Below are positions 1 to 64,000 of a stretch of DNA of 64,000 nucleotides, one piece after another. Origin of the DNA: Jutongia hominis (GTDB lineage Bacteria; Bacillota; Clostridia; Lachnospirales; Lachnospiraceae); assembly GCF_014384965.1 (NCBI RefSeq), contig NZ_JACRSW010000040.1, positions 62,001 through 126,000 of the forward strand. Direction: 5' to 3'. Every line of letters starts with the position of its first letter. Within the stretch, counting starts at the first letter, position 1. A program made the position numbers and the translations under genes. The notes under the pieces are model-generated. The model was not told where the DNA came from. It was given only the letters and a program-made list of their open reading frames with translations, and did not search any database.

Positions 1-43
1 ATTTTTCTATTCCTCCTCTTTTTGTTCACACCATATCTTGATT

Positions 44-546
44 TTATAGTAACTTTTCTTCTTTCCCTTTGAGATGAATGACAGCGTCATTTTATATTCT
101 GTGTTTTGTATTTCAAGTTATTTTTGTCTCTGGGGAGCACTATCTTGCCCTGATAAGGATATCTAAGATTTTTTGCTTTTTTGCTATGATTTTGGGCGCT
201 CTCATCTGATATAGGGGCAGGGCCTGTCTGATGTACATTGCTGTTTGGGAATCTCAAAGGCCGTCGCCACTTGCGCTGCAAAAAAGATTTGCTTTTTGCA
301 GTGCTATGTGTGCGCTACGTGGCTTTGCGAAGCGGGAGCGTGTCCCAAACAACAATGCTACTCAGGCTGAGTCGCCCCTATAGTTATGACCCGCGCCCAA
401 TTAGCAAAAAAGCCTAAAAAATCAGATATCCTAACAGGGCAGCGTGTCTTACCCCAAAGACAATAATATACTTGAAATACAGTATGTCATACTGTATATG
501 ACGCTGTATTTAAGATTTCAATAGGAAAGAAGAAAAGTTACTATAA
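44..546. repeat. Giant imperfect palindromic element, copy 1 (~503 bp)
   Basis: The two halves of this stretch are reverse complements of each other with interruptions. The outermost arms (44-66 against 524-546) match almost perfectly, and pairing continues inward: the motif GCGTCAT at 84-90 faces ATGACGC near 497-503, TTTCAAGT faces ACTTGAAA, and the core boundary TAAGGATATC (154) faces GATATCCTAA (about 425-434). The core 154-435 is nearly identical to 7440-7724. The apex is a small stem of GCTGCAAAAA with TTTTTGCAGTGC. No credible protein is encoded; short reading frames inside are by-products. It could be a giant structured RNA, or a MITE/fold-back element. It lies downstream of the minus-strand protease gene. 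Confidence 0.85.
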
Positions 547-637
547 ATACCTGCTTATGATGATAAAAGCTAAGAAATATGTTTGCACAAAAATGAGCAG
601 AAGTCAAATGTCCTTGATGCCATAACATAAATGCAAA

Positions 638-677
638 GCACCATATATCTTATGATCCGGCTTAAGATATATGGTGC
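638..677 (-). terminator. Hairpin downstream of the protease gene
   Basis: A perfect 15-bp stem (638-652 pairing with 663-677) with a 10-nt loop lies 40 bp past the stop codon of the minus-strand protease gene. The T-tract on the minus strand is short, so termination efficiency is uncertain. Confidence 0.6.
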
Positions 678-716
678 AATATATTTTATAATATATTTTG
701 TATGATATGGTATGTC

Positions 717-2993
717 TTATTTTACAATGATCTTGAGTTTTGCTTTTTTATTATTATAGGTCTTGGCGGTAATGATCGCAGTACCTTTCTTCTTTGCTTT
801 GATCTTTCCGTTTGATGAAACAGATGCCACCGATGGTTTAGAAGAAGTATAACGCATTGTCCGGCTTGCACTTCCTTTCGAAAGTTTTACTTTGAGTGAG
901 AGCTTTTTTCCTTTCTTGATTTTTTTCGAACCGGAAGGACTTAGCATAACTTTGGAAGGCGCTTTTTTCACGGTGATCTTAATGGAAGCTTTTGCTCCGT
1001 TAGAAAGACTTGCCGTAATCGTTGCCGATCCTCTTTTTTTTGTTGTGATCTTACCGGATCTTGATATTGCTGCAACGGATGATTTGCTGCTCTGGTAAGA
1101 AACACTACCGGTTGTATTTGTTTTTAGAAGTGAAGAAAGGGAATAGCTTTCTTTGGCTCCCAATGTTAATTTGGAAGAAGAAAATGCAATTTTTTGTGTT
1201 GTCTGACTGTTGTTCGTATGTGCTGTTGTATTGTTTGTGGTGCTGCTTTTTGTGTTTATTCCATTAGAAGAACTCTGAGTGTTATTGGAACTGTTTCCGG
1301 TTGTTGTATTTTGAGAGGAACCTGCACTGTTATTATTGCTGCTATTATTGGAATTTGTTGTATTATCTGCTTTTGAAGTGTTTGTTGTAAAAGCTTTCAG
1401 GCAGACATTGTTTTCTAAATCGTTCCGGCTGTCATAGTCAGACAGATCAGACCACTGATTGTCGAGATATAAGAAACTTTGGTTGCTTTGTGAAGTATAG
1501 GTTACTTTGGTGCTTCCATCGTCATAACTACCGCCCTCAATCGGTATATATCCTGATACATTTGATGTTTTATCATAAGAGATTACAACACTAAAAGTTT
1601 CGCCGGCGTTTAATGATACGGATTGGTCAAGAGTAATCACATGATACCCATTATATGCCTGTGTACCGGAAACTGTTTCGACTAATGTACCGTTAGTAGG
1701 GACATTTCCTGATATATTTTTGTATATGGAAATGGTATATGGCTGATTATCTTCTATTGTATAGATGCCAACCGAGTCCAGGTTTTGATTATAGTCTGTG
1801 TTTGCTGTAAAGATATTTGCAGCAAGCGTAGATGTATTACCGGATGAAATGGCATTTCCCCAGCCAAAACCATCATATTGATAAGCGTTGTCATATGTAG
1901 AGGCAGAAGCTGCTTTGAAACTGTAAAATTCTGTTAAAGTAGGTTCTTCGTAGGAGATCCAGAAATATCCATCGTCGCCGTAATCACTTCCGTAATTATT
2001 TGCAATCAGCCACGCTCCATCAGAAGAAGGCTGATAGGTACCAAAATTTTCTTTTGAATAATTATCGTCCCATCCAACGATCGTGACGCAATGGTTTGCA
2101 TAGGATGCGGCAGTCAGATCAGGGTCCATAACCGTATCATCGGTATATTTTTCCTGATAATATGCTGTGCCTGCTGAAGTAGTATGATCATAATTTTTAC
2201 TATAGTAAAAGGCAACATCAAGTGCACCGTTTTCCATTAAAACATTTTTGATCGTGTTATGTGATGAATTGTCATAGCAGGATGCATCTGTTAAAATGTA
2301 ATCTTTCTGATAAAAAAGGCTGTCACCGGCTGCATTCATGGAGGAAGCCATTGAATTTAACCGGTTTATGGTATCGGCTGAAAAAGGAGCGGTACTTTCA
2401 TTGACGGCACCACTGCCTCTTGCTAACGTAAATGCAGCGGACAGTGCATTGCCTCCCAGCATATAAGCGGCTGCATTTTGTGAGACAGATGGTGAAGAAT
2501 GGTAATGAGAAACCAGGCAGCCTTCTCCGGCAAGGAGATCATTTGCAATGCTGGATGTATGATACGTGTACCATGCCAGATGACTCTCTGAAAGATCTGT
2601 CTGATCAGCACTTCCCAGTCCTTGCATGATCAGGTTGGATTCTAAAGCTTTGATTGCTCCAAATGTCCAGCAGCTTCCGGTGACTCCCTGATCTTTGATC
2701 GATGTAACGGCATTCTGTGTGCGAAGATCATAAGAAGAGGGAAGGGCTGTGGCTTTTTTCTTAGAAGATGAAGTTATGGCTGTATTATCATTAAGAGAAA
2801 CTACATTTCCGTTTGTATCTTCATAATGATAATGTAAGAGCGAATCGTTCGTTGTGTCGTAGACACGGGTTAAAATTTTTACATTATCGGAAGATGTGTC
2901 AGCTTGTGCAGCCGATGGATAGACCGGTACGCTGCTGATCACTAAGGCTGTAGCAAATACAGTCGGGAAAAAACGTTTGTATAAATGCTTCAT
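717..2993 (-). CDS. Secreted papain-family (C1) cysteine protease with lectin-like and Big_2 domains
   Basis: A 758-residue exported peptidase. An N-terminal signal peptide (about residues 1-31, ending AAQA) is followed by a C1A peptidase domain: oxyanion Gln102 and catalytic Cys108 in DQGVTGSCWTFG, catalytic His301 in NHCVTIVGWDD, and Asn332 in WLIANNYGSDYG, the NSWG equivalent. After it comes a beta-rich segment (about 365-540) resembling the lectin-like domain often fused to clostridial C1 peptidases, then an Asn/Ser/Thr-rich linker (about 545-600) and two lysine-rich Big_2-type repeats to the C-terminus, probably for cell-surface attachment or spacing. Expected role is extracellular protein degradation. 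It is transcribed alone. The family assignment is firm; the substrate is unknown. Confidence 0.9.
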   Translation of the reverse strand: MKHLYKRFFPTVFATALVISSVPVYPSAAQADTSSDNVKILTRVYDTTNDSLLHYHYEDTNGNVVSLNDNTAITSSSKKKATALPSSYDLRTQNAVTSIKDQGVTGSCWTFGAIKALESNLIMQGLGSADQTDLSESHLAWYTYHTSSIANDLLAGEGCLVSHYHSSPSVSQNAAAYMLGGNALSAAFTLARGSGAVNESTAPFSADTINRLNSMASSMNAAGDSLFYQKDYILTDASCYDNSSHNTIKNVLMENGALDVAFYYSKNYDHTTSAGTAYYQEKYTDDTVMDPDLTAASYANHCVTIVGWDDNYSKENFGTYQPSSDGAWLIANNYGSDYGDDGYFWISYEEPTLTEFYSFKAASASTYDNAYQYDGFGWGNAISSGNTSTLAANIFTANTDYNQNLDSVGIYTIEDNQPYTISIYKNISGNVPTNGTLVETVSGTQAYNGYHVITLDQSVSLNAGETFSVVISYDKTSNVSGYIPIEGGSYDDGSTKVTYTSQSNQSFLYLDNQWSDLSDYDSRNDLENNVCLKAFTTNTSKADNTTNSNNSSNNNSAGSSQNTTTGNSSNNTQSSSNGINTKSSTTNNTTAHTNNSQTTQKIAFSSSKLTLGAKESYSLSSLLKTNTTGSVSYQSSKSSVAAISRSGKITTKKRGSATITASLSNGAKASIKITVKKAPSKVMLSPSGSKKIKKGKKLSLKVKLSKGSASRTMRYTSSKPSVASVSSNGKIKAKKKGTAIITAKTYNNKKAKLKIIVK

Positions 2994-3199
2994 AAAATCT
3001 CATCCTTTCTGTTACAATGTTTTTTGTTTTTTTAAGATTGCTTGTATCTGAAAAAGTCGTTTTTTATTGCAATGTTTCCGATGCTGCTTTCTCTGGTTTG
3101 TCTGTATCTGTAAAAGCAATCCCCTATCCGTTTAATACCATGCTTTTTTAGTAAGGGTATTCCTATGGTCAGCCGGGTTGTAATGATCTGCTTTTTTTT

Positions 3200-3229
3200 A
3201 TTATACAGGTTATTTCTGTTCACAGACAA
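3200..3229 (-). promoter_or_regulatory. Putative sigma-A promoter of the protease gene
   Basis: On the minus strand, TTGTCT (3224-3229) and TATAAT (3200-3205) are separated by 18 bp, giving a leader of roughly 200 nt before the protease start codon. The leader contains a degenerate repeat of TGTATCTG-AAAAG. Confidence 0.5.
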
Positions 3230-3640
3230 GTCTTTATGATTAACATAAAGATTTTTTGTGACAGAATTCGTCTAGGGTTGTGACGATTTTGTGTGCAAGA
3301 CTTTATATCAAGAGTGCATCAATGGGAAAATGATCTCAAAATCAAAGGAATACAGGTGTTGAAAATCAGGAGATCTACAATCCAAAAAGCAATTATAAAA
3401 ATAAAAGAATCTATTGGAAGAAACTGCAAGTGCAGAAAATAGGAGAATACATTGGAAGAAACTGTAAGTGTAAAAAAGCCAAAGAATATACAAACAGAAT
3501 TGCATGCATTAAAAATACGAGAATATACGAATTCAAAAACATAGGACAAAGGTGTTAAAAATAAGAGAATAAATTGTCAAAAAACAGCAGAAAATGAGCA
3601 GATACAATGGAAAAATGCTTTGAGATTAAGGTAATGGTAA
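3230..3640. other. AT-rich intergenic region with degenerate tandem repeats
   Basis: No credible gene is seen here. The stretch is AT-rich and carries a degenerate ~40-bp tandem duplication whose most recognisable part is TTGGAAGAAACTG (about 3413 and 3453), followed by further A-rich partial copies with GAGAATA. Short reading frames on the minus strand lack ribosome-binding sites and family features. Confidence 0.5.
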
Positions 3641-3669
3641 TTGTATGAAAAAATAAAGTATGTTATATT
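3641..3669 (+). promoter_or_regulatory. Putative promoter of the DUF368-AI-2E gene pair
   Basis: TTGTAT (3641-3646), a 17-bp spacer and TATATT (3664-3669) precede the DUF368 gene by about 45 bp. Confidence 0.5.
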
Positions 3670-3719
3670 TATAGAAAATTATATTTCAAAGGGAGACTTT
3701 GAAGAGAAAAGAGGGTATC

Positions 3720-4571
3720 ATGAAATATTTAATTGACATTCTAAAAGGTGTTGTAATTGGTGTGGCGAATGCAATCCCCGGTGTAAGCGGTGGAACGATG
3801 ATGGTTTCTATGGGTATCTATGATGATATTATCTATTGCATCACGCATCTGTTTAAGCAGTTTAAGAAAAGCGTATTGATGCTTCTTCCATATTTTATAG
3901 GTATGGCAGTCGGCATTGTCGGGTTGGCATTTGCGATTCAGTATCTGGATAAGAACTTCCCGTTTCAGACAAGAATGGTCTTTATCGGTCTGATTCTTGG
4001 TGGTGTTCCGATGCTTTTTCAGAGAGTCAAAAAGCAAAAAATCGGAATTGCCAATGGAGTGGTCTTTTTGATCTTTTTTGCATCGATCATTGCAATGCAA
4101 TATTTTGGCGGTAACGGAACCGATGTCGCATTAACGATCGGGGTGTTATCGTTGATCAAGTTGTTTGTAGTCGGTGTGATCGCCTCAGCTACGATGGTTA
4201 TACCGGGTGTCAGTGGATCTATGATGCTAATGATCATGGGATATTATAATCCAATCATGAAAGCAATCACAGACTTTGTAAAAGCAGCTACAAGCGGAGA
4301 CTGGGGAAATGTACTTCATATCGGTGCAATCCTTGTACCGTTTGGTATTGGAGTGGTACTTGGTATCTTTGCGATCGCTAAGATCATTGAATGGCTGTTA
4401 AACAAAGCAGAAGGACTTACTTATTCTGCAATTCTAGGTTTAGTGATCTCTTCCCCAGTTGTTATTTTGATGGGAACTGCATTATCAGGCATTGGTGCTG
4501 TTACGATCGTAACAGGAATCATCGCATTGGTATTAGGCGGCATTTTTGCTTTAAAACTCGGTGGCGAATAA
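3720..4571 (+). CDS. DUF368 membrane protein, undecaprenyl-phosphate translocase family
   Basis: A polytopic membrane protein of about 283 residues. The N-terminal ILKGVVIGVANAIPGVSGGT motif and its internal echo ASATMVIPGVSGSMMLMIMG, one in each half, are the hallmark of DUF368; both P-G-V-S-G motifs are visible. Members of this family (PopT) have been linked to recycling undecaprenyl phosphate across the membrane for cell-wall synthesis. I place the start at ATG 3720, which has AGAGGG six bases upstream and gives the usual family N-terminus; a TTG at 3699 would add seven residues. It is followed 24 bp later by another membrane-protein gene, probably in one transcript. Confidence 0.88.
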   Translation: MKYLIDILKGVVIGVANAIPGVSGGTMMVSMGIYDDIIYCITHLFKQFKKSVLMLLPYFIGMAVGIVGLAFAIQYLDKNFPFQTRMVFIGLILGGVPMLFQRVKKQKIGIANGVVFLIFFASIIAMQYFGGNGTDVALTIGVLSLIKLFVVGVIASATMVIPGVSGSMMLMIMGYYNPIMKAITDFVKAATSGDWGNVLHIGAILVPFGIGVVLGIFAIAKIIEWLLNKAEGLTYSAILGLVISSPVVILMGTALSGIGAVTIVTGIIALVLGGIFALKLGGE

Positions 4572-4595
4572 ATACAAAAGAACGGGGGCGTTTGT

Positions 4596-5729
4596 ATGGG
4601 TAACGAAGGAAAAAAAGAGTTGCATAAAAGAATTTATATGAATTTGTTGTGGACATTGATGATACTGCTTTGTATTGTCTTTGTTGTACCACCGTTGATA
4701 CGTTTTTTTATGCCATTGATCGTGGCATGGATCATAGCGGCAATTGCTAATCCGATGGTACGGTTCCTGGAAAATAAAATTAAGATTATGCGAAAACATG
4801 GTTCTGTGATTGTCATTGTGCTGGTGCTTCTGGCAGTCGGTGCATTGCTTTATGGCATCGGTTATGTGACGGTAGCACAGGTAAGCAGTCTGATAAAGGA
4901 TCTTCCGGGAGTCTATGAACAGGTAGTGCAAAATCTTCAGGATTCATTGGGAAAATTGCATCAGCATTTTGATTTTATTCCAGACAATATCAGTGAACTG
5001 ATCGACAAAAATGACAGTAAGCTCAACAGCTTCTTCTTATCATTTTTTGATTCATTAAAGACCAGTCCTATCTCCGCAGTAGGTTCGTTCGCAAGTTCTT
5101 TGATCGATATCATTGTAATGAGTATACTGACTTTAATGATTTCCTATTTCTTTGTTGTACAGAGAAATGAGATCAAAGCAACATTTAAGAAATATCTTCC
5201 AAAAGGAATCAAAGATATTTGGAATGTTGCAATGGATACCTGCATTCGTGCACTGGCAGGATATATCAAGGCATTATTTAAGATTATGATCATTATATTT
5301 GCAATATTGTTTGTGATATTTGGTGGTATTTTGCATACGAAATACGCAGTTGTCTTAGCTTTGGTAACAGCTTTTCTTGATTTCCTTCCATTCCTTGGAA
5401 CAGGAATTATTATTACTCCATGGGCAATTTATTGTGCTTTGACCGGAGATTATCTGAGTGTTGTTGTATTAGTTATTACTTACTTTGTCTCGTTGTTGGC
5501 ACATCGTCTGCTCGAACCAAAGTTAGTCAGCGACAACATTGGCATGAGTCCGTTTGCTACGCTGTTATCTATGTTCATTGGATATCGTTTGATCGGTATG
5601 CTTGGTTTGATCGTAGGTATTCCGGTTGGAATGATTGTTGTAGCCTTTGTGGAACAGGGAATATTTGATTCACAGATCCGCGGTATCAGGATATTACTTG
5701 ATGACTGGAATGAATACCGTAAATATTAA
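4596..5729 (+). CDS. AI-2E/YtvI-family integral membrane transporter
   Basis: A 377-residue protein with about seven to eight hydrophobic segments and the layout of the AI-2E transporter family (PF01594): an N-terminal hairpin of membrane helices (about 16-90), a soluble middle (about 95-165), and a C-terminal bundle with the family motif around DFLPFLGTGIIITPWAIYC and LLAHRLLEPKLVSDNIGMSPF. Firmicute members include the sporulation protein YtvI and putative exporters; an actual AI-2 role is not implied. It lies 24 bp after the DUF368 gene on the same strand and ends before a strong bidirectional hairpin, so the two probably form an operon. Confidence 0.85.
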   Translation: MGNEGKKELHKRIYMNLLWTLMILLCIVFVVPPLIRFFMPLIVAWIIAAIANPMVRFLENKIKIMRKHGSVIVIVLVLLAVGALLYGIGYVTVAQVSSLIKDLPGVYEQVVQNLQDSLGKLHQHFDFIPDNISELIDKNDSKLNSFFLSFFDSLKTSPISAVGSFASSLIDIIVMSILTLMISYFFVVQRNEIKATFKKYLPKGIKDIWNVAMDTCIRALAGYIKALFKIMIIIFAILFVIFGGILHTKYAVVLALVTAFLDFLPFLGTGIIITPWAIYCALTGDYLSVVVLVITYFVSLLAHRLLEPKLVSDNIGMSPFATLLSMFIGYRLIGMLGLIVGIPVGMIVVAFVEQGIFDSQIRGIRILLDDWNEYRKY

Positions 5730-5849
5730 AGGTCAAAGAAAAGTATAGAAGTATAGAAAAACTTCTGTATAGATAGCAATATAGGAGAATGGTTTCTTGA
5801 TAAAAGTATAGAAAAACTTCCTGATTAGAAAAGAATATCGTAATAAAAA

Positions 5850-5946
5850 GACCATAGAATCTTTGTATCAGCTTATCATAATTTATGCTTTTTGAGCCTG
5901 TTATGATAAAACTTAACAAAGATCTTATGGTCATTTGTTTTTTTAA
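5850..5946. terminator. Bidirectional terminator between convergent genes
   Basis: A long interrupted hairpin: GACCATAGAATCTTTGT (5850-5866) pairs with ACAAAGATCTTATGGTC, and inner TTATCATAA pairs with TTATGATAA. A T-rich run follows on the plus strand and an A-run precedes it, so it can end both the AI-2E-family gene and the opposing VanZ-like gene. Confidence 0.85.
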
Positions 5947-5984
5947 CATTGTAACTTTCAAAAGTTGTCTTTTCGTATCCAGAA

Positions 5985-6866
5985 TTAATAGTTATCCTGG
6001 AAGTGCCAGAGCTTTTTGACAACGGTACGATCTTCTAAAAAATCTCTTTTGTGTACTTCATAAGAAATACGGTATACGATATAATAGATTGCAATACCGA
6101 CCAGAATGCCAATCAGATAAAAGGTATAATCATCAATATCAGCCCGGCCGATGCCTGTCAGGAACTGAATAAATTCAAGCAGAAATGGCAGGAACAGATA
6201 TGTGAAAATACGAGGTGTGATCGAATGATTTCTTAAAAATACTCTGATGTAAAAACCTGCAGGAATGCCAAGGACGATCATTTCAAGCATATAGGTGATC
6301 ATTTTGGTAATGGAGGCATGATGTGATAAAGCATCTTCAATATAATTACCGGTTGCCATAAATGGAATAAAGTTATGTGCACCAAAATCCATTGTTTCAT
6401 AAGGTGGAAGTAGCGGTGTGACAAAAAGCAGCTTAACTAAAGCGATTGCATAAATTATAAGGAAAAGAATGCTCATTCCGTAAAAGAAAAATAAGTATTC
6501 GGCAAAACGCGGACCACGGTCACAAAAATCGCGGATAAAGCAGTAGCCAAATGGAATGAACCAGTTTACAATGATCAAAGCAATCAGGCTGTAATCATAT
6601 GCAATCCAGACATTTGGCTGCATCAGGTAAACAATGATCGTAAATGCTGTCGATGTAATCGTCATAAAAGATGCATGTAAAAAACAATAATCATAGTTCA
6701 GGGAACTTTCCAAAAAGAAATGTGCAAGTCCCAGTGAAATGATTGCTGCTACTGCAACAGTGATCAGATGCTGTGGTATAAAATAATATAAACACATTTC
6801 AAAAAGAAATGAAAGTAAGGACAGCAGTATAACCAAACTACTGATATTAACGGAACGTTTATTCAT
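5985..6866 (-). CDS. VanZ-like family membrane protein
   Basis: A 293-residue protein with about eight hydrophobic helices. The C-terminal half carries the VanZ-like signature: NFIPFMATGNYIEDA, then a helix ending in LLEFIQFLTGIGRADIDDYTFYLIGILVG, with the conserved E..Q and D-I-D-D residues. The N-terminal half (about 1-150) is an extra membrane region not in minimal VanZ proteins. VanZ confers low-level teicoplanin resistance in enterococci, but most clostridial homologues have no known role. It is a single-gene unit converging on the preceding operon. A second, shorter VanZ-like gene lies at 46881. Confidence 0.8.
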   Translation of the reverse strand: MNKRSVNISSLVILLSLLSFLFEMCLYYFIPQHLITVAVAAIISLGLAHFFLESSLNYDYCFLHASFMTITSTAFTIIVYLMQPNVWIAYDYSLIALIIVNWFIPFGYCFIRDFCDRGPRFAEYLFFFYGMSILFLIIYAIALVKLLFVTPLLPPYETMDFGAHNFIPFMATGNYIEDALSHHASITKMITYMLEMIVLGIPAGFYIRVFLRNHSITPRIFTYLFLPFLLEFIQFLTGIGRADIDDYTFYLIGILVGIAIYYIVYRISYEVHKRDFLEDRTVVKKLWHFQDNY

Positions 6867-7036
6867 AGAATTCTCCTTTTTTTACGAAGTATCTTTCTTC
6901 TTGGTAAAAGATTTTTCTTCTTAGTTTTTAGTATGGTCCAATTCAATTTCATCATACGTTATTTCATTATAGAAGATTTTGAAAAAAAAGCAATCGTCAT
7001 TCTAAACAAAAATATAAATTTTTTTCAAAAAAAGGG

Positions 7037-7065
7037 TTGACAGATTTTAATGTGTTTGATATAGT
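7037..7065 (+). promoter_or_regulatory. Promoter of the tRNA pair
   Basis: A consensus TTGACA (7037-7042), 17-bp spacer and TATAGT (7060-7065) end 25 bp before tRNA-Val. Confidence 0.85.
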
Positions 7066-7089
7066 AAACAAGTCGTGTGAAACGAAAAC

Positions 7090-7162
7090 GGGATCTTAGC
7101 TCAGCTGGGAGAGCATCTGCCTTACAAGCAGAGGGTCACAGGTTCGAGCCCTGTAGGTCCCA
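7090..7162 (+). tRNA. tRNA-Val (anticodon TAC)
   Basis: A 73-nt cloverleaf: acceptor GGGATCT pairs with AGGTCCC, discriminator base A; the D arm contains TAGCTCAGCTGGGAGAGC, the anticodon loop is CTTACAA with TAC, and the T loop is GGTTCGAGCCC. CCA is not encoded. It is the first of a two-tRNA operon. Confidence 0.95.
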
Positions 7163-7192
7163 TAGGTTTTTCTTTAGCGATAAAAATAATAT

Positions 7193-7266
7193 GGCGGAAT
7201 AGCTCAGTTGGCTAGAGCATACGGTTCATACCCGTAGTGTCATGGGTTCAAATCCCTTTTCCGCTA
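7193..7266 (+). tRNA. tRNA-Met (anticodon CAT)
   Basis: A 74-nt cloverleaf with acceptor GGCGGAA against TTCCGCT (G1-U72 wobble), D arm TAGCTCAGTTGGCTAGAGC, anticodon stem TACGG/CCGTA around TTCATAC, and T loop GGTTCAAATCC. The features fit elongator tRNA-Met; a CAT-anticodon tRNA-Ile2 precursor cannot be excluded by eye. It is 30 bp after tRNA-Val. Confidence 0.9.
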
Positions 7267-7329
7267 CTTGTTTAAAGCCTTACAGATTTTGCTCTGTAGG
7301 GTTTTTTACTTTATAAAAACACCAACAAA

Positions 7330-7830
7330 GTCCTGACAGATCCTATCATATCATATGCAAAATCATACAATGCGTCATATCGAAATGAATGCATTCCCAT
7401 TTCTATTTGCTCTTCCTTTTGGTGCACTGTTTCGATTGTTAAGGATATCTAAGATTTTTTGCTTTTTTGCTCTTATTATGGGCGCTCTCATCTGATATAG
7501 GGGCAAGGCCAGTCTGATGTACATTGCTGTTTGGGAATCTCAAAGGCCGTCGCCACTTGCGCTGCAAAAAGAGAGACACGCTTTTTGCAGTGCTATGTGT
7601 GCGCTACGTGGCTTTGCGAAGCGGGAGCGTGTCCCAAACAGCAATGCTACTCAGGCTGAGTCGCCCCTACAGTTATGACCCGCGCCCAATAAGCAAAAAA
7701 GCTTAAAAAATCAGATATCCTAACCAATCGTCGTGTCAAACCAAAAGGAAGGACAAAATAGAAATGGGAAAATATACTATATTGGGATATGACGCAGTGA
7801 TAACATTCCAATGATAGGATTTGGCAGGAC
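7330..7830. repeat. Giant imperfect palindromic element, copy 2 (~501 bp)
   Basis: This is a second element of the same kind as 44-546, inserted between tRNA-Met and ispF. The core 7440-7724 is about 95% identical to 154-435, with changes mostly in the terminal loop. The outer arms (7330-7439 and 7725-7830) share almost no sequence with copy 1 except GCGTCAT at the same offset (7372-7378), but they pair with each other: GTCCTGACAGATCCTATCAT faces ATGATAGGATTTGGCAGGAC, CCCATTTCTATTT faces AAATAGAAATGGG, and CTTCCTTTTGGT faces ACCAAAAGGAAG. The right end stops about 50 bp before the ispF start codon. Confidence 0.85.
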
Positions 7831-7879
7831 ATAGGATGAATTTTTGTATAGATGAAAAGACAGAATGGGAGGAAAAAAG

Positions 7880-8425
7880 ATGCGTGTAGGTATGGGATAT
7901 GATGTGCATAGATTAGTAGAGGATAGGGAACTGATCTTAGGTGGTGTAACGATACCGTATGAGAAAGGACTGCTCGGTCATTCCGATGCAGATGTGCTTT
8001 TACATGCGATCATGGATGCATTGCTTGGAGCAGCGGCACTTGGAGATATCGGGAAGCATTTTCCGGATACCGATGATCAGTATAAGGGGATTTCCAGTAT
8101 TGCTTTATTAGAAAAGGTTGCTAAGCTTTTGGAAAAAGAATGCTATATGATTGAAAACATTGATGCGACGATCATTGCACAACAGCCAAAGATGCGTCCG
8201 TATATTGAGCAGATGGAAGAAAATATTGCCAATGCACTTGGAATTGAAAAGAATCGTGTGAATGTGAAGGCAACGACAGAAGAAGGCCTTGGTTTTACCG
8301 GTCAGAAAGAAGGAATATCTTCACAGGCAATCTGTTCGATCTCATCAATGTATGAGCATATGTCATCAGATATGGCAGCACCACAGACCGGATGCAATGG
8401 CTGTAGTGGCTGCCGGAGAGTGTAA
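7880..8425 (+). CDS. ispF: 2-C-methyl-D-erythritol 2,4-cyclodiphosphate synthase
   Basis: A 181-residue enzyme of the non-mevalonate isoprenoid pathway that cyclises CDP-methylerythritol 2-phosphate to MEcPP with release of CMP. Visible family motifs are the N-terminal GMGYDVHRL with the metal ligands Asp and His, [32 protein letters not shown], and the C-terminal [25 protein letters not shown] place the start at ATG 7880, which follows GGGAGG by about eight bases. The usual length is about 157 residues; this copy has an odd 20-residue tail ending [12 protein letters not shown], rich in Cys and Gly. It is a single gene converging on the S1-domain gene with only four bases between stops. Confidence 0.95.
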
Positions 8426-8429
8426 TACA

Positions 8430-9350
8430 TTATAGCTTAATTCCCTGTAATAATTTTGCGAAGGGACTTTCATCGTGCGATTCTTCGGAATCGGCATTGT
8501 ATTCTTCCGGAATATCGAAAGTCTCTTCTTCTGTGTCCGGTTCGTCTTCTTTTAATGCTTTGATGCTTAAAGAAATACGGTCACCTTCGATCTTTAGAAT
8601 CTTTGCTTTGACTTTTTCACCCATTTTTAAGACTTCTTTTGGAGACTTGATAAATTTGTTCGTGATCTGTGAAATGTGACATAGGCCGGAAATATCTTCT
8701 CCGAGTGCGATAAAGACACCATAGGATTCCATTCGTTCAATCGTACCTTCGACGATATCACCCACCATCAGTCTGCCAATACGCAGGTTCTTCTCGGCTA
8801 ATGCTTGTTCTTTTGCGATTGCTTTTGCTGATAGAACAAGCTTTTTATGTTCCGGTTCTACAGTTAAAATGACAGCTTCCACGGTCATGCCTACATAGCT
8901 GTCTGTATCCTCAACATAATTTAAGGCAAGTTTAGAAGCCGGAATAAAGGCACGTATCCCTTTTACAAAGCCGACAACACCTGCAGGGACTGCCTCTGTG
9001 ATCTTTACAGAAAAGACTGTATGATCTTCAAAATCTTTTTGCAATTCATCCCAGACTAATTCATCATTGGCTGCTTTCATTGATAAGACGACATTGCCAC
9101 TTGCACTTTCTGCATCAATAACCATTACTTTTACAATATCTCCGATATTCAGATCATTTTTGATCGAGAAGGAAGGATCGTGGCTGCATTCTTCCAGAGG
9201 AATCACGCCCTCTGTATAATATTGCAAGTCGACGGTTGCTTCTGTATCTGATATACCGATGATCGGTGCTTCTAAAATGTCGCCCTCTTTTAATACTTTA
9301 AAAGAACGGTTGATCTCGTCTTCAAAATCTTTCATGTTTTCTTCTGCCAT
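8430..9350 (-). CDS. S1 RNA-binding domain protein (RpsA-like)
   Basis: A 306-residue cytoplasmic protein with three S1 (OB-fold) units. Domain 1 spans about 20-88 (GDILEAPIIGISDTEATVDL), domain 2 about 105-175 (degenerate, KITEAVPAGVVGFVKGIRAFIPASKL), and domain 3 about 193-263 (GDIVEGTIERMESYGVFIAL and GLCHISQI). The tail is acidic (EDEPDTEEE). This resembles the short S1-like proteins of Clostridia, which are truncated relative to the six-domain ribosomal protein S1 of proteobacteria. A role in mRNA binding or translation is likely but not shown here. The gene is monocistronic and convergent with ispF. Confidence 0.85.
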   Translation of the reverse strand: MAEENMKDFEDEINRSFKVLKEGDILEAPIIGISDTEATVDLQYYTEGVIPLEECSHDPSFSIKNDLNIGDIVKVMVIDAESASGNVVLSMKAANDELVWDELQKDFEDHTVFSVKITEAVPAGVVGFVKGIRAFIPASKLALNYVEDTDSYVGMTVEAVILTVEPEHKKLVLSAKAIAKEQALAEKNLRIGRLMVGDIVEGTIERMESYGVFIALGEDISGLCHISQITNKFIKSPKEVLKMGEKVKAKILKIEGDRISLSIKALKEDEPDTEEETFDIPEEYNADSEESHDESPFAKLLQGIKL

Positions 9351-9632
9351 AAGAACCTCCTTGTGTATAATATGTACTTTCGGTATCTTCTAAAAATGAA
9401 TCCTTTTGGACGGATTTTTCTCGGAAGATTTCGAGAGGACAGGGATTTGTTATTTATTGTAAGCTTTTTTCTGTAGGAAAGCAATAACAGAACGGAATGG
9501 TAGGAAAGCATTTTTCTTTAATATAAAAAGGATACTGTAGGGGATCAATGCTTGATTGAATGCAAGAGAAGGTGGCTGCTACACACTTATTTCATAGAAA
9601 GGGTAAGGTAAAACACAGGAAAAAGTATTTTA

Positions 9633-9661
9633 TCGACAAAAGGCAGGGTTTATGATATCAT
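9633..9661 (+). promoter_or_regulatory. Putative promoter of icd
   Basis: TCGACA (9633-9638), a 17-bp spacer and TATCAT (9656-9661) lie about 90 bp before icd. The rest of the 9351-9748 intergenic region is AT-rich and contains a 40-bp-spaced duplication of GTAGGAAAGCA (about 9472 and 9512) but no gene. Confidence 0.45.
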
Positions 9662-9748
9662 CTATAGATGTAGGCTTATTTGCGGCAGCACAGGAGAAGA
9701 AAACCGGCGTTGCTATAGACGAATGTAAATGATTGGAGGAAAATGAGA

Positions 9749-10957
9749 ATGGCTAAAATTCAGATGACGACACCTTTGGTAGAGATGGATGGAGATGAGA
9801 TGACAAGAATCCTTTGGAAAATGATCAAGGATGAGCTGTTACTTCCGTTTGTTGATTTAAAGACAGAATATTATGATTTGGGATTAGAGCATCGTAATGA
9901 AACAGATGATCAGGTTACAATAGATTCGGCAGAGGCAACGAAGAAATATGGTGTAGCTGTTAAATGTGCAACGATCACACCAAACGCCGCAAGAATGACA
10001 GAATACAATTTAAAAGAAATGTGGAAGTCACCAAATGGCACGATCCGTGCTGCATTAGACGGAACAGTATTTCGTGCACCGATTCAGGTTAAGGGAATCG
10101 AACCTTGTGTAAAAAACTGGGAAAAACCGATCACATTAGCAAGACATGCCTATGGTGATGTTTATAAAAACACAGAGATCAAAGTTCCGGGTGCGGGAAA
10201 AGCAGAGTTAGTCTTTACAGCGGAAGATGGAACAGAAGTGCGTAAGACAATTCAGGAGTTTGACGGACCGGGTATCATTCAGGGCATACATAATACAGAT
10301 AAATCAATTGCAAGCTTTGCAAGAGCATGCTTTGGTTATGCATTAGATACAAAGCAGGATTTATGGTTTGCAACAAAAGATACGATCTCAAAGATCTATG
10401 ACCATAATTTTAAAGATATTTTCCAGGATATCTATGATAAAGAATACAAAGAGAAATTCGAAGCAGCAGGTATCGAGTATTTCTATACTTTGATCGATGA
10501 TGCGGTAGCTCGTGTTATGAAAGCAAAAGGTGGCTTTATCTGGGCTTGTAAGAACTACGATGGTGATGTTATGAGCGATATGGTATCTTCTGCATGCGGA
10601 TCACTTGCTATGATGACATCTGTTCTGGTATCGCCAAGTGGTGTTTATGAATATGAAGCAGCACATGGAACTGTTCAGAGACATTATTACAAGCATCTGA
10701 AAGGCGAAGAGACATCTACAAACTCTGTAGCAACGATCTTTGCTTGGTCAGGAGCCCTCCGCAAGCGTGGTGAAATGGATCAGATCCCTGCACTTTGCGA
10801 TTTTGCCGATAAGCTTGAGAAAGCAACATTAGGTACGATCGAATCAGGAAAGATGACAAAAGATCTGGCACTGATCACAAGCATGGAAAATGTTACGGTA
10901 TTAAACAGCGAAAACTTTATCAAAGCAATTCGTGAGAGTTTAGAGAAAATGATGTAA
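9749..10957 (+). CDS. icd: NADP-type isocitrate dehydrogenase
   Basis: A 402-residue enzyme that converts isocitrate to 2-oxoglutarate and CO2. The sequence is of the eukaryote-like type II subclass, with N-terminal [21 protein letters not shown], substrate-binding [20 protein letters not shown], metal-binding Asp residues around [32 protein letters not shown], and the C-terminal [15 protein letters not shown] and [14 protein letters not shown] prefer ATG 9749, nine bases after GGAGG, over ATG 9743, which is only three bases from it. It provides 2-oxoglutarate for glutamate synthesis. The gene is followed by a hairpin and appears monocistronic. Confidence 0.95.
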
Positions 10958-11052
10958 TTATCCCGACAAAGCGAACACAGAATGGGTTATAAACGAGTGA
11001 TTGCTTCATGTGGATAAGGAATAGCATTCATAATAAAGCAGAAATATATTGT

Positions 11053-11102
11053 ACAAAGGATCCGGAAGTGTTGCACACAAAGTAACGTTTCTGGATCTTT
11101 GT
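11053..11102 (+). terminator. Hairpin downstream of icd
   Basis: ACAAAGGATCCGGAA (11053-11067) pairs with TTTCTGGATCTTTGT (11088-11102). The T-tract is weak, so it may be a terminator or a processed 3' end. Confidence 0.5.
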
Positions 11103-11174
11103 TACATGATCATTTTGTTTTTGCCCAAGCAGTTGGCTTTACGTTCTATGGCGGTTTAACAAGAAAGGAAAAAG

Positions 11175-12023
11175 ATGAGTAAATATAATATGCAAAATCT
11201 ACCGGATAAAGGATTTACACATGGTGGAAAATTTCATTCGGATGATGTGTTCGCAACAGCATTTCTTCGGATTCTGAATCCTAAGATCACAATAGAAAGA
11301 GGGTTTGATGTCCCGGAGAATTTTGATGGGATCGTATATGATATCGGAAGAGGTGAGTTTGACCATCACCAGCAGGACAAAGAATATCGTGAAAACGGCT
11401 GCCCTTACGCAGCTTTCGGATTGATATGGCGTGCATTCGGAGCGGATTTTATCGGTGAAGAGGAAGCGGTTCATTTTGATGAGAAGTTTATTCAGCCGTT
11501 AGATGAATCCGATAATACCGGATGTGATAATATGCTTGCAAAAGTGATTGGTGAGTTTAATCCGGGATGGGACAGCACGGAATCCTATGACGACTGTTTC
11601 TGGAAAGCCGAGGCAATGGCGGAGGTGATCCTGCGTAACCATTTTGAATCTGTGGAAGGAGCGAAGAGGGGCAGTGCACTTGTCAAAGAAGCAATGGAAC
11701 GGTCAGATGGCAAGATTTTGATTCTGCCAAGGTTTGCCCCATGGAAGAAAGAAGTGACAGGAAGCAGTTATCTTTTTACAATCTATCCGTCTAACCGTGG
11801 CGGATATAGCGTTCAGGCAGTTCCGGTCAGCAATGAAGATACTACTTTGGTTTGTCCGTTCCCGGATGCATGGTGCGGTAAGACAAAAGAAGAATTAGTA
11901 GCACTTACCGGGATTGCATCTTTGCGATTTTGTCATCCGAACGGTTTTTTATGTGCGGCAGAAAAATTAGAAGATGCTGTCTGCGTAGCAAAAAAAGCGA
12001 TGGAATTAAAAAAGAAAGACTGA
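11175..12023 (+). CDS. MYG1-family (UPF0160) putative metal-dependent hydrolase
   Basis: A 282-residue protein of the MYG1/GAMM1 family. The N-terminus has the DHH-like metal-binding pattern FTHGGKFHSDDVFATAFLR, then YDIGRGEFDHHQQDKEYRENGCPYAAFGL, and later QPLDESDNTGCDN; these His and Asp residues are the presumed metal ligands. The C-terminal part carries WKKEVTGSSYLFTIYPSNRGGYSVQAVPV, also typical. Eukaryotic MYG1 is a 3'-5' RNA exonuclease; the bacterial proteins are not characterised, so nuclease activity is only inferred. An AAAGGAAAAAG ribosome-binding site precedes ATG 11175. Confidence 0.85.
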   Translation: MSKYNMQNLPDKGFTHGGKFHSDDVFATAFLRILNPKITIERGFDVPENFDGIVYDIGRGEFDHHQQDKEYRENGCPYAAFGLIWRAFGADFIGEEEAVHFDEKFIQPLDESDNTGCDNMLAKVIGEFNPGWDSTESYDDCFWKAEAMAEVILRNHFESVEGAKRGSALVKEAMERSDGKILILPRFAPWKKEVTGSSYLFTIYPSNRGGYSVQAVPVSNEDTTLVCPFPDAWCGKTKEELVALTGIASLRFCHPNGFLCAAEKLEDAVCVAKKAMELKKKD

Positions 12024-12146
12024 TCCGGATGGTCTGTAAATCTGATTTTATATATTGTCTACCTGTTAATAATACGATATAATCCACAGTAGAAACTGTA
12101 CAATTTGTATAAAAATCGTACAAATAAAGGGGAACGAGGCAGATAT

Positions 12147-12395
12147 ATGTCAATAGGAAAAGGCATGAAAAAGTGGCAGAGAACAAAGACCGGAGTGCCT
12201 TCCTGGTTACTGCTGATGGAAGTGTTGTAGGACACAATAATAAAGATTATCTTCCTAAAGAAAGCGGAAATACAACGATCACAAAGGTTTTACCGGAATT
12301 GAACCTCAAAGGCTTCAAAAATGGAAATGGCAGAACGGAAGATCATGCAGATTACGGATAATATTGATGATATCAGTACTTTGATTGGCACGTAA
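12147..12395 (+). pseudogene. Decayed gene, possibly a chemoreceptor remnant
   Basis: Coding-like sequence appears in shifting frames. One frame reads KDRSAFLVTADGSVVGHNN from about 12182, resembling part of a Cache-type sensor domain; another, near the end, reads ITDNIDDISTLIGT then stops at 12395, like the end of a methyl-accepting chemotaxis protein. A stop codon follows MKKWQRTKTGVPSW in the frame that has the ribosome-binding site. This fits a gene with internal deletion and frameshifts. The identity is tentative. Confidence 0.4.
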
Positions 12396-12410
12396 AAAGT
12401 CTTAGTGTGG

Positions 12411-12590
12411 AGTGCAAAGCGTTGGCTTTGCACTTTTTTTAATGGAATGGGAAACTGCTCGTACAGTAGTGGTGCATCAACAAGAATTGCTTTAGCAATT
12501 CTTGGAGTGCAAAGCGCTGGCTTTGCACTTTTTTTAATGGAATGGGAAACTGCTCGTACAGTAGTGGTGCATCAACAAGAATGTATAGAT
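12411..12590 (+). repeat. 1.9 tandem copies of a 95-bp terminator-bearing repeat
   Basis: Unit starts are at 12411 and 12506 (95 bp). Each unit starts with a hairpin AGTGCAAAGC...GCTTTGCACT followed by seven or eight T residues, then GGAATGGGAAACTGCTCG, a variable segment ending CATCAACAAGAAT, and a second small hairpin AAGAATTGC-TTTA-GCAATTCTT (missing from the last unit). The same unit occurs three times at 21639-21914. The T-tailed hairpins are good intrinsic terminators on the plus strand. Confidence 0.85.
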
Positions 12591-12695
12591 ATCCTATTGA
12601 CAAAGTAGGAATATAAGAGTATGATAGCAGTTGTTATCCGAAGTGCATAAGATATAAGTATAGAAAGCACGAAAACAAGATAGGAGGTGACTGCA

Positions 12696-13355
12696 TTGAA
12701 TTGGGATTTTATTATGCGATATCTGCCCATGTATCAGAAAGCAGCCATATTGACTGTAAAGATCGGTGCTTTAGGTATTGTATTTGCAATTATAGTTGGT
12801 CTTATCTGTGCAACGATCCAATATTACAAAGTTCCGGTATTAAGAACGATCGTTGCAGTTTATATCGAATTAAGTAGAAACACACCTTTGTTGGTACAAT
12901 TATTTTTCATTTATTATGGATTACCAAAGGTCGGCATTTCGATCGACGCAAACACCTGTGGTGTGGCAGGTTTGGCATTCCTTGGCGGAAGTTATATGGC
13001 AGAAGCCTTCCGAAGCGGTCTTGAAACGATCGAGCCGATTCAGGAAGAAAGTGCATTAAGCCTTGGAATGAGTAATTATCAGGCAATGCGTTATGTCATT
13101 CTGCCACAGGCGGTATCGATCAGTATACCGGCATTTATGGCAAATGTGATCTTCTTGCTGAAAGAAACCAGCGTGTTTAGTGCGATCAGTCTGATGGATC
13201 TGATGTTTACCGCAAAAGATCTGATCGGAGTATATTATAAGACAACAGAAAGCTTATTCCTTCTGGTTGTATTTTATCTTATCATTCTGCTTCCGGTATC
13301 GATCCTTGGCAGTCTGTTAGAAAGGAGGCTGCGCTATGCTGGATTTGGGGCTTGA
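12696..13355 (+). CDS. Polar amino-acid ABC transporter permease (first)
   Basis: A ~220-residue inner-membrane permease of the His/Glu/Gln type (HisM/GlnP family). It has four to five helices and the EAA loop that contacts the ATPase: EESALSLGMSNYQAMRYVILPQA. The amphipathic N-terminus and the motif ELSRNTPLLVQLFFIYYGLP are typical. I assign a TTG start at 12696, eight bases after AGGAGG; a GTG at 12687 overlaps that site and is less likely. It is the first gene of a permease-permease-ATPase operon, overlapping the second permease by 20 bp, and the substrate-binding lipoprotein follows at 15049. Confidence 0.92.
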   Translation: MNWDFIMRYLPMYQKAAILTVKIGALGIVFAIIVGLICATIQYYKVPVLRTIVAVYIELSRNTPLLVQLFFIYYGLPKVGISIDANTCGVAGLAFLGGSYMAEAFRSGLETIEPIQEESALSLGMSNYQAMRYVILPQAVSISIPAFMANVIFLLKETSVFSAISLMDLMFTAKDLIGVYYKTTESLFLLVVFYLIILLPVSILGSLLERRLRYAGFGA

Positions 13356-14010
13356 TGTCTTATTAAAAGGAAATAATATGATCCGTCTGTTACAGGGACT
13401 CTGGGTGGCACTCTGGATCAGTCTGGTATCGGTTATTATCAGTATGCCACTTGGTATCCTTCTTGGTATTGTGATGACATGGAAAAATAAGGTCACAAAA
13501 GCAATTCTTAGGATCTACCTTGAATTTATCAGGATCATGCCGCAGCTTGTCTTACTTTTTATCGTATATTTCGGAACGACAAGAATTTTTGGCTGGGAGT
13601 TGTCCGGTGAGACTGCTTCGATCATTGTCTTTGTACTTTGGGGAACAGCCGAAATGAGTGATCTGGTCCGTGGTGCATTGGTATCGATCCCGAAGCACCA
13701 ATATGAATGCAGTGAAGCACTTGGAATGAGTATGGCACAGACATACCGCTATATCATTATTCCACAGGCAGTCAGACGTTTGATCCCACTGTCGATCAAC
13801 CTGATCACACGAATGATCAAAACAACGAGTCTGATCTTAATGATCGGTGTTGTGGAAGTGTTAAAGGTATCACAGCAGATCATCGAAGCCAATCGAATGT
13901 CGAGCCCAAATGCCGCATTTGGTATCTATCTGACGGTATTTATCTTATATTTTATCGCCTGCTGGCCGATCAGTATGCTGGCACGTTATCTGGAAAAGAA
14001 ATGGAGGTAA
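13336..14010 (+). CDS. Polar amino-acid ABC transporter permease (second)
   Basis: A 224-residue permease paralogous to the preceding gene, with five likely membrane helices and the EAA motif SEALGMSMAQTYRYIIIPQAVRRLIPL. The N-terminal EFIRIMPQLVLLFIVYFG corresponds to the family's R-x-x-P-x-x-x-Q-L motif. ATG 13336 lies inside the end of the upstream gene behind AAAGGAGG, suggesting translational coupling. The two permeases probably form a heterodimer with the ATPase encoded next. Confidence 0.92.
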   Translation: MLDLGLDVLLKGNNMIRLLQGLWVALWISLVSVIISMPLGILLGIVMTWKNKVTKAILRIYLEFIRIMPQLVLLFIVYFGTTRIFGWELSGETASIIVFVLWGTAEMSDLVRGALVSIPKHQYECSEALGMSMAQTYRYIIIPQAVRRLIPLSINLITRMIKTTSLILMIGVVEVLKVSQQIIEANRMSSPNAAFGIYLTVFILYFIACWPISMLARYLEKKWR

Positions 14011-14016
14011 GCTGCA

Positions 14017-14781
14017 TTGGAAAAAGAATTATTAACAATAGAGCATTTGAAAAAGAGTTTTGGAGACAATGTGATATTGGATGATGTGAACCTGACGGTA
14101 AAGCAGGGAGAAGTCATTGTGATCATTGGACCGAGTGGGTGCGGTAAAAGTACTCTGCTTCGTTGTATCAATGCACTTGAGCCGATCCAGGAAGGTCAGA
14201 TCCTTTTGGATGGGGAAAAGATCGAGCCAAAGAGCAAGAATCTGACGCAGCTTCGCCAGAAGATCGGAATGGTTTTCCAAAGCTATGAGCTGTTCCCGCA
14301 TCTGTCCGTCTTAGATAATATTATGTTAGCACCGATCAAAGTGCAGAAAAGACCAAAAGACGAGGTCAAAGAAGAAGCACTTGCTTTACTCGAAAGAGTT
14401 GGTTTGGCAGAGAAAGCAAAGAGTTATCCAAGAGAGCTTTCCGGTGGACAAAAGCAGCGTGTTGCGATTGTAAGGGCACTTTGTATGCACCCGGAGATCC
14501 TGCTATTTGATGAAGTAACAGCCGCACTTGATCCTGAAATGGTAAGAGAAGTTTTAGATGTTATGTTAAACCTTGCCGCACAGGGACGCACGATGCTGAT
14601 CGTAACCCATGAGATGCAATTTGCAAAAGCCGTTGCGGACCGCGTGATCTTTCTTGACAATGGAAATATTGTGGAGGATGCTGCACCGGATGAATTCTTC
14701 AATCATCCTAAGACTTCGCGTGCAAAGCAGTTCTTAAATATGTTCGCTTTTGATGATGTAAAGCCGCATGAGAAAGTATAA
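14017..14781 (+). CDS. Amino-acid ABC transporter ATP-binding protein (GlnQ-like)
   Basis: A 254-residue ATPase energising the importer. Seen in order: Walker A GPSGCGKST (about 39-47), Q-loop MVFQSYELFPH, signature LSGGQKQRVAIVRAL, Walker B ILLFDEVTAALDPE and the switch histidine in LIVTHEM. The usual family length is about 240-255. The start is TTG 14017, preceded by GGAGGT with about nine bases between, the same arrangement as in the first permease gene. It is six bases downstream of the second permease stop. Confidence 0.95.
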   Translation: MEKELLTIEHLKKSFGDNVILDDVNLTVKQGEVIVIIGPSGCGKSTLLRCINALEPIQEGQILLDGEKIEPKSKNLTQLRQKIGMVFQSYELFPHLSVLDNIMLAPIKVQKRPKDEVKEEALALLERVGLAEKAKSYPRELSGGQKQRVAIVRALCMHPEILLFDEVTAALDPEMVREVLDVMLNLAAQGRTMLIVTHEMQFAKAVADRVIFLDNGNIVEDAAPDEFFNHPKTSRAKQFLNMFAFDDVKPHEKV

Positions 14782-15048
14782 TAACGGTATCTCTGGAACA
14801 AAACTTGTGAAGTATGCAGTTTAAAGAAACATTTCAGGCTATAGAAATTACGAAGGATAGCGGTTCAAAGAAATATTTCAGGCCATAGAAATGGCTTTGA
14901 AACAGAGCTATATTTTTAGTAAAAGTGTTATTTTAGTGACAAAAAAACAGTCACTTCAATATAAAGATCAGAATGTTAAAACAGTATGCTATTAGAAAAA
15001 AAGCATGAAAATCTGATCGCATTATGAAAGAAAAGGAGATATAGAATT
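14782..15048 (+). other. Intergenic region with ~43-bp tandem duplication and small hairpin
   Basis: AAAGAAACATTTCAGG (about 14823) recurs as AAAGAAATATTTCAGG about 43 bp later, both followed by C-[CT]-ATAGAAAT. A small hairpin AGTGAC-loop-GTCACT lies at about 14935-14957. This may be a 3' untranslated region of the importer operon or the leader of the binding-protein gene; no gene is seen. Confidence 0.5.
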
Positions 15049-15912
15049 ATGAAGACATGGAAAAAACTTTTATCGCTTGTATTAGTTGGTGCATTGGCAT
15101 TTTCTTTTACAGCTTGTGGAAATGCAAAGAAGAGCGATTCCGGTAGCAAAGGAAAAGAAGCATTCCGTACACTCGATCAGATCAAAAAGAGCGGTACGAT
15201 CAACATTGGTGTCTTTTCTGATAAAAATCCATTTGGATATGTGGATGAAAACGGTGAGTATCAGGGATATGACATTTATCTTGCAAACCGTTTAGGAAAA
15301 GATCTTGGTGTCAAAGTAAACTTCGTATCAACAGAAGCTGCTAACCGTATTGAGTATCTGCAAACAGGAAAAGTAGATGTGATCCTTGCAAACTTCACGG
15401 TAACAGATGAAAGAAAAGAAGAAGTAGACTTTGCACTCCCATATATGAATGTAGCATTAGGCGTGGTATCACCTTCTGATAAAGTTGTAAAGAGCCTGGA
15501 TAACTGGAATGCAAAAGACCAGCTTATCGTTATCTCAGGAACAACAGCAGAACCATATCTGATGGAAAACTATCCTGACATCCCATTACAGAAGTATGAT
15601 TCTTATGCAACAGCAAAGAACGCACTCGAAAATGGAAACGGTGTCGCATGGGTAAATGACAACACAGAAGTAATCGCTTTTGCAAAGCAGAACAAAGATT
15701 ATACAGTCGGTATCTCTAAACTTGGTGATAACGATACGATCGCTCCTGCCGTAACAAAAGGCAACAAGACTGTATTAAACTGGTTAAATGATGAGATCAA
15801 GAGCCTTGGTAACGAGAAGTTCTTCCACAAAGATTATGAAGAAACGCTGGTTGACACATATGGTACAGAATACGAAGAGGAACTTGTTATCGAAGGTGGC
15901 CAGACAAAATAA
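15049..15912 (+). CDS. Amino-acid ABC transporter substrate-binding lipoprotein
   Basis: A 287-residue exported lipoprotein. A signal sequence ends in the lipobox FTAC with lipidated Cys at about residue 23, followed by a Ser/Lys/Gly linker and a type-3 solute-binding fold: SGTINIGVFSDKNPFGYVDENGEYQGYDIYLANRLGKDLG, the ligand-contacting VDVILANFTVTDERKEEVDFALPYM, and a second lobe with VISGTTAEPYL. Related proteins bind Glu/Asp, Gln or cystine; the precise substrate cannot be read here. It belongs to the permease-permease-ATPase set upstream, although a 267-bp gap suggests its own promoter or processing for higher expression. Confidence 0.93.
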   Translation: MKTWKKLLSLVLVGALAFSFTACGNAKKSDSGSKGKEAFRTLDQIKKSGTINIGVFSDKNPFGYVDENGEYQGYDIYLANRLGKDLGVKVNFVSTEAANRIEYLQTGKVDVILANFTVTDERKEEVDFALPYMNVALGVVSPSDKVVKSLDNWNAKDQLIVISGTTAEPYLMENYPDIPLQKYDSYATAKNALENGNGVAWVNDNTEVIAFAKQNKDYTVGISKLGDNDTIAPAVTKGNKTVLNWLNDEIKSLGNEKFFHKDYEETLVDTYGTEYEEELVIEGGQTK

Positions 15913-15987
15913 AAAAGTGATCCGATAAAGACGTTTCGACAGTTTTTCCGGTAGGAAAAGTTGTATGTATCAAAGGATTTTAAAATT

Positions 15988-16026
15988 AAAATACCGGCTT
16001 GCAAGTATTTGGCAAGCCGGTATTTT
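15988..16026. terminator. Strong bidirectional terminator
   Basis: A perfect 15-bp stem AAAATACCGGCTTGC (15988-16002) pairs with GCAAGCCGGTATTTT (16012-16026). It separates the convergent binding-protein and GH30 genes. Confidence 0.88.
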
Positions 16027-16030
16027 GGGT

Positions 16031-16170
16031 TGTACTGTCATGGTTCTTTTACATCGTGTTTTTACCGTGCTGTCACGGTTCTTTTACATCGTGTTTGTAC
16101 CGTGCTGTCACGGTTCTTTTGCATTATGCTTTTTCTGTACTGTCACAGCCCTTTTATATTGTGTTTTTTA
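16031..16170 (-). repeat. Four tandem copies of a 35-bp unit downstream of the GH30 gene
   Basis: Units repeat every 35 bp (CTGTCA at 16035, 16070, 16105 and 16140). The central copies contain the small inverted repeat ACCGTG-CTG-TCACGGT and are followed by TTCTTTTACATCGTG. The array directly abuts the GH30 stop codon and so lies in its 3' untranslated region. Confidence 0.8.
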
Positions 16171-18318
16171 TTTTACTTTTACGATCGTTTTTGCACGTTT
16201 TTTTCCTGCTTTTACGGTAATGATTGTTTTTCCTTTTTTGCGTGCTTTGACTTTCACGGAAATCTTTTTAGCAGCATTTGTGGTCTTTTTGATGGTTACG
16301 ATCTTTTTCTTTGAAGAGGTAACGGTGACCTTATCGGTAGTCTTTTTCGAGGTAACAGTATTCATTACCGGGAAAGTAAGTGTCTTTGAACTGCCTTTTT
16401 TGATCGTTATATTTTTTTTCGCTGATTTGATCTTTTTACAAGGATTTTTTACGGCTTTTGCTGACGGAGCTGTCGTTGGTTTTGCGGATACGGCTGGTGT
16501 ATCTGTAGATGTCGTTGGTTTTGCGGATACGGCTGGTATATCTGCAGATGGCGTTGTTGATGGAGCAGGAGTGTTGATCACAGGTGCTTTTTCAACTTTT
16601 TTACAATGGATCACATAGGTTGTAATACTGTTTGCTTTTAAGGTTGTGCTGATCTTTCCGGCAGATGGATTCCATGTGCTGACCGTGGTGGATGAATCCG
16701 TTGTTTCAGAAGTTACGTCTGCCCAGTTTTCTCCGTTTGCAAGATCTCCGCTGGTACGAATGACTTCCATCGTAGATTGTGCAAAAGAACCGGTATATTT
16801 TTGCGTATCTACAGTAGAAAAGTCAATCGCGGACAGATCAATTTCTGTGTTCTGTGCTTCGTCATTTAAGTTGGTGACAACAATCACAGTATCTCCGCTT
16901 GTGGCATCAAATGCTGCTGTACTATATAATTTTTTAGAAGACAAAGAAGTGCTGCCAAGCAAAGTATAACCCGGCTTAATATAGCGGGAATATTGTCCCA
17001 TTCCATAGTATTTTTTGGTTAATACGATCTTTTCCTGATTATGATCCGCTACGGCAATTCCCCAGAATCCATTTTTATCAAGATCCTTATATTCTTCAGC
17101 AGATTTACTGTCAGCATCGTATTTGTTATTGGCATCGATATGAATGTCAATTGCATCCCAAAGAACCCAGGCAGAAGGCATCAGGTAATTTAACTGTCCT
17201 GTCATATTTTTTGATAAACCTAAGGCAGCACTCATCTCCTGTGCGTTGGTTCCTTCACTATAAGAACCATCTACTTCTGACATCCAAAGATTGACTCCTA
17301 AATCCTGTGCAGCCTGTCTGGTATAAGCGGCACTGGATTTGTTATAGGTATAACAATGGATATCCATTCGGTCTAACATGCTTTGGGAGGTACTGTCTAT
17401 TTTGGAAAAGAATGCATTGGTATCTGTTGTGCTTGAGTAGTCACATCCCGCAAGGACCATATCATTTAATCCGTTTGTGAGCATGGCGTTTTTCACAACT
17501 GGCAATAAAGCAGAAATGGAATCCGGCTCTATTTTACAGCCCTCCTGCTTGGAATTTAAAGCTGTCCAACCACCGGAAGGCTCGTTCATCGGTTCTAAAC
17601 TTGATAACGAATAGCCCTTTTCTTTCAAATGTTTTGTGACATCCGTTAAATATTTTGCAAATGCAACATGACAATCACTTCTGAGATTTTCAGCAGAATT
17701 GACTCCTCCGGAAGAGCAGCCGCTGTTTGTCATAAAGTATGGAGGGGAATTGGAAAAAGCTTCTCCAAGGAAATTTTCTCCTGCTTTTTTGGCTGCCTTC
17801 ATTAACACATTTAACTGGTTCTTGTCGGCATTCCAGTCATAATTCCAAGCATAACCGGCAGTCAGATCGTATTGATCAAACTGTTCCCCTTCTTCTTTGG
17901 TTGTGATCTTCGTTGGATTTACGGCATATCCGGGAATTTTGGAATCAGAACGTGTAATATGATCATGAGAAGGATCATCTCCGCCACCGATATTGTATCT
18001 GCCGATCGTCATTCCCAGCCCCTTTTCTTTATCGTAGAAAGCATCAGTTGCCTGCTCAGACAGAGCCTCGCTATAGCCTACACGGTTTGCCCACCAGCAA
18101 AGGCTTGTACCAAACCCCTGAAATTCGCCATAACTGTTATGATTTGTATCATGAAATGTAGAACGATTCGTCGGATCAACAGAAATTACTGTGTTTTCCG
18201 CTGCCTTTACTTTTCCGTTGTTAGTGTTACAAGTTGTATGCACATTGCATAGGACAGAAAGTGTCAGACTTCCTATTAGTGTCGTGGCGATTACTTTTCG
18301 AAATAGTGTTTTGCTCAA
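16168..18318 (-). CDS. Secreted GH30-family glycoside hydrolase with C-terminal surface module
   Basis: A 716-residue exported enzyme. Signal peptide about 1-39; catalytic (beta/alpha)8 domain about 45-440 with FQGFGTSLCWWANRVG, TIGRYNIGGGDDPSHDHI, acid/base Glu246 in SLEPMNEPSGGW and nucleophile Glu348 in VNLWMSEVDGSY. The local sequence most resembles the endo-beta-1,6-galactanase-like branch of GH30 rather than glucuronoxylanases, but the specificity is inferred. A side beta-domain follows (about 440-570), then a Pro/Thr/Ala-rich linker containing a repeated DTPAVSAKPTT segment and a lysine-rich Big_2-like domain (about 620-716). It is divergent from an AraC-type regulator that probably controls it. 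Confidence 0.88.
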   Translation of the reverse strand: MSKTLFRKVIATTLIGSLTLSVLCNVHTTCNTNNGKVKAAENTVISVDPTNRSTFHDTNHNSYGEFQGFGTSLCWWANRVGYSEALSEQATDAFYDKEKGLGMTIGRYNIGGGDDPSHDHITRSDSKIPGYAVNPTKITTKEEGEQFDQYDLTAGYAWNYDWNADKNQLNVLMKAAKKAGENFLGEAFSNSPPYFMTNSGCSSGGVNSAENLRSDCHVAFAKYLTDVTKHLKEKGYSLSSLEPMNEPSGGWTALNSKQEGCKIEPDSISALLPVVKNAMLTNGLNDMVLAGCDYSSTTDTNAFFSKIDSTSQSMLDRMDIHCYTYNKSSAAYTRQAAQDLGVNLWMSEVDGSYSEGTNAQEMSAALGLSKNMTGQLNYLMPSAWVLWDAIDIHIDANNKYDADSKSAEEYKDLDKNGFWGIAVADHNQEKIVLTKKYYGMGQYSRYIKPGYTLLGSTSLSSKKLYSTAAFDATSGDTVIVVTNLNDEAQNTEIDLSAIDFSTVDTQKYTGSFAQSTMEVIRTSGDLANGENWADVTSETTDSSTTVSTWNPSAGKISTTLKANSITTYVIHCKKVEKAPVINTPAPSTTPSADIPAVSAKPTTSTDTPAVSAKPTTAPSAKAVKNPCKKIKSAKKNITIKKGSSKTLTFPVMNTVTSKKTTDKVTVTSSKKKIVTIKKTTNAAKKISVKVKARKKGKTIITVKAGKKRAKTIVKVK

Positions 18319-18585
18319 ATTCTTTCACCTTTCCTTTCTTTTTTATTGTATCTAGCATATCTAAAATACACTTGATGAATATAGAAATTATTTGCAAATA
18401 GTTTCCTATAGAGTTATTTTATAATATCGTATATAATTATCCTATACACAATTTACTCTTTGGTTTGTCTTATTTCTACTTTTTGTTGAAACAGGAATAT
18501 TTCTGTGACAATAGCAGATCAAACCATTTTTTTTGATTATGTTGCTTTTACAATGTCTTAGAATGTTAGAAAAAGGAGAGAGAAT

Positions 18586-19521
18586 ATGCATCCACCAGAG
18601 AAAACATTTTTTCAACAGAATATTTATTTTTCGGCTGATATGAAGCATTTACCGGAGATTGTTTTGATCGATGATGTAACCATCTCATCACCCTATGTAC
18701 ATTATCGGAGAAAACCGGAAGAATACATCCTTTATTATATTTATGATGGTGAAATGTATCTTACAGAAGGTGATACAGCCTATGTATTGGCAAAAGGAGA
18801 CATTCTGCTCTTAGATCCGAAACGTGTTCATTATGGAAGAAAGACATCGACTTGTCATTATCTGTATTTGCATTTTCGGTGGGATGATCTGAAAGAGGAG
18901 AGTATTCAGGCAGATCATCTATTGCATTTTCGTAAAAGTCTGCGGGAGCAGAATTCATTATTTGATGCTGCCAATGCAGGCGGTGACCGGCTTATCTTGC
19001 CTAAATACCGGAAGGTACCGAAACGTTCGGATGGAAAGATCAGGTTTCTACTCGAACAGATGCAAAGCCAGTTTCACAATGGAATGGAATACCGTCAGGA
19101 GATGACAGCAGCATTGTGTCTTCAATTCTTTATAGAATATGCCAGAATTTTGAATGATCAATATAGTGAGACTACAACTAAAAATATGGATCAGACGATC
19201 AGCAACATTATTACATATATCTACCGGTATTACCCGGATGAAATCACAAGCCGGGACATTTCTCGTAGAATGCATGGTAACTATAATTATATCAATCGGA
19301 AATTTAAGGAATACACTGGAAGGACGATCATGAATTTTCTGAACGAATATCGTGTCTACAGAAGCAGAGAATTGCTGGCAACCGGATTATATACTCATAA
19401 ACAGATTGCAGCCGAAGTGGGATTTTGCAATGAATTTTACTTTTCACGCGTATTTAAAAAGGTAATAGGGATCAGTCCAAGTGTGTATGCAAAAGGTGTA
19501 AATAGAAAGGAAACCATCTAG
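18586..19521 (+). CDS. AraC-family transcriptional regulator
   Basis: A 311-residue regulator. The N-terminal part (about 30-130) is a cupin-like sugar-sensing domain: YIYDGEMYLTEGDTAYVLAKGDILLLDPKRVHYG. The C-terminal 100 residues hold two helix-turn-helix motifs, DEITSRDISRRMHGNYNYINRKFKEYTG and THKQIAAEVGFCNEFYFSRVFKKVIGISPSVYA, the latter matching the AraC signature. The gene starts 267 bp from the divergent GH30 gene, so a role as activator of that hydrolase in response to an oligosaccharide is likely but inferred. AAAAAGGAGAGAG precedes ATG 18586. Confidence 0.9.
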   Translation: MHPPEKTFFQQNIYFSADMKHLPEIVLIDDVTISSPYVHYRRKPEEYILYYIYDGEMYLTEGDTAYVLAKGDILLLDPKRVHYGRKTSTCHYLYLHFRWDDLKEESIQADHLLHFRKSLREQNSLFDAANAGGDRLILPKYRKVPKRSDGKIRFLLEQMQSQFHNGMEYRQEMTAALCLQFFIEYARILNDQYSETTTKNMDQTISNIITYIYRYYPDEITSRDISRRMHGNYNYINRKFKEYTGRTIMNFLNEYRVYRSRELLATGLYTHKQIAAEVGFCNEFYFSRVFKKVIGISPSVYAKGVNRKETI

Positions 19522-19698
19522 TGGATTGGAATGAAAGGAAAAAGTGTATAATGTGGTAACGGTAAATATGAATGATGTAACAGCACAGAAGTCTGTCTGC
19601 ATGGATGGATTCGAATTTTTCAAAACACAAAACACGGAAAAGCACAGACATACTGCCTGCTGCATAAGATATAGAGATATCATGTAGAGGTGTCGCAA

Positions 19699-20349
19699 AT
19701 GCAGTCTTTTCCAAAGCCACTTAGTGCGAAAGAAGAAAAGGAATGCATCGCAAGGTGCCGGCAGGGAGATCAAAAGGCAAGACAATGTCTGATAGAGAAA
19801 AATTTGCGGCTTGTTGCCTATATAGCGAAGAAATATAATGTCGGAGATAAAGATATGGATGATCTGATATCGATCGGGACGATTGGTTTGATCAAAGGGA
19901 TCGATACATTTGATGAAACAAAGAATATCCGCTTAGCGACATACGCTGCAAGATGCATCGACAATGAATTGCTTATGATGTTACGTGCAGAGAAAAAGAA
20001 AGCAAAAGATGTCTATTTATACGATTCGATCGGCTCGGATAAAGAAGGCAATGAGATCAATCTTTTTGACATTATAGAATATAAAGATGAAGATGTCATA
20101 GAAAGGCTGATGGTAAATGAACGTGTTGGAAGACTCGGAAAGATCATGGAAGAAACATTGAGTGGCAGAGAAAAGACAATTCTGATCATGCGGTATGGGC
20201 TTGATGGAAAAAAAGAAAAAACACAGCGGGAAATTGCTAAGTTATACGGCATTTCCCGCTCTTATGTTTCCCGGATCGAAAAAAGAGCATTAGGAAAGCT
20301 TCGTAAGAAATACGAAGAGATCGAAAATGCCTCTGCTAAAAGAAAATAG
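19699..20349 (+). CDS. sigK: Sporulation RNA polymerase sigma factor, SigK type
   Basis: A 216-residue sigma-70 family factor. Region 2 reads LIEKNLRLVAYIAKKYNVGDKDMDDLISIGTIGLIKGIDTFDETKNIRLATYAARCIDNELLM, and region 4 reads TQREIAKLYGISRSYVSRIEKRALGKLRKKY with its helix-turn-helix. Length, lack of region 1, and the N-terminal PKPLSAKEEKECIARCRQGD fit SigK, the late mother-cell factor, though SigE is a close alternative. The gene is uninterrupted, so there is no skin element as in some Clostridia. ATG 19699 is chosen because AGAGG lies nine bases upstream. The last codons and the stop are duplicated downstream (41-bp period). Confidence 0.82.
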   Translation: MQSFPKPLSAKEEKECIARCRQGDQKARQCLIEKNLRLVAYIAKKYNVGDKDMDDLISIGTIGLIKGIDTFDETKNIRLATYAARCIDNELLMMLRAEKKKAKDVYLYDSIGSDKEGNEINLFDIIEYKDEDVIERLMVNERVGRLGKIMEETLSGREKTILIMRYGLDGKKEKTQREIAKLYGISRSYVSRIEKRALGKLRKKYEEIENASAKRK

Positions 20350-20416
20350 AATACAAAGAGATTGAGAATGCCTCAGTCAAAAGAAAATAGAATACAAAGA
20401 GATCGAGAATGCATTT
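20317..20416 (+). repeat. 41-bp tandem duplication of the sigK 3' end
   Basis: GAGATCGA at 20317, GAGATTGA at 20358 and GAGATCGA at 20399 mark about 2.4 copies of a 41-bp unit that begins in the last codons of sigK and includes the stop codon context AAAAGAAAATAG. Confidence 0.8.
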
Positions 20417-20624
20417 GCCGTTATGAGTAGCGGAAAATATGTATGTTTCTGAGAAGCCGGTATCTTGTATGGCTTTTGTAAATATGTTAAGATAAAATAG
20501 TATGAAAATAATTGGGAGAGTGGTTTTCATATGGCAACAGAAGAGAGCATTTCTTGCCGGAAGTAAGGAGTGTGATCGAAAAGAAAGCGCAGCAGAAAGG
20601 AGTTTCGCACATAGCGGGAAGAAT

Positions 20625-21584
20625 ATGACATATATAGAAGAATATAAAGAAGGAAATAAATTTTTTGGTATTTATTTATGCAAATCAAAACAGGTTTTAA
20701 AGACAAAAGCAGGTAAGACATATTATTCTCTTTTGCTACAGGATAAAACCGGTGTGATCGATGCAAAAGTCTGGGAATTGAATAACGGCATCGCAGATTT
20801 TGATGCAATGGATTTTATTATGACAGATGGCTCGGTGACCTCTTTTCAGGGCAGTCGTCAGGTCAATGTGACACGGATCCGTAAGGCGCAGGAAGGGGAA
20901 TATGATCCGGCAGAATATATTCCTGCATCCAAATATGACCGTGAAGAAATGTATCAGGAATTAGTCGGATATATCAACACGATTCAGGAGCCGCATTTGA
21001 AACAGCTTACTTGTAAATATTTTGTAGAAGATGCAGAGTTTATCAAGGAGTTTAAGCAGCATTCGGCAGCAAAATCCGTTCATCATGGATTTGTAGGCGG
21101 GCTGTTACAGCATACACTTGCAGTTACGAGAATGTGTGATTTCTTTGCTAAGAATTATCCGATCCTTGATCGCGATCTTTTAATCACGGCAGCTATCTTT
21201 CATGATATCGGAAAGATCTGGGAATTATCGGACTTTCCATCGAATGATTATACCGATGAGGGACAGTTACTTGGACATATTTTCCTTGGCGCAGAGCTGA
21301 TCGGCAGAGAGGCCGAAAAGATTCCGGGCTTCCCGGAAGTGCTTGCAAGAGAACTTAGACATTGTATTCTGGCACATCATGGAGAACTGGAATATGGATC
21401 ACCTAAGAAGCCTGCAATGGCAGAGGCAATGGCTTTGAATTTTGCCGATAATGCAGATGCGAAGTTAGAGACCATGACCGAAGTATATGACAAAGCAGAG
21501 CCGACAACAGAATGGCTTGGCTATAACCGTTTATTAGAGTCGAATGTAAGACAAAGCTCAGGATACATACAAAAAAGAAAATAA
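20625..21584 (+). CDS. YhaM-family 3'-5' exoribonuclease (OB-fold + HD)
   Basis: A ~319-residue RNase. The N-terminal OB-fold (about 15-95: SKQVLKTKAGKTYYSLLLQDKTGVIDAKVW) binds nucleic acid, and the HD domain (about 140-290) shows HHGFVGGLLQHTLAVTRMCDFFA, AAIFHDIGKIWEL, HIFLGAELIGREAEK and ILAHHGELEYGSPKKPAMAEA, all YhaM/CBF1 motifs with paired metal-binding His/Asp. YhaM trims mRNA 3' ends in Firmicutes. I place the start at ATG 20625, which gives the family N-terminus TYIEEYKEG; the upstream in-frame ATG at 20502 would add an unlike 41-residue leader. The gene ends in a good terminator. Confidence 0.88.
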   Translation: MTYIEEYKEGNKFFGIYLCKSKQVLKTKAGKTYYSLLLQDKTGVIDAKVWELNNGIADFDAMDFIMTDGSVTSFQGSRQVNVTRIRKAQEGEYDPAEYIPASKYDREEMYQELVGYINTIQEPHLKQLTCKYFVEDAEFIKEFKQHSAAKSVHHGFVGGLLQHTLAVTRMCDFFAKNYPILDRDLLITAAIFHDIGKIWELSDFPSNDYTDEGQLLGHIFLGAELIGREAEKIPGFPEVLARELRHCILAHHGELEYGSPKKPAMAEAMALNFADNADAKLETMTEVYDKAEPTTEWLGYNRLLESNVRQSSGYIQKRK

Positions 21585-21606
21585 CGCAATAGAATAGAAC
21601 GCAGGA

Positions 21607-21638
21607 AGCACCTTGAAAGCGATTCAGGGTGCTTTTTA
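21607..21638 (+). terminator. Terminator of the yhaM-like gene
   Basis: AAGCACCTTGAA pairs with TTCAGGGTGCTT followed by T residues, 20 bp after the stop codon. Confidence 0.8.
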
Positions 21639-21914
21639 ATGGAATAGGAAATTGCTCGTGTAATAGTGGTATATTAACAAGAATTGCTTTAGCAATTCTT
21701 GGAGTGCAAAGCACTGGCTTTGCACTTTTTTAGGGAATAGGAAACTGTTCGTGCAATAGTGGTATATTAACAAGAATTGCTTTAGCAATTCTTGGAGTGC
21801 AAAGCACTGACTTTGCACTTTTTTAGGGAATAGGAAACTGTTCGTGCAATAGTGGTATATTAACAAGAATTGCTTTAGCAATTCTTGGAGTGCAAAGCAC
21901 CGGCTTTGCACTTA
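21639..21914 (+). repeat. Three tandem copies of a 93-bp terminator-bearing repeat
   Basis: The T-tailed hairpin AGTGCAAAGC...GCTTTGCACT begins at 21703, 21796 and 21889 (93-bp period), each preceded by AAGAATTGC-TTTA-GCAATTCTT and GGAATAGGAAA-TG-TCGTG-AATAG. The family is the same as at 12411-12590. In the last copy the T-tract is broken (GCACTTATTATC), leaving read-through into the methyltransferase gene possible. A long minus-strand reading frame here is only the repeat read as protein. Confidence 0.88.
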
Positions 21915-21936
21915 TTATCATGGAAAGGAGGTTGCT

Positions 21937-23457
21937 ATGGCAAAAAAGAATAGGAAGAGTAAAGACATTGTCTGTCAGAAAAACGATGAGCTGGAAGTAG
22001 ATATTATTGATATGGGAACCGAAGGAGAGGGCATTGGAAAAGTAAAAGGGTATCCTCTTTTTGTAAAGGATGCCGTGATCGGTGATCGGGTTCGTGTAGT
22101 TGTTATGAAGACAAAGAAGAATTATGGATATGCCAGACTTTTAAAGATTGTGAAAGCATCTCCATCCCGTGTGGAACCGAAATGCCCTGTGGCAAGACAA
22201 TGCGGTGGCTGCCAGTTACAGCATTGTTCTTATGAAAAGCAGACAGAATGGAAAGAGCAGAAAGTGAAAAACTGTCTTGAGCGGATCGGTGGATTTTCGC
22301 TGGAAGGATCCACGATCGAGGTAGAGCCGATCCTGCGGATGGACGAACCATATCATTATCGTAATAAAGCACAATTTCCTGTCGGCACAGACAAAGAGGA
22401 AAATCCGGTGGCTGGTTTTTATGCAGGAAGATCGCATTCGATCATTGCAAATACGGATTGTAACATTCAACATCCGTGTAACAAAGAAATTGTGGATACC
22501 GTCTTGCAATTTATGAAAGATTATGGAATCCCGGCGTATAATGAAGGAACACATACCGGGCTTGTCCGCCATATCCTGACCAGAGTAGGTGCTGTGACCG
22601 GAGAAGTGATGATCTGTCTTGTGATCAATGGAAAGAAAATGCCACACGACAAAGAACTTGTTGACAGATTGCTAAATTGTTCATGGAATAACAAAACTGC
22701 TGTAAACGCAACTGTTGCCACGAATATTGCAGGCGATACAACTACAGCTCCTGCCACGAATATTGCAGGCGATACAAACACAACACTTACGATCAAAAGC
22801 ATCTGCCTGAATTATAATGAAGAAAAGACAAATGTCATTCTCGGACAAGATATTCAGGTGCTTTATGGTGAAAAATATATTGAAGATTATATTGGTGACA
22901 TCAAATACCGTATTTCACCACTTTCTTTCTATCAGGTCAATCCGGTACAGACCAGACGATTGTATCAGACAGCATTGGAATATGCCGATTTGAAAGGTGG
23001 CGAAGTGGTATGGGATCTATATTGCGGAATCGGAACGATCTCACTTTTTCTGGCACAAAAGGCAGCTCATGTCTGTGGTGTTGAGATCGTGCCACAGGCG
23101 GTTGAAGATGCGAAAGAGAATGCACGACTGAATCATTTCGAAAATGCAGAGTTCTTCGTGGGGGCAGCGGAAGATGTTGTTACAAAGCAGTACCAAAAGA
23201 GCAACGGAAGCCTGAAAGCAGATGTTGTAACATTAGATCCGCCACGTAAAGGCTGTGACGAAAAGCTTTTAGAAACTGTGATCGCTATGGAACCAGAGCG
23301 GATTGTATATGTAAGTTGTGATCCGGCAACGCTCGCCAGAGATCTGCGATTCCTGTGCGACAGAGGATATGAACTCAAAAAAGTGCGTCCGTGTGATATG
23401 TTCGGACACAGCTATCATGTGGAGACGGTCTGTTTGCTGTCAAGAAAAGATAAATAA
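21937..23457 (+). CDS. RNA m5U methyltransferase, RlmD/RlmCD (RumA) family
   Basis: A 506-residue SAM-dependent enzyme methylating uracil C5 in 23S rRNA (or tRNA). In order: TRAM domain (about 15-72), [4Fe-4S] cysteines in CPVARQCGGCQLQHC (Cys83, 89, 92, 97), a central domain, SAM-binding VWDLYCGIGTISLFLA, DPPRKGCDEK, and catalytic-Cys motif YVSCDPATLARDL near 465. At about 255-280 there is a low-complexity insert in which ATNIAGDT occurs twice, expanding a loop that is short in relatives. The start follows GGAAAGGAGG. Its only upstream terminator-like structure is the last, T-poor copy of the 93-bp repeat. Confidence 0.92.
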   Translation: MAKKNRKSKDIVCQKNDELEVDIIDMGTEGEGIGKVKGYPLFVKDAVIGDRVRVVVMKTKKNYGYARLLKIVKASPSRVEPKCPVARQCGGCQLQHCSYEKQTEWKEQKVKNCLERIGGFSLEGSTIEVEPILRMDEPYHYRNKAQFPVGTDKEENPVAGFYAGRSHSIIANTDCNIQHPCNKEIVDTVLQFMKDYGIPAYNEGTHTGLVRHILTRVGAVTGEVMICLVINGKKMPHDKELVDRLLNCSWNNKTAVNATVATNIAGDTTTAPATNIAGDTNTTLTIKSICLNYNEEKTNVILGQDIQVLYGEKYIEDYIGDIKYRISPLSFYQVNPVQTRRLYQTALEYADLKGGEVVWDLYCGIGTISLFLAQKAAHVCGVEIVPQAVEDAKENARLNHFENAEFFVGAAEDVVTKQYQKSNGSLKADVVTLDPPRKGCDEKLLETVIAMEPERIVYVSCDPATLARDLRFLCDRGYELKKVRPCDMFGHSYHVETVCLLSRKDK

Positions 23458-23479
23458 GGGCTGAAAAGCGGTTTGTTCC

Positions 23480-23530
23480 CGGGCTTTTTGTAAGGTTGGT
23501 ATCACCAGAGAAACCTTGCAAAAAGCTCGG
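23480..23530 (+). terminator. Hairpin after the methyltransferase gene
   Basis: CGGGCTTTTTGTAAGGTT (23480-23497) pairs with AACCTTGCAAAAAGCTCGG (23512-23530), a long stem, followed by TTGTGATT rather than a clean T-run. Confidence 0.65.
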
Positions 23531-23734
23531 TTGTGATTGCTTTAAGATATATGCTTAGCTTGCATTTATAGTTAAAAAGTTGTAAATAACTGCATCACTT
23601 TAACACATCATTACGTTATATAGAGTAGAACACTTTATAAAAAAGTGCGTGAAAAAGGGAAAGATGTGCATTGAAAAAGGAAGAGAATGGAGGAAAGAGA
23701 ACGGCAAAAGCTGATTTTGAAAGGAGTGAGCAGT

Positions 23735-24187
23735 ATGAAGAAAAGTGTAAAGAAAAATATCATTATTTTAGCAATATGTATGGGTGCAACTTTTTGTTGT
23801 TCTGGTTGTACAAGCAAAAAGCAGACAATTGCAAAGGATGGAGCGGTGACAATGAGCGCTGTTTTGACCGAAGATGATAGCACTACCGTAGAGTGTACTA
23901 TCATCAATAAAACCAAAAAAGACATTGTGACCGGGGAAGAGTATTCTTTATGGGTTTTAAAGGATAAGTCTTTTGTTGAAGTACCTTTATTACCGGAAGC
24001 CGGAGGTTTCAATTTATCGAGCAAGGATATTTTGTCCGGAGATGAATATAGTTTTAGGGCATATATTGAGAAATATTATGGAAAATTAGAAGTAGGTCAT
24101 TACAGAATAGTAAAAGAATATACGGAGAAAGACGGCAAGAAAGATACGGACAAAGAGAACGTTTCGGCTGAGTTTGATCTATCCTGA
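23735..24187 (+). CDS. Small lipoprotein with Ig-like domain
   Basis: A 150-residue predicted lipoprotein: a short Lys-rich N-terminus, hydrophobic stretch and lipobox CSGC (Cys about residue 26), then a single beta-rich domain with VTMSAVLTEDDSTTVECTIINKT, EEYSLWVLKDKSFVEVP and LEVGHYRIVKEY, the pattern of a bacterial Ig-like domain (Big_14 type) frequent in Lachnospiraceae. It is anchored outside the membrane; the function is unknown. ATG 23735 follows AAAGGAGTGAG. It is convergent with the HD-domain gene. Confidence 0.7.
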   Translation: MKKSVKKNIIILAICMGATFCCSGCTSKKQTIAKDGAVTMSAVLTEDDSTTVECTIINKTKKDIVTGEEYSLWVLKDKSFVEVPLLPEAGGFNLSSKDILSGDEYSFRAYIEKYYGKLEVGHYRIVKEYTEKDGKKDTDKENVSAEFDLS

Positions 24188-24229
24188 TTGTTCGTATACA
24201 TCTTTCATCAAGAGTGTACCGGCCAATAC

Positions 24230-24724
24230 TTATAAATACATCAATTTGCAAAGTTCCTTTCCTGTGGCGGTTTCAAAAATATGACCAAGTGCGTGCTTTG
24301 CAGAGCTTTTTGGAAGATTATCTTCATATTGATTGACAAGATAATCTGCTTCTAGCAGAATGCGGTAATCGATACCGTTAACATCCGTATATGTGTGGTG
24401 ATGACCGACAAGGTAGCATACACGGTCAATGACAGTGGTATCAAAATTAAGGCGTTCTAATAGTTGTCTCGCGATTGCGGGACCTTCCAGTTCCTGTAGT
24501 TTTCCATTACATTTTCCGTATTTTTCTTCGGCGGATTTGATTCCGATATCATGTACAAGAGCGGCAGCCTCTAAGGTGAAAAGAGTATTAGATGTTAGTC
24601 CTTCCTGCGTACCGATATATTTTGCATAGGCATGTACTTTAGTAAAATGCTGTATCCTTTTTGGGTCATTATGATAATAACGCATCATTTCTAAATTTAA
24701 AGAAGATAATAGATCCATGGTCAT
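24230..24724 (-). CDS. HD-domain phosphohydrolase-like protein
   Basis: A 164-residue single-domain HD protein. Metal-binding motifs are visible: HFTKVHAYAKYIG, AAALVHDIGIKSAEEKYG (the HD pair), and CYLVGHHHTY, with Asp/Glu near ILLEADYLVN. Such small HD proteins hydrolyse nucleotide phosphates or are uncharacterised. Three in-frame ATGs start the gene; I choose the middle-spaced one at 24724, six bases from AAAGG, over 24730, which abuts it. Confidence 0.75.
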   Translation of the reverse strand: MTMDLLSSLNLEMMRYYHNDPKRIQHFTKVHAYAKYIGTQEGLTSNTLFTLEAAALVHDIGIKSAEEKYGKCNGKLQELEGPAIARQLLERLNFDTTVIDRVCYLVGHHHTYTDVNGIDYRILLEADYLVNQYEDNLPKSSAKHALGHIFETATGKELCKLMYL

Positions 24725-25073
24725 AGCCATCCTTTCTTATCAAAATATCAAATAAAACAGTTATAACAATTTTTTCAATCGAATATGAAGAATAGTAATA
24801 ATGCTACGCTGCATACAAAATAATTATAACGTGGACAGTGTTATTTGAAAAGGAACAGATGACAAATTATATGTTTTTTGTTCTGGGTATGTTTTCTATC
24901 ATATGGTTTTGTATATAGAAAAGTTTTTTTTGATCATTCAATCGTCAAGCTTCCACCTGCAAAAGGAGATAATGAGATTATAGAATGAGGAATAAAAAAC
25001 TGGTAAGATTAAAATTCCGTACAAGAATTTAGTAAATTTATGATGTAGAATTTAGTGAATTTATGATGTAGTC
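24725..25073. other. Intergenic region before the helicase
   Basis: AT-rich sequence with no gene. A ~23-bp direct repeat, GAATTTAGT-AATTTATGATGTA, occurs twice at about 25025 and 25048 just before the helicase promoter. Confidence 0.5.
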
Positions 25074-25102
25074 TTTACTTCCGGACATAAATATGATATA
25101 AA
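25074..25102 (+). promoter_or_regulatory. Putative promoter of the DEAD-box helicase gene
   Basis: TTTACT (25074-25079), 17-bp spacer, TATAAA (25097-25102). The predicted start of transcription is about 175 nt before the start codon. Confidence 0.5.
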
Positions 25103-25153
25103 TTAAAAGATACGCAGAAAATCGGATAAAAGCAAAAGCAGATCGTAGTGATA

Positions 25154-25187
25154 AAACCGTTCCTTCTATGTGGCAGGAACGGTTTTT
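25154..25187 (+). terminator. Leader terminator (attenuator candidate) before the DEAD-box helicase
   Basis: AAACCGTTCC (25154-25163) pairs with GGAACGGTTT (25176-25185) and is followed by a short T-run. It lies between the predicted promoter and the start codon, so it may attenuate transcription. An alternative is that it ends an unrelated upstream transcript. Confidence 0.7.
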
Positions 25188-25284
25188 CCATGGGAAAAAG
25201 CAGATTGGCCGGTCGAGACCGGACGAGCGGATATTGTCAGGGGTTGCATTGTCACAAGTTGTTAGAGTAGAAATGAGGAAATAT

Positions 25285-26859
25285 ATGAATTTTGAAGAGT
25301 TGAATTTAGATCCGAAGATTATGAGAGCAGTTACCGAGATGGGGTTTGAACAGGCAAGTCCGATTCAGGCAAAGTCGATTCCGATCGCAATGGAAGGAAA
25401 AGACATGATCGGTCAGGCACAGACTGGAACCGGTAAAACAGCCGCATTTGGAATCCCTGTATTACAAAGAGTCGATCCGCATAAGAAGAAATTGCAAACA
25501 ATCGTTCTTTGTCCGACAAGAGAGCTTGCTATCCAGTCTGCAAATGAGATTCGTAAGTTAAGCAAATTTATGCATGGTGTCAAAGTGCTTCCTATTTATG
25601 GCGGTCAGGAGATTTCTAAACAGATCCGTTCTTTAAAAGGCGGTGTACAGGTTGTGATCGGAACACCGGGACGAGTGATCGATCATATTCGTCGTCATAC
25701 TTTAAAATTGGGCGAATTAGAAACGATTGTATTAGATGAAGCTGATGAAATGTTAAATATGGGATTTCGGGAAGATATTGAGACCATTTTACAGCAGATA
25801 CCGACAAAACATCAGACGCTTCTTTTTTCGGCAACCATGGCAAAACCGATCATGGATATTGCAAAAACATATCTGACAGAGCCCGAGATCGTAAAAGTTG
25901 TGAAAAAAGAACTGACCGTACCAAAGATCGACCAGTATTATTATGAGGTAAATCCACGCAAAAAGAATGAAGTGCTATCACGTTTATTAGATCTGTATGA
26001 CCCTGAGCTTTCTCTTGTGTTTTGTAACACAAAACGTAAAGTAGATGAGTTAGTAGATGATCTCAAAGGCAGAGGCTATTTTGCGGAAGGGCTTCATGGA
26101 GACATGAAACAGTCGCAGCGTGACAGGGTTATGAATGGTTTTCGAAACGGAAAGACCGACATTCTTGTGGCAACCGATGTAGCAGCACGTGGTATTGATG
26201 TGGATGATGTCGAAGCCGTATTTAATTATGATGTGCCACAGGATGATGAATATTATGTGCATCGTATCGGACGTACCGGCCGTGCCGGAAGAAGCGGACG
26301 TGCGTTTACTTTGGTAGTGGGACGTGAAATATATAAACTCAAAGATATCATGCGCTATTGTAAGACGAAGATCAAACGTCAGCCTATTCCGTCTGTAGAT
26401 GATATTACAGAGATCAAAGCAGAAAAGATTTTAGAAAAGGCGAGCAGCTATATTGATCATGGAAATCTTCCTGAGATGATGGATATTTTAGAGGACCATC
26501 TGGATGATAAAGAGTATTCGGCATTGGAAATGGCAGCAGCATTTTTGATGATGGAACTTGGGGAGATCCAGAATCCGGAGCTTAGACAGGATGATTTTGG
26601 TGATACCGGAGCAGAACCGGGCATGGTTCGTCTGTTTATCAATATCGGAAAGAAGCAAAGAGTACGCATCGGTGATATTTTAGGTGCGATCGCAGGTGAA
26701 TCCGGTATGGAAGGTAAATTAGTCGGAGCAATCGATATGTTTGACAGTTATACTTTTGTTGAAGTACCGAGAGAATATGCATCGGAAGTGATCGAGGCGA
26801 TGAAACATGCAAAGATCAAAGGCAAAAATGTTAATGTAGAGCCGGCAAACCGTAAATAA
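25285..26859 (+). CDS. DEAD-box ATP-dependent RNA helicase (CshA/DeaD type)
   Basis: A 524-residue helicase. Motifs in order: Q-motif with FEQASPIQ, Walker A AQTGTGKT, PTRELA, TPGR, DEAD, SAT, then ARGID and HRIGRTGR of the second RecA domain. A C-terminal DbpA-type RNA-binding fold (about 450-524: LFINIGKKQRVRIGDILGAIAGESGMEG) follows, so it belongs to the DeaD/DbpA/CshA group acting in ribosome assembly, mRNA decay and cold adaptation. I place the start at ATG 25285 (GAGG six bases upstream); the open frame extends to 25168 through the leader terminator but has no RBS there. Confidence 0.93.
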   Translation: MNFEELNLDPKIMRAVTEMGFEQASPIQAKSIPIAMEGKDMIGQAQTGTGKTAAFGIPVLQRVDPHKKKLQTIVLCPTRELAIQSANEIRKLSKFMHGVKVLPIYGGQEISKQIRSLKGGVQVVIGTPGRVIDHIRRHTLKLGELETIVLDEADEMLNMGFREDIETILQQIPTKHQTLLFSATMAKPIMDIAKTYLTEPEIVKVVKKELTVPKIDQYYYEVNPRKKNEVLSRLLDLYDPELSLVFCNTKRKVDELVDDLKGRGYFAEGLHGDMKQSQRDRVMNGFRNGKTDILVATDVAARGIDVDDVEAVFNYDVPQDDEYYVHRIGRTGRAGRSGRAFTLVVGREIYKLKDIMRYCKTKIKRQPIPSVDDITEIKAEKILEKASSYIDHGNLPEMMDILEDHLDDKEYSALEMAAAFLMMELGEIQNPELRQDDFGDTGAEPGMVRLFINIGKKQRVRIGDILGAIAGESGMEGKLVGAIDMFDSYTFVEVPREYASEVIEAMKHAKIKGKNVNVEPANRK

Positions 26860-26907
26860 AGATAAGACAGGCATAGCATTGTCTGCAAGAAAGCAACGAA
26901 ATGATTC

Positions 26908-26972
26908 CGCAGAATGGAATGATAGCTGTACAAGTGTGCTCATACGCAGAATGGAATGATAGCTGTACAAGT
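26908..26972 (+). repeat. Two 28-bp direct repeats upstream of metK promoter
   Basis: The 28-bp sequence starting CGCAGAATGGAATGATAGCT occurs at 26908-26935 and 26945-26972. The second copy ends on the first base of the metK -35 box. It may be a duplication or a regulator-binding pair. Confidence 0.8.
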
Positions 26973-27000
26973 TGACAATTGAAAAATATTATGCTATGAT
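26972..27000 (+). promoter_or_regulatory. Promoter of metK
   Basis: TTGACA (26972-26977), a 17-bp spacer and TATGAT (26995-27000), followed directly by the SAM riboswitch. Confidence 0.8.
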
Positions 27001-27043
27001 AAAAAGTGCTGTAGAGATACAGCAGTAACAAGTTCATAAAAGA

Positions 27044-27145
27044 AACTCTTATTCAGAGTGGTGGAGAGTGAAGGCTCAGTGAAACCACGGCAACCCCTTG
27101 AAAAAGGAAGGTGCCAATCTCAGCGAGAAATCGATCAATAAGATG
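27044..27145 (+). promoter_or_regulatory. SAM-I (S-box) riboswitch
   Basis: The S-box consensus is plain: CTCTTATTCAGAG, GTGGAG, GGCTC, GTGAAACCACGGCAACC, AAGGTGCCAATCTCAGC and the closing AATAAG that pairs with the 5' CTTATT. Binding of S-adenosylmethionine stabilises the aptamer and favours the downstream terminator, so metK is switched off when SAM is plentiful. Confidence 0.96.
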
Positions 27146-27161
27146 CATATACAAAATTCAG

Positions 27162-27198
27162 GCGTTCATCTTAGGGATCATAAGATGAACGTTTTTTT
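27162..27198 (+). terminator. Riboswitch expression-platform terminator
   Basis: GCGTTCATCTTA pairs with TAAGATGAACG, then seven T residues, 20 nt after the SAM aptamer. Confidence 0.92.
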
Positions 27199-27343
27199 AC
27201 GGAATAGGAAATGATAAGTAACCTATGCCGTAAAATGTTACGCAAAGTTGAAGTGGGGCTGCCCATTTTGTTCTTAGAAAAGTTGAATAAAAGTTTCGCC
27301 AGGATACAGGTAAATAAACGAAAAGAGAAAAAGGAGGATACCG

Positions 27344-28531
27344 ATGGATAAGAGATTATTTACATCAGAATCAGTTACAGAAGGACATCCGGATAAAATC
27401 TGTGATAATATTTCCGATGCCATTTTGGATGCATTAATGGCACAGGATCCAATGAGCCGTGTGGCATGTGAGACCGTCATTACAACAGACTATGTCATGG
27501 TAATGGGTGAGATCACAACAAAAGCAAAAGTAGATTATGAAAAAATCGTTCGTGATACGATCCGTGAGATCGGTTACGATGCTGATGAAAAAGGATTTAA
27601 TTGTGATACTTGTGAAGTGAAGATTTTACTTGACAGCCAGTCAGCCGATATCGCAATGGGTGTTGATAAGGCATTAGAAGCCAAAGAAAATCAAATGTCT
27701 GACGAGGAATTGGAAGCAATCGGCGCAGGAGATCAGGGTATGATGTTTGGTTATGCGACAGATGAAACCGAGGAGTTTATGCCATATCCGATCGCACTTG
27801 CTCATAGCCTTTCAAAGAAGCTGACAGAAGTTCGTAAAAACGGTACATTAGATTATCTCCGTGCAGATGGTAAGAGTCAGGTAACAGTAGAATATGATGA
27901 GAATGAAAAACCAATTCATATCAATGCGGTTGTTATATCATCCCAGCATGCAGCGGATGTAACACAGGAACAGATTCATGAAGATATCCGTAGAGAAGTC
28001 ATTGACAAAGTGCTTCCAAAAGAATTAGTAGATGATAAGACAAAAATCTATATCAATCCAACCGGTCGTTTTGTGATTGGCGGACCAAATGGTGACAGTG
28101 GTCTGACAGGACGTAAGATAATTGTAGATACCTATGGTGGATATGCACGTCACGGTGGTGGAGCATTTTCCGGCAAAGATTGTACAAAGGTTGATCGCAG
28201 TGCAGCTTATGCAGCACGTTATGTCGCAAAGAACATTGTGGCAGCAGGACTTGCAAAACGCTGTGAGATCCAGCTATCCTATGCAATCGGTGTTGCACAG
28301 CCAACTTCTGTCATGGTCGATACTTTTGGTACCGGTAAGCTTTCGGATGAAAAGCTTGTCGAGATCATCCGTGAAAACTTTGATCTCCGCCCGGCAGGAA
28401 TCATCAAGATGTTAGATCTTCGCCGCCCAATCTATAAGCAGACAGCAGCTTATGGTCATTTCGGACGTCTGGAACTGAACCTTCCATGGGAAAAGACAGA
28501 CAAAGCAGATATCTTAAAGAAATACCTGTAA
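27344..28531 (+). CDS. metK: S-adenosylmethionine synthetase
   Basis: A 395-residue enzyme forming SAM from methionine and ATP. Family signatures are visible: N-terminal [38 protein letters not shown], and [27 protein letters not shown], with the C-terminal domain ending YGHFGR. Length matches the family (about 390-400). It is controlled by the SAM-I riboswitch and ends in a strong terminator, so it is monocistronic. Confidence 0.97.
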
Positions 28532-28561
28532 GCAGACAGTATGCAATAAAATAATAGAATC

Positions 28562-28606
28562 AAAAGCCTTCGGATCAGAATGCAAAACGGATCCGGAGGC
28601 TTTTTA
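28562..28606 (+). terminator. Terminator of metK
   Basis: AAAAGCCTTCGGATC (28562-28576) pairs with GATCCGGAGGCTTTT, followed by T residues. Confidence 0.9.
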
Positions 28607-28908
28607 GATGAACAGAATTGGCAATAGTAATAAAATATTTTTTTGAATTTGGTAAAAATGTCTGCCGATAAAAAAAACATATTAAAAATGCTGATTTTTT
28701 TAAAAACCGTAGTGCATAGTGCAAAAAATAAAAAAATGATTTTAGAAAAATTGCGAATGGTATCGTCTGACCGTTCCTGATATGCTCTTTGTAAGAAAAA
28801 ATTTACGCGTAATATATTCTTCTAAAAATCAAAGAAAAAAGAACAATCAAAATCTTTTCTGTTAAAAAGATGAGATATTGTTTCGAACAAGAGAAATGGA
28901 GAGATGTT
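28607..28908. other. AT-rich intergenic region before the Rpn-type gene
   Basis: About 300 bases with no recognisable gene, repeat or strong promoter; runs of A and T dominate. Confidence 0.4.
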
Positions 28909-29757
28909 ATGGAGAGAAAATACAAAAGGTTAGAAGAACTGGAGTTATGGGATGATTTTATGTTTGGTGCTGTCATGAGCAATAAAGAGTTATGCAAAAC
29001 ATTATTAGAGTTGATCCTACATAAAAAGATCAAAGATATACGGTACCCGGAACTTCAAAAGGTCATGGATTGGAAATATGAAGCAAAAAGTATCCGGTTG
29101 GATGTGTATATTGAGGATATTACAGATACAGTTTATAATATAGAGATTCAGGCAACAGATCAAAAAAATCTCCCTAAAAGATCACGTTATTATCAGGATA
29201 TGATCGATCTGAATATTTTGGATAAGGGAGAAGATTTTAATCAGTTAAAGAACAGTTATGTCATTTTTATCTGTAAATATGATCCGTTTGAAAAAAGGAA
29301 ATGTATGTATTGGTTTGAGAATATCTGTGTTGATGATTTGTCATTGAAATTAGGGGATGATTCCGCTAAAATTATTATAAATCCTTATGGTGATGATGCA
29401 GAAAAATATGGAAAAGCTTTTAAAGCTCTTATGGGATTTTTGAAAAGTGGAAGACCGACAGATGACTATACCGAATCGTTAGAAAAGGAAGTAGGAGTTG
29501 TAAAGGCTAGTGAAGAATGGAGGCGGGAATATATGACATTATTGATGAGAGATAAGGAAAATATTCGCTTTGGAGATCTGGCAAGAGGTGTATGTCAGGT
29601 GAAGAAAAACAAAACCCGATTTACTGCTGAAGAGTTATCTTCTATTCTGGATTATGATACGGCTACCATTGAAAAAATGATTGAAAGCATCAATGCCCAT
29701 CCTGATTGGTCAGAAGAAGATATTGCCGAAGAATTGCTATATAAAGTTGATCTATAG
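28909..29757 (+). CDS. Rpn/PD-(D/E)XK nuclease-family protein (transposase-like, PDDEXK_2)
   Basis: A 282-residue protein of the family annotated as PD-(D/E)XK nuclease family transposase or Rpn recombination-promoting nuclease. N-terminal LWDDFMFGAVMSNKELCKTLLELIL is typical; the nuclease core is RLDVYIED-13-residue gap-NIEIQ, followed by RSRYYQDMIDLNIL. The D and E-x-Q motif residues are present, so activity is plausible. Such genes are multicopy in Lachnospiraceae and may be mobile or phage-defence related. I place the start at ATG 28909 (GGAGAG five bases upstream). No inverted repeats flank it. Confidence 0.8.
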   Translation: MERKYKRLEELELWDDFMFGAVMSNKELCKTLLELILHKKIKDIRYPELQKVMDWKYEAKSIRLDVYIEDITDTVYNIEIQATDQKNLPKRSRYYQDMIDLNILDKGEDFNQLKNSYVIFICKYDPFEKRKCMYWFENICVDDLSLKLGDDSAKIIINPYGDDAEKYGKAFKALMGFLKSGRPTDDYTESLEKEVGVVKASEEWRREYMTLLMRDKENIRFGDLARGVCQVKKNKTRFTAEELSSILDYDTATIEKMIESINAHPDWSEEDIAEELLYKVDL

Positions 29758-29863
29758 TATGGATATATCTGTATAAAAATGGGAAGAACCCCCTTTTGTA
29801 GTGATAAGACTTCGAAAAAAGTGCGTGGAATGCAGAACACGTAAGTGTTATGCAACAAAAAAC

Positions 29864-29890
29864 TTGTTACACTATAGTATAGTGTAACAA
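29864..29890 (+). promoter_or_regulatory. 27-bp perfect palindrome (operator) before the GH5 gene
   Basis: TTGTTACACTATA and its exact reverse complement flank a single central G at 29877. A -10-like TATAGT lies inside it and no good -35 is present, which fits a repressor or activator site overlapping the promoter of the GH5 gene 42 bp downstream. Confidence 0.75.
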
Positions 29891-29931
29891 ACAATATCCC
29901 CAAAAAATATTTAGAAAGGCAAAGGTAGAAA

Positions 29932-32274
29932 ATGAATCACTACAAAAAATCAGTAAAAAAATGGATTGCGATAGCAATCAGCATGGCAATGGTTCTGACT
30001 TCGGTATTGACAGGTAATGTTACGACCGGAAGTGCAGCAAGTGCACCAAAGTTAAACTTTTCTAAGAAAACTGTGACAGCAGGTAGAAAAGTAACTTTAA
30101 AGGTAAAGAAAAAACCGGCAGGATCAAAGATTCTTTCGACAAAATGGAAGAGCAGCAATAAAAAAGTTGCTACGGTAACAAAAAAAGGTGTCGTAAAAGC
30201 AAAAAAAGCAGGTAAGACAAAGATTACGGCTACTGTTCGTTACAAAAAAGGTAAGACAAAAAAGACAAAGAAGCTTTCTTGTACGATTACCGTGAAAGCA
30301 AAAAAGAGTACAACAAAGCAGGAAGATCAGATTGTAGTAACACCGGCACCGGGCAATGTTGTGACAATAACTCCAAATGAAACAAAGACACCTGATGCGT
30401 TAAAAACAGAGAAACCGGTGCAGCCTGGTGCAACATCAGATGTAATACCGTCAGTATCAGCAAGTGTCAGTGCAAAACCAAGTGCAATACCGTCAGCATC
30501 AGCAAGTGCTAGCACAAAACCAAGCGCAACACCGTCAGCGTCAGCAAGTGTTAGCACAAAACCAAGCGCAACACCGTCAGCGTCAGCAAGTGTTAGTACA
30601 AAACCAAGTGCAACACCGGCAGCGTCGGCAAGTGTTAGCACAAAACCAAGTACTACAAAGCCAACTACAGCACCGATAGTAACACCGGGAAGTCATTTGT
30701 CTGCAAATGGTATAGCTACGATTGATGATGGTGTCATGCGTTCTGATATAGATGCATATGATATCGTACATGATATGGGCATCGGTATCAATCTTGGAAA
30801 TACATTAGATGCAGTAGCAGGCTGGCTCAATGGTGGCGGTACGGTAGAAGATTATGAAACAGCATGGGGTGCACCGGTTACAACACAGGAAATGATCACA
30901 GGTATGAAGAAAGCAGGTTTTCATTCTATCCGTATCCCGGTAGCATGGTCAAACCTGATGAAAGATGACGGTACTTATACGATCAATGAAGATTATTTCA
31001 ACCGTGTAGAAACGGTTATGAATTATGCATTCAATGCAGGCATGTATGCAATCGTCAATATTCATTATGATGGCGGATGGTGGGCACGCTTTGGCTCAAA
31101 GACCGAATCAGAGCGTACACAGGCGATGGTCAAATACAAAGCAATGTGGACACAGATTGCAAATCGCTTTAATGAATATTCGGATCATCTTATCTTTGAA
31201 GCTGCAAATGAAGAGTTAGGAGAGCGTTTGAATTCAACAGATGACTATGCAGGTTCCGGTTATTTTACCAATACCGATGACCTTTATAAACAGGTTACGG
31301 CGATCAATCAGGCATTTGTTGATACCGTGCGCGGTACCGGTGGAAATAATGCAAGTCGTTTTCTTTTGATCGCAGGATATAATACCGATATTGCAAAGAC
31401 TTGCGATGAAAGATATGTCATGCCGACAGATACGATAGACGGTCATATGATGATCTCAGTCCATTATTATTCTCCGGCAACTTATTGTACGGTAGATGAT
31501 CCTGATAATTCATGGGGCTATAGAGACTCATGGGGAACAGAAGATGACATTGCAGAAATGAAAGATACATTAAACCTGATGCGTATCAATTATGTTAATA
31601 AAGGGATACCGGTTATTATTGGTGAGTACGGTGTTATTGCAGGAAAAAATTCGGATGGTACGACACATCGCAAAGACGGAAGAGATGTCTTTATTTCAAC
31701 AATCTGTGAATATGCATTAACCCATGGTATGTGTCCTGTGCTATGGGATATCAATGAAATCTATTCAAGAGCCAGCAATACCATAGTACATTCGACCGAA
31801 GCAGCAAACTATAAGAAGTTTGAACAGCAGGCATTAGAAAGCGAAACATATCGTCCGGCTTCTAAATCGACTACATTGACATACACAGGAAGTATCGGTT
31901 ATTCCGGCTGGACGCCTTCTACAGTAACAGCAGAAGGTGATGTTGATTTTTCTGTTACAAACCAAGGCGGAACTTTTATGATCTCGGATGTAAACTGGTC
32001 AGATTATACCAATCCAAAGATTACCATGACAATGCAAGGTGCAACCGGAAATGTTACCTGTCGTTTTGCAAAGACAGCTTCTGGCGGAAATCAGTATTAT
32101 CAGGCGATAGAAGCTTCTGATGTCTTGAAAAGTACATCATGGAATTTTTCTAAAACACTTACGCAGTCGTTATCAGATTGTGATTTGACCGGAAAGGCAG
32201 ATCTGTATTTTGATATGGGAGGACTTGAAGCGTTTTCAGGAAAGATCACGATTACGATTTCTGATGCACAGTAA
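29932..32274 (+). CDS. Secreted GH5-family endoglucanase/xyloglucanase with Big_2 and CBM-like domains
   Basis: A 780-residue exported polysaccharide hydrolase. Signal peptide about 1-35; lysine-rich Big_2 domain about 38-122; Ser/Ala/Thr/Pro linker with five 14-residue repeats (about 174-243); GH5 catalytic domain about 265-620 beginning DIVHDMGIGINLGNTLDA, with acid/base Glu427 in FEAANEELGE and nucleophile Glu565 in VIIGEYGV; and a C-terminal beta domain (about 635-780) that looks like a carbohydrate-binding module. The NLGNTLDA start suggests subfamily GH5_4 (cellulose, xyloglucan or mixed-linkage glucan), which is inference. The N-terminal Big_2 position is unusual compared with the C-terminal one in the protease and GH30 genes. 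Confidence 0.9.
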   Translation: MNHYKKSVKKWIAIAISMAMVLTSVLTGNVTTGSAASAPKLNFSKKTVTAGRKVTLKVKKKPAGSKILSTKWKSSNKKVATVTKKGVVKAKKAGKTKITATVRYKKGKTKKTKKLSCTITVKAKKSTTKQEDQIVVTPAPGNVVTITPNETKTPDALKTEKPVQPGATSDVIPSVSASVSAKPSAIPSASASASTKPSATPSASASVSTKPSATPSASASVSTKPSATPAASASVSTKPSTTKPTTAPIVTPGSHLSANGIATIDDGVMRSDIDAYDIVHDMGIGINLGNTLDAVAGWLNGGGTVEDYETAWGAPVTTQEMITGMKKAGFHSIRIPVAWSNLMKDDGTYTINEDYFNRVETVMNYAFNAGMYAIVNIHYDGGWWARFGSKTESERTQAMVKYKAMWTQIANRFNEYSDHLIFEAANEELGERLNSTDDYAGSGYFTNTDDLYKQVTAINQAFVDTVRGTGGNNASRFLLIAGYNTDIAKTCDERYVMPTDTIDGHMMISVHYYSPATYCTVDDPDNSWGYRDSWGTEDDIAEMKDTLNLMRINYVNKGIPVIIGEYGVIAGKNSDGTTHRKDGRDVFISTICEYALTHGMCPVLWDINEIYSRASNTIVHSTEAANYKKFEQQALESETYRPASKSTTLTYTGSIGYSGWTPSTVTAEGDVDFSVTNQGGTFMISDVNWSDYTNPKITMTMQGATGNVTCRFAKTASGGNQYYQAIEASDVLKSTSWNFSKTLTQSLSDCDLTGKADLYFDMGGLEAFSGKITITISDAQ
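30451..30660 (+). repeat. Five 42-bp in-frame repeats encoding the GH5 linker
   Basis: The DNA encodes five 14-residue units of the form SASASVSTKPSATP. The third and fourth copies are nearly identical at base level, indicating recent slippage or recombination. Confidence 0.85.
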
Positions 32275-32433
32275 TACAAATGTTATAAAATGCAGCAAAC
32301 ATACATAGTTGCAGTAAAAGACTGCAAAGCATTTTCTGTAACAAATATATAAAGCACAGACGGAAATATTTCCTGTCTCTGGCAGTTTGAGAATCTTTAC
32401 TGCAGCTTTTGGAAAAAGTTGCAAGCTTATTCA

Positions 32434-32466
32434 GAATCCGTTATACTAAAATATAACGGATTTTGT
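32434..32466 (+). terminator. Hairpin between GH5 and cca genes
   Basis: AATCCGTTATA (32434-32444) pairs with TATAACGGATT, followed by TTGTG. Moderate terminator for the GH5 gene. Confidence 0.55.
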
Positions 32467-32528
32467 GTTATCGCACATAAAACACGAAGCAGGATAACGG
32501 AAAAATATGTGCAGAAATGAGGATGATC

Positions 32529-33983
32529 ATGGATATAAAGCTTCCAAAGGCGGTAGAATATATTATTGACACTTTGGAAAAAGCGGGTTATGAAGGTTTT
32601 GCAGTTGGTGGCTGTGTACGGGATACACTTCTTGGACGTGATCCACAGGACTGGGATATTACAACTTCTGCAAAGCCTGAGACAGTCAAAAAGCTTTTTC
32701 GCAAGACAATCGATACAGGGATTGAGCATGGAACGGTAACCGTCATGATTGACCATGTCGGATATGAAGTAACAACCTATCGTATTGATGGAGAGTATGA
32801 AGACAGTCGTCATCCTAAGAATGTAGAATTTACAACCAAACTAAATCTGGATCTGGAGCGAAGAGATTTTACGATCAATGCCATGGCCTATAATCATAGC
32901 AGAGGGCTGGTGGATGAGTTTGAAGGAATACAGGATTTAGAACGTAAGATCATACGATGTGTCGGTGATGCAGGGGAACGTTTCGATGAGGATGCACTGC
33001 GAATGTTACGAGCTGTACGTTTCTCGGGGCAGCTTGGCTTTCAGATAGAAGAAGCAACCAGACAGGCAATATGCGAGCGTGCAAAGAATTTACAAAAGAT
33101 CAGTGCGGAGCGGATCCGGGTAGAACTGACAAAGCTGTTGATATCAAAAGATGCAGGACAGATCCGGGAAGCATATCATACCGGTATCCTAAAAGTGATC
33201 CTGCCGGATATCGATCGTATGATGACGATCGATCAGAAAAATCCACATCATATCTATACGATCGGAGAACATTCTATACGAAGCGTTGAGGTGATGAATG
33301 CACTTTGGGGACGATATGAGTCTAAGAAAAATCTGCCGGATATACCCGATCAGGTCTATGTGTATGCGAAAGAACTGACAGGAATGCTTACACCAAAGCA
33401 ACATTCTATTCTTTGCATTACCATGCTGTTTCATGATATAGGAAAACCGGATAAGATGACGATTGATGAAAACGGGATCGGCCATTTTTATGGACATCAT
33501 GAAAATGGTGAGAAAATGTCAGGCACCATATTAAAGAAGTTGACCTTTGATAACGAAACCGTAAGTGCCGTCAGACATCTGATCCGATGGCATGATTATC
33601 AATACGGCACAACAGAAAAGTCAATCCGCAAAGCAGTTGCCAAAATAGGAAGAGACTATATGCCGATGCTTTTTTTGGTGCAATTTAGTGATATTTTATC
33701 TCAAAATCCGTCTACTTTTGAGGGAAAACTGAATACAATTTATCAGGCGATCGAGTATTGGAAAAAGATAATCCGATCAAAAGCAGCGCTTGAATTAAAA
33801 GATTTAGAGATCAGCGGCAAAGATCTGATCAGGCTTGGAGTCAGACCCGGACCGGCAATCGGAGCGTTATTAAAGCAGCTTTTAGAGGAAGTGCTTGATG
33901 AGCCGGCATATAATCGGAAAGACCGGCTTTTAGAAAGAGCACAGACACTTATGCATTCTTTCAATGGAAACGAAAAAGAATAA
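32529..33983 (+). CDS. cca: CCA tRNA nucleotidyltransferase with HD domain
   Basis: A 484-residue enzyme that adds or repairs the CCA 3' end of tRNAs. The nucleotidyltransferase core shows GFAVGGCVRDTLLGRDPQDWDITT (with the D-x-D metal ligands), RRDFTINAMAYN, and the RNA-binding head domain starts RFDEDALRMLRAVRFSGQLGFQIE. A C-terminal HD domain (about 260-400) shows MLFHDIGKP and FYGHHENGEKMS. I choose ATG 32529, six bases after GAGG, over ATG 32517. The two tRNAs in this window lack encoded CCA, consistent with need for this enzyme. Confidence 0.94.
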   Translation: MDIKLPKAVEYIIDTLEKAGYEGFAVGGCVRDTLLGRDPQDWDITTSAKPETVKKLFRKTIDTGIEHGTVTVMIDHVGYEVTTYRIDGEYEDSRHPKNVEFTTKLNLDLERRDFTINAMAYNHSRGLVDEFEGIQDLERKIIRCVGDAGERFDEDALRMLRAVRFSGQLGFQIEEATRQAICERAKNLQKISAERIRVELTKLLISKDAGQIREAYHTGILKVILPDIDRMMTIDQKNPHHIYTIGEHSIRSVEVMNALWGRYESKKNLPDIPDQVYVYAKELTGMLTPKQHSILCITMLFHDIGKPDKMTIDENGIGHFYGHHENGEKMSGTILKKLTFDNETVSAVRHLIRWHDYQYGTTEKSIRKAVAKIGRDYMPMLFLVQFSDILSQNPSTFEGKLNTIYQAIEYWKKIIRSKAALELKDLEISGKDLIRLGVRPGPAIGALLKQLLEEVLDEPAYNRKDRLLERAQTLMHSFNGNEKE

Positions 33984-34018
33984 AGCAGATAACAGGACAA
34001 ACCGAATGGAGGAAAAAG

Positions 34019-36166
34019 ATGGATTTAAATGTGCATATGTACCAGATGTCAAAAGCGATGAAAACGCAGTTATATCTTGACAATCTGACAATGATCTTTA
34101 ATCCGCAGGCACTTTTTAGTGATGGAACAGAGCAATACCGTATTCCGGCAGAGCCAAAAGAAAATGATTATGTAAAGATCCGTTTCCGGGCAGGCAGAGA
34201 AAATATTGATCAAGTCTTTCTGATCACAAATGATGTCCGTCAGAAAATGGAAAAGATATCAAATGACAGATTGTTTGATTACTATGAAGCAGGAATGCAA
34301 TTAGATACACAAAGAGTAGAATATTACTTTGAAGTGCATTGCGGACCGTTAGTCTGTTATTACAATGCAACAGGTGTAGCAGATCATGTTGATCCGCAGT
34401 ATCATTTTTGGATCAAGCCGGGATTTTCTACTCCTTCATGGGCAAAAGGAGCTGTTTTTTACCAGATTTATGTGGATCGTTTTTTCAATGGAGATACCTC
34501 TAATGATGTAGAAACCGATGAATATTTCTATATCGGTGAGGGAACGGAAAAAGTAGAAGACTGGAACAAATATCCGGCGCAGATGGGTGTCAGAGAGTTT
34601 TATGGTGGAGATATTGCCGGTGTCTGGCAAAAGCTTGATTATTTACAGGATCTTGGTGTAGAAGTTATTTATTTCAACCCGATTTTTGTATCGCCATCCA
34701 ATCATAAGTATGATATTCAGGATTATGATTATATCGATCCGCATATTGGTAAGATCGTAAAAGATGAAGGAGAGCTTTTAAAGCGTTCGGAACAGGGAAA
34801 TCTGATGTGCGATCCTGAGCATCCGAATAAAAATGCGTCACGTTATATCTGCCGTGTTACGGATAAAGAAAATCTTGAAGCAAGCAATCAATTTTTTGCT
34901 GATTTTGTAGAAGAAGCACATAAAAGAGGAATGAAGGTAATCTTAGACGGTGTATTTAACCATTGTGGTTCGTTTAATAAATGGCTTGACCGTGAATGCA
35001 TTTATGAAGATGCACCGGGGTATGAAAAAGGTGCATTTGTATCGCAGGATAGTCCATATCGTTCGTATTTTAAATTCTGGGAAGAAATCTGGCCATATAA
35101 CACGTATTACGATGGCTGGTGGGGACATGATACATTACCAAAGCTTAACTATGAAGAATCCGATGAGTTATTCCAATATGTAATGCATATTGCACGTAAA
35201 TGGGTGTCTCCTCCTTATAATGTAGATGGCTGGAGACTTGATGTGGCAGCAGATCTTGGACATTCCGCTGAATATAATCATTTCTTCTGGAGGGAATTTC
35301 GCAGAAATGTAAAAGAAGCAAATCCGAATGCGATTATTTTAGCAGAGCATTATGGAGATCCGAAAGACTGGCTTAGCGGGGATCAATGGGATACAGTTAT
35401 GAACTATGATGCGTTCATGGAGCCGATCACATGGTTTTTGACCGGAGTAGAAAAGCACAGTGATGAATTTCGTGGTGATATGAAGGGAAATGCCGATGCG
35501 TTTTTTAATTCCATGCGCCACTTTATGACACGTTTTAACACGCAGTCTCTCCAGATAGCGATGAATGAACTGTCAAACCATGATCATTCACGTTTTTTAA
35601 CCAGAACAAACAGTCAGGTCGGACGTACCAATACCCGTGGACCGGAAGCCGCAAATCAGGGAATTGACAAGGCTGTTTTCCGTCAGGCTGTTATGATCCA
35701 GATGACCTGGCCGGGAGCACCGACACTTTATTATGGTGATGAAGCCGGATTGTGCGGATGGACGGATCCCGATAACCGACGTGCTTATCCATGGGGAAAC
35801 GAAGATAAAGATTTGATCGAGTATCATAAAGTATTGATCAGTCTGCATAAAGAATGTCAGGCGTTAAAGACCGGTTCGATCATGTTTCTGCACGGCGGGT
35901 ATAACCTGATCTGTTATGGACGTTTTGATGAGAAAGACAAAGTAGTGGTGATCATCAACCGGGATGAAGCAGAGCGTGAGATTCATATCCCGGTATGGCG
36001 TCTGGGAATCAAATATCAATCCCGTATGGCTAGAATCTTTCGGACAGATCGGGAAGGCTTCTTTGATGAAACACAGATGTATGTGGTAGATAACGGTTAT
36101 ATTCGTGTAAACTGTCCGGGCGTATCCGGTATTATCTTAAAGAATATGGAAGATACTGCATATTAG
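34019..36166 (+). CDS. GH13 alpha-glucan hydrolase (neopullulanase/cyclomaltodextrinase type)
   Basis: A 715-residue enzyme without a signal peptide, so probably intracellular, acting on maltodextrins or cyclodextrins. An N-terminal beta domain (about 15-130) fits a CBM34-like module of the GH13_20 group. The barrel contains WAKGAVFYQIYVDRFFNGD, GVEVIYFNPIFVSPSNHKYD, nucleophile Asp408 in VDGWRLDVA, acid/base Glu443 in ILAEHYGDP, and Asp522 in NHDHSRFL. The start at ATG 34019 has GGAGG nine bases upstream and lies 35 bp after cca. A small membrane protein gene follows by 24 bp. Confidence 0.9.
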   Translation: MDLNVHMYQMSKAMKTQLYLDNLTMIFNPQALFSDGTEQYRIPAEPKENDYVKIRFRAGRENIDQVFLITNDVRQKMEKISNDRLFDYYEAGMQLDTQRVEYYFEVHCGPLVCYYNATGVADHVDPQYHFWIKPGFSTPSWAKGAVFYQIYVDRFFNGDTSNDVETDEYFYIGEGTEKVEDWNKYPAQMGVREFYGGDIAGVWQKLDYLQDLGVEVIYFNPIFVSPSNHKYDIQDYDYIDPHIGKIVKDEGELLKRSEQGNLMCDPEHPNKNASRYICRVTDKENLEASNQFFADFVEEAHKRGMKVILDGVFNHCGSFNKWLDRECIYEDAPGYEKGAFVSQDSPYRSYFKFWEEIWPYNTYYDGWWGHDTLPKLNYEESDELFQYVMHIARKWVSPPYNVDGWRLDVAADLGHSAEYNHFFWREFRRNVKEANPNAIILAEHYGDPKDWLSGDQWDTVMNYDAFMEPITWFLTGVEKHSDEFRGDMKGNADAFFNSMRHFMTRFNTQSLQIAMNELSNHDHSRFLTRTNSQVGRTNTRGPEAANQGIDKAVFRQAVMIQMTWPGAPTLYYGDEAGLCGWTDPDNRRAYPWGNEDKDLIEYHKVLISLHKECQALKTGSIMFLHGGYNLICYGRFDEKDKVVVIINRDEAEREIHIPVWRLGIKYQSRMARIFRTDREGFFDETQMYVVDNGYIRVNCPGVSGIILKNMEDTAY

Positions 36167-36190
36167 TATAAGAATGGGAGTTAGAATACC

Positions 36191-36502
36191 ATGAGAAAGT
36201 TTAGAGAGTGGATGCATACTACAGGAAGAAATAAAGTGATCGCTGTTGTTTTTTTGATCGCGATCGCTATCGTATTGCATTATTTTATTGTAGAAAGAGA
36301 TGGTTATATCGGGGCAGGAAAACCAAATCCGACTGTATCGCCAAAGTCAGCGAAAGAAGAGATTATTGGCGGAGATTCCATTGGCAGTGTTGATCCTGAT
36401 ACAACCATGATTCCGGGCGATGCAATTCATCCGAGCACGACACCGAAAGTCGGTAACAGTTCCAAACAGAAAGGATCTGAGCAAAAACAAAGCCAAGAAT
36501 AA
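36191..36502 (+). CDS. Small single-pass membrane protein of unknown function
   Basis: A 103-residue protein with a basic N-terminus, one membrane helix (about 17-36, VIAVVFLIAIAIVLHYFIV) and an outside Pro/Ser/Thr/Lys-rich tail with TVSPKSAKEE and PSTTPK. No family recognised. It is 24 bp after the GH13 gene with a modest AATGGGAG site, so likely cotranscribed. It may be a real but lineage-specific protein. Confidence 0.6.
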   Translation: MRKFREWMHTTGRNKVIAVVFLIAIAIVLHYFIVERDGYIGAGKPNPTVSPKSAKEEIIGGDSIGSVDPDTTMIPGDAIHPSTTPKVGNSSKQKGSEQKQSQE

Positions 36503-36572
36503 CACGTTAAAACAATGCTTGTAGCAGTAATGAAATCTTAACAAATATGATATAATAATTCCAAAATCCAAG

Positions 36573-36665
36573 CATTATATGCTTGTCGCACTTCGTGCTT
36601 GATGATTTTGTCATTCATGAATTCTGCACAAGAAAACTTGTTTTCTTGTGTTGCAAATTCATGAT
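36573..36665 (+). other. Cluster of hairpins before the nifS operon
   Basis: Three inverted repeats follow each other: AAGCA-TTATA-TGCTT, GCAC-TTC-GTGC, and a long one in which TCATGAATT and CACAAGAAAAC (36613-36635) pair with GTTTTCTTGTG and AATTCATGA (36638-36663). They could be stacked terminators for the upstream operon or a structured RNA. Confidence 0.6.
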
Positions 36666-36712
36666 ATAAGATAAAAACTATATAAGTAAAAAGAGAAAAA
36701 AAAGTAAGGCTA

Positions 36713-36740
36713 TTGACATTTTCATAAAAGAGTATAGAAT
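36713..36740 (+). promoter_or_regulatory. Putative promoter of the nifS-nifU-mnmA operon
   Basis: TTGACA (36713-36718) with TAGAAT (36735-36740) at 16-bp spacing; a TATAAT at 36740 is offset. This leaves an unusually long leader of about 285 nt before nifS, with no gene visible in it. Confidence 0.6.
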
Positions 36741-37031
36741 ATAATGCGTATTATGATAGTAGGGATTGCTTTACATAGTTGCTTTTTTTATAACAGATTG
36801 CATAGCAGGACAAGTTGTATTGCAAAGTGTTGCATGATCTGTACAGTAGAAAAATAGAGCATGTGGGGTGAATCCTAAAATTTATAAAGGATATCCTAGT
36901 AAACAGATAGGAACAATACCAATGCGGTACAATGTTAAAAATATGTTTGAAAATGTACATACAGATAGCGAAAGGTTATTTGTTCTTATATAATAAAATA
37001 GCACAAAAGTGTGCAGGAATGGAGTGATACG

Positions 37032-38213
37032 ATGAGTAAGTTGATTTATTTAGACAATGCAGCTACTACCGCAGTCAGACCGGAGGTATTGGATGCGATG
37101 ATGCCATATTTAAAAGAAGAATATGCGAATCCTTCCAGTATTTATACATTTGCGCAAAAGTCAAAAAAAGTAGTGGATGAGTCACGACGCACGATCGCAG
37201 AACTTTTAGGTGCAAAAGAACGTGAAATATACTTTACAAGCGGCGGAAGTGAGGGCGATAACTGGGCGTTAAAAGGAACGGCTGAAGCATTAAAAGCAAA
37301 AGGAAAGCATATTATCACTTCTAAGATTGAACATCATGCCATTCTTCATACCTGTGAATATTTAGAACGTCAGGGTTATGAAGTGACTTATCTTGATGTC
37401 GATGAAAATGGTCTGGTCTCACCGGAAGCAGTAGAAGCTGCGATTCGCCCGGATACGATTCTGATCAGTATTATGTTTGCAAACAATGAGATCGGTACGA
37501 TCGAACCGATCAAAGAAATTGGTGAGATCGCAAAGAAACATGATATTTTCTTCCATACAGATGCGGTACAGGCATTTGGCCATATTGCGATCAATGTAGA
37601 TGAGATGCATATTGATATGTTAAGTGCGAGCGGTCATAAGTTCCACGGACCAAAAGGAATCGGTTTCTTCTATATGAGAGATACTGTAAAGATAGGACCT
37701 TTGATCCATGGCGGTGCACAGGAACGTTCCCGCAGAGCCGGAACACATAATGTACCGGGGATTGTAGGTATTGCAACCGCTGCAAAATCAGCCTATGAAG
37801 ATCTGGATCAGAAGATGAAACAGCAGGCAGAAATTCGTGATTATGCGATCGATCGTATTTTAAAAGAAGTTCCATATTGTCGTTTAAATGGTGACAGAGT
37901 AAAACGTTTACCAAACAATATCAATGTCTGTTTTCGTTTCGTAGAAGGTGAGTCAATGCTGATCATGCTCGATCAGAAAGGAATCTGCGGTTCAAGCGGA
38001 TCTGCATGTACATCCGGTTCTCTTGATCCTTCTCACGTCCTTTTGGCAATCGGTCTGCCACATGAGATCGCACATGGTTCTCTTCGTATGACACTTTCAG
38101 AAGAAACAACCAAAGAGGACATGGATTATGTAGTTGATAATATTAAAGCAATCATTGAGCGTTTAAGAAGCATGTCACCTTTGTATGAGGATTTTGTTAA
38201 GAAAAATAAATAA
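37032..38213 (+). CDS. nifS: Cysteine desulfurase (NifS/IscS)
   Basis: A 393-residue PLP enzyme that removes sulfur from cysteine for Fe-S clusters and tRNA thiolation. Seen: YLDNAATTAVRPEVL, the PLP-binding lysine in LSASGHKFHGPKGIGF, IEHHAI, and the sulfur-accepting Cys in GSSGSACTSGSL. ATG 37032 has GGAG seven bases upstream. The gene heads an operon with nifU and mnmA, so its persulfide likely goes to Fe-S scaffold and to MnmA. Confidence 0.95.
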   Translation: MSKLIYLDNAATTAVRPEVLDAMMPYLKEEYANPSSIYTFAQKSKKVVDESRRTIAELLGAKEREIYFTSGGSEGDNWALKGTAEALKAKGKHIITSKIEHHAILHTCEYLERQGYEVTYLDVDENGLVSPEAVEAAIRPDTILISIMFANNEIGTIEPIKEIGEIAKKHDIFFHTDAVQAFGHIAINVDEMHIDMLSASGHKFHGPKGIGFFYMRDTVKIGPLIHGGAQERSRRAGTHNVPGIVGIATAAKSAYEDLDQKMKQQAEIRDYAIDRILKEVPYCRLNGDRVKRLPNNINVCFRFVEGESMLIMLDQKGICGSSGSACTSGSLDPSHVLLAIGLPHEIAHGSLRMTLSEETTKEDMDYVVDNIKAIIERLRSMSPLYEDFVKKNK

Positions 38214-38292
38214 AATGATGCAAAGGGCAAAAGCAGATAGCAATGTATATTTCTAATATAGATTGTTGACCAGAAGATGGAGGATAATAAGT

Positions 38293-38718
38293 ATGTATAG
38301 CGAAAAAGTAATGGATCATTTTACAAATCCACGTAACGTTGGCGAGATTGAAGATGCCAGTGGAGTAGGTACTGTTGGAAATGCAAAATGTGGTGATATC
38401 ATGCGTATCTATCTTGATGTAGATGAAGATACAAAAGTGATCAAAGATTGTAAGTTTAAGACATTTGGCTGTGGTGCAGCAGTAGCAACAAGCAGCATGG
38501 CAACAGAAATGGTTATGGGAAAGACGATCTATGAAGCATTACAGGTTACAAATAAGGCGGTAATGGAAGCATTAGACGGACTCCCACCGGTAAAAGTACA
38601 TTGTTCTTTATTAGCGGAAGAAGCCATTCATGCTGCATTATGGGATTATGCACAGAAACACAACATTGAGATTGAAGGTTTAAAACCACCAAAGGCGGAT
38701 ATTAATGATGAAGAATAA
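38293..38718 (+). CDS. Fe-S cluster scaffold protein NifU/IscU-like
   Basis: A 141-residue scaffold. The three cluster-binding cysteines are in GNAKCGDIM, KTFGCGAAVATSSMATEM and VKVHCSLLAEEAIHAAL; N-terminal MYSEKVMDHFTNPRNVGE is typical. ATG 38293 follows GGAGGATAATAAGT. Its last codons overlap the start of mnmA by 14 bp, supporting translational coupling. It receives sulfur from the NifS encoded immediately upstream. Confidence 0.94.
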   Translation: MYSEKVMDHFTNPRNVGEIEDASGVGTVGNAKCGDIMRIYLDVDEDTKVIKDCKFKTFGCGAAVATSSMATEMVMGKTIYEALQVTNKAVMEALDGLPPVKVHCSLLAEEAIHAALWDYAQKHNIEIEGLKPPKADINDEE

Positions 38719-39796
38719 GAAGGTAGTTGTGGGAATGTCCGGTGGCGTAGATTCTTCCGTGGCGGCATATTTGCTGAAAAAGGAAGGATATGATGTCATT
38801 GGTGTTACAATGGAAATCTGGAAGAAAGATGCTACAGAAGTAGTAGAAAATGAGGGTGGATGCTGTGGAATTACTGCCGTGGATGATGCCAGACGTGTGG
38901 CACAGAAGCTTGGTATTCCACATTATGTCATGAATTTTCGTGATATTTTCCAGGAAAAAGTCATTGACTATTTTGTAAAAGAGTATCAGCTTGGGCATAC
39001 ACCAAATCCCTGTATTGCCTGCAATCGTTATGTGAAATGGGAGGCTCTTTTACAAAGAAGTTTAGAAATCGGTGCAGATTATATAGCAACCGGTCATTAT
39101 GCCAGAATCGCACAGCTTGAAAATGGCAGATATGCGATACAGAATTCTGTTACAGCCAGAAAAGACCAGACCTATGCTTTGTATAACCTGACACAATGGC
39201 AGTTAGAACATACTTTAATGCCGGTTGGTGCCTATCACAAAGAAGAAATCCGAAAGATCGCTGCAAGGGAAGGGCTTTTTGTGGCAAATAAACCGGACAG
39301 TCAGGAAATCTGCTTTATACCGGATAATAACTACAAGCGTTTCTTGGAAGAAGAAACCGGTAAGAAGAGTGTTCCGGGAAACTTTGTGGATGCATCGGGT
39401 AAAGTGCTTGGACAGCATAAAGGAATTACACATTACACGATCGGGCAGAGAAAAGGACTCGGAATTGCGTTCGGTCATCCGGTCTTTGTCAGCGAGATCC
39501 GTCCCGAATCAAATGAAGTGGTACTCGGAAACAGTGAAGAAGTCTTTTTTGATCGTTTGATCGCAACAGATATCAATTGTATGGCAGCAGACAAATTTAC
39601 AGTAGGACAGCGTATGCTTGCCAAGATCCGTTATGCGGATCTTGGACAGATGTGTACAGTAGAAGATGTCAGGGATGATCAGATCACGATCGCTTTCGAT
39701 CAGAAAGCCAGAGCAGTGACACCGGGACAGGCAGTTGTCTTTTATGAAGACGGCTATGTGCTTGGCGGTGCTACGATACAAAAAGGAATCAAATAA
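38705..39796 (+). CDS. mnmA: tRNA-specific 2-thiouridylase MnmA
   Basis: A 363-residue enzyme that makes 2-thiouridine at the wobble position of Lys, Glu and Gln tRNAs. P-loop VGMSGGVDSSVAAYLL, catalytic cysteines in NPCIACNRYVKW and SQEICFIPDNNY, TGHYARI, HYTIGQRKGLGI. Two adjacent ATGs (38705, 38708) are possible starts. It overlaps nifU, and using the NifS from the same operon as sulfur donor matches the arrangement in Clostridia and Bacillus. It converges on the minus-strand Big_2 gene with only ten bases between. Confidence 0.95.
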   Translation: MMKNKKVVVGMSGGVDSSVAAYLLKKEGYDVIGVTMEIWKKDATEVVENEGGCCGITAVDDARRVAQKLGIPHYVMNFRDIFQEKVIDYFVKEYQLGHTPNPCIACNRYVKWEALLQRSLEIGADYIATGHYARIAQLENGRYAIQNSVTARKDQTYALYNLTQWQLEHTLMPVGAYHKEEIRKIAAREGLFVANKPDSQEICFIPDNNYKRFLEEETGKKSVPGNFVDASGKVLGQHKGITHYTIGQRKGLGIAFGHPVFVSEIRPESNEVVLGNSEEVFFDRLIATDINCMAADKFTVGQRMLAKIRYADLGQMCTVEDVRDDQITIAFDQKARAVTPGQAVVFYEDGYVLGGATIQKGIK

Positions 39797-39806
39797 AAAA
39801 TATTTT

Positions 39807-40601
39807 CTACAATAAAGTATTTGCTTTTGGTCTTTTCACGATCACTTTACATTTTGCTGACTTTCCATTGGCAAGTGTAGCATACACATAAGTGGTTCCT
39901 GATTTTTTGCCCTTAATCATACCTTTTTTATTAACCGATACAATTTTTTTTCGAAGGGAACTAAAGACCGGCTTTTCTGTGGAGATACTTGGACGTATCG
40001 TATAAGAAAGTTTACTGCTTTGTCCCACAGTGATAGTTCTTGTTGATTTACGAAAAACAATGCTGACTGCTTTTGGAGTGACATTGATCGAGGCAGTCAG
40101 TTCTTGTACATTATCAAAGAAAAGGAAGCCCGGTGTAGAGATTTTGATCTGGATCTTTGCATTTCCATATCCCATGCCGGAGTATTCACAGGCAGTATTG
40201 GAAATCTGTTTTACCGTAAGAACGGAAGTATTGTTACTGCTAAAAGAAACGGTTGCATTAGCAGGAAGATTGATCAGGTCAAGTTGTTTTGTTTCCCCCT
40301 GCAGGATTTTCTTTTTATATTTTAAAATTTTGACCGGTTCGCGTGGCGAAGCAGAAGACGATTTTTTTGATGCATCATTACGATAGCTGATTTGCTGGCG
40401 TATTGATGCATTTTTTTGCTGTGGTTTCAAAAAAGTTTTGGTCATTGAAACAGAGGAATTGCTTTCGCTGTTTGCGGCCATTGTATCTGCTTTTGCGTTC
40501 GTAGCACAAAAAACACCGGAAAATAAAAGACAAAGTCCTGCTATCCAAAAAATATCTGTTGTTTTTTTAATCATGAATCTTATAAAGGAATATTTTTTCA
40601 A
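39807..40601 (-). CDS. Secreted Big_2-domain protein of unknown function
   Basis: A 264-residue exported protein: signal peptide about 1-38 (ending ATNAKA), a Ser/Asn/Lys-rich segment (39-90), a beta domain about 92-175, and a Big_2-type domain about 178-258 with TITVGQSSKLSYTIRPSIS and KKIVSVNKKGMIKGKKSGTTYVYATL. It resembles the C-terminal modules of the protease and GH30 proteins here but has no catalytic domain. Possibly a surface adhesin or cell-wall-associated module. It converges on mnmA. Confidence 0.7.
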   Translation of the reverse strand: MKKYSFIRFMIKKTTDIFWIAGLCLLFSGVFCATNAKADTMAANSESNSSVSMTKTFLKPQQKNASIRQQISYRNDASKKSSSASPREPVKILKYKKKILQGETKQLDLINLPANATVSFSSNNTSVLTVKQISNTACEYSGMGYGNAKIQIKISTPGFLFFDNVQELTASINVTPKAVSIVFRKSTRTITVGQSSKLSYTIRPSISTEKPVFSSLRKKIVSVNKKGMIKGKKSGTTYVYATLANGKSAKCKVIVKRPKANTLL

Positions 40602-40748
40602 ATTACCACCTCATTTCTTCGTATATAGGAATCCTTTTATTTTACTTTTGAATAAAATATTATCGGAATAGTAAAATAGATTTTTATTGATTACATCATC
40701 ATTGTAGTATGTCATAGTGGCATTTTAATGTCAAAATGATTCTTTTTT

Positions 40749-40776
40749 TTGACATATTTACATGATAAACTATATG
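40749..40776 (+). promoter_or_regulatory. Putative promoter of the two-component operon
   Basis: TTGACA (40749-40754), 16-bp spacer, TATATG (40771-40776), leaving about 190 nt before the response-regulator gene. Confidence 0.55.
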
Positions 40777-40969
40777 TAGTTGAGAGGATGAAAGCAGTGA
40801 AAGGTCTGCATTATGTGAAAAATGGGACTTTTGACATTCTGATCCTTAGAAAGAAAAGCATATGTTCCGGGTACAGTCGATGAACAGAGAGAAATTTCCG
40901 GCTAGACGCAGAAGGATTTCTTTGTACCGGATAAAACGTTACGAAAGAAAGAGAAGGGAGTCAAAAATC

Positions 40970-41671
40970 ATGAAGAATATTTTAATAGCGGATGACAATA
41001 AGGATATTACGGATATTCTTGCGGCATATGTAAAAAAAGAAGGCTATCATCCGGTAATTGCAAAGGATGGTGGAGAAGCAGAACGATTATTTGAAAGCGA
41101 AAATCCTGTTGCACTTTTATTGGATGTTATGATGCCGGTCAAAGATGGTTATGAAGTGTGTAAGGATATTCGCAAAAGATCTAGCGTTCCTATTATTTTG
41201 ATCACAGCCCGAGGTGAAGATTTTGATAAGATCATGGGTTTAGACATTGGTGCTGATGATTATATTGTAAAACCGTTCAGCCCGAATGAAGTGATGGCGC
41301 GTCTGCGTGCTGTTCTGCGTCGGCTGCAAAAGCCGGAAGATATGATAAACAATGAAAATATAATACATATCAGTAACATGACGGTGAATCTGGAAGAATA
41401 CACATTTAAAGTCAATGGAGAAAGAATTCCGTTGACTAAGAAAGAGATTGAAACAATGTGGACTCTGGCGTCGAACCCGAACAAAGTATTTACCAGAGAT
41501 AATCTGCTCGACAGTTTGTGGGGATATGATTACTATGGAGACAGCCGTACCGTGGATTCGCATATTAAACGACTGCGTGCAAAACTGGATTCTGTGGAAC
41601 ACCCGGACTGGACGATCAAAACAATCTGGGGAGTCGGATATAAGTTTGAAATCAGTGAAGAGAACTTCTGA
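40970..41671 (+). CDS. OmpR/PhoB-family response regulator
   Basis: A 233-residue transcription factor. Receiver domain with acidic Asp8/Asp9, phosphoacceptor Asp52 in LLLDVMMPVKDGYE, Thr in ILITARG and Lys in YIVKPFSPNE; C-terminal winged helix with LTKKEIETMWTLASNPNKVFTRDNLLDSLWGY and RTVDSHIKRLRAKL. ATG 40970 follows AAGGGAG; the frame is open to 40862 but the extra residues do not fit the family. It pairs with the histidine kinase 30 bp downstream. Confidence 0.93.
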   Translation: MKNILIADDNKDITDILAAYVKKEGYHPVIAKDGGEAERLFESENPVALLLDVMMPVKDGYEVCKDIRKRSSVPIILITARGEDFDKIMGLDIGADDYIVKPFSPNEVMARLRAVLRRLQKPEDMINNENIIHISNMTVNLEEYTFKVNGERIPLTKKEIETMWTLASNPNKVFTRDNLLDSLWGYDYYGDSRTVDSHIKRLRAKLDSVEHPDWTIKTIWGVGYKFEISEENF

Positions 41672-41701
41672 TCAAAGAGGAAAATATGAGGAGTAAGGAA
41701 C

Positions 41702-43219
41702 GTGAAAAAGGAAAAGAAAAGTCCGGTAAAACGAATATGGCGTATGGTGCAGCGCAATGATGTTGTTCTTAGGATTTATACATCCTTTGCATTTATTTTG
41801 GTATTGACCGGAATTTTAACCGGCATGATCTTCAATCAACTGTATCGGACAAACTATATCCGTTCTTATACAAAACTGCTTACAAGGCAGGGGAAGATTA
41901 TTGCAAAGAAAGTTTCTGACTTTAATGAGAAGAAAAAAGAAACACAATTCCAAAGATATAACAAATATATTGATGAGATCGAGCGGGCAGAAAATACCGA
42001 TGTCTGGATCATGGCAAACAGCAATGCAAAGAATCCGTTATCGGAAGAGTTTATTAATGCACAGGCAGATGAACAGGAGTTTTCAAAAGATATTGAGTCT
42101 GTCCTAAAAAAAGGATACCAGGGCAAAATTGCATCTAATTCCAGTTATGACGATGTCTATGGAATGACAACATTAAGTGTTGCCATTCCGGTGCTCCGTC
42201 AGGATGGACAGGAAGTAGGTGGTGTGATCCTGATGGTATCTATGATCGATCGTCAGACGATGGGATTGCGGGAAGGAAGATATTTAATTACATTAAGCGT
42301 TCTGGTATCTGTATTTATTTCTTATTTTGTAGCTGCCTTTTTTTCACGGTATCTGTCAAGACCATTGGCTAAGATCAGTAAGAACATCAGCAAACTGGCA
42401 AACGGAGATTATAGCGGTATTGAAGTAAAGAAACCATATTCTCAGATCGGTATTTTAGAAAGCTCACTCGATTACCTGTCCGGGGAACTCAGAGAAGCAG
42501 AAAAAGAGCGTGAGGAATTAGAGCAGGTGCGCAGGGATTTCTTTGCTAATGTATCGCATGAACTGCGTACGCCGATCACGGTGCTTCGTGGATATACAGA
42601 GACACTTATTGATGGAGTGATAGAAGAAGAAGAGCAGGTGCATGAGCTGTATAAGAGGATTCTTTCGGAATGTCAGGGAATGGAAAGACTTGTAGAAGAT
42701 CTGTTCATTTTATCGAAAATGCAAAATCCTGATTTTGAAATAGATAAAGAGCCGGTCAGTCTGATACAGGTTTTCCGGGATGTGATCAGAAGCGGTAAAA
42801 TGGTAGGTAAAGAGAAAAACATGACATTTACGATTGAAGCACCGGCAGAAGATCCATGTCTTGTTCTTGGAGATTATGGAAGGCTTCGCCAGCTTTTTAT
42901 GATCATTGTGGACAATGCGGTGAAATTTTCGCATGACAATGGGAAAATTGATATTCGGATCAGAAGACAGCAGGAGAAATTCGAGGTTGCTATACGGGAC
43001 TACGGAGTCGGTATCAAAAAAGAAAAACAGGCATTTATTTTTGAAAAATTCTATACTTCTAAGATGCGACAGAATGAGAAAGGAACCGGTCTTGGTCTGA
43101 TGATTGCAAAGCAGATTGTTTTACGCCATCAGGGCGAGATTCGTGTGGAGAGTGAAGAGAAGAAAGGAACCTGTTTTTACATCACATTTGATGAATGTAC
43201 AGATGTCGATCAATACTAA
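41702..43219 (+). CDS. Sensor histidine kinase with HAMP domain
   Basis: A 505-residue membrane kinase. Two membrane helices (about 24-44 and 196-218) flank an extracytoplasmic sensor of about 150 residues; a HAMP segment follows (RYLSRPLAKISKNISKLANGDYSGIEV). The kinase core has H-box FFANVSHELRTPITVLRGY with His286, N-box MIIVDNAVKFS, G1 DYGVGI, F-box and G2 GTGLGL. GTG 41702 is the start. It forms an operon with the response regulator; the layout is PhoR/WalK-like, but the signal cannot be inferred. Confidence 0.92.
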   Translation: MKKEKKSPVKRIWRMVQRNDVVLRIYTSFAFILVLTGILTGMIFNQLYRTNYIRSYTKLLTRQGKIIAKKVSDFNEKKKETQFQRYNKYIDEIERAENTDVWIMANSNAKNPLSEEFINAQADEQEFSKDIESVLKKGYQGKIASNSSYDDVYGMTTLSVAIPVLRQDGQEVGGVILMVSMIDRQTMGLREGRYLITLSVLVSVFISYFVAAFFSRYLSRPLAKISKNISKLANGDYSGIEVKKPYSQIGILESSLDYLSGELREAEKEREELEQVRRDFFANVSHELRTPITVLRGYTETLIDGVIEEEEQVHELYKRILSECQGMERLVEDLFILSKMQNPDFEIDKEPVSLIQVFRDVIRSGKMVGKEKNMTFTIEAPAEDPCLVLGDYGRLRQLFMIIVDNAVKFSHDNGKIDIRIRRQQEKFEVAIRDYGVGIKKEKQAFIFEKFYTSKMRQNEKGTGLGLMIAKQIVLRHQGEIRVESEEKKGTCFYITFDECTDVDQY

Positions 43220-43272
43220 AATGTAATGGGAAAAAATGGATGTACATTTCAAAAAAAATTCATAGATAGCAG

Positions 43273-43301
43273 TTGTATTTTTGCTATGCAATGAGTATAC
43301 T
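43273..43301 (+). promoter_or_regulatory. Promoter of the 6S RNA
   Basis: TTGTAT (43273-43278), exactly 17 bp, then TATACT (43296-43301), placing +1 near 43308. Confidence 0.75.
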
Positions 43302-43307
43302 ATTACT

Positions 43308-43497
43308 AAGGAAGAAGCCTGGGGTGTTCGATACTCTTGTTATTTTGAACCTACACTTTATGATTGGGATTCCTACATTCTTGCATGGAAGTCAAGCCAC
43401 CATTGCAGTGGAAGACGGAAGTGCATATGCGGTTGCCCACCTAGCGATTGCTAGGACTCAAAATGCAGGAAACGGCATCGTGGGTTTCTTTGCTATT
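43308..43497 (+). ncRNA. ssrS: 6S RNA (SsrS)
   Basis: About 190 nt. The 5' end AAGAAGCCTGGGGTG pairs with the 3' end CATCGTGGGTTTCTT, closing a long hairpin with an open central bubble. Recognisable clostridial 6S landmarks are TGTTCG and GAACCTACA on the 5' side, AAGTCAAGCCACC, and ACCTAGC-GATT-GCTAGGACTC on the 3' side. 6S RNA mimics an open promoter and sequesters RNA polymerase holoenzyme in stationary phase. It has its own promoter and terminator. The reading frame through it is not credible as protein. Confidence 0.8.
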
Positions 43498-43511
43498 TAA
43501 TAGCGCAATAA

Positions 43512-43548
43512 AAAGGACAATGTACCGTACTACATTGTCCTTTTTTGC
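43512..43548 (+). terminator. Terminator of the 6S RNA
   Basis: AAAAGGACAATGTA pairs with TACATTGTCCTTTT and is followed by further T residues. Confidence 0.88.
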
Positions 43549-43596
43549 TGTTAATTATAAAGTTTTTCGTTTTACATTGTTTTTATATGTTGTCAA

Positions 43597-44931
43597 TTAT
43601 GAAGTCTTTTGGCTCTGATCGTCTTTAAAAATCGGAATCGTGATCGTTACTTCATAATAGCCGTTTTCGGCAATCTGCAGATAAGTTCCTAAGTATTTTG
43701 TGACTGTCTGTGTTATATTTTCCGTGCCGTAGCCATGATAGAGATTTTGAGTATCCTTCTTTTTCGTGTCTTTTTGTTGTTCGATCATGCTGTTTTTGAT
43801 ATAGATAATAAATTCTTTTGACGTTGTCAGCAAATGTATGGAAATTTTCTTTTCCTGTTTGGAAGAAATCTTCTGGCAGGCATGGATACTATTATCAAAA
43901 AGGTTGCCAAGGATGATACATAAGTCATAGTCGCTGGTTGGAATCAGATTGGGAAGAATATTCAGATCGGTTTCTAACCGGATGTGTTCTTCTTTTGCCA
44001 GGGAAAGGTAGTTGTTTAATAGTGAGTCAACGACAAGATGACCGGTATTGATCGTGTTATAACTGTTTTCTAAGTCATTGATCGCTTCGGTTAAATAGTT
44101 TTGAATCGGCAGATACTGTTCTTTCTGAATACAATCCTGCATAAAGAAATAGTGCTTTTTGACATCATGTACAATTCGACGGGTGTCACGGTAAGCAGCT
44201 GCAATCTGCTGGTATTTGGAAGCCTGAAACTCAATCTGCTGCTGCAGTTTTTGTTTTTGGTATTCTGTTTGCAATAATTGCATATTTTTCTCGATCAGGT
44301 AAAAATTTCCGACATTCAGTATCAAAAGGCAAGCACATGTTGTTGAATATAAAATAGACTGGTACAATTCGGATGCGATCGGATATGCGATCGTGATTAA
44401 AATAACGATAGAAAGAATCGGTGTCAGCAGGAGTAACAGACTGTATTGCAAATTATAGTATAATTCTTTGCGCCGCCATACTAACATTGTTCCGGCTGCA
44501 AGAAGCAGAAGGATAAACTTGGAGATCAAAAGCAGGATCAGATCGCCGATCTCCGGCATGCTTTGAAGCTGATTCGATAAGAAATAAGTAAAGAGTCCTC
44601 CGGAAACAAGTTCGGCGATACAGCTGTATGCCTGAAAGCATAAAGTGACAATAATACTGTAGCGAAGAGAACTTTCATAAAGAAATGTTAATCCCAAGGT
44701 TGTCAAAATACTGCTTCCTAACTGTATTGTGATCCGTAACGGACCGGACAGATCCGAAGCAAAAAGCGTGACAAGATATAGCAGGATTTCTGTTCCGATA
44801 AAAGCGGCATATACCCCTATACGTGAGATTGTTTCTTTTTTTTGATGGAACATTCCACGAAAATATGTATATAAAATCTGAATGTCTAAAACAGCACATA
44901 AAAACATGATGGCGTTCATCAGCATAGTCAT
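43597..44931 (-). CDS. AgrC-like sensor histidine kinase (GHKL type)
   Basis: A 444-residue membrane kinase. Six or seven helices occupy about 1-210; a linker coiled coil (about 212-250, rich in Gln and Lys) leads to the phosphoacceptor His255 in DTRRIVHDVKKHYFFMQDC, then N-box CIILGNLFDNSIHAC (about 343-357) and G-box YHGYGTENI. This is the HPK10/AgrC architecture that reads cyclic peptides. It lies 81 bp downstream of agrB on the same strand, in order agrB-agrC. No LytTR response regulator follows: the next gene is the 6S RNA on the other strand. Confidence 0.9.
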   Translation of the reverse strand: MTMLMNAIMFLCAVLDIQILYTYFRGMFHQKKETISRIGVYAAFIGTEILLYLVTLFASDLSGPLRITIQLGSSILTTLGLTFLYESSLRYSIIVTLCFQAYSCIAELVSGGLFTYFLSNQLQSMPEIGDLILLLISKFILLLLAAGTMLVWRRKELYYNLQYSLLLLLTPILSIVILITIAYPIASELYQSILYSTTCACLLILNVGNFYLIEKNMQLLQTEYQKQKLQQQIEFQASKYQQIAAAYRDTRRIVHDVKKHYFFMQDCIQKEQYLPIQNYLTEAINDLENSYNTINTGHLVVDSLLNNYLSLAKEEHIRLETDLNILPNLIPTSDYDLCIILGNLFDNSIHACQKISSKQEKKISIHLLTTSKEFIIYIKNSMIEQQKDTKKKDTQNLYHGYGTENITQTVTKYLGTYLQIAENGYYEVTITIPIFKDDQSQKTS

Positions 44932-45012
44932 CTTCCTCCCTAAATCATTTGTAATGTAAAAAATCAGTTCGTAAAAATATCCTGTTTATAACAGTTTGCA
45001 TCGTATTATTTA

Positions 45013-45609
45013 TCAACTGCTTTTTGTATTATGTATGGACTGGATAAAAAAAGCAATGGAAACATTCAGTACAGACAGCAGACCGCAAAAAAATAAAATA
45101 TTACAAAACTTATAGTGTCCTTTAAAATAGAAAAAGAATTGTAACAGGATCATCAATATACAACAAATGATACATATTTTTTTATTCCTTTTGCGATAGT
45201 GGTCGGTCATTTTCTTTGAGGAACTGTCAATTGGTGCCATCAGGCAGATCGTAAAGCATTCCAGAAAGAAAAACGCCGGGTGGGACAGAATAGAAAATCC
45301 GATATTATTATTACAAAAAAGCATCGTAATAAAATAACTCAGATAAGAAAGAACAACACACAGACCGGATGCGGGAGCATGCAGACCTCCGGCAAAAGTT
45401 CGAAATGGGATCATGACCAGTAAGAAGATCAGAGTTTCTTTCAGATTATGTAATAAGGCACCGAATAAAATAATAGATGCGATATAAACAATGTTTTCAA
45501 AAAGAAATTCATAACAATACGAATAGATATCATGTTCTTCTTTTTTTATGATATTAGCTTCTATCATTGTGTTTGTCAGAGCTTCGCTCATTTTTTGAGG
45601 CAATTTCAT
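45013..45609 (-). CDS. agrB: AgrB-family peptide-processing membrane protease
   Basis: A 198-residue membrane protein that cuts AgrD and closes the autoinducer ring. Catalytic residues fall exactly at His77 and Cys84 in RTFAGGLHAPASGLCVVLSYL, the same numbering as the well-studied staphylococcal protein. Four to six helices follow. Its promoter (ATTATA at 45675-45680 on the plus strand, TATAAT on the minus) faces a large palindrome. Its substrate is probably the small peptide encoded divergently at 46043. Confidence 0.93.
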   Translation of the reverse strand: MKLPQKMSEALTNTMIEANIIKKEEHDIYSYCYEFLFENIVYIASIILFGALLHNLKETLIFLLVMIPFRTFAGGLHAPASGLCVVLSYLSYFITMLFCNNNIGFSILSHPAFFFLECFTICLMAPIDSSSKKMTDHYRKRNKKICIICCILMILLQFFFYFKGHYKFCNILFFCGLLSVLNVSIAFFIQSIHNTKSS

Positions 45610-45674
45610 GTTTTCTCTCCTTTTTCATTTTTCGATATTGATATCCTTAATACGACAAAAATATCTTTATTACT

Positions 45675-45829
45675 ATTATACATGAATTTTTGGTGAAAAA
45701 CCAAAAAGGGGGACGAAATGACAAAAATGGGGGATGAACGGTAAAATTTTTTAAAAAATTACCGTTCATCCCCCATTTTTGTCATTTCGTCCCTGCTTTT
45801 GGTTTTTTTGATTTAAAGTGTGATATACT
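45675..45829. promoter_or_regulatory. Divergent agr promoters flanking a symmetric palindromic operator
   Basis: A 35-bp perfect inverted repeat (45710-45744 against 45759-45793) is centred at 45751.5, with imperfect outer extension to about 45694 and 45809. Each arm contains two direct copies of GGGGGA[CT]GAA with starts 21 bp apart (45708, 45729), the spacing of LytTR (AgrA/VirR) box pairs. A minus-strand TATAAT (45675-45680) and plus-strand TATACT (45824-45829) are 74 and 75 bp from the axis, and neither has a good -35. This fits activator-dependent divergent promoters for agrB-agrC and agrD. Confidence 0.8.
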
Positions 45830-45835
45830 TATACC

Positions 45836-46042
45836 GTGAATTCGGAATACACAGAAACATACTTTTTGTGTTATGAATTTATGAGCGACAAGATCATAAA
45901 GCATCAGTACTTGAAGCATGCATTGCTTTGATTTTGGAGCCCGTTATGTAATTTGGAGTGTGCAAAGGATTGCACGCAGAACCGGCAGGCGCACACAATA
46001 CCGGTTTTGTACATAGTAAGTGTGTAGAAATGGAGGATTCTT
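45836..46042 (+). other. Long 5' leader of agrD
   Basis: About 207 nt between the predicted start of transcription and the agrD ribosome-binding site. Small inverted repeats are visible, for example GTGCAA-AGGA-TTGCAC near 45970 and ACCGG...CCGGT near 45982-46010. It may carry regulatory structure; no other gene is seen. Confidence 0.45.
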
Positions 46043-46192
46043 ATGAAGAATTTAGTGAAAAACTTTATTGTAAAGCACAGTAAACTTCTGTGCTCATTGA
46101 TGGTAGTCTCTGCATATGCATCATTGACTTCCTGCCGTTTTCTCTATTTTCAGCCGGAAGTACCGGAAGGCCTTGACAAGATTGTAAAGTAA
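46043..46192 (+). CDS. agrD: AgrD-like cyclic lactone autoinducer precursor peptide
   Basis: A 49-residue peptide. An amphipathic N-terminus (MKNLVKNFIVKHSKLLC) precedes the predicted signal core SCRFLYF (Cys31) and an acidic C-terminal tail QPEVPEGLDKIVK. Cys-x3/4-aromatic followed by QPE-x-P is typical of clostridial AgrD peptides, where AgrB cleaves before the tail and Cys closes a thiolactone. ATG 46043 has a strong GGAGG six bases upstream. The gene is divergent from agrB, not downstream of it as usual. The ring residues are inferred. Confidence 0.85.
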   Translation: MKNLVKNFIVKHSKLLCSLMVVSAYASLTSCRFLYFQPEVPEGLDKIVK

Positions 46193-46450
46193 TAAGAGAA
46201 AAGGCATTTACAAAAGAATCCAAAAGCACATAAGAATCTAAAATACATATGAATCCAAAAGCACGAAGGCGTTCCTATAGCAGTAGAAGAATGACAGCAT
46301 GAGAGCATTTCAAGGCAGCAATGGAACGAAAAACACACAAGTATTCCAAATCAATAAAAGAATAGCAACACACAGGTATTCCAAAACGATAATGGAACGA
46401 AAAGTACAAAAGCAGATAAATTTACATAAGAGAGTACAGTAAAATGATCG
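46193..46450 (+). other. A-rich 3' region of agrD with degenerate tandem repeats
   Basis: Degenerate copies of AATCCAAAAGCAC and, later, of CACACA-GTATTCCAAA (about 41-bp period) fill this stretch. No gene is recognised. The sequence probably forms the 3' untranslated region of the agrD transcript. Confidence 0.45.
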
Positions 46451-46491
46451 TGCAGAATGTCATGAAGCTTTTGTGGCATTCTGCATTTTTT
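46451..46491 (+). terminator. Terminator of the agrD transcript
   Basis: TGCAGAATGTCA (46451-46462) pairs with TGGCATTCTGCA (46474-46485), followed by six T residues. Confidence 0.85.
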
Positions 46492-46604
46492 GTGGAACAA
46501 TATTCATATCGAAATGGTATAACGATAAGGGTTGCTGTGTGTTCCTTTGGAATAGCACTATGTTTGTATGTCTCTTTGTTATTTATATGATGGTTTATCA
46601 GAAA

Positions 46605-46652
46605 AATGCAAATGATAAGAGCATTTTTAGATAGTTTGCATTTTTGTATTTG
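46605..46652 (+). terminator. Hairpin before the orphan ORF
   Basis: AAAAATGCAAA pairs with TTTGCATTTTT around a 20-nt loop and T residues follow. Nothing upstream between the two terminators looks like a gene. Confidence 0.6.
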
Positions 46653-46687
46653 AAGTATCACCAACAAAGGGAACTAGCGATTGTGAA

Positions 46688-46870
46688 ATGGGAATATATA
46701 CTGCATCAAAAAAATTTTTGGGAGTATGGTCAGGAGCGGATTTTATTAAAAATGTTTCATCTGTTGATAATAGTAAGACGAAATATACAACAAAAAGTAA
46801 TATAGATGGAATTTATTTTAGAGATTGGGCAGGACAAAGATGGAAAGGGAGCTTTAAAGTGAGTTGGTAG
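46688..46870 (+). CDS. Short ORF of unknown function, possibly a 3' gene fragment
   Basis: A 60-codon frame (ends YFRDWAGQRWKGSFKVSW) that stops 10 bp before the VanZ-like gene. The start codon has no good ribosome-binding site, and protein-like sequence continues in frame upstream to about 46640 without a start, so it could be the tail of a deleted gene. No family recognised. It may instead be translated with the downstream gene. Confidence 0.35.
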   Translation: MGIYTASKKFLGVWSGADFIKNVSSVDNSKTKYTTKSNIDGIYFRDWAGQRWKGSFKVSW

Positions 46871-46880
46871 AGGTGACAAA

Positions 46881-47471
46881 ATGATAATTGATATGTCTAG
46901 AGAATTATTTTGTATCTTATTTTTTGTGATTTCAGTAATAGGATATATTTTTTATAAAAAAAGAAATGCTACAATACAGTATTGGATCATACCGGTGTTT
47001 GTAATTTATCTTTTATATTTATTAAAGGTGACTCTGTTTCCGATATTTATATTTGATCAGGAAACATTAGAAAAGGTTAAAGAAGGAGTAGAAAATTATC
47101 TGGTTTTTTATCAATTAAAGCCGTTTGCTTCTATTGTAAATTATTTCAGAGAGGGAGCAATGATACAGTTGATCGGTAATGTAATCTTATTGTCACCGCT
47201 GGTTGTATTTGGTGAGATTGTTACAAGAGGAAAATGGAGAATCACAAGAATGATCCTGCTGGTTTCTTCCGTTTCTCTTTTGATCGAGTTGCTTCAGCTG
47301 GTCATTAACTATAGCACCGGGTATCCTTACCGAGTAGCAGATGTCGATGATCTGATCTTAAATGTGACAGGAGTTATCATTACAATGCTTGTCCTGCGGG
47401 CAGCAAAAAAAGCAGTAAGCCGTAAAGAGGAGTCGTGTTTAAAGATAAGAGCATTGTTATATAAGGAATAA
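46881..47471 (+). CDS. VanZ-like family protein
   Basis: A 196-residue membrane protein with four or five helices. The family pattern is present: LKPFASIVNYFREGAMIQLIGNVILLSPL, then LLIELLQLVINYSTGYPYRVADVDDLILNVTGVIIT with the conserved E..Q and D-V-D-D. AGAGGTG precedes ATG 46881 by five bases. It follows a 60-codon ORF by 10 bp. Its role is unknown; it lies close to the agr locus but separated by two terminators, so a shared function is not implied. Confidence 0.82.
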   Translation: MIIDMSRELFCILFFVISVIGYIFYKKRNATIQYWIIPVFVIYLLYLLKVTLFPIFIFDQETLEKVKEGVENYLVFYQLKPFASIVNYFREGAMIQLIGNVILLSPLVVFGEIVTRGKWRITRMILLVSSVSLLIELLQLVINYSTGYPYRVADVDDLILNVTGVIITMLVLRAAKKAVSRKEESCLKIRALLYKE

Positions 47472-47487
47472 TCCTCTCCCCTTTTTC

Positions 47488-47516
47488 TTGCATTCCATAA
47501 GGGATTACTGTATAAT
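47488..47516 (+). promoter_or_regulatory. Putative promoter of the aldolase gene
   Basis: TTGCAT (47488-47493), 17-bp spacer, TATAAT (47511-47516). A short hairpin GC-A-TCTGTA/TACAGA with a T-run at 47549-47576 lies in the leader and may attenuate. Confidence 0.6.
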
Positions 47517-47656
47517 TATGCAGAAGGTGGAAAAGAAAAGCTCAGATTGCATCTGTAGTTACAGATTTGCCTTTTTCCCATGTCTTTAGAATATTGAAGT
47601 TTTATTTTAACAATGGGAATTATTTTACATTACATACAAGAATTGGAGGAAGAAAA

Positions 47657-48631
47657 ATGGCGCAAAAAGGTGATTTATTATCATTTCGCCCAGATATTAA
47701 AGTTCTGGATGCAACGATTCGTGATGGAGGTCTTGTAAATGACTTTTATTTTACTGACGACTTCATTAAAAATTTATATAAGGCAAATGTAAAAGCAGGT
47801 GTAGACTATATGGAGTTCGGCTATCGTGCAGATAAAGAAATGTTCGATGTCGATCAGTTTGGAAAATGGAAATTTGCTACGGACGAGCATATCCGTGAGA
47901 TTGTCGGTGACAATGATACAGACTTAAAGCTTTCGATCATGGCAGATGTCGGAAGATGTGATTATAAAAATGATATTCATGAAAGAAGTGACAGTCCGGT
48001 AGATCTGATCCGTGTAGCAACTTATGTGAATACGATGCCGGCTGCGATCGCAATGATAGAAGATGCGAACCGCAAAGGTTATGAGACAACCTGTAATATT
48101 ATGGCAATTTCAAATGCGAAAGAGTCCGATATTGAAAAAGCGTTAGAGATGCTTGGAAAGAGCTGTGTCGATGGCATTTACATTGTAGACAGCTTTGGCT
48201 CTCTGTTCCCGGAACAGATTCGTAGAATTTCTGATCAGTATATGGAAATTGCCGATAAATATGGAAAATATATCGGAATGCATGCACATAATAACCAGCA
48301 GCTTGCATTTGCCAATACGATCGAAGCCTGTGCACAGGGTGTATCTTATCTGGATGCAACCATGAGCGGTATGGGACGTGGCGCCGGAAACTGTCAGATG
48401 GAACTGTTGCTTGGTTTCTTAAAGAATCCGAAGTACAAATTATTCCCGGTATTAAAATTCATCGAGGAAAATATTGAGCCGTTAAAACAGGCTGGCGTAG
48501 AATGGGGCTTTGATATTCCATATATGCTGACAGGACAGCTCAACCAGCATCCGCGTGCAGCAATCGCAGCAATGAAAGAAGGACGTAAGGATTATACCGG
48601 TTTCTTTAAGGAATTAGTAGAAAAAGATTGA
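47657..48631 (+). CDS. HMGL-like (DRE-TIM) aldolase-family protein
   Basis: A 324-residue TIM-barrel enzyme related to 4-hydroxy-2-oxovalerate aldolase and HMG-CoA lyase. N-terminal VLDATIRDGGLVNDFYFTDDF matches the DRE motif, with metal-binding HAHNNQQLAFANTIEACAQGVSYLDATMSGMGRGAGNCQMELLLG near the middle. No acetaldehyde dehydrogenase partner or other pathway gene adjoins it, so the substrate is unknown. ATG 47657 has GGAGG seven bases upstream. It is a common conserved gene in Lachnospiraceae but of unassigned pathway. Confidence 0.8.
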   Translation: MAQKGDLLSFRPDIKVLDATIRDGGLVNDFYFTDDFIKNLYKANVKAGVDYMEFGYRADKEMFDVDQFGKWKFATDEHIREIVGDNDTDLKLSIMADVGRCDYKNDIHERSDSPVDLIRVATYVNTMPAAIAMIEDANRKGYETTCNIMAISNAKESDIEKALEMLGKSCVDGIYIVDSFGSLFPEQIRRISDQYMEIADKYGKYIGMHAHNNQQLAFANTIEACAQGVSYLDATMSGMGRGAGNCQMELLLGFLKNPKYKLFPVLKFIEENIEPLKQAGVEWGFDIPYMLTGQLNQHPRAAIAAMKEGRKDYTGFFKELVEKD

Positions 48632-48720
48632 TGAAATTCCTGAAAGAAGTACAGGTATCCAATCATATTGTAATGCGATGGATAGGAAATCCGGAATATA
48701 AAATAGAATCATATCATATA

Positions 48721-48750
48721 TACGACAAGCGTAGAATAACGCTTGTCGTA
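48721..48750 (+). promoter_or_regulatory. Hairpin directly before the murI ribosome-binding site
   Basis: TACGACAAGCG (48721-48731) pairs with CGCTTGTCGTA (48740-48750), a perfect 11-bp stem. GCATTTT follows and then GGAGG of murI. It could be a weak terminator of the aldolase gene or a control element of murI. Confidence 0.65.
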
Positions 48751-48766
48751 GCATTTTGGAGGCATT

Positions 48767-49549
48767 ATGGAGATTAAATTGAAAAAAGATGCACCGATCG
48801 GTGTTTTTGACTCCGGGGTAGGCGGCATTAGTGTTCTGCGTGAACTCGTACATATCATGCCAAATGAAAATTATCTGTATTTTGGAGATTCTCTTCATGC
48901 TCCATATGGAACAAAAACATTAGAAGAAGTACGTAAGTTGACAATCGCAAATATTGAAAAACTGTTAAATGATGGTGCAAAAGGGATTGTAGTAGCTTGT
49001 AATACGGCAACCAGTGCAGCGGTAGCGATTCTTCGTAAAATGTATCCGTCCGTTCCGTTAGTCGGCATTGAACCTGCGATCAAACCGGCTGTGTTACAAA
49101 AGCCCGGTTCGCGTATTGTTGTAATGGCTACACCTATGACATTAAAGCAGGAGAAGTTTCAAAAGCTGATGAAGCAATACGAAAAGGATGCACAGATCAT
49201 TTCTCTGCCCTGTCCGGGCCTGATGGAATTTGTAGAACGCGGTGATCTGGACGGAGATGATCTGAAGAAATATCTGACAGAACTTTTCTGGTCGGTGCAG
49301 GAAGAAAAGATTGATTCGATTGTGCTTGGCTGTACGCATTATCCTTTTGCCAAAAAGGCGATTGAGCAGGTCGTAGGAAAAGAGGTTGCTATTTTTGACG
49401 GTGGCAATGGTACGGCACGCGAGATGCAGCGCAGATTAATGGAAGCCGGTTTGTGCACAGATGCGACACAAAAAGGTACAGTGCAATTTTTAAACAGCAG
49501 AGATACAAAAGAAGAAAAAGCCCTTTGTGAGTTTTTATTAAACCGATAA
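48767..49549 (+). CDS. murI: Glutamate racemase
   Basis: A 260-residue cytoplasmic enzyme making D-glutamate for peptidoglycan. The two catalytic cysteines are in VVACNTATSAA and VLGCTHYPF; N-terminal GVFDSGVGGISVLREL and FGDSLHAPYG are family motifs. GGAGG lies six bases before ATG 48767. The last codons are the first unit of a 46-bp tandem duplication that continues past the stop. Confidence 0.96.
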   Translation: MEIKLKKDAPIGVFDSGVGGISVLRELVHIMPNENYLYFGDSLHAPYGTKTLEEVRKLTIANIEKLLNDGAKGIVVACNTATSAAVAILRKMYPSVPLVGIEPAIKPAVLQKPGSRIVVMATPMTLKQEKFQKLMKQYEKDAQIISLPCPGLMEFVERGDLDGDDLKKYLTELFWSVQEEKIDSIVLGCTHYPFAKKAIEQVVGKEVAIFDGGNGTAREMQRRLMEAGLCTDATQKGTVQFLNSRDTKEEKALCEFLLNR

Positions 49550-49740
49550 ACAATGTACAGAAAAGGTTCTTTGCGAGTTTTTATTAAACCGATAAAAATG
49601 TATAGAAAAGGTCCTTTGCGAGTTTTTATTAAACCGAAAAACAATGTATAAAAAAGCCTTATGTAGTTTTTTATTAAACCGCTAAAGAAGGTATAGAAAA
49701 GGAGCTTTGTATTTTATTGGTAAAACGGTAAAGAATATAG
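49523..49740 (+). repeat. Five degenerate 44-47-bp tandem copies of the murI 3' end
   Basis: The motif CTTTG-GA-GTTTTTATTAAACCG recurs with starts at about 49523, 49569, 49614, 49658 and 49705. The first copy encodes the last murI residues (FLLNR) and the stop; later copies decay progressively. Confidence 0.85.
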
Positions 49741-49765
49741 AATCGGTAGGAAAAGAAAAACAGTA

Positions 49766-49799
49766 AAAAGCTGCGTTAATTTCTAACGCAGCTTTTTCA
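49766..49799. terminator. Bidirectional terminator overlapping the AlkD-like stop codon
   Basis: AAAAAGCTGCGTT pairs with AACGCAGCTTTTT around a seven-base loop. It ends murI readthrough and, on the minus strand, the AlkD-like gene whose stop codon lies inside the stem. Confidence 0.88.
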
Positions 49800-50457
49800 G
49801 ATATCGTTTTTGTTCTTCTGTGATCCGGTAGCTTTCAATGGCTTTTTGGATTGTTTTTTTGTGTACCCGGTCAGAAAGCAGATGGTTTTCAAGATAGGGA
49901 ATCGTGCTGTCCCATTGCTTGGCAAGAGCGGTTGCGAGATACCAAGCGATCATCATATTGACGTAGTATTCTTCTGACTGAATGGCAGTTACCCGGCTAA
50001 GATATTCCGGTTTGAAATCCTCATCCAGATAAAGTCTCATAAGCAGACCGATCCCATAGCGGATCGTATAGGGAGCAGTTGCATGGATCCACTCCTGAAT
50101 TTCCGAAAGCAGTTCGTCTTTGTGTTTTGCAAAACATTTTGGGATTGGCAGATCACAGGTTGCCCAGTTATTGATATAAGGGACAAATCGCTTAGTCTCA
50201 TCAAGACAGAGGTTGAAATCTTTGATCATTGCAATCAACATCATATGCAGATTATTTTCTTCATAATACACATGGGGAAGTTCTTGCAGGAATGCGTCTT
50301 TCTTTGCACTCTTTTCGAAGTCTTTTGCGAATTTCCGAAGGATCGGTATACGAATACCAATAATCGTTTCTTTGTCGATTCCCGGAAGTAATTTTGCGTG
50401 AAAATCGCGATATTTTAAATCCTGTAATTCAAATAATTGTTTCTGTAAAGTTGTCAT
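49783..50457 (-). CDS. AlkD-like DNA alkylation repair (HEAT-repeat) protein
   Basis: A 224-residue all-helical protein. The pattern LKYRDFHAKLLPGIDKETIIGIRIPILRKFAKDF, ETKRFVPYINNWATCDLP, and EEYYVNMMIAWYLATALAKQWDSTIPYL, with Trp and Asp in the DNA-contacting helices, matches the AlkC/AlkD superfamily of alkylbase glycosylases. These remove alkylated purines without base flipping, but many homologues are untested. Its stop codon lies inside the terminator hairpin. Confidence 0.85.
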   Translation of the reverse strand: MTTLQKQLFELQDLKYRDFHAKLLPGIDKETIIGIRIPILRKFAKDFEKSAKKDAFLQELPHVYYEENNLHMMLIAMIKDFNLCLDETKRFVPYINNWATCDLPIPKCFAKHKDELLSEIQEWIHATAPYTIRYGIGLLMRLYLDEDFKPEYLSRVTAIQSEEYYVNMMIAWYLATALAKQWDSTIPYLENHLLSDRVHKKTIQKAIESYRITEEQKRYLKKLR

Positions 50458-50637
50458 AGTGTGTCTCCTGATTTTATAAAAACGTTATTAGATTTTCTCC
50501 TGAAAAGTAACAAAAAATGTAAACCCCCATACTTATGCATAACAGCGGAGCATGGGCGATCCTTTTTCACCGATTAGCTGCAAAAATATAGCAAATTGTA
50601 ATATATCAGATGTGAGTCAGGAGTAGTATGTTTTCAG

Positions 50638-51840
50638 TCAGGTGATATGTTTTTTGCGATATTCATTCGGTGAAAGAGATACATATTTTCGAAAAACACG
50701 CGAAAAATGCCCGGGTGAGGAAAAACCGAGATAAACACTGATCGCAGTTAAGGATTTGTTCGTGTAATGGAGGAGATATTTGGCCTCCTTTATTTTTTTG
50801 TTCAGTATAAAATCTGTGAGAGTCATATTGCTCTCAGCTTTAAAACGCTTTGAAAGATATGATCTGCTCATAAAAAATTCTTTTGACATAGCTTCTACAG
50901 TGATTGACTCTGACATATGATGAATAATATAGTTTGATACATCGGAAACAAGTTGCGAATCCAGAGCTCCTTCATGCATTTCGTACACGCATTTTGCAAA
51001 GTCTATGATCATTAGATGGCGAAGATTGATAATTTCATAATAGTCATTTGTTGATTCACATTTCTGGATGTAATTGTCACTTAGTGGAAAGGCATCGTCA
51101 GGACTCATTCCTCCATGGATAGCGGCTCGGGATGCAAGTGTAGCTGTCACAATAAATGTATCTTTTAATTGTCGAAGATGGTTATCAGACATTGTACCAT
51201 TCTTTAATGCAGGCATATTGTTAAGCAGTTGTGATAAAGAGGTATACTCTCCCCTTCGGATCATGTTCATCACATGTTGTTCCCAATCATAAGTGTTGCG
51301 AAGGTTTGGATCCAGTCCGGAAGGTTCTTTGGAAAAAAGCCTGTCAGCAGTAAGAGTGTTTATTGATCTTATAAACTGCTTCTGTAAGGAGTCGTTGATA
51401 AAAACATCATGAAGGGAACATTTTTCGTTGTTCAGTATGTAATTTAAAAAGCATAAAATCTGCATAAGACTTTCTAATGGTATATGAATGATCTCTTGCA
51501 TAGCATTTATAAAATCATCAACATCTGTTTGTGCAACATTTAATTGAAAAGCCAGTTCCCGAAGTACCGGAATAGAATTAGGAACCTGACTTGTTGGGCC
51601 GATTACGATCTTATAGTCTTTGGAATTGAGAATACCAAAGTAGTTGAACCGTGTGGTTAAAAAATAATTGATCTGTTCAGATATTTTTAAAATATCTGAC
51701 TCATAGATGGAGATGGGATCTTTAATCAGGTTAACTGTGGAGTGATAAAATATAAGACTATTATTTTTATAAATATGTATAGGAACACCAAAAAGGTTGC
51801 CTATCATAGTGCCTATATAATTGTAATCAATGGATCGCAT
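50638..51840 (-). CDS. AraC-family transcriptional regulator
   Basis: A 400-residue protein with a large N-terminal sensor region (about 1-290) of no recognised family and a C-terminal AraC DNA-binding domain: ITVEAMSKEFFMSRSYLSKRFKAESNMTLTDFIL and TNKSLTAISVYLGFSSPGHFSRVFRKYVSLSPNEYRKKH. No metabolic gene adjoins it; the nearest gene is a divergent chemoreceptor. GAGGAGG precedes its start. Confidence 0.85.
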   Translation of the reverse strand: MRSIDYNYIGTMIGNLFGVPIHIYKNNSLIFYHSTVNLIKDPISIYESDILKISEQINYFLTTRFNYFGILNSKDYKIVIGPTSQVPNSIPVLRELAFQLNVAQTDVDDFINAMQEIIHIPLESLMQILCFLNYILNNEKCSLHDVFINDSLQKQFIRSINTLTADRLFSKEPSGLDPNLRNTYDWEQHVMNMIRRGEYTSLSQLLNNMPALKNGTMSDNHLRQLKDTFIVTATLASRAAIHGGMSPDDAFPLSDNYIQKCESTNDYYEIINLRHLMIIDFAKCVYEMHEGALDSQLVSDVSNYIIHHMSESITVEAMSKEFFMSRSYLSKRFKAESNMTLTDFILNKKIKEAKYLLHYTNKSLTAISVYLGFSSPGHFSRVFRKYVSLSPNEYRKKHIT

Positions 51841-51869
51841 GTGATAACCTCCTCATACTTATAGACACA

Positions 51870-51898
51870 ATTATACCGATATGGACACATATATGCAA
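51870..51898 (-). promoter_or_regulatory. Promoter of the AraC-family gene at 50638
   Basis: On the minus strand TTGCAT (51893-51898), a 17-bp spacer and TATAAT (51870-51875). Confidence 0.65.
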
Positions 51899-51963
51899 GA
51901 AGTGTGAAAAAAATAATGGTAAAATCTCGGGGAATAAAAAATTAAGAAAGGAACCTATGAATG

Positions 51964-53670
51964 ATGTACAAAAACGAAGGAAAAAAGAAAATTGAAAATT
52001 TGAAGTTATAGGAAAGAATATCTTATGGATACAAAAAAGTAATTATTTTGATGATTATTTCAGGGCTGCTTTCCATATTGGTGATAGCTACGTTGTTTGG
52101 CAGCCTTATAAATTATGTTGATAAGATTAATGCTACAGATATAGCGGTGAAAATGTGCAGAGTAGATGTAAATGCTGCAGCAAGAAATGTAAGAGAGATG
52201 GCATTGAACGATGACACATCCAGTTATGATACTTATCAAAATACCATAACAAGATTGCTTGCAGATGTTGATTCTCAATTAAAAATAATAAAAGAAACAG
52301 GTGTTGTTTCAAAAAAAGATTATAAAGAATATGCAACAGCCTTATCTGATTGGAAGGATATAAGTTCTTCTATTTTAGAAGAAATCAGAGCGGGAAAGCA
52401 ACAACAGGGTGTTGAAGATATTTTGACAAAGTGTACACCGGCATTAAATAAATTGGTAAATATAGCACTAAAGCTTGATGATATTACAGACGTAGAAAGT
52501 AATAAGGCGGTAAAAAATACTATAGTATGTGCGATATCTGGGTTTGTTTTCATTATCTTCTTTTTAAGCTTGGCATGGATAAATTCAAGAAAAACCAGTA
52601 AAAGAGTGCTTGCCAGTATTCTGGAGCCACTGCATGCCATTGAGGATGTTGCAAAGGAATTAACAGAAGGAAACTTACATAGCACATTGGATTATCGTTC
52701 GGAAGACGAGATTGGACGATTGGCACATAGTATGCGTAAATCCATTCGTATTTTAGGTTCTTACGTGGATGATATAGACCGCGCAATGAAGTTGTTTTCA
52801 GAAGGGGATTTCGATGTAAAGCCTAACGTAGAGTGGAAGGGCGATTTTGTTGGAATTTTAAATTCATTTATGACTTTTGAAAAAAGCATGGCAGGTATTG
52901 TAAAAGGAATACAGGTGGTTTCAGATCAGGTGTCTGGTGGTGCAGAGCAGGTATCATCAGGGGCAACTGAGCTGGCGGATGGAGCCACGAATCAGGCCGC
53001 AGCAGTAGAGGAATTAACTGCAACAGTTGAGGAAGTTTCAGGTCAGATGAAACAAAATTCAAAAGCAACAAATGAAATAAGTACAAAAGTAGTTGACCTT
53101 GGAAATGATATCTTGGATAACAATAGTAAAATGCATGAGATGGTGGCATCTATGCTTGAAATTAAAGATGCATCAATGCAGATAGACAAAATTATTGAAA
53201 CGATTAACGATATTGCATCTCAGACAAATCTGCTTGCATTAAATGCATCTATTGAAGCTGCAAGAGCCGGAGAAGCAGGAAAAGGATTTGCGGTTGTAGC
53301 TAATCAGGTGAATCAGTTAGCCGACCAGAGCGCAGCGGCAGCAAAGGAATCGGATGTTTTGATCAAGACATCTGTTACTGCAGTCGGAAAAGGAGTCTTG
53401 CTTGCTGAAGAGACAGCACGTCAGTTGGAAATAATTGCGGATAACTCAAAGACGATCACTGAAGAAGTATCTGGTATTGCAGAGACACTGGAAAATCAGG
53501 CACTAGAAATACAGCAGATCAATGATGGAATAGAACAGATCAATGATGTTGTGCAGACCAATTCAGCGACATCTGAGGAGTGCGCTGCGGCGAGTCTTGA
53601 AATGAATAGTGAAGCAGAGCATTTGCATAATATGATACGTGAGCTCAAGGTAGCTAAATTTGATGAATAG
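51964..53670 (+). CDS. Methyl-accepting chemotaxis protein interrupted by an in-frame TAG near its start
   Basis: The protein has a membrane helix (starting [17 protein letters not shown]), a helical sensor domain, a second helix (about 52527-52590), HAMP, and a long signalling coiled coil with the hairpin tip [34 protein letters not shown]. The natural N-terminus appears to start at ATG 51964 (or 51961) after AAAGGA and reads [15 protein letters not shown], then TAG at 52009, then [10 protein letters not shown] in the same frame. This matches usual chemoreceptor N-termini if the TAG replaces a sense codon. Translation might reinitiate at TTG 52048 or ATG 52051, but no ribosome-binding site is clear. 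It may be a recent pseudogene. Confidence 0.75.
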
Positions 53671-53839
53671 GAAAGAAAACCATGTGAAAAGAGTATATTT
53701 CTTGATATTTTTTCTGATCCTAAGCAAGCTTGTTGATGTTATAAAAGATCAAACAGAAGATGTTGTAGCGAGATGGGGTGTGATAAAATAAAGCCGATAG
53801 ATCATAGTTGAGAAGATACAATTATAGGAGAAATGTAAT

Positions 53840-55168
53840 ATGTCAAAAGATGAATATTTGATCATGGATCCTCCCCTTAAAGCATTGACTGTTTTTGCAA
53901 TGCCTATGATCCTTGGTAGCTTTTTCCAACAAGTATATAACATGGCTGATTCCATTATTGTCGGTCAGTTTGTCGGATCTTCTGCGCTTGCGGCTGTCGG
54001 GGCTTGTGCTGCGCTGACGAATGTTTTTATTTGCGTGGCACTCGGTGCCGGTGTTGGTGCCGGTGTGCTTGTGAGCCGCTATTTTGGGGCTGGAAATTAT
54101 AGAAAAATGAAAACAATTGTATCAACATCATTGATCAGCTTTTTGATTCTAAGCATACTTCTGGGTGTGCTCGGTTTCGATTTTTCCCATTCAATGATGT
54201 GTTTATTACAAACTCCTGCAGATATACTGAAGGAAGCAGTACTGTATCTGCATGTTTATTTTGTTGGATTTCCGTTTCTGTTTATGTACAACATTTTATC
54301 AACAATGTTTACCTCGATAGGTGAGTCAAAGATCCCGTTGGGACTTTTGATATTTTCTTCTGTCTTAAATATTTTCATGGATCTTTGGATGGTAGCTGTC
54401 CTTGGTCTTGGTGTGTTTGGTGCAGCCCTTGCAACTCTCATTGCACAGGGGATTTCCGCAGTGCTCTCGCTTTTGATCTTCTTGCGCCGGATGCGGCGAT
54501 ATAAAAGTCAATTTGACTGGTTTGACAAGCAGGAGTTACATTCTATGCTTCGGATTGCTGTACCTTCGGTTCTTCAGCAGTCCACAGTGTCAATTGGTAT
54601 GATGATCGTACAGGCGGTTGTAAATCCCTTTGGTACACAGGCACTTGCAGGTTATGCGGCAACGATGAGAGTAGAAAATGTTTTTTCGCTGATATTTGTA
54701 TCCATTGGTAATGCGGTCTCACCATATGTTGCCCAGAATCTTGGAGCAAAGAAAAACCAGCGTATCAAAAAAGGATATTATGCTGCCCTGGTGTTAGATC
54801 TATGTTTTGCATTGCTTGCTTTTATAGTCATTGAAACACTGCATACTCAGATTTCTTCACTATTTCTGGGAAAAGATGGAACTGCTTTCGCTTATCAGGT
54901 GTCCGGGGATTATATGAAATGGCTTGGTTATTTTTTCATTTTTATGGGTATCAAGATGGCAACCGATGGAGTCCTTCGCGGTCTTGGTATTATGCGTCCG
55001 TTTCTCATTGCAAATATGGTGAACCTTGCGATCCGCTTGTCAGTAGCTTTGATTTTTGCCCCGTGTTTTGGCATTGCATTTGTCTGGCTGGCTGTACCTG
55101 CAGGCTGGTTCGCCAATTTTCTGATCTCATACTTGGCACTCAGGAAATCATGGCCGGTGATAAAGTAA
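53840..55168 (+). CDS. MATE-family multidrug/cation efflux transporter
   Basis: A 442-residue protein with twelve predicted helices in two related halves. Typical sequence includes PLKALTVFAMPMILGSFFQQVYNMADSIIVGQFVGSSALAAVGA near the N-terminus and the equivalent RIAVPSVLQQSTVSIGMMIVQAVVNPFG in the second half. MATE proteins export drugs or cationic metabolites using Na+ or H+ gradients. AGGAG precedes ATG 53840. It appears monocistronic. Confidence 0.93.
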   Translation: MSKDEYLIMDPPLKALTVFAMPMILGSFFQQVYNMADSIIVGQFVGSSALAAVGACAALTNVFICVALGAGVGAGVLVSRYFGAGNYRKMKTIVSTSLISFLILSILLGVLGFDFSHSMMCLLQTPADILKEAVLYLHVYFVGFPFLFMYNILSTMFTSIGESKIPLGLLIFSSVLNIFMDLWMVAVLGLGVFGAALATLIAQGISAVLSLLIFLRRMRRYKSQFDWFDKQELHSMLRIAVPSVLQQSTVSIGMMIVQAVVNPFGTQALAGYAATMRVENVFSLIFVSIGNAVSPYVAQNLGAKKNQRIKKGYYAALVLDLCFALLAFIVIETLHTQISSLFLGKDGTAFAYQVSGDYMKWLGYFFIFMGIKMATDGVLRGLGIMRPFLIANMVNLAIRLSVALIFAPCFGIAFVWLAVPAGWFANFLISYLALRKSWPVIK

Positions 55169-55184
55169 CAAAGGAAGACGAGTA

Positions 55185-55353
55185 GTCAAGGATATTATCC
55201 GGTTGCTGCATATCAGGATGTAAGTGCATTCAAATTATACTACAGCGATATGGGTAAATATGATACGATTTATGCAATTAGGATTTCGACAAGAAATTTT
55301 GGAATGATAAATGGAATAAAATCAGTGCCATTATATAGCGTGTTTTGTATTTA
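55185..55353 (+). pseudogene. Possible gene remnant after the MATE gene
   Basis: An open frame without a start codon reads YYPVAAYQDVSAFKLYYSDM and continues coding-like to a TAG at 55351-55353. Composition is protein-like but no family is recognised, so it may be a leftover 3' fragment or chance. Confidence 0.25.
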
Positions 55354-55444
55354 GCAAGACAGTCTATGATTTTTGCTGATCATTACTTAATATCACACGG
55401 ACAAGGTTTTTGGCGTAAGCACTAAATAAAATAGTATTGTTGAT

Positions 55445-55486
55445 AAAAAATGCAATCTACGAGAACTCTCGCAAGATTGCATTTTT
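55445..55486 (+). terminator. Strong hairpin terminator
   Basis: AAAAATGCAATCT pairs with AGATTGCATTTTT around a loop that itself contains a CGAG/CTCG stem. It lies about 280 bp past the MATE stop. Confidence 0.8.
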
Positions 55487-55606
55487 ATCGTATATTTACG
55501 TAGAAAACAGATCCGCAGAAAAGAGCAGTCAATGATGAGCATACGGTTGTAAGAAGAAGTGGAGAAATACTTTCAGATATGGGATTTGAAAAAAAATCTC
55601 AAAAAA

Positions 55607-55633
55607 TTAGCACTCACCTCTTGACAGTGCTAA
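55607..55633 (+). promoter_or_regulatory. CIRCE operator (HrcA site)
   Basis: TTAGCACTC, nine bases, CAGTGCTAA: the CIRCE consensus TTAGCACTC-N9-GAGTGCTAA with a single mismatch. It overlaps the -35 of the hsp20 promoter, so HrcA should repress hsp20 until heat stress. Confidence 0.9.
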
Positions 55634-55649
55634 CAAATGGTGCTATAAC
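55621..55649 (+). promoter_or_regulatory. Promoter of hsp20
   Basis: TTGACA (55621-55626), 17-bp spacer, TATAAC (55644-55649), embedded in the CIRCE element. About 230 nt of leader follow, with a GGATCC-ACC-GGATCC-type hairpin near 55690-55703. Confidence 0.75.
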
Positions 55650-55883
55650 ATAATCAGATCGAGGGAAAGAGATAAAAGAATCCGGAAAGGATCCACCGGA
55701 TCCGATAAAAATTCCCTTGATGATCACAACACTTCGGTTTCTCCGAAGGTGCATGTAACAGAATAATGACAAGATAATTGACAAAGACCAAAACTTTTAG
55801 CACCCTGACCGGATAGCAAAGCAAAGAATTTGTCAGTTACCCTGACATCGCAGTTTAACAGTAGTATGAAAGGGGAATGACTT

Positions 55884-56372
55884 ATGATGATGCCTAGTAT
55901 TTTTGGAGAAAATTTATTTGATGACTTTATGAATGATGATCTGTTTGATATGAACTGGATGATGTCTAAGAAAAGTCCATTCTATGATATTGACAAAACA
56001 TTGTATGGAAAACACGCAGCAAGGATTATGAAAACAGATGTAAAAGACAGCGGAGACAGCTACGAAGTAGATATTGACCTTCCGGGCTTTAAGAAAGATG
56101 ACATTCAGGCGGAGCTTGAAAATGGTTATCTGACGATCAAAGCAGAAAAGAAGCTGGATAAAGAGGAAGGCAAAAAGGATGATAAAAAAGAAAAGAATTA
56201 CATTCGCAAGGAACGTTATTCCGGCAGCATGAGCAGAAGCTTTTATGTTGGTGATGAAGTAACGCAGGATGAGATTCAGGCAAAATACGAAGATGGTATT
56301 CTTCGCCTGAACATTCCAAAGAAAGAAAAAGCCGCTGTAGAACAAAAGAAATATGTTGCTATTGAGGGATAA
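55884..56372 (+). CDS. Hsp20/alpha-crystallin small heat-shock protein
   Basis: A 162-residue small chaperone. The alpha-crystallin domain spans about 48-145: MKTDVKDSGDSYEVDIDLPGFKKDDIQAELENGYLTIKAEK, IRKERYSGSMSRSFYVGD, and ILRLNIPKKE. A lysine-rich loop (about 93-105) is longer than usual. It holds unfolding proteins for refolding by ATP-driven chaperones. It is under a CIRCE-controlled promoter and lies directly upstream of clpB, its functional partner. Confidence 0.95.
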   Translation: MMMPSIFGENLFDDFMNDDLFDMNWMMSKKSPFYDIDKTLYGKHAARIMKTDVKDSGDSYEVDIDLPGFKKDDIQAELENGYLTIKAEKKLDKEEGKKDDKKEKNYIRKERYSGSMSRSFYVGDEVTQDEIQAKYEDGILRLNIPKKEKAAVEQKKYVAIEG

Positions 56373-56527
56373 TTTTGAACGTTGATCTCAATACTTACAG
56401 TAACGAAGGATTGTAACAGTGTCGAAAAGAAAGACAGATCAACCGATCCGGTGCATCAGAATAAAAGGAATGTAAGTTACATTTTAGCATTTGATGTGGC
56501 AAAGAGACAGATGTTATGATCGGATAG

Positions 56528-56562
56528 AAAAGCAAAGTAGGCACAGAGTTTACTTTGCTTTT
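56528..56562 (+). terminator. Hairpin between hsp20 and clpB
   Basis: AAAAGCAAAGTA (56528-56539) pairs with TACTTTGCTTTT (56551-56562). No separate heat-shock operator is evident before clpB, so partial read-through from hsp20 may drive it. Confidence 0.8.
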
Positions 56563-56598
56563 CTTAATTGACAGGGGAAGGCGAAAGGAGGAACGAAA

Positions 56599-59172
56599 AT
56601 GAACATTAGCAGATTTACACAAAAGTCACAGGAAGTAATACAGCTTTGTGAGAAGACAGCAATGGATTACGGACATCAGGAGATCGCACAGGAGCATTTA
56701 CTGTATTCTATGATGAATGTAGATGAAAGCTTGATCCGTAAGCTGATCGAGAAAATGGGAATCGAACCGGATGTGTTTACTACACAGGTAGAAAGCCTTT
56801 TGCAAAAAAGACCAAAGGTAACCGGTGGAGAGCTTCATATTGACCAGAAATTAAATGAGACATTGATCTATGCAGAGGATGAGGCAAAAAGAATGGGAGA
56901 CGAATATGTTTCCGTAGAGCATTTGTTTTTGAGCCTCCTTGCCCATCCAAGCAAAGAGATCAAGGCATTGATGAAAGATTGCAATATTGACAGAAACCGT
57001 TTCTTACAGGTGCTATCAGAAGTACGTGGCAACCAGAGAGTTACGAGTGACAATCCGGAAGCAACGTATGATACTTTGGAAAAATACGGTTCAGATCTCG
57101 TAGAGCGTGCCAAAGACGGAAAGCTTGATCCTGTTATCGGCCGTGATGAAGAGATCCGAAATGTGATCCGTATTCTTTCCCGTAAGACAAAGAATAATCC
57201 GGTATTGATCGGTGAACCCGGTGTCGGTAAGACCGCAGCCGTAGAAGGACTTGCACATCGTATTGTAAAGGGTGATGTACCCGAAGGATTGAAGAATAAA
57301 AAGATTTTTGCACTTGATATGGGTGCATTGGTAGCCGGTGCAAAATATCGTGGAGAATTTGAGGAACGACTTAAAGCGGTACTGGAAGAAGTAAAGAAAA
57401 GCGATGGTCAGATCATTCTGTTCATTGATGAACTTCATACGATCGTCGGTGCCGGTAAGACCGATGGGGCGATGGATGCCGGAAATATGTTAAAGCCAAT
57501 GCTTGCACGTGGCGAATTACATTGTATCGGTGCCACGACACTGGACGAATATCGTATGTATATTGAAAAAGATCCTGCTTTGGAGCGTCGTTTCCAGCCG
57601 GTTATGGTGGATGAACCGACCGTAGAAGATACAATTTCTATTCTGCGTGGTTTGAAAGACCGCTATGAGGTATTCCATGGCGTAAAGATCACGGATGCTT
57701 CTCTGGTTGCGGCAGCAACCTTGTCAAACCGCTATATTACGGATCGTTTCCTGCCGGACAAAGCGATCGACTTAGTCGATGAAGCCTGCGCAATGATCAA
57801 GACCGAGTTAGACAGTATGCCGGCAGAGCTTGATGAAATGCGTCGAAAGATCATGCAGCTTGAGATTGAGGAGGCAGCACTCAAAAAAGAGACCGATCAT
57901 TTGTCTAAGGAACGTCTGGAAAATTTGCAAAAAGAGCTTGCGGAGCTTAGAGACAACTTTAACAGCCAGAAGGCAAAATGGGATAGCGAGAAAGCTTCTG
58001 TCGATGAAGTCAACAAGATCAAAGAGCAGATTGATGAATTGCATACACAGATGGATGCCGCCAAGAGAGAATATAATTTAGATAAACTTGCAGAATTGCA
58101 ATATGGTAAGTTACCGGATCTGGAGCGTCATCTTGCAGCAGCAGAAGAAAAAGCAAAAGGTGAGAACCGTACTTTGGTACAGGAAAGTGTAACAGAAGAT
58201 GAGATTGCGAAGATCATTTCACGCTGGACCGGAATTCCGGTTGCAAAACTTTCCGAAGGAGAAAGAGAAAAGACATTGCATCTGGAAGAAGAACTTCACA
58301 AACGTGTGATCGGTCAGGAAGAAGGCGTAGAACTGGTATCAGAAGCGATCCTTCGTTCCAAAGCCGGAATCAAAGATCCGACTAAGCCGATCGGTTCTTT
58401 CCTGTTCCTTGGTCCAACCGGTGTTGGTAAGACGGAGCTTGCAAAGACACTTGCCGCGAGTCTGTTTGATGATGAGAACAACATGGTCCGTATCGATATG
58501 AGCGAATATATGGAGAAAGTCAGTGTGGCACGACTGATCGGTGCACCTCCGGGATATGTCGGTTACGAAGAGGGTGGTCAGCTGACAGAAGCCGTTCGTC
58601 GTAAACCATATTCGGTGGTATTGTTTGATGAGATTGAGAAAGCACATCCGGATGTCTTTAACGTGCTTTTGCAGGTTCTGGATGATGGACGCATCACTGA
58701 TTCGCAGGGACGTACGGTAGACTTTAAGAACACGATTATTATTCTGACATCAAACATCGGATCGTCTTATCTGTTAAACGGAATAGATGAACAGGGAAAT
58801 ATCAGCGACGAAGCAAGAGAAAATACGATGGCAGACCTTCGTGCAAGCTTCCGTCCGGAATTCCTGAACCGTTTGGATGAGATCATTTTGTTTAAGCCAT
58901 TAACAAAAGATAATATCTCCGGTATTATTTCCCTTCTGATCGATGAGCTGAATGCCCGCTTGAAAGAAAAAGAACTTCGTGTCGAATTGACACCAAAGGC
59001 AATGCAATTTATTGCGGATGCAGCGTATGAGCCGGCGTTCGGTGCCCGTCCGTTAAAGCGTTATTTGCAAAAGAATGTAGAAACTCTTTTGGCAAAGAAG
59101 ATTTTGAGTGATGAAGTGCATATGGGCGAAACGATTACGATTGATGAAGTTGATGGCAAGTTACAGGCATAA
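56599..59172 (+). CDS. clpB: ClpB chaperone (disaggregase)
   Basis: An 857-residue AAA+ protein. N-domain (1-145), first AAA+ module with GEPGVGKT (about 204-211), coiled-coil M-domain (about 400-520) distinctive of ClpB over ClpC, second AAA+ module with GPTGVGKT (about 604-611), Walker [12 protein letters not shown] and NRLDEI. With DnaK it extracts proteins from aggregates. AAAGGAGG precedes ATG 56599. A strong terminator follows. Confidence 0.96.
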
Positions 59173-59184
59173 AAGAAAAGAGGA

Positions 59185-59211
59185 AGGCAGTGCGCAGGCA
59201 CTGCCTTTTTT
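59185..59211 (+). terminator. Terminator of clpB
   Basis: AGGCAGTGC pairs with GCACTGCCT around GCAG, followed by T residues. Confidence 0.92.
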
Positions 59212-59254
59212 GTCCTTTACATCACGAAATGACTGTGCTAAACTGTAAAATTGT

Positions 59255-59440
59255 CAGTGAACTGTGAACGGGCAGTTTGAAAAGGGAACACAGTGAGAAT
59301 CTGTGGCAGCCCCCGCTACTGTAAAAAGGAGTTTTATCTGATTTTTACTTTATATAATATAGGTAGAAAAGCCACTGTGAACGGATTCATGGGAAGGCAG
59401 ATAAAATGTTGAGTTTGAGCCAGGAGACCTGCTGACGATC
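59255..59440 (+). promoter_or_regulatory. Cobalamin (adenosylcobalamin/B12) riboswitch
   Basis: The conserved segments are all visible in order: AAAGGGAACACAGTGAGAA, CAGCCCCCGCTACTGT, a variable loop, GCCACTG, GGGAAGGC, and the B12 box GAGCCAGGAGACCTGC. A possible hairpin near the ribosome-binding site (59460-59480) suggests translational control. Cobalamin binding should lower expression of the downstream secreted protein. Confidence 0.95.
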
Positions 59441-59494
59441 GAAACACAAAAAGTATAGTTGGACTTCGGTGGGAAGTTCAGAAAGGAAGGAAAC

Positions 59495-61666
59495 ATGAAG
59501 ACAAAGAAGTTATGGAGTGCGATACTGGCATTTGCATTAGTTGTCAGCAGCACAGCGAGCGGAGCATGGAATGGTTCTGCAGCGAAAGCAGCCGAAACCA
59601 AAGCAAAGGTTTTAGCGTATGTAGCAGTAGAAAATGATGCAGCCACAGGATCTGCGATCAAGATTGACAAGACACCTGTTTTGTTGGATGAAGGATCGAC
59701 AGCACTGGATGCATTACAGCAGGTATTGGATACAAATGGTTATAAAGACAAGTATAAAGTCAAAACGGAATCTTATGGTGACACGATTGATGAGATCGAT
59801 GGTATGGGAACTGTAGCAATTGATCCTGCAACTTATACTTATGTATATTGGAGCTTTGGCGTCAATGGTGAGGCTGCAAGCGTAGTAGCCGGAAACTATA
59901 AATTAAAGAACAATGACCGGATCAGTTATGTATATACATCTGATTATACAAATGTAGAATGTGACAGCTTCAAGGATGATAATAGCAAGGATCCTAATGA
60001 AGCACAGGCAGAAACGCTTGTTAATACAGCAAAGTTAAAAGAACAGGCACTTGCCGGTACTATTTACAAGACACAGTTTGAAAACGGAAAAGTGGTACCC
60101 GGCTTAGATGATATCAACAGCTTATATACTGTATTTTCTCTTGCAAGAGCAAATTACGGTAAAGATGATGCCGATGTACAGGCATTTTATGATGCAGTTT
60201 ATACAAAGATCGAGAAGCAGTTTGCAGCGATCAAAGCCGGTAAGAAAGTTTACGATACACAGGGAAAAGAAATTTCTTTCGACCAGATTATTGCAGGTGG
60301 TTATGCCTCTACTTTCTATGCCAAAGCAGCACTTTGTGTAGAGGCACTTGGCAAAAATCCAAAAGACGTAGGTGGTGTTGACCTGATTGAAAAATTAGCT
60401 GACCGTTCAATTTATGAAGGTTCCAACAGTTATATTACAGTAAGAGCACCAATGGTACTTTTTGCATTAGATGCGATGGATGCAGAAATTCCGGAAGGTG
60501 ATGCATATATCACAAGAGAAGAGATCGTAAAAGAGCTCTTAGATCAGGTAGATGCACAGATCACGCAGTCAATTCTGTGGAAATCATGGGATAGTGCAGC
60601 AATGACCATTCAGGCACTTGCACCATATGTTGGAACAGGAATCGGAGAAGTATCCGGTGATGATGTAGATACAGCCGTAGATAAAGTTCTTGGCTTACTT
60701 GCAACCATGCAGGGAAGTGATGGCAAGTTTGGAACAGATTCATGGAATCCAAATGGTAATGTATGGACATTGGCGCAGATCATGATCACAATGGGCTGCT
60801 TTGATATTGCACCGATCACACAGGATGAAGATACGGTATATGATTTTATTAAGAATGGTAATACCGTCTTTGATGCAGCCGCTTCTTTCGTTGATGAAAA
60901 GACAGGTACAGTTGATGCAGCTTTAATGGGATACCAGCCGGAACAGCTTTTACGTGGTTTAACAGCATGCATCCGTGCAGAAAACAGTGAAAGCGGACTT
61001 TTTGATCTCGTAGATGATGTAGCATATACAGCAAAAGAAAGCAAAAAGACAGAATTAACTGCCGATATGATCAGCCAGATCGCTGACCAGACATATACCG
61101 GAGAAGCTTGTACACCGGAGGTTGTCGTAACAGCAAATGGCAAGACTATAGTAAAAGATACGGATTACCGTGTGACATATTTTGAAAACATTGCAGCCGG
61201 AGATAAGACAGCATATGCAGTTGTACAGGGTATCGGCGACTATTATATGAACCAGAGAGTAAACTTCTCTATCATTAAGAAAGAAGAGCCAACGAACCCT
61301 CCTGTAGTAACAACAGTACCAACCAATACGCCGGTAACACCGACAAAAGCACCGGTACCGACGAAGAAGCCTTCTAAACAGACAAAGAAGACTACATTAA
61401 GAAAGCCTGTGATCAAGAAAGTAAAAGCAGGTAAGAAGACATTAACCGTACAGTTTGCTAAGGTGAAAAATGCGAAGAAATATGTTGTAGAAGTTTCTAC
61501 AAACAAGAAATTCAAGAAAAATGTTTTGAAAAAGACTGTGAAAAAAGGAACGAAAGCAGTATTTAAGAAATTAAGATCAAAGAAAACATATTATGTACGT
61601 GTGCGTGCTTTGAATGGCAAGAACAAGAGTGCATACAGCAAAGTAAAAAGCAAAAAAGTAAAATAA
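59495..61666 (+). CDS. Secreted transcobalamin-like protein with DUF4430, MBG and Fn3-like domains
   Basis: A ~723-residue exported protein. Signal peptide about 1-35; DUF4430-type domain (about 40-150, YVYWSFGVNGEAASVVAGNYKLKNNDRISYVYT), the fold also found at the C-terminus of animal cobalamin carriers; an alpha/alpha repeat region (about 160-505) resembling the barrel of transcobalamin and intrinsic factor; an MBG-like strand domain (about 515-590); a Pro/Thr linker; and a Lys-rich Fn3-like end. It is the only gene of its transcript and is preceded by a cobalamin riboswitch, so a role in capturing corrinoids at the cell surface is strongly suggested but inferred. ATG 59495 follows AAGGAAGG. 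Confidence 0.82.
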   Translation: MKTKKLWSAILAFALVVSSTASGAWNGSAAKAAETKAKVLAYVAVENDAATGSAIKIDKTPVLLDEGSTALDALQQVLDTNGYKDKYKVKTESYGDTIDEIDGMGTVAIDPATYTYVYWSFGVNGEAASVVAGNYKLKNNDRISYVYTSDYTNVECDSFKDDNSKDPNEAQAETLVNTAKLKEQALAGTIYKTQFENGKVVPGLDDINSLYTVFSLARANYGKDDADVQAFYDAVYTKIEKQFAAIKAGKKVYDTQGKEISFDQIIAGGYASTFYAKAALCVEALGKNPKDVGGVDLIEKLADRSIYEGSNSYITVRAPMVLFALDAMDAEIPEGDAYITREEIVKELLDQVDAQITQSILWKSWDSAAMTIQALAPYVGTGIGEVSGDDVDTAVDKVLGLLATMQGSDGKFGTDSWNPNGNVWTLAQIMITMGCFDIAPITQDEDTVYDFIKNGNTVFDAAASFVDEKTGTVDAALMGYQPEQLLRGLTACIRAENSESGLFDLVDDVAYTAKESKKTELTADMISQIADQTYTGEACTPEVVVTANGKTIVKDTDYRVTYFENIAAGDKTAYAVVQGIGDYYMNQRVNFSIIKKEEPTNPPVVTTVPTNTPVTPTKAPVPTKKPSKQTKKTTLRKPVIKKVKAGKKTLTVQFAKVKNAKKYVVEVSTNKKFKKNVLKKTVKKGTKAVFKKLRSKKTYYVRVRALNGKNKSAYSKVKSKKVK

Positions 61667-61700
61667 TACAGAAAACTTATTCCTTAGAATCATCTAAAGA

Positions 61701-61763
61701 CAGCTCTTTTGTAAAAGAAAAATTTCTTAATAGAAAGAATTCTTTTCAACAGGGCTGTTTTTG
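61701..61763 (+). terminator. Long hairpin terminator
   Basis: ACAGCTC (61701-61707) pairs with GGGCTGT (61752-61758), with an inner AAAAGAA/TTCTTTT arm, followed by T residues. Confidence 0.6.
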
Positions 61764-61964
61764 TACTTTCACGGAAAGATATCAAAATTGTATTTTGCCT
61801 TGGATATAGTATTCCGGAGCTTTTTATTGTATGTCGTGCGTGCGCTTTTATGAAAGATTTTAAAAGAACCTTCTGTCTTAGCTATAGTATGTTGGAACTT
61901 TTCATTGTGTGTCATTATAGGATTTTTATCGTATCCGATAATCGCATTTTGTCATTTTTCATAG

Positions 61965-61993
61965 TTGACAAATATGTTGTATTGAAGTAAAAT
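61965..61993 (+). promoter_or_regulatory. Promoter of the metal-binding lipoprotein gene
   Basis: TTGACA (61965-61970), 17 bp, TAAAAT (61988-61993). A ~20-bp direct repeat AAATCATGAAATAAAAAAGA occurs at 62007 and 62044 in the leader. Confidence 0.75.
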
Positions 61994-62091
61994 GAAAAAC
62001 GTTTTCAAATCATGAAATAAAAAAGAAGATAATGCCATAATATAAATCATGAAATAAAAAAGAAAATGTGGATAGGGAAAGGAACGTTATT

Positions 62092-63051
62092 ATGAAAGCG
62101 AAGAAAATGGTATGTTTTATTGTGCTATGCAGCCTTTTATGCACTACATTTACAGGCTGTAGCAGCGTTGTTGATACAAAAAAGAAGGATGGACGATTAA
62201 AAGTAGTTGCGACCGTATTTGCAGAATATGATTTTTTACGTCATATTGCCGGAGATAAGATTAACCTGAGCATGCTTATGTTGCCGGGAGCCGATCTTCA
62301 TGCATTTGATCCGACACCAAAAGATGTTGCAAGTGTACAGTCAGCAGATCTGTTTGTAACGATCGGCGGGGAATCCGATGCATGGTCTGAAAAGATCATG
62401 GAATCCGTAGATAATAAGAATTTACAGACAATCAAATTAATGGATTGCGTCAGCAATGTTGTGGAAGAAGAAGTTGTAGAAGGTATGCAAACAGAGGAAG
62501 AAGGACAGGAAGACAAGGAAAAAGAATTTGACGAACATGTATGGACTTCTCCGAAAAATGCGATCCAGATCGTGGAACATCTTCGGGATAAGTTATGTAA
62601 GATGGATGCAAAGAATGCAAAGACATACCAAAAGAATGCCGCCTCTTACATTGAGAAGCTGCAGGATCTTGATGCACAATTTACCGATGTGGTTCAGAAT
62701 GCAAAAAGAAAAGAAATCATCGTGGCAGACCGTTTTCCGTTTCGATATTTTGCCGATGCTTATGGACTGACCTACTATGCAGCATATCCGGGCTGCTCAA
62801 CACAGACCGGTGCGAGTGCCGAAACGATTTCCTTTCTGATCGATAAAGTCAAAGAAGATCATATTCCGGTTGTTTTTCATATGGAATTATCCAGTGATAA
62901 AATGGCAGATACGATCTGTAAAGAAACCGGTGCAAAAAAAGCACAGCTTAACGCTGTGCATAATGTCAGTAAGACGGATTTTGATAAAGGACGTGGTTAT
63001 TTAGAATTGATGCAGGATAATGTATCTGTTCTGAAAGAAGCACTTAACTAA
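62092..63051 (+). CDS. Zinc/manganese ABC transporter substrate-binding lipoprotein (ZnuA/TroA family)
   Basis: A 319-residue lipoprotein (lipobox FTGC, Cys about 24). TroA-family metal ligands are visible: His in GADLHAFDPTPKDV, His in EHVWTSPKN, His/Asp in ADRFPFRYFADAYG and C-terminal ELSSDK. The loop that is usually His-rich in ZnuA is instead acidic and has many Glu (EEEVVEGMQTEEEGQEDKEKEFDEH). ATG 62092 follows AAGGA. No permease or ATPase gene is next to it in this window. Confidence 0.85.
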   Translation: MKAKKMVCFIVLCSLLCTTFTGCSSVVDTKKKDGRLKVVATVFAEYDFLRHIAGDKINLSMLMLPGADLHAFDPTPKDVASVQSADLFVTIGGESDAWSEKIMESVDNKNLQTIKLMDCVSNVVEEEVVEGMQTEEEGQEDKEKEFDEHVWTSPKNAIQIVEHLRDKLCKMDAKNAKTYQKNAASYIEKLQDLDAQFTDVVQNAKRKEIIVADRFPFRYFADAYGLTYYAAYPGCSTQTGASAETISFLIDKVKEDHIPVVFHMELSSDKMADTICKETGAKKAQLNAVHNVSKTDFDKGRGYLELMQDNVSVLKEALN

Positions 63052-63065
63052 GTGCCGGATGTGTT

Positions 63066-64000
63066 TTACAGCATTTCATTTAGTGATTCGGTTCCCGGAA
63101 GAACGAAACGTCCATTCTGTATCAGACATATTACTTCTCCGTCAGCACAATGAATGCAAATATCGCCCAATTCGTCATATGGGATCGTGATATCCGTGTG
63201 ACAATTAAAATAAGCTTTTGTCACATCGGTATGACGCAAAACGGAATAATCATTTTCTTTTGCGATCATCTGCTTTCCATCCGGGTTGTATGTGACAAGA
63301 TCTTCTTCATGAGAAAAACAGGTATCTCCGATTGCAAAGTGAGGACCTGTTTTTTCTGCGATCAGGATAGGAAGCAGATGGGAAATGTTATATTTTTTGC
63401 CCATCGCATAAGCGGTTGTATTTGTCCCAATCGCAAATTCGCCCATAGGAAGCATATCATGGTGGAACAGAATATTGTCATGAATATATTTTTTATTCTT
63501 TTCTTTGGAATTAAAGTTACTACAGCTGTAGTCTTTAACAACACCATCTTCAAAAACGAGTGACAGATCATGATATTCCAGATCATTTAAAAAGACTTTT
63601 GTAACATGAAGTGTTCCGTTTGTACCGGATAATTTTGGTGAAGTAAAGACCTCACCTAATGGAATATTGACATCTGCAAGACAATTCTCAAAGCGTGTTT
63701 CTTTCGCAGGATCGCTAAGCGGTGTCAGTGCAATGGTCAGATCGGTCTTATTCTTTTTGCGTCCTGTAACCGTAACGTAGTCGGCACGATCCAAAGCATC
63801 AATGATCTTACTCTGGATAGTGAGATATTTTTCCTGATCCAATGTATTCACCGAAATTGTATCAGCAAAAATGTCCTGATACTGTTTTCCAATCTCCGGT
63901 AAAGGATAAGCAATGATAGAAAAGCTTGTCTGGTCTCCGGGGATAAAACGGTTGACTAATGCCCCATTAGCTGCTTGGTATTCGACTTTTCGTTTTTGCT
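63066..64000 (-). CDS. M29-family (PepS/AmpS) aminopeptidase, partial
   Basis: The reading frame is open on the minus strand from the window edge to its stop at 63066, so this is the C-terminal ~311 residues of a larger protein whose start lies outside. Motifs: KYNISHLLPILIAEKTGPHFAIGDTCFSHEEDLVTYNPDG and KAYFNCHTDITIPYDELGDI, which contain the M29 metal-ligand Glu/His/Asp residues. A GTG at 63851 is within the protein and is not the true start, since NRFIPGDQTSFSIIAYPLP and more family-like sequence precedes it. It converges on the metal-binding lipoprotein gene. Confidence 0.85.
   Translation of the reverse strand, partial: QKRKVEYQAANGALVNRFIPGDQTSFSIIAYPLPEIGKQYQDIFADTISVNTLDQEKYLTIQSKIIDALDRADYVTVTGRKKNKTDLTIALTPLSDPAKETRFENCLADVNIPLGEVFTSPKLSGTNGTLHVTKVFLNDLEYHDLSLVFEDGVVKDYSCSNFNSKEKNKKYIHDNILFHHDMLPMGEFAIGTNTTAYAMGKKYNISHLLPILIAEKTGPHFAIGDTCFSHEEDLVTYNPDGKQMIAKENDYSVLRHTDVTKAYFNCHTDITIPYDELGDICIHCADGEVICLIQNGRFVLPGTESLNEML

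Follow-up and report, generated by a model that had tools for sequence, protein, structure and literature searches.

Two long palindromes in the stretch of the Jutongia hominis genome analyzed here (64,000 nucleotides, in the following the window) appear to be oversized members of a widespread and apparently unnamed repeat family. It is likely that they represent large, probably nested members of a high-copy and lineage-restricted family of mobile, non-autonomous fold-back repeats that resemble REPs and MITEs. As a dispersed palindromic repeat the element belongs to an ordinary kind, its form is unusual, and it gives a clear signal of helix maintenance at the DNA level.

The first palindrome (copy 1) extends from 43 to 547 and thus comprises 505 bp, which means that the first-pass annotation, with a palindrome of about 503 bp at 44..546, was right to a few bases; 345 of 521 columns of its self-alignment are identical. 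A second one had been announced for the same window and is found at 7302..7858 (copy 2; 557 bp, 63.7% of 575 self-alignment columns), located between a terminator-like site that follows the tRNAs (7274-7305) and a gene which we take to be ispF-like. Folding of positions 40-550 as RNA, proposed in the annotation as a check, gave -239.4 kcal/mol (z -19.40) with none of 100 shuffles equal, and for 7330-7840 the corresponding values were -238.7 and -16.67, again with 0 of 100 shuffles equal. Both palindromes contain a common core on the plus strand, at 154..435 (282 bp) and 7440..7724 (285 bp), that had been described as near-identical and indeed shows 94.4% identity over 288 bp; on reading, the differences fall mostly in loops or paired positions. 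Around this core the arms were claimed to be about 110 bp long and to pair with each other. The pairing holds for both copies, the length for copy 1 only, since the arms of copy 2 measure about 138 and 134 bp. In copy 1 the left arm (43..153, plus strand) pairs with the right arm (436..547, plus strand) in 86 of 107 aligned positions (z 11.7 versus shuffles), in copy 2 the left arm (7302..7439, plus strand) with the right arm (7725..7858, plus strand) in 100 of 127 (z 8.9). Between the copies these arms are nearly unrelated (left with left z 0.7, right with right z 3.0) and have just short motifs in common, namely GCACT facing CGTGTC..ACC and GCGTCAT facing ATGACGC. In the two-copy alignment the latter pair lies on the plus strand at 84..90 and 498..504 in copy 1 and at 7372..7378 and 7789..7795 in copy 2. 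Judged from core identity, own-arm pairing and these few common motifs, the two copies look homologous over most of their length, with loops conserved and helices free to vary. A third palindrome of the window, near-perfect (89%) and 112 bp long (45696-45807), is found upstream of a presumably agrB-like ORF (45013-45609, minus strand) and runs into a T-tract. Partial and rearranged synteny with the window was detected in genome G287, which shows 83% DNA identity in the isocitrate dehydrogenase gene.

The absence of a credible protein, also claimed for the first palindrome, agrees with the reading frames: the longest stop-to-stop frame inside copy 1 has 75 codons and the longest frame wholly inside copy 2 has 62, another one of 120 codons running out of the palindrome. 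Public protein clusters include reading frames of the core; one query gave 12 proteins and a second one 32, in overlapping lists. Many of these spurious proteins carry different tails, which means that the window-type element is present at many loci in metagenomic contigs. As can be read from the sequences, the length of the apical loop is not the same in the window copies as in the proteins found elsewhere, which shifts the frame. The core was considered as coding sequence and rejected because its reading frame differs among copies; since the frame is not kept, the spurious proteins are treated as non-coding. One of them, P0005, stems from an ORF on a 688-bp contig in which a start that reads as ABC-ATPase-like is fused to the frame of the element; either insertion into a gene or a chimeric assembly would account for it.

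No Rfam family matched over any element when the window from 1 to 8500 and 31 family loci were searched at E ≤ 1 (in one search E ≤ 0.5), in line with the first-pass annotation, which knew no family that fitted. In the window the searches returned two tRNAs plus weak matches that lie off the elements or are of no weight; a weak match of 32 bases (E 0.63) is located in the right arm of copy 2. At one family locus (L078) two matches of the TwoAYGGAY RNA (RF01731), at 1-110 and 1802-1968, flank the family element. Whole copy 1 has no match in the phage and plasmid collections, and the same is valid in blastn for one copy from genome G179 against the phage collection and one copy from G017 against the plasmid collection. 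No relative was revealed by exact k-mer scans of GTDB 220 contigs (10 stretches) and IMG/VR (15, 0, 0 and 0), and none of 35 IMG/VR stretches that came up as candidates for encoding a relative of the spurious protein P0007 was confirmed. With blastn at E ≤ 1e-3 against loci L001-L025 just stretches of 20-23 bases were found (L001-L004 and L006), and none in the viral loci. A published description of this family was not found in searches of the openly licensed literature.

The lead to the family came from a single place. Blastn with the core in draws of 397, 3, 11 and 116 genomes yielded short matches in 2, 0, 0 and 2 genomes, respectively, and among three such places (L027, L028 and L057) only L027 from genome G008 is a hairpin with the same loop. 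It contains an exact 22-base match in an intergenic hairpin, in which the loop strand TCTCAAA faces TTTGCGAAGC-GGGA-GCGTG. A pattern search with this 22-mer, allowing up to two mismatches, returned 1 of 299 genomes, namely G008 itself; its hairpin is single-copy by blastn, yet G008 has two matches of the later model R2. A first covariance model (R1) was built from three sequences, i.e. the apical domains of both window copies (about 100 bp) and L027. Among 394 Lachnospiraceae-type genomes, drawn from the family of the genome carrying L001, it matched 79 at E ≤ 0.1, of which 67 pass the stricter E ≤ 0.001; these E-values are per genome, so that by chance about 39 and about 0.4 of the 394 would be expected, respectively. 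G008 was recovered by necessity, because R1 is partly built from it. The even genome draws (those of 397, 299 and 394 among them) overlap heavily and are not independent samples. The second model, R2, comprises 37 matches including the three sequences of R1, and at E ≤ 0.001 it found copies in 25 of 30 chosen genomes, most of which were picked because R1 had already matched them; G399, G002, G004, G006 and G007 showed no R2 match at this threshold. The richest twelve genomes contain 137, 123, 78, 77, 49, 47, 45, 43, 41, 40, 37 and 32 copies; since 137 candidates were scored per genome, the first of these values is a lower bound. A search with the core had been recommended in the annotation for the detection of many intergenic copies, and such dispersed copies do exist, in both orientations and in the numbers given. 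In a class-wide draw 9 of 321 genomes were matched, 7 of which were already in the family draw and the other two outside it.

The core of the family element is composed of an asymmetric internal loop, a GC-GNRA-GC mini-hairpin and variable helices. The apical family domain defined by R2 fills just the inner 100 bp of the window rods, at 247..346 in copy 1 (plus strand, 79.6 bits, E 1.5e-17) and 7533..7635 in copy 2 (plus strand, 76.0 bits, E 1.3e-16), both being themselves model-building sequences. The 5' strand of the loop is the TCTCAAA already mentioned for L027, at 252..258 and 7538..7544 of the plus strand, and the mini-hairpin in its 3' strand has in both window copies the form GC-GGGA-GC (332..339 and 7621..7628, plus strand). 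A mini-hairpin of the GC-GNRA-GC type occurs at this place in 149 of 154 distinct family copies, with GAGA (86), GAAA (30), GGGA (22), GCGA (5), GCAA (4) and GGAA (2) as the loop types. In an alignment of 103 distinct cores, which was fitted to the model, 92.6% of the cells pair, 22 of 24 pairs have changed on both sides, and 491 doubly changed cells face 133 in shuffles; if the partners are slid by 1-3 columns the paired cells fall to 29-45%. The inner pairs are absent from R1, and therefore fitting does not explain why they covary in the first alignment. Outside this core of about 98 positions the arms add about 30 bp per side (median of 154 copies), and in 79% of the copies they are above the 95th percentile obtained when arms are paired across copies. 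For 114 distinct copies the arm pairing score is 17.5 with the own partner versus 5.7 across genomes, and within G017 it amounts to 17.9 versus 9.5. In G152 and G179 the copies have common arms, hence own and cross pairing are close (18.8/19.0 and 18.5/15.8). The arms in G179 are common to most copies shown, and most of these end, on reading, in AGGGGCTGT/ACAGCCCCT or close variants. Being palindromic throughout, the element has terminal inverted repeats as a MITE does. Where two copies are neighbours within 1 kb, 20 of 23 pairs are arranged minus then plus and 3 of 23 plus-plus. Among minor variants read from the sequences are two copies that exceed the usual length by about 60 bp and bear an additional hairpin-like insert in their apical loop (L167, 1910-2063; L168, 1847-2001) and one in which the right half is partly tandem-duplicated (L188, about 9140-9230).

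Mobility is suggested by a comparison of genomes. G179 and G454 belong to one genus, and 14 of 15 listed matches of a G179 element in G454 are 87-92% identical (the fifteenth, partial, 78%), whereas 11 listed gene matches on contig C2 are only 66-79% identical. The G179 element at L155:9858-10070 is absent from G455, where the gap between the genes measures 116 instead of 314 bp, and its place in G454 is taken by 770 bp of other DNA. Another G179 element (L155:308-537) is absent from G454 (gap of 188 versus 339 bp), with a weak flank alignment (61%) on one side. No R2 match is present in the empty-site stretches of G455 and G454. Presence and absence as in a MITE is thus seen at two loci, which are the whole of the empty-site evidence. 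Target-site duplications, by which a MITE was to be recognized according to the first-pass annotation, did not appear by eye around copies from the window, G179 and G454, and no empty site had closely alignable flanks. In one gap where G454 has no counterpart of the G179 element (L220, about 330-1250) there are two short ORFs, which look like a toxin-antitoxin pair, and a terminator-like hairpin. Gene contexts were taken from a crude ORF caller (90 or 100 aa) and not from a gene predictor. In 29 long loci with 44 elements, an overlap of more than 40 bp with a called ORF was seen for 7 elements and a position in a gap of 100 bp or more for 36. The density is highest in convergent gaps (1.65/kb, 12 of the 44), followed by tandem (0.53, 22) and divergent ones (0.19, 2); the loci were chosen for holding elements, hence the density ratios alone are meaningful. 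With respect to the 3'-side ORF 79 of 114 matches are antisense, with a median distance of 73 bp to its stop codon as measured from the end of the model and not of the arm, and 35 are not; a few places enter these counts twice. Such mixed orientation to genes together with multiple copies is the mark of a mobile or repeat sequence candidate.

It has to be asked whether the pairing is kept at the level of RNA, i.e. whether the hairpin is a structured RNA, transcribed usually with the neighbour gene, whose helices covary because RNA pairing is selected; as its role a 3'-end stabiliser, a processing or protein-binding element or a free ncRNA could be proposed. The very strong covariation (22 of 24 pairs), the closeness of the elements to gene ends and the GNRA loops, confined to one strand, all fit this explanation, and an RNA would also keep such loops. 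Under selection on RNA, G-U pairs would be expected to be common and A-C mismatches rare. Yet among 2,462 cells of the 103 distinct cores there are 37 G-T and 34 A-C besides 2,243 Watson-Crick cells, and isolated arm mismatches are 32 G-T versus 27 A-C (p 0.60), in a comparison in which related copies are not independent. By contrast, when the acceptor stems of 15 tRNAs located in these loci were counted, 9 G-T and 1 A-C were found in 105 cells; this control is small, and its stem offset was picked for most Watson-Crick pairs. In the Fisher test of elements versus this control, p is 0.037 when the ratio is compared and 7e-5 when the G-T rate is. The window copies alone contain 9 G-T and 4 A-C isolated mismatches, which are too few to decide. 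Sorted by direction of the neighbour genes the G-T/A-C counts are 20/17 (antisense only), 10/5 (sense only), 7/9 (both) and 0/3 (neither), with no clear strand bias. That G-T is no commoner than A-C points to a process at the level of DNA, and not to selection on RNA, as what mostly keeps the helices complementary. Such a process is documented, since template switching between hairpin arms is a source of compensatory changes without G-U intermediates (PMC8794818). A putative trace of it is found in the protein P0028, which after the common W reads DTLPLRKA where other proteins read ESQRPSP or similar; exactly this peptide results when the complement of the opposite loop strand of the window (321-344) is translated, which looks like one arm copied over the other. 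This arm-corrected loop is a single known case, taken from a protein record. When the family loci were searched for its pattern no further one was found, the sole match lying in other sequence. In synthetic DNA fragments, GNA or GNNA loops closed by two or more G-C pairs form exceptionally stable mini-hairpins (PMC4686876), hence a GNRA-like loop by itself is no argument for RNA. Considering in addition the mixed orientation to genes and the missing Rfam match, we hold a structured RNA to be unlikely. Of the two possibilities offered by the first-pass annotation, a rod-like RNA or a fold-back/MITE element, the latter has been strengthened by the dispersed copies and their presence or absence at a site, and the former weakened, despite strong covariation, by the lack of a wobble excess.

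Two further explanations concern the origin of the palindromes. The elements could be oversized intrinsic terminators of the host, some of them bidirectional, that were copied around for use at gene ends. Their density between convergent genes is in accordance with this, as are two features noticed on reading: the outermost stem of many G179 and G454 copies resembles AAGGNNCTGT...ACAGNNCCTTTT and covaries by locus, and a small terminator-like hairpin stands where G454 lacks the element (L219 and L220). But there is no excess of T-tracts at the arm ends (on average 3.52 T in 10 positions versus 3.25 in the control; 302 ends of 154 copies scored), such tracts are missing from the ends of the window copies, and a separate tRNA terminator precedes copy 2, all of which makes terminators very improbable. 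Alternatively, palindromes that were already there may have received a short hairpin element in their loops, and the locus-specific arms would then be host DNA. Insertion sequences that target palindromes are known (PMC1525189), locus-specific and well-paired stems outside the common core are present in G031, G305 and part of G017 and G454, and composite elements exist in G331. In G017, however, a helix of 14-15 bp that varies by copy and stays complementary (by reading) is enclosed by the conserved outer motifs AACTAGC and GCGAACC on one side and the core on the other, which means that the helix there is part of the element, and the empty site in G455 shows no better folding than its shuffles (z 0.22), 113 of 200 of which do as well. 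We therefore consider this origin quite unlikely.

The composites of G331 are instructive also for the preferred reading of a mobile fold-back repeat. Seven copies (L110, L112-L116 and L118) consist of an inner unit within outer arms; the same outer arms also occur with a simpler hairpin (L115:777), and the inner unit also stands alone. Part of the right strand of the outer element is missing in the composites, so the insertion was not clean or has decayed since. By analogy with G331 the window rods are probably nested builds as well. How such a repeat could work may be outlined as follows. The family has probably colonized above all intergenic DNA, with its highest density between convergent genes, and, being mobile and without a gene of its own, would be moved by an enzyme encoded elsewhere. 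The asymmetric loop and the GC-GNRA-GC mini-hairpin could be recognized, or used for priming, in DNA that is extruded or single-stranded, the loops being held by selection or by the need for recognition. Helices might vary freely because template switching during replication copies one arm onto the other, and long rods would form when one hairpin element inserts into the tip of another. Going further, one could see here a new class of mobile DNA working via a single-stranded fold, in which mini-hairpin and loop are recognized, a preference of insertion for hairpin tips nests the elements into rods, and template switching between the arms lets the private stem of each copy drift quickly with its complementarity kept; we propose this wider reading tentatively and with low probability.

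MITEs such as ERIC, RUP and Correia are non-coding, palindromic and multi-copy. The element has all these properties and is a MITE-like candidate by form, but its arms vary between copies with pairing kept. The closest published category is that of the mobile/repeat sequence candidates (PMC11109978), and more loosely that of REPs and MITEs. Narunsky et al. (2024) describe under this heading MRSC-65-2 from diverse phyla, which has a UYCCGG repeat and for whose structure the authors allow an action as DNA (PMC11109978). Many copies per genome, a single long stem and strong covariation are common to both, whereas the core with asymmetric loop and GC-GNRA-GC probably sets the present element apart from the published description of MRSC-65-2, and so does its narrow occurrence in the class-wide draw (9 of 321 genomes, see above). 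REPs are dispersed extragenic palindromes associated with RAYT transposases; they measure 20-40 bp and bear a GTAG or CGTC tag that is unpaired (PMC3733652). Like REPs and BIMEs the element is dispersed, extragenic and palindromic and often found in pairs of opposite orientation; unlike them it is larger, with its core and arms and, in the window, its rods of more than 500 bp. CGTC and CTAC do occur in its core, on reading, at largely paired and covarying positions inside the stem and not at its end. The template-switch hairpins (PMC8794818) resemble it in their compensatory changes by arm-to-arm copying but concern RNA genes, while here the process would act on an interspersed repeat. Finally, the conserved GC-GNRA-GC fits the rule of GNNA loops on G-C pairs (PMC4686876) and could thus be exceptionally stable as DNA, although the published mini-hairpins are synthetic fragments.

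A repeat that reaches at least 137 copies per genome and is found in about a sixth to a fifth of the 394 sampled genomes matched no Rfam family. It offers a natural test of whether compensatory changes are a proof of RNA function or a product of template switching in DNA, and in this case the rarity of wobble pairs separates the two. Furthermore, it creates spurious ORFs, sits between many genes and may break assemblies: in G017 the contigs C68, C82, C103, C288 and C331 start at most 22 bases from an element, as if the assembly had been broken there.
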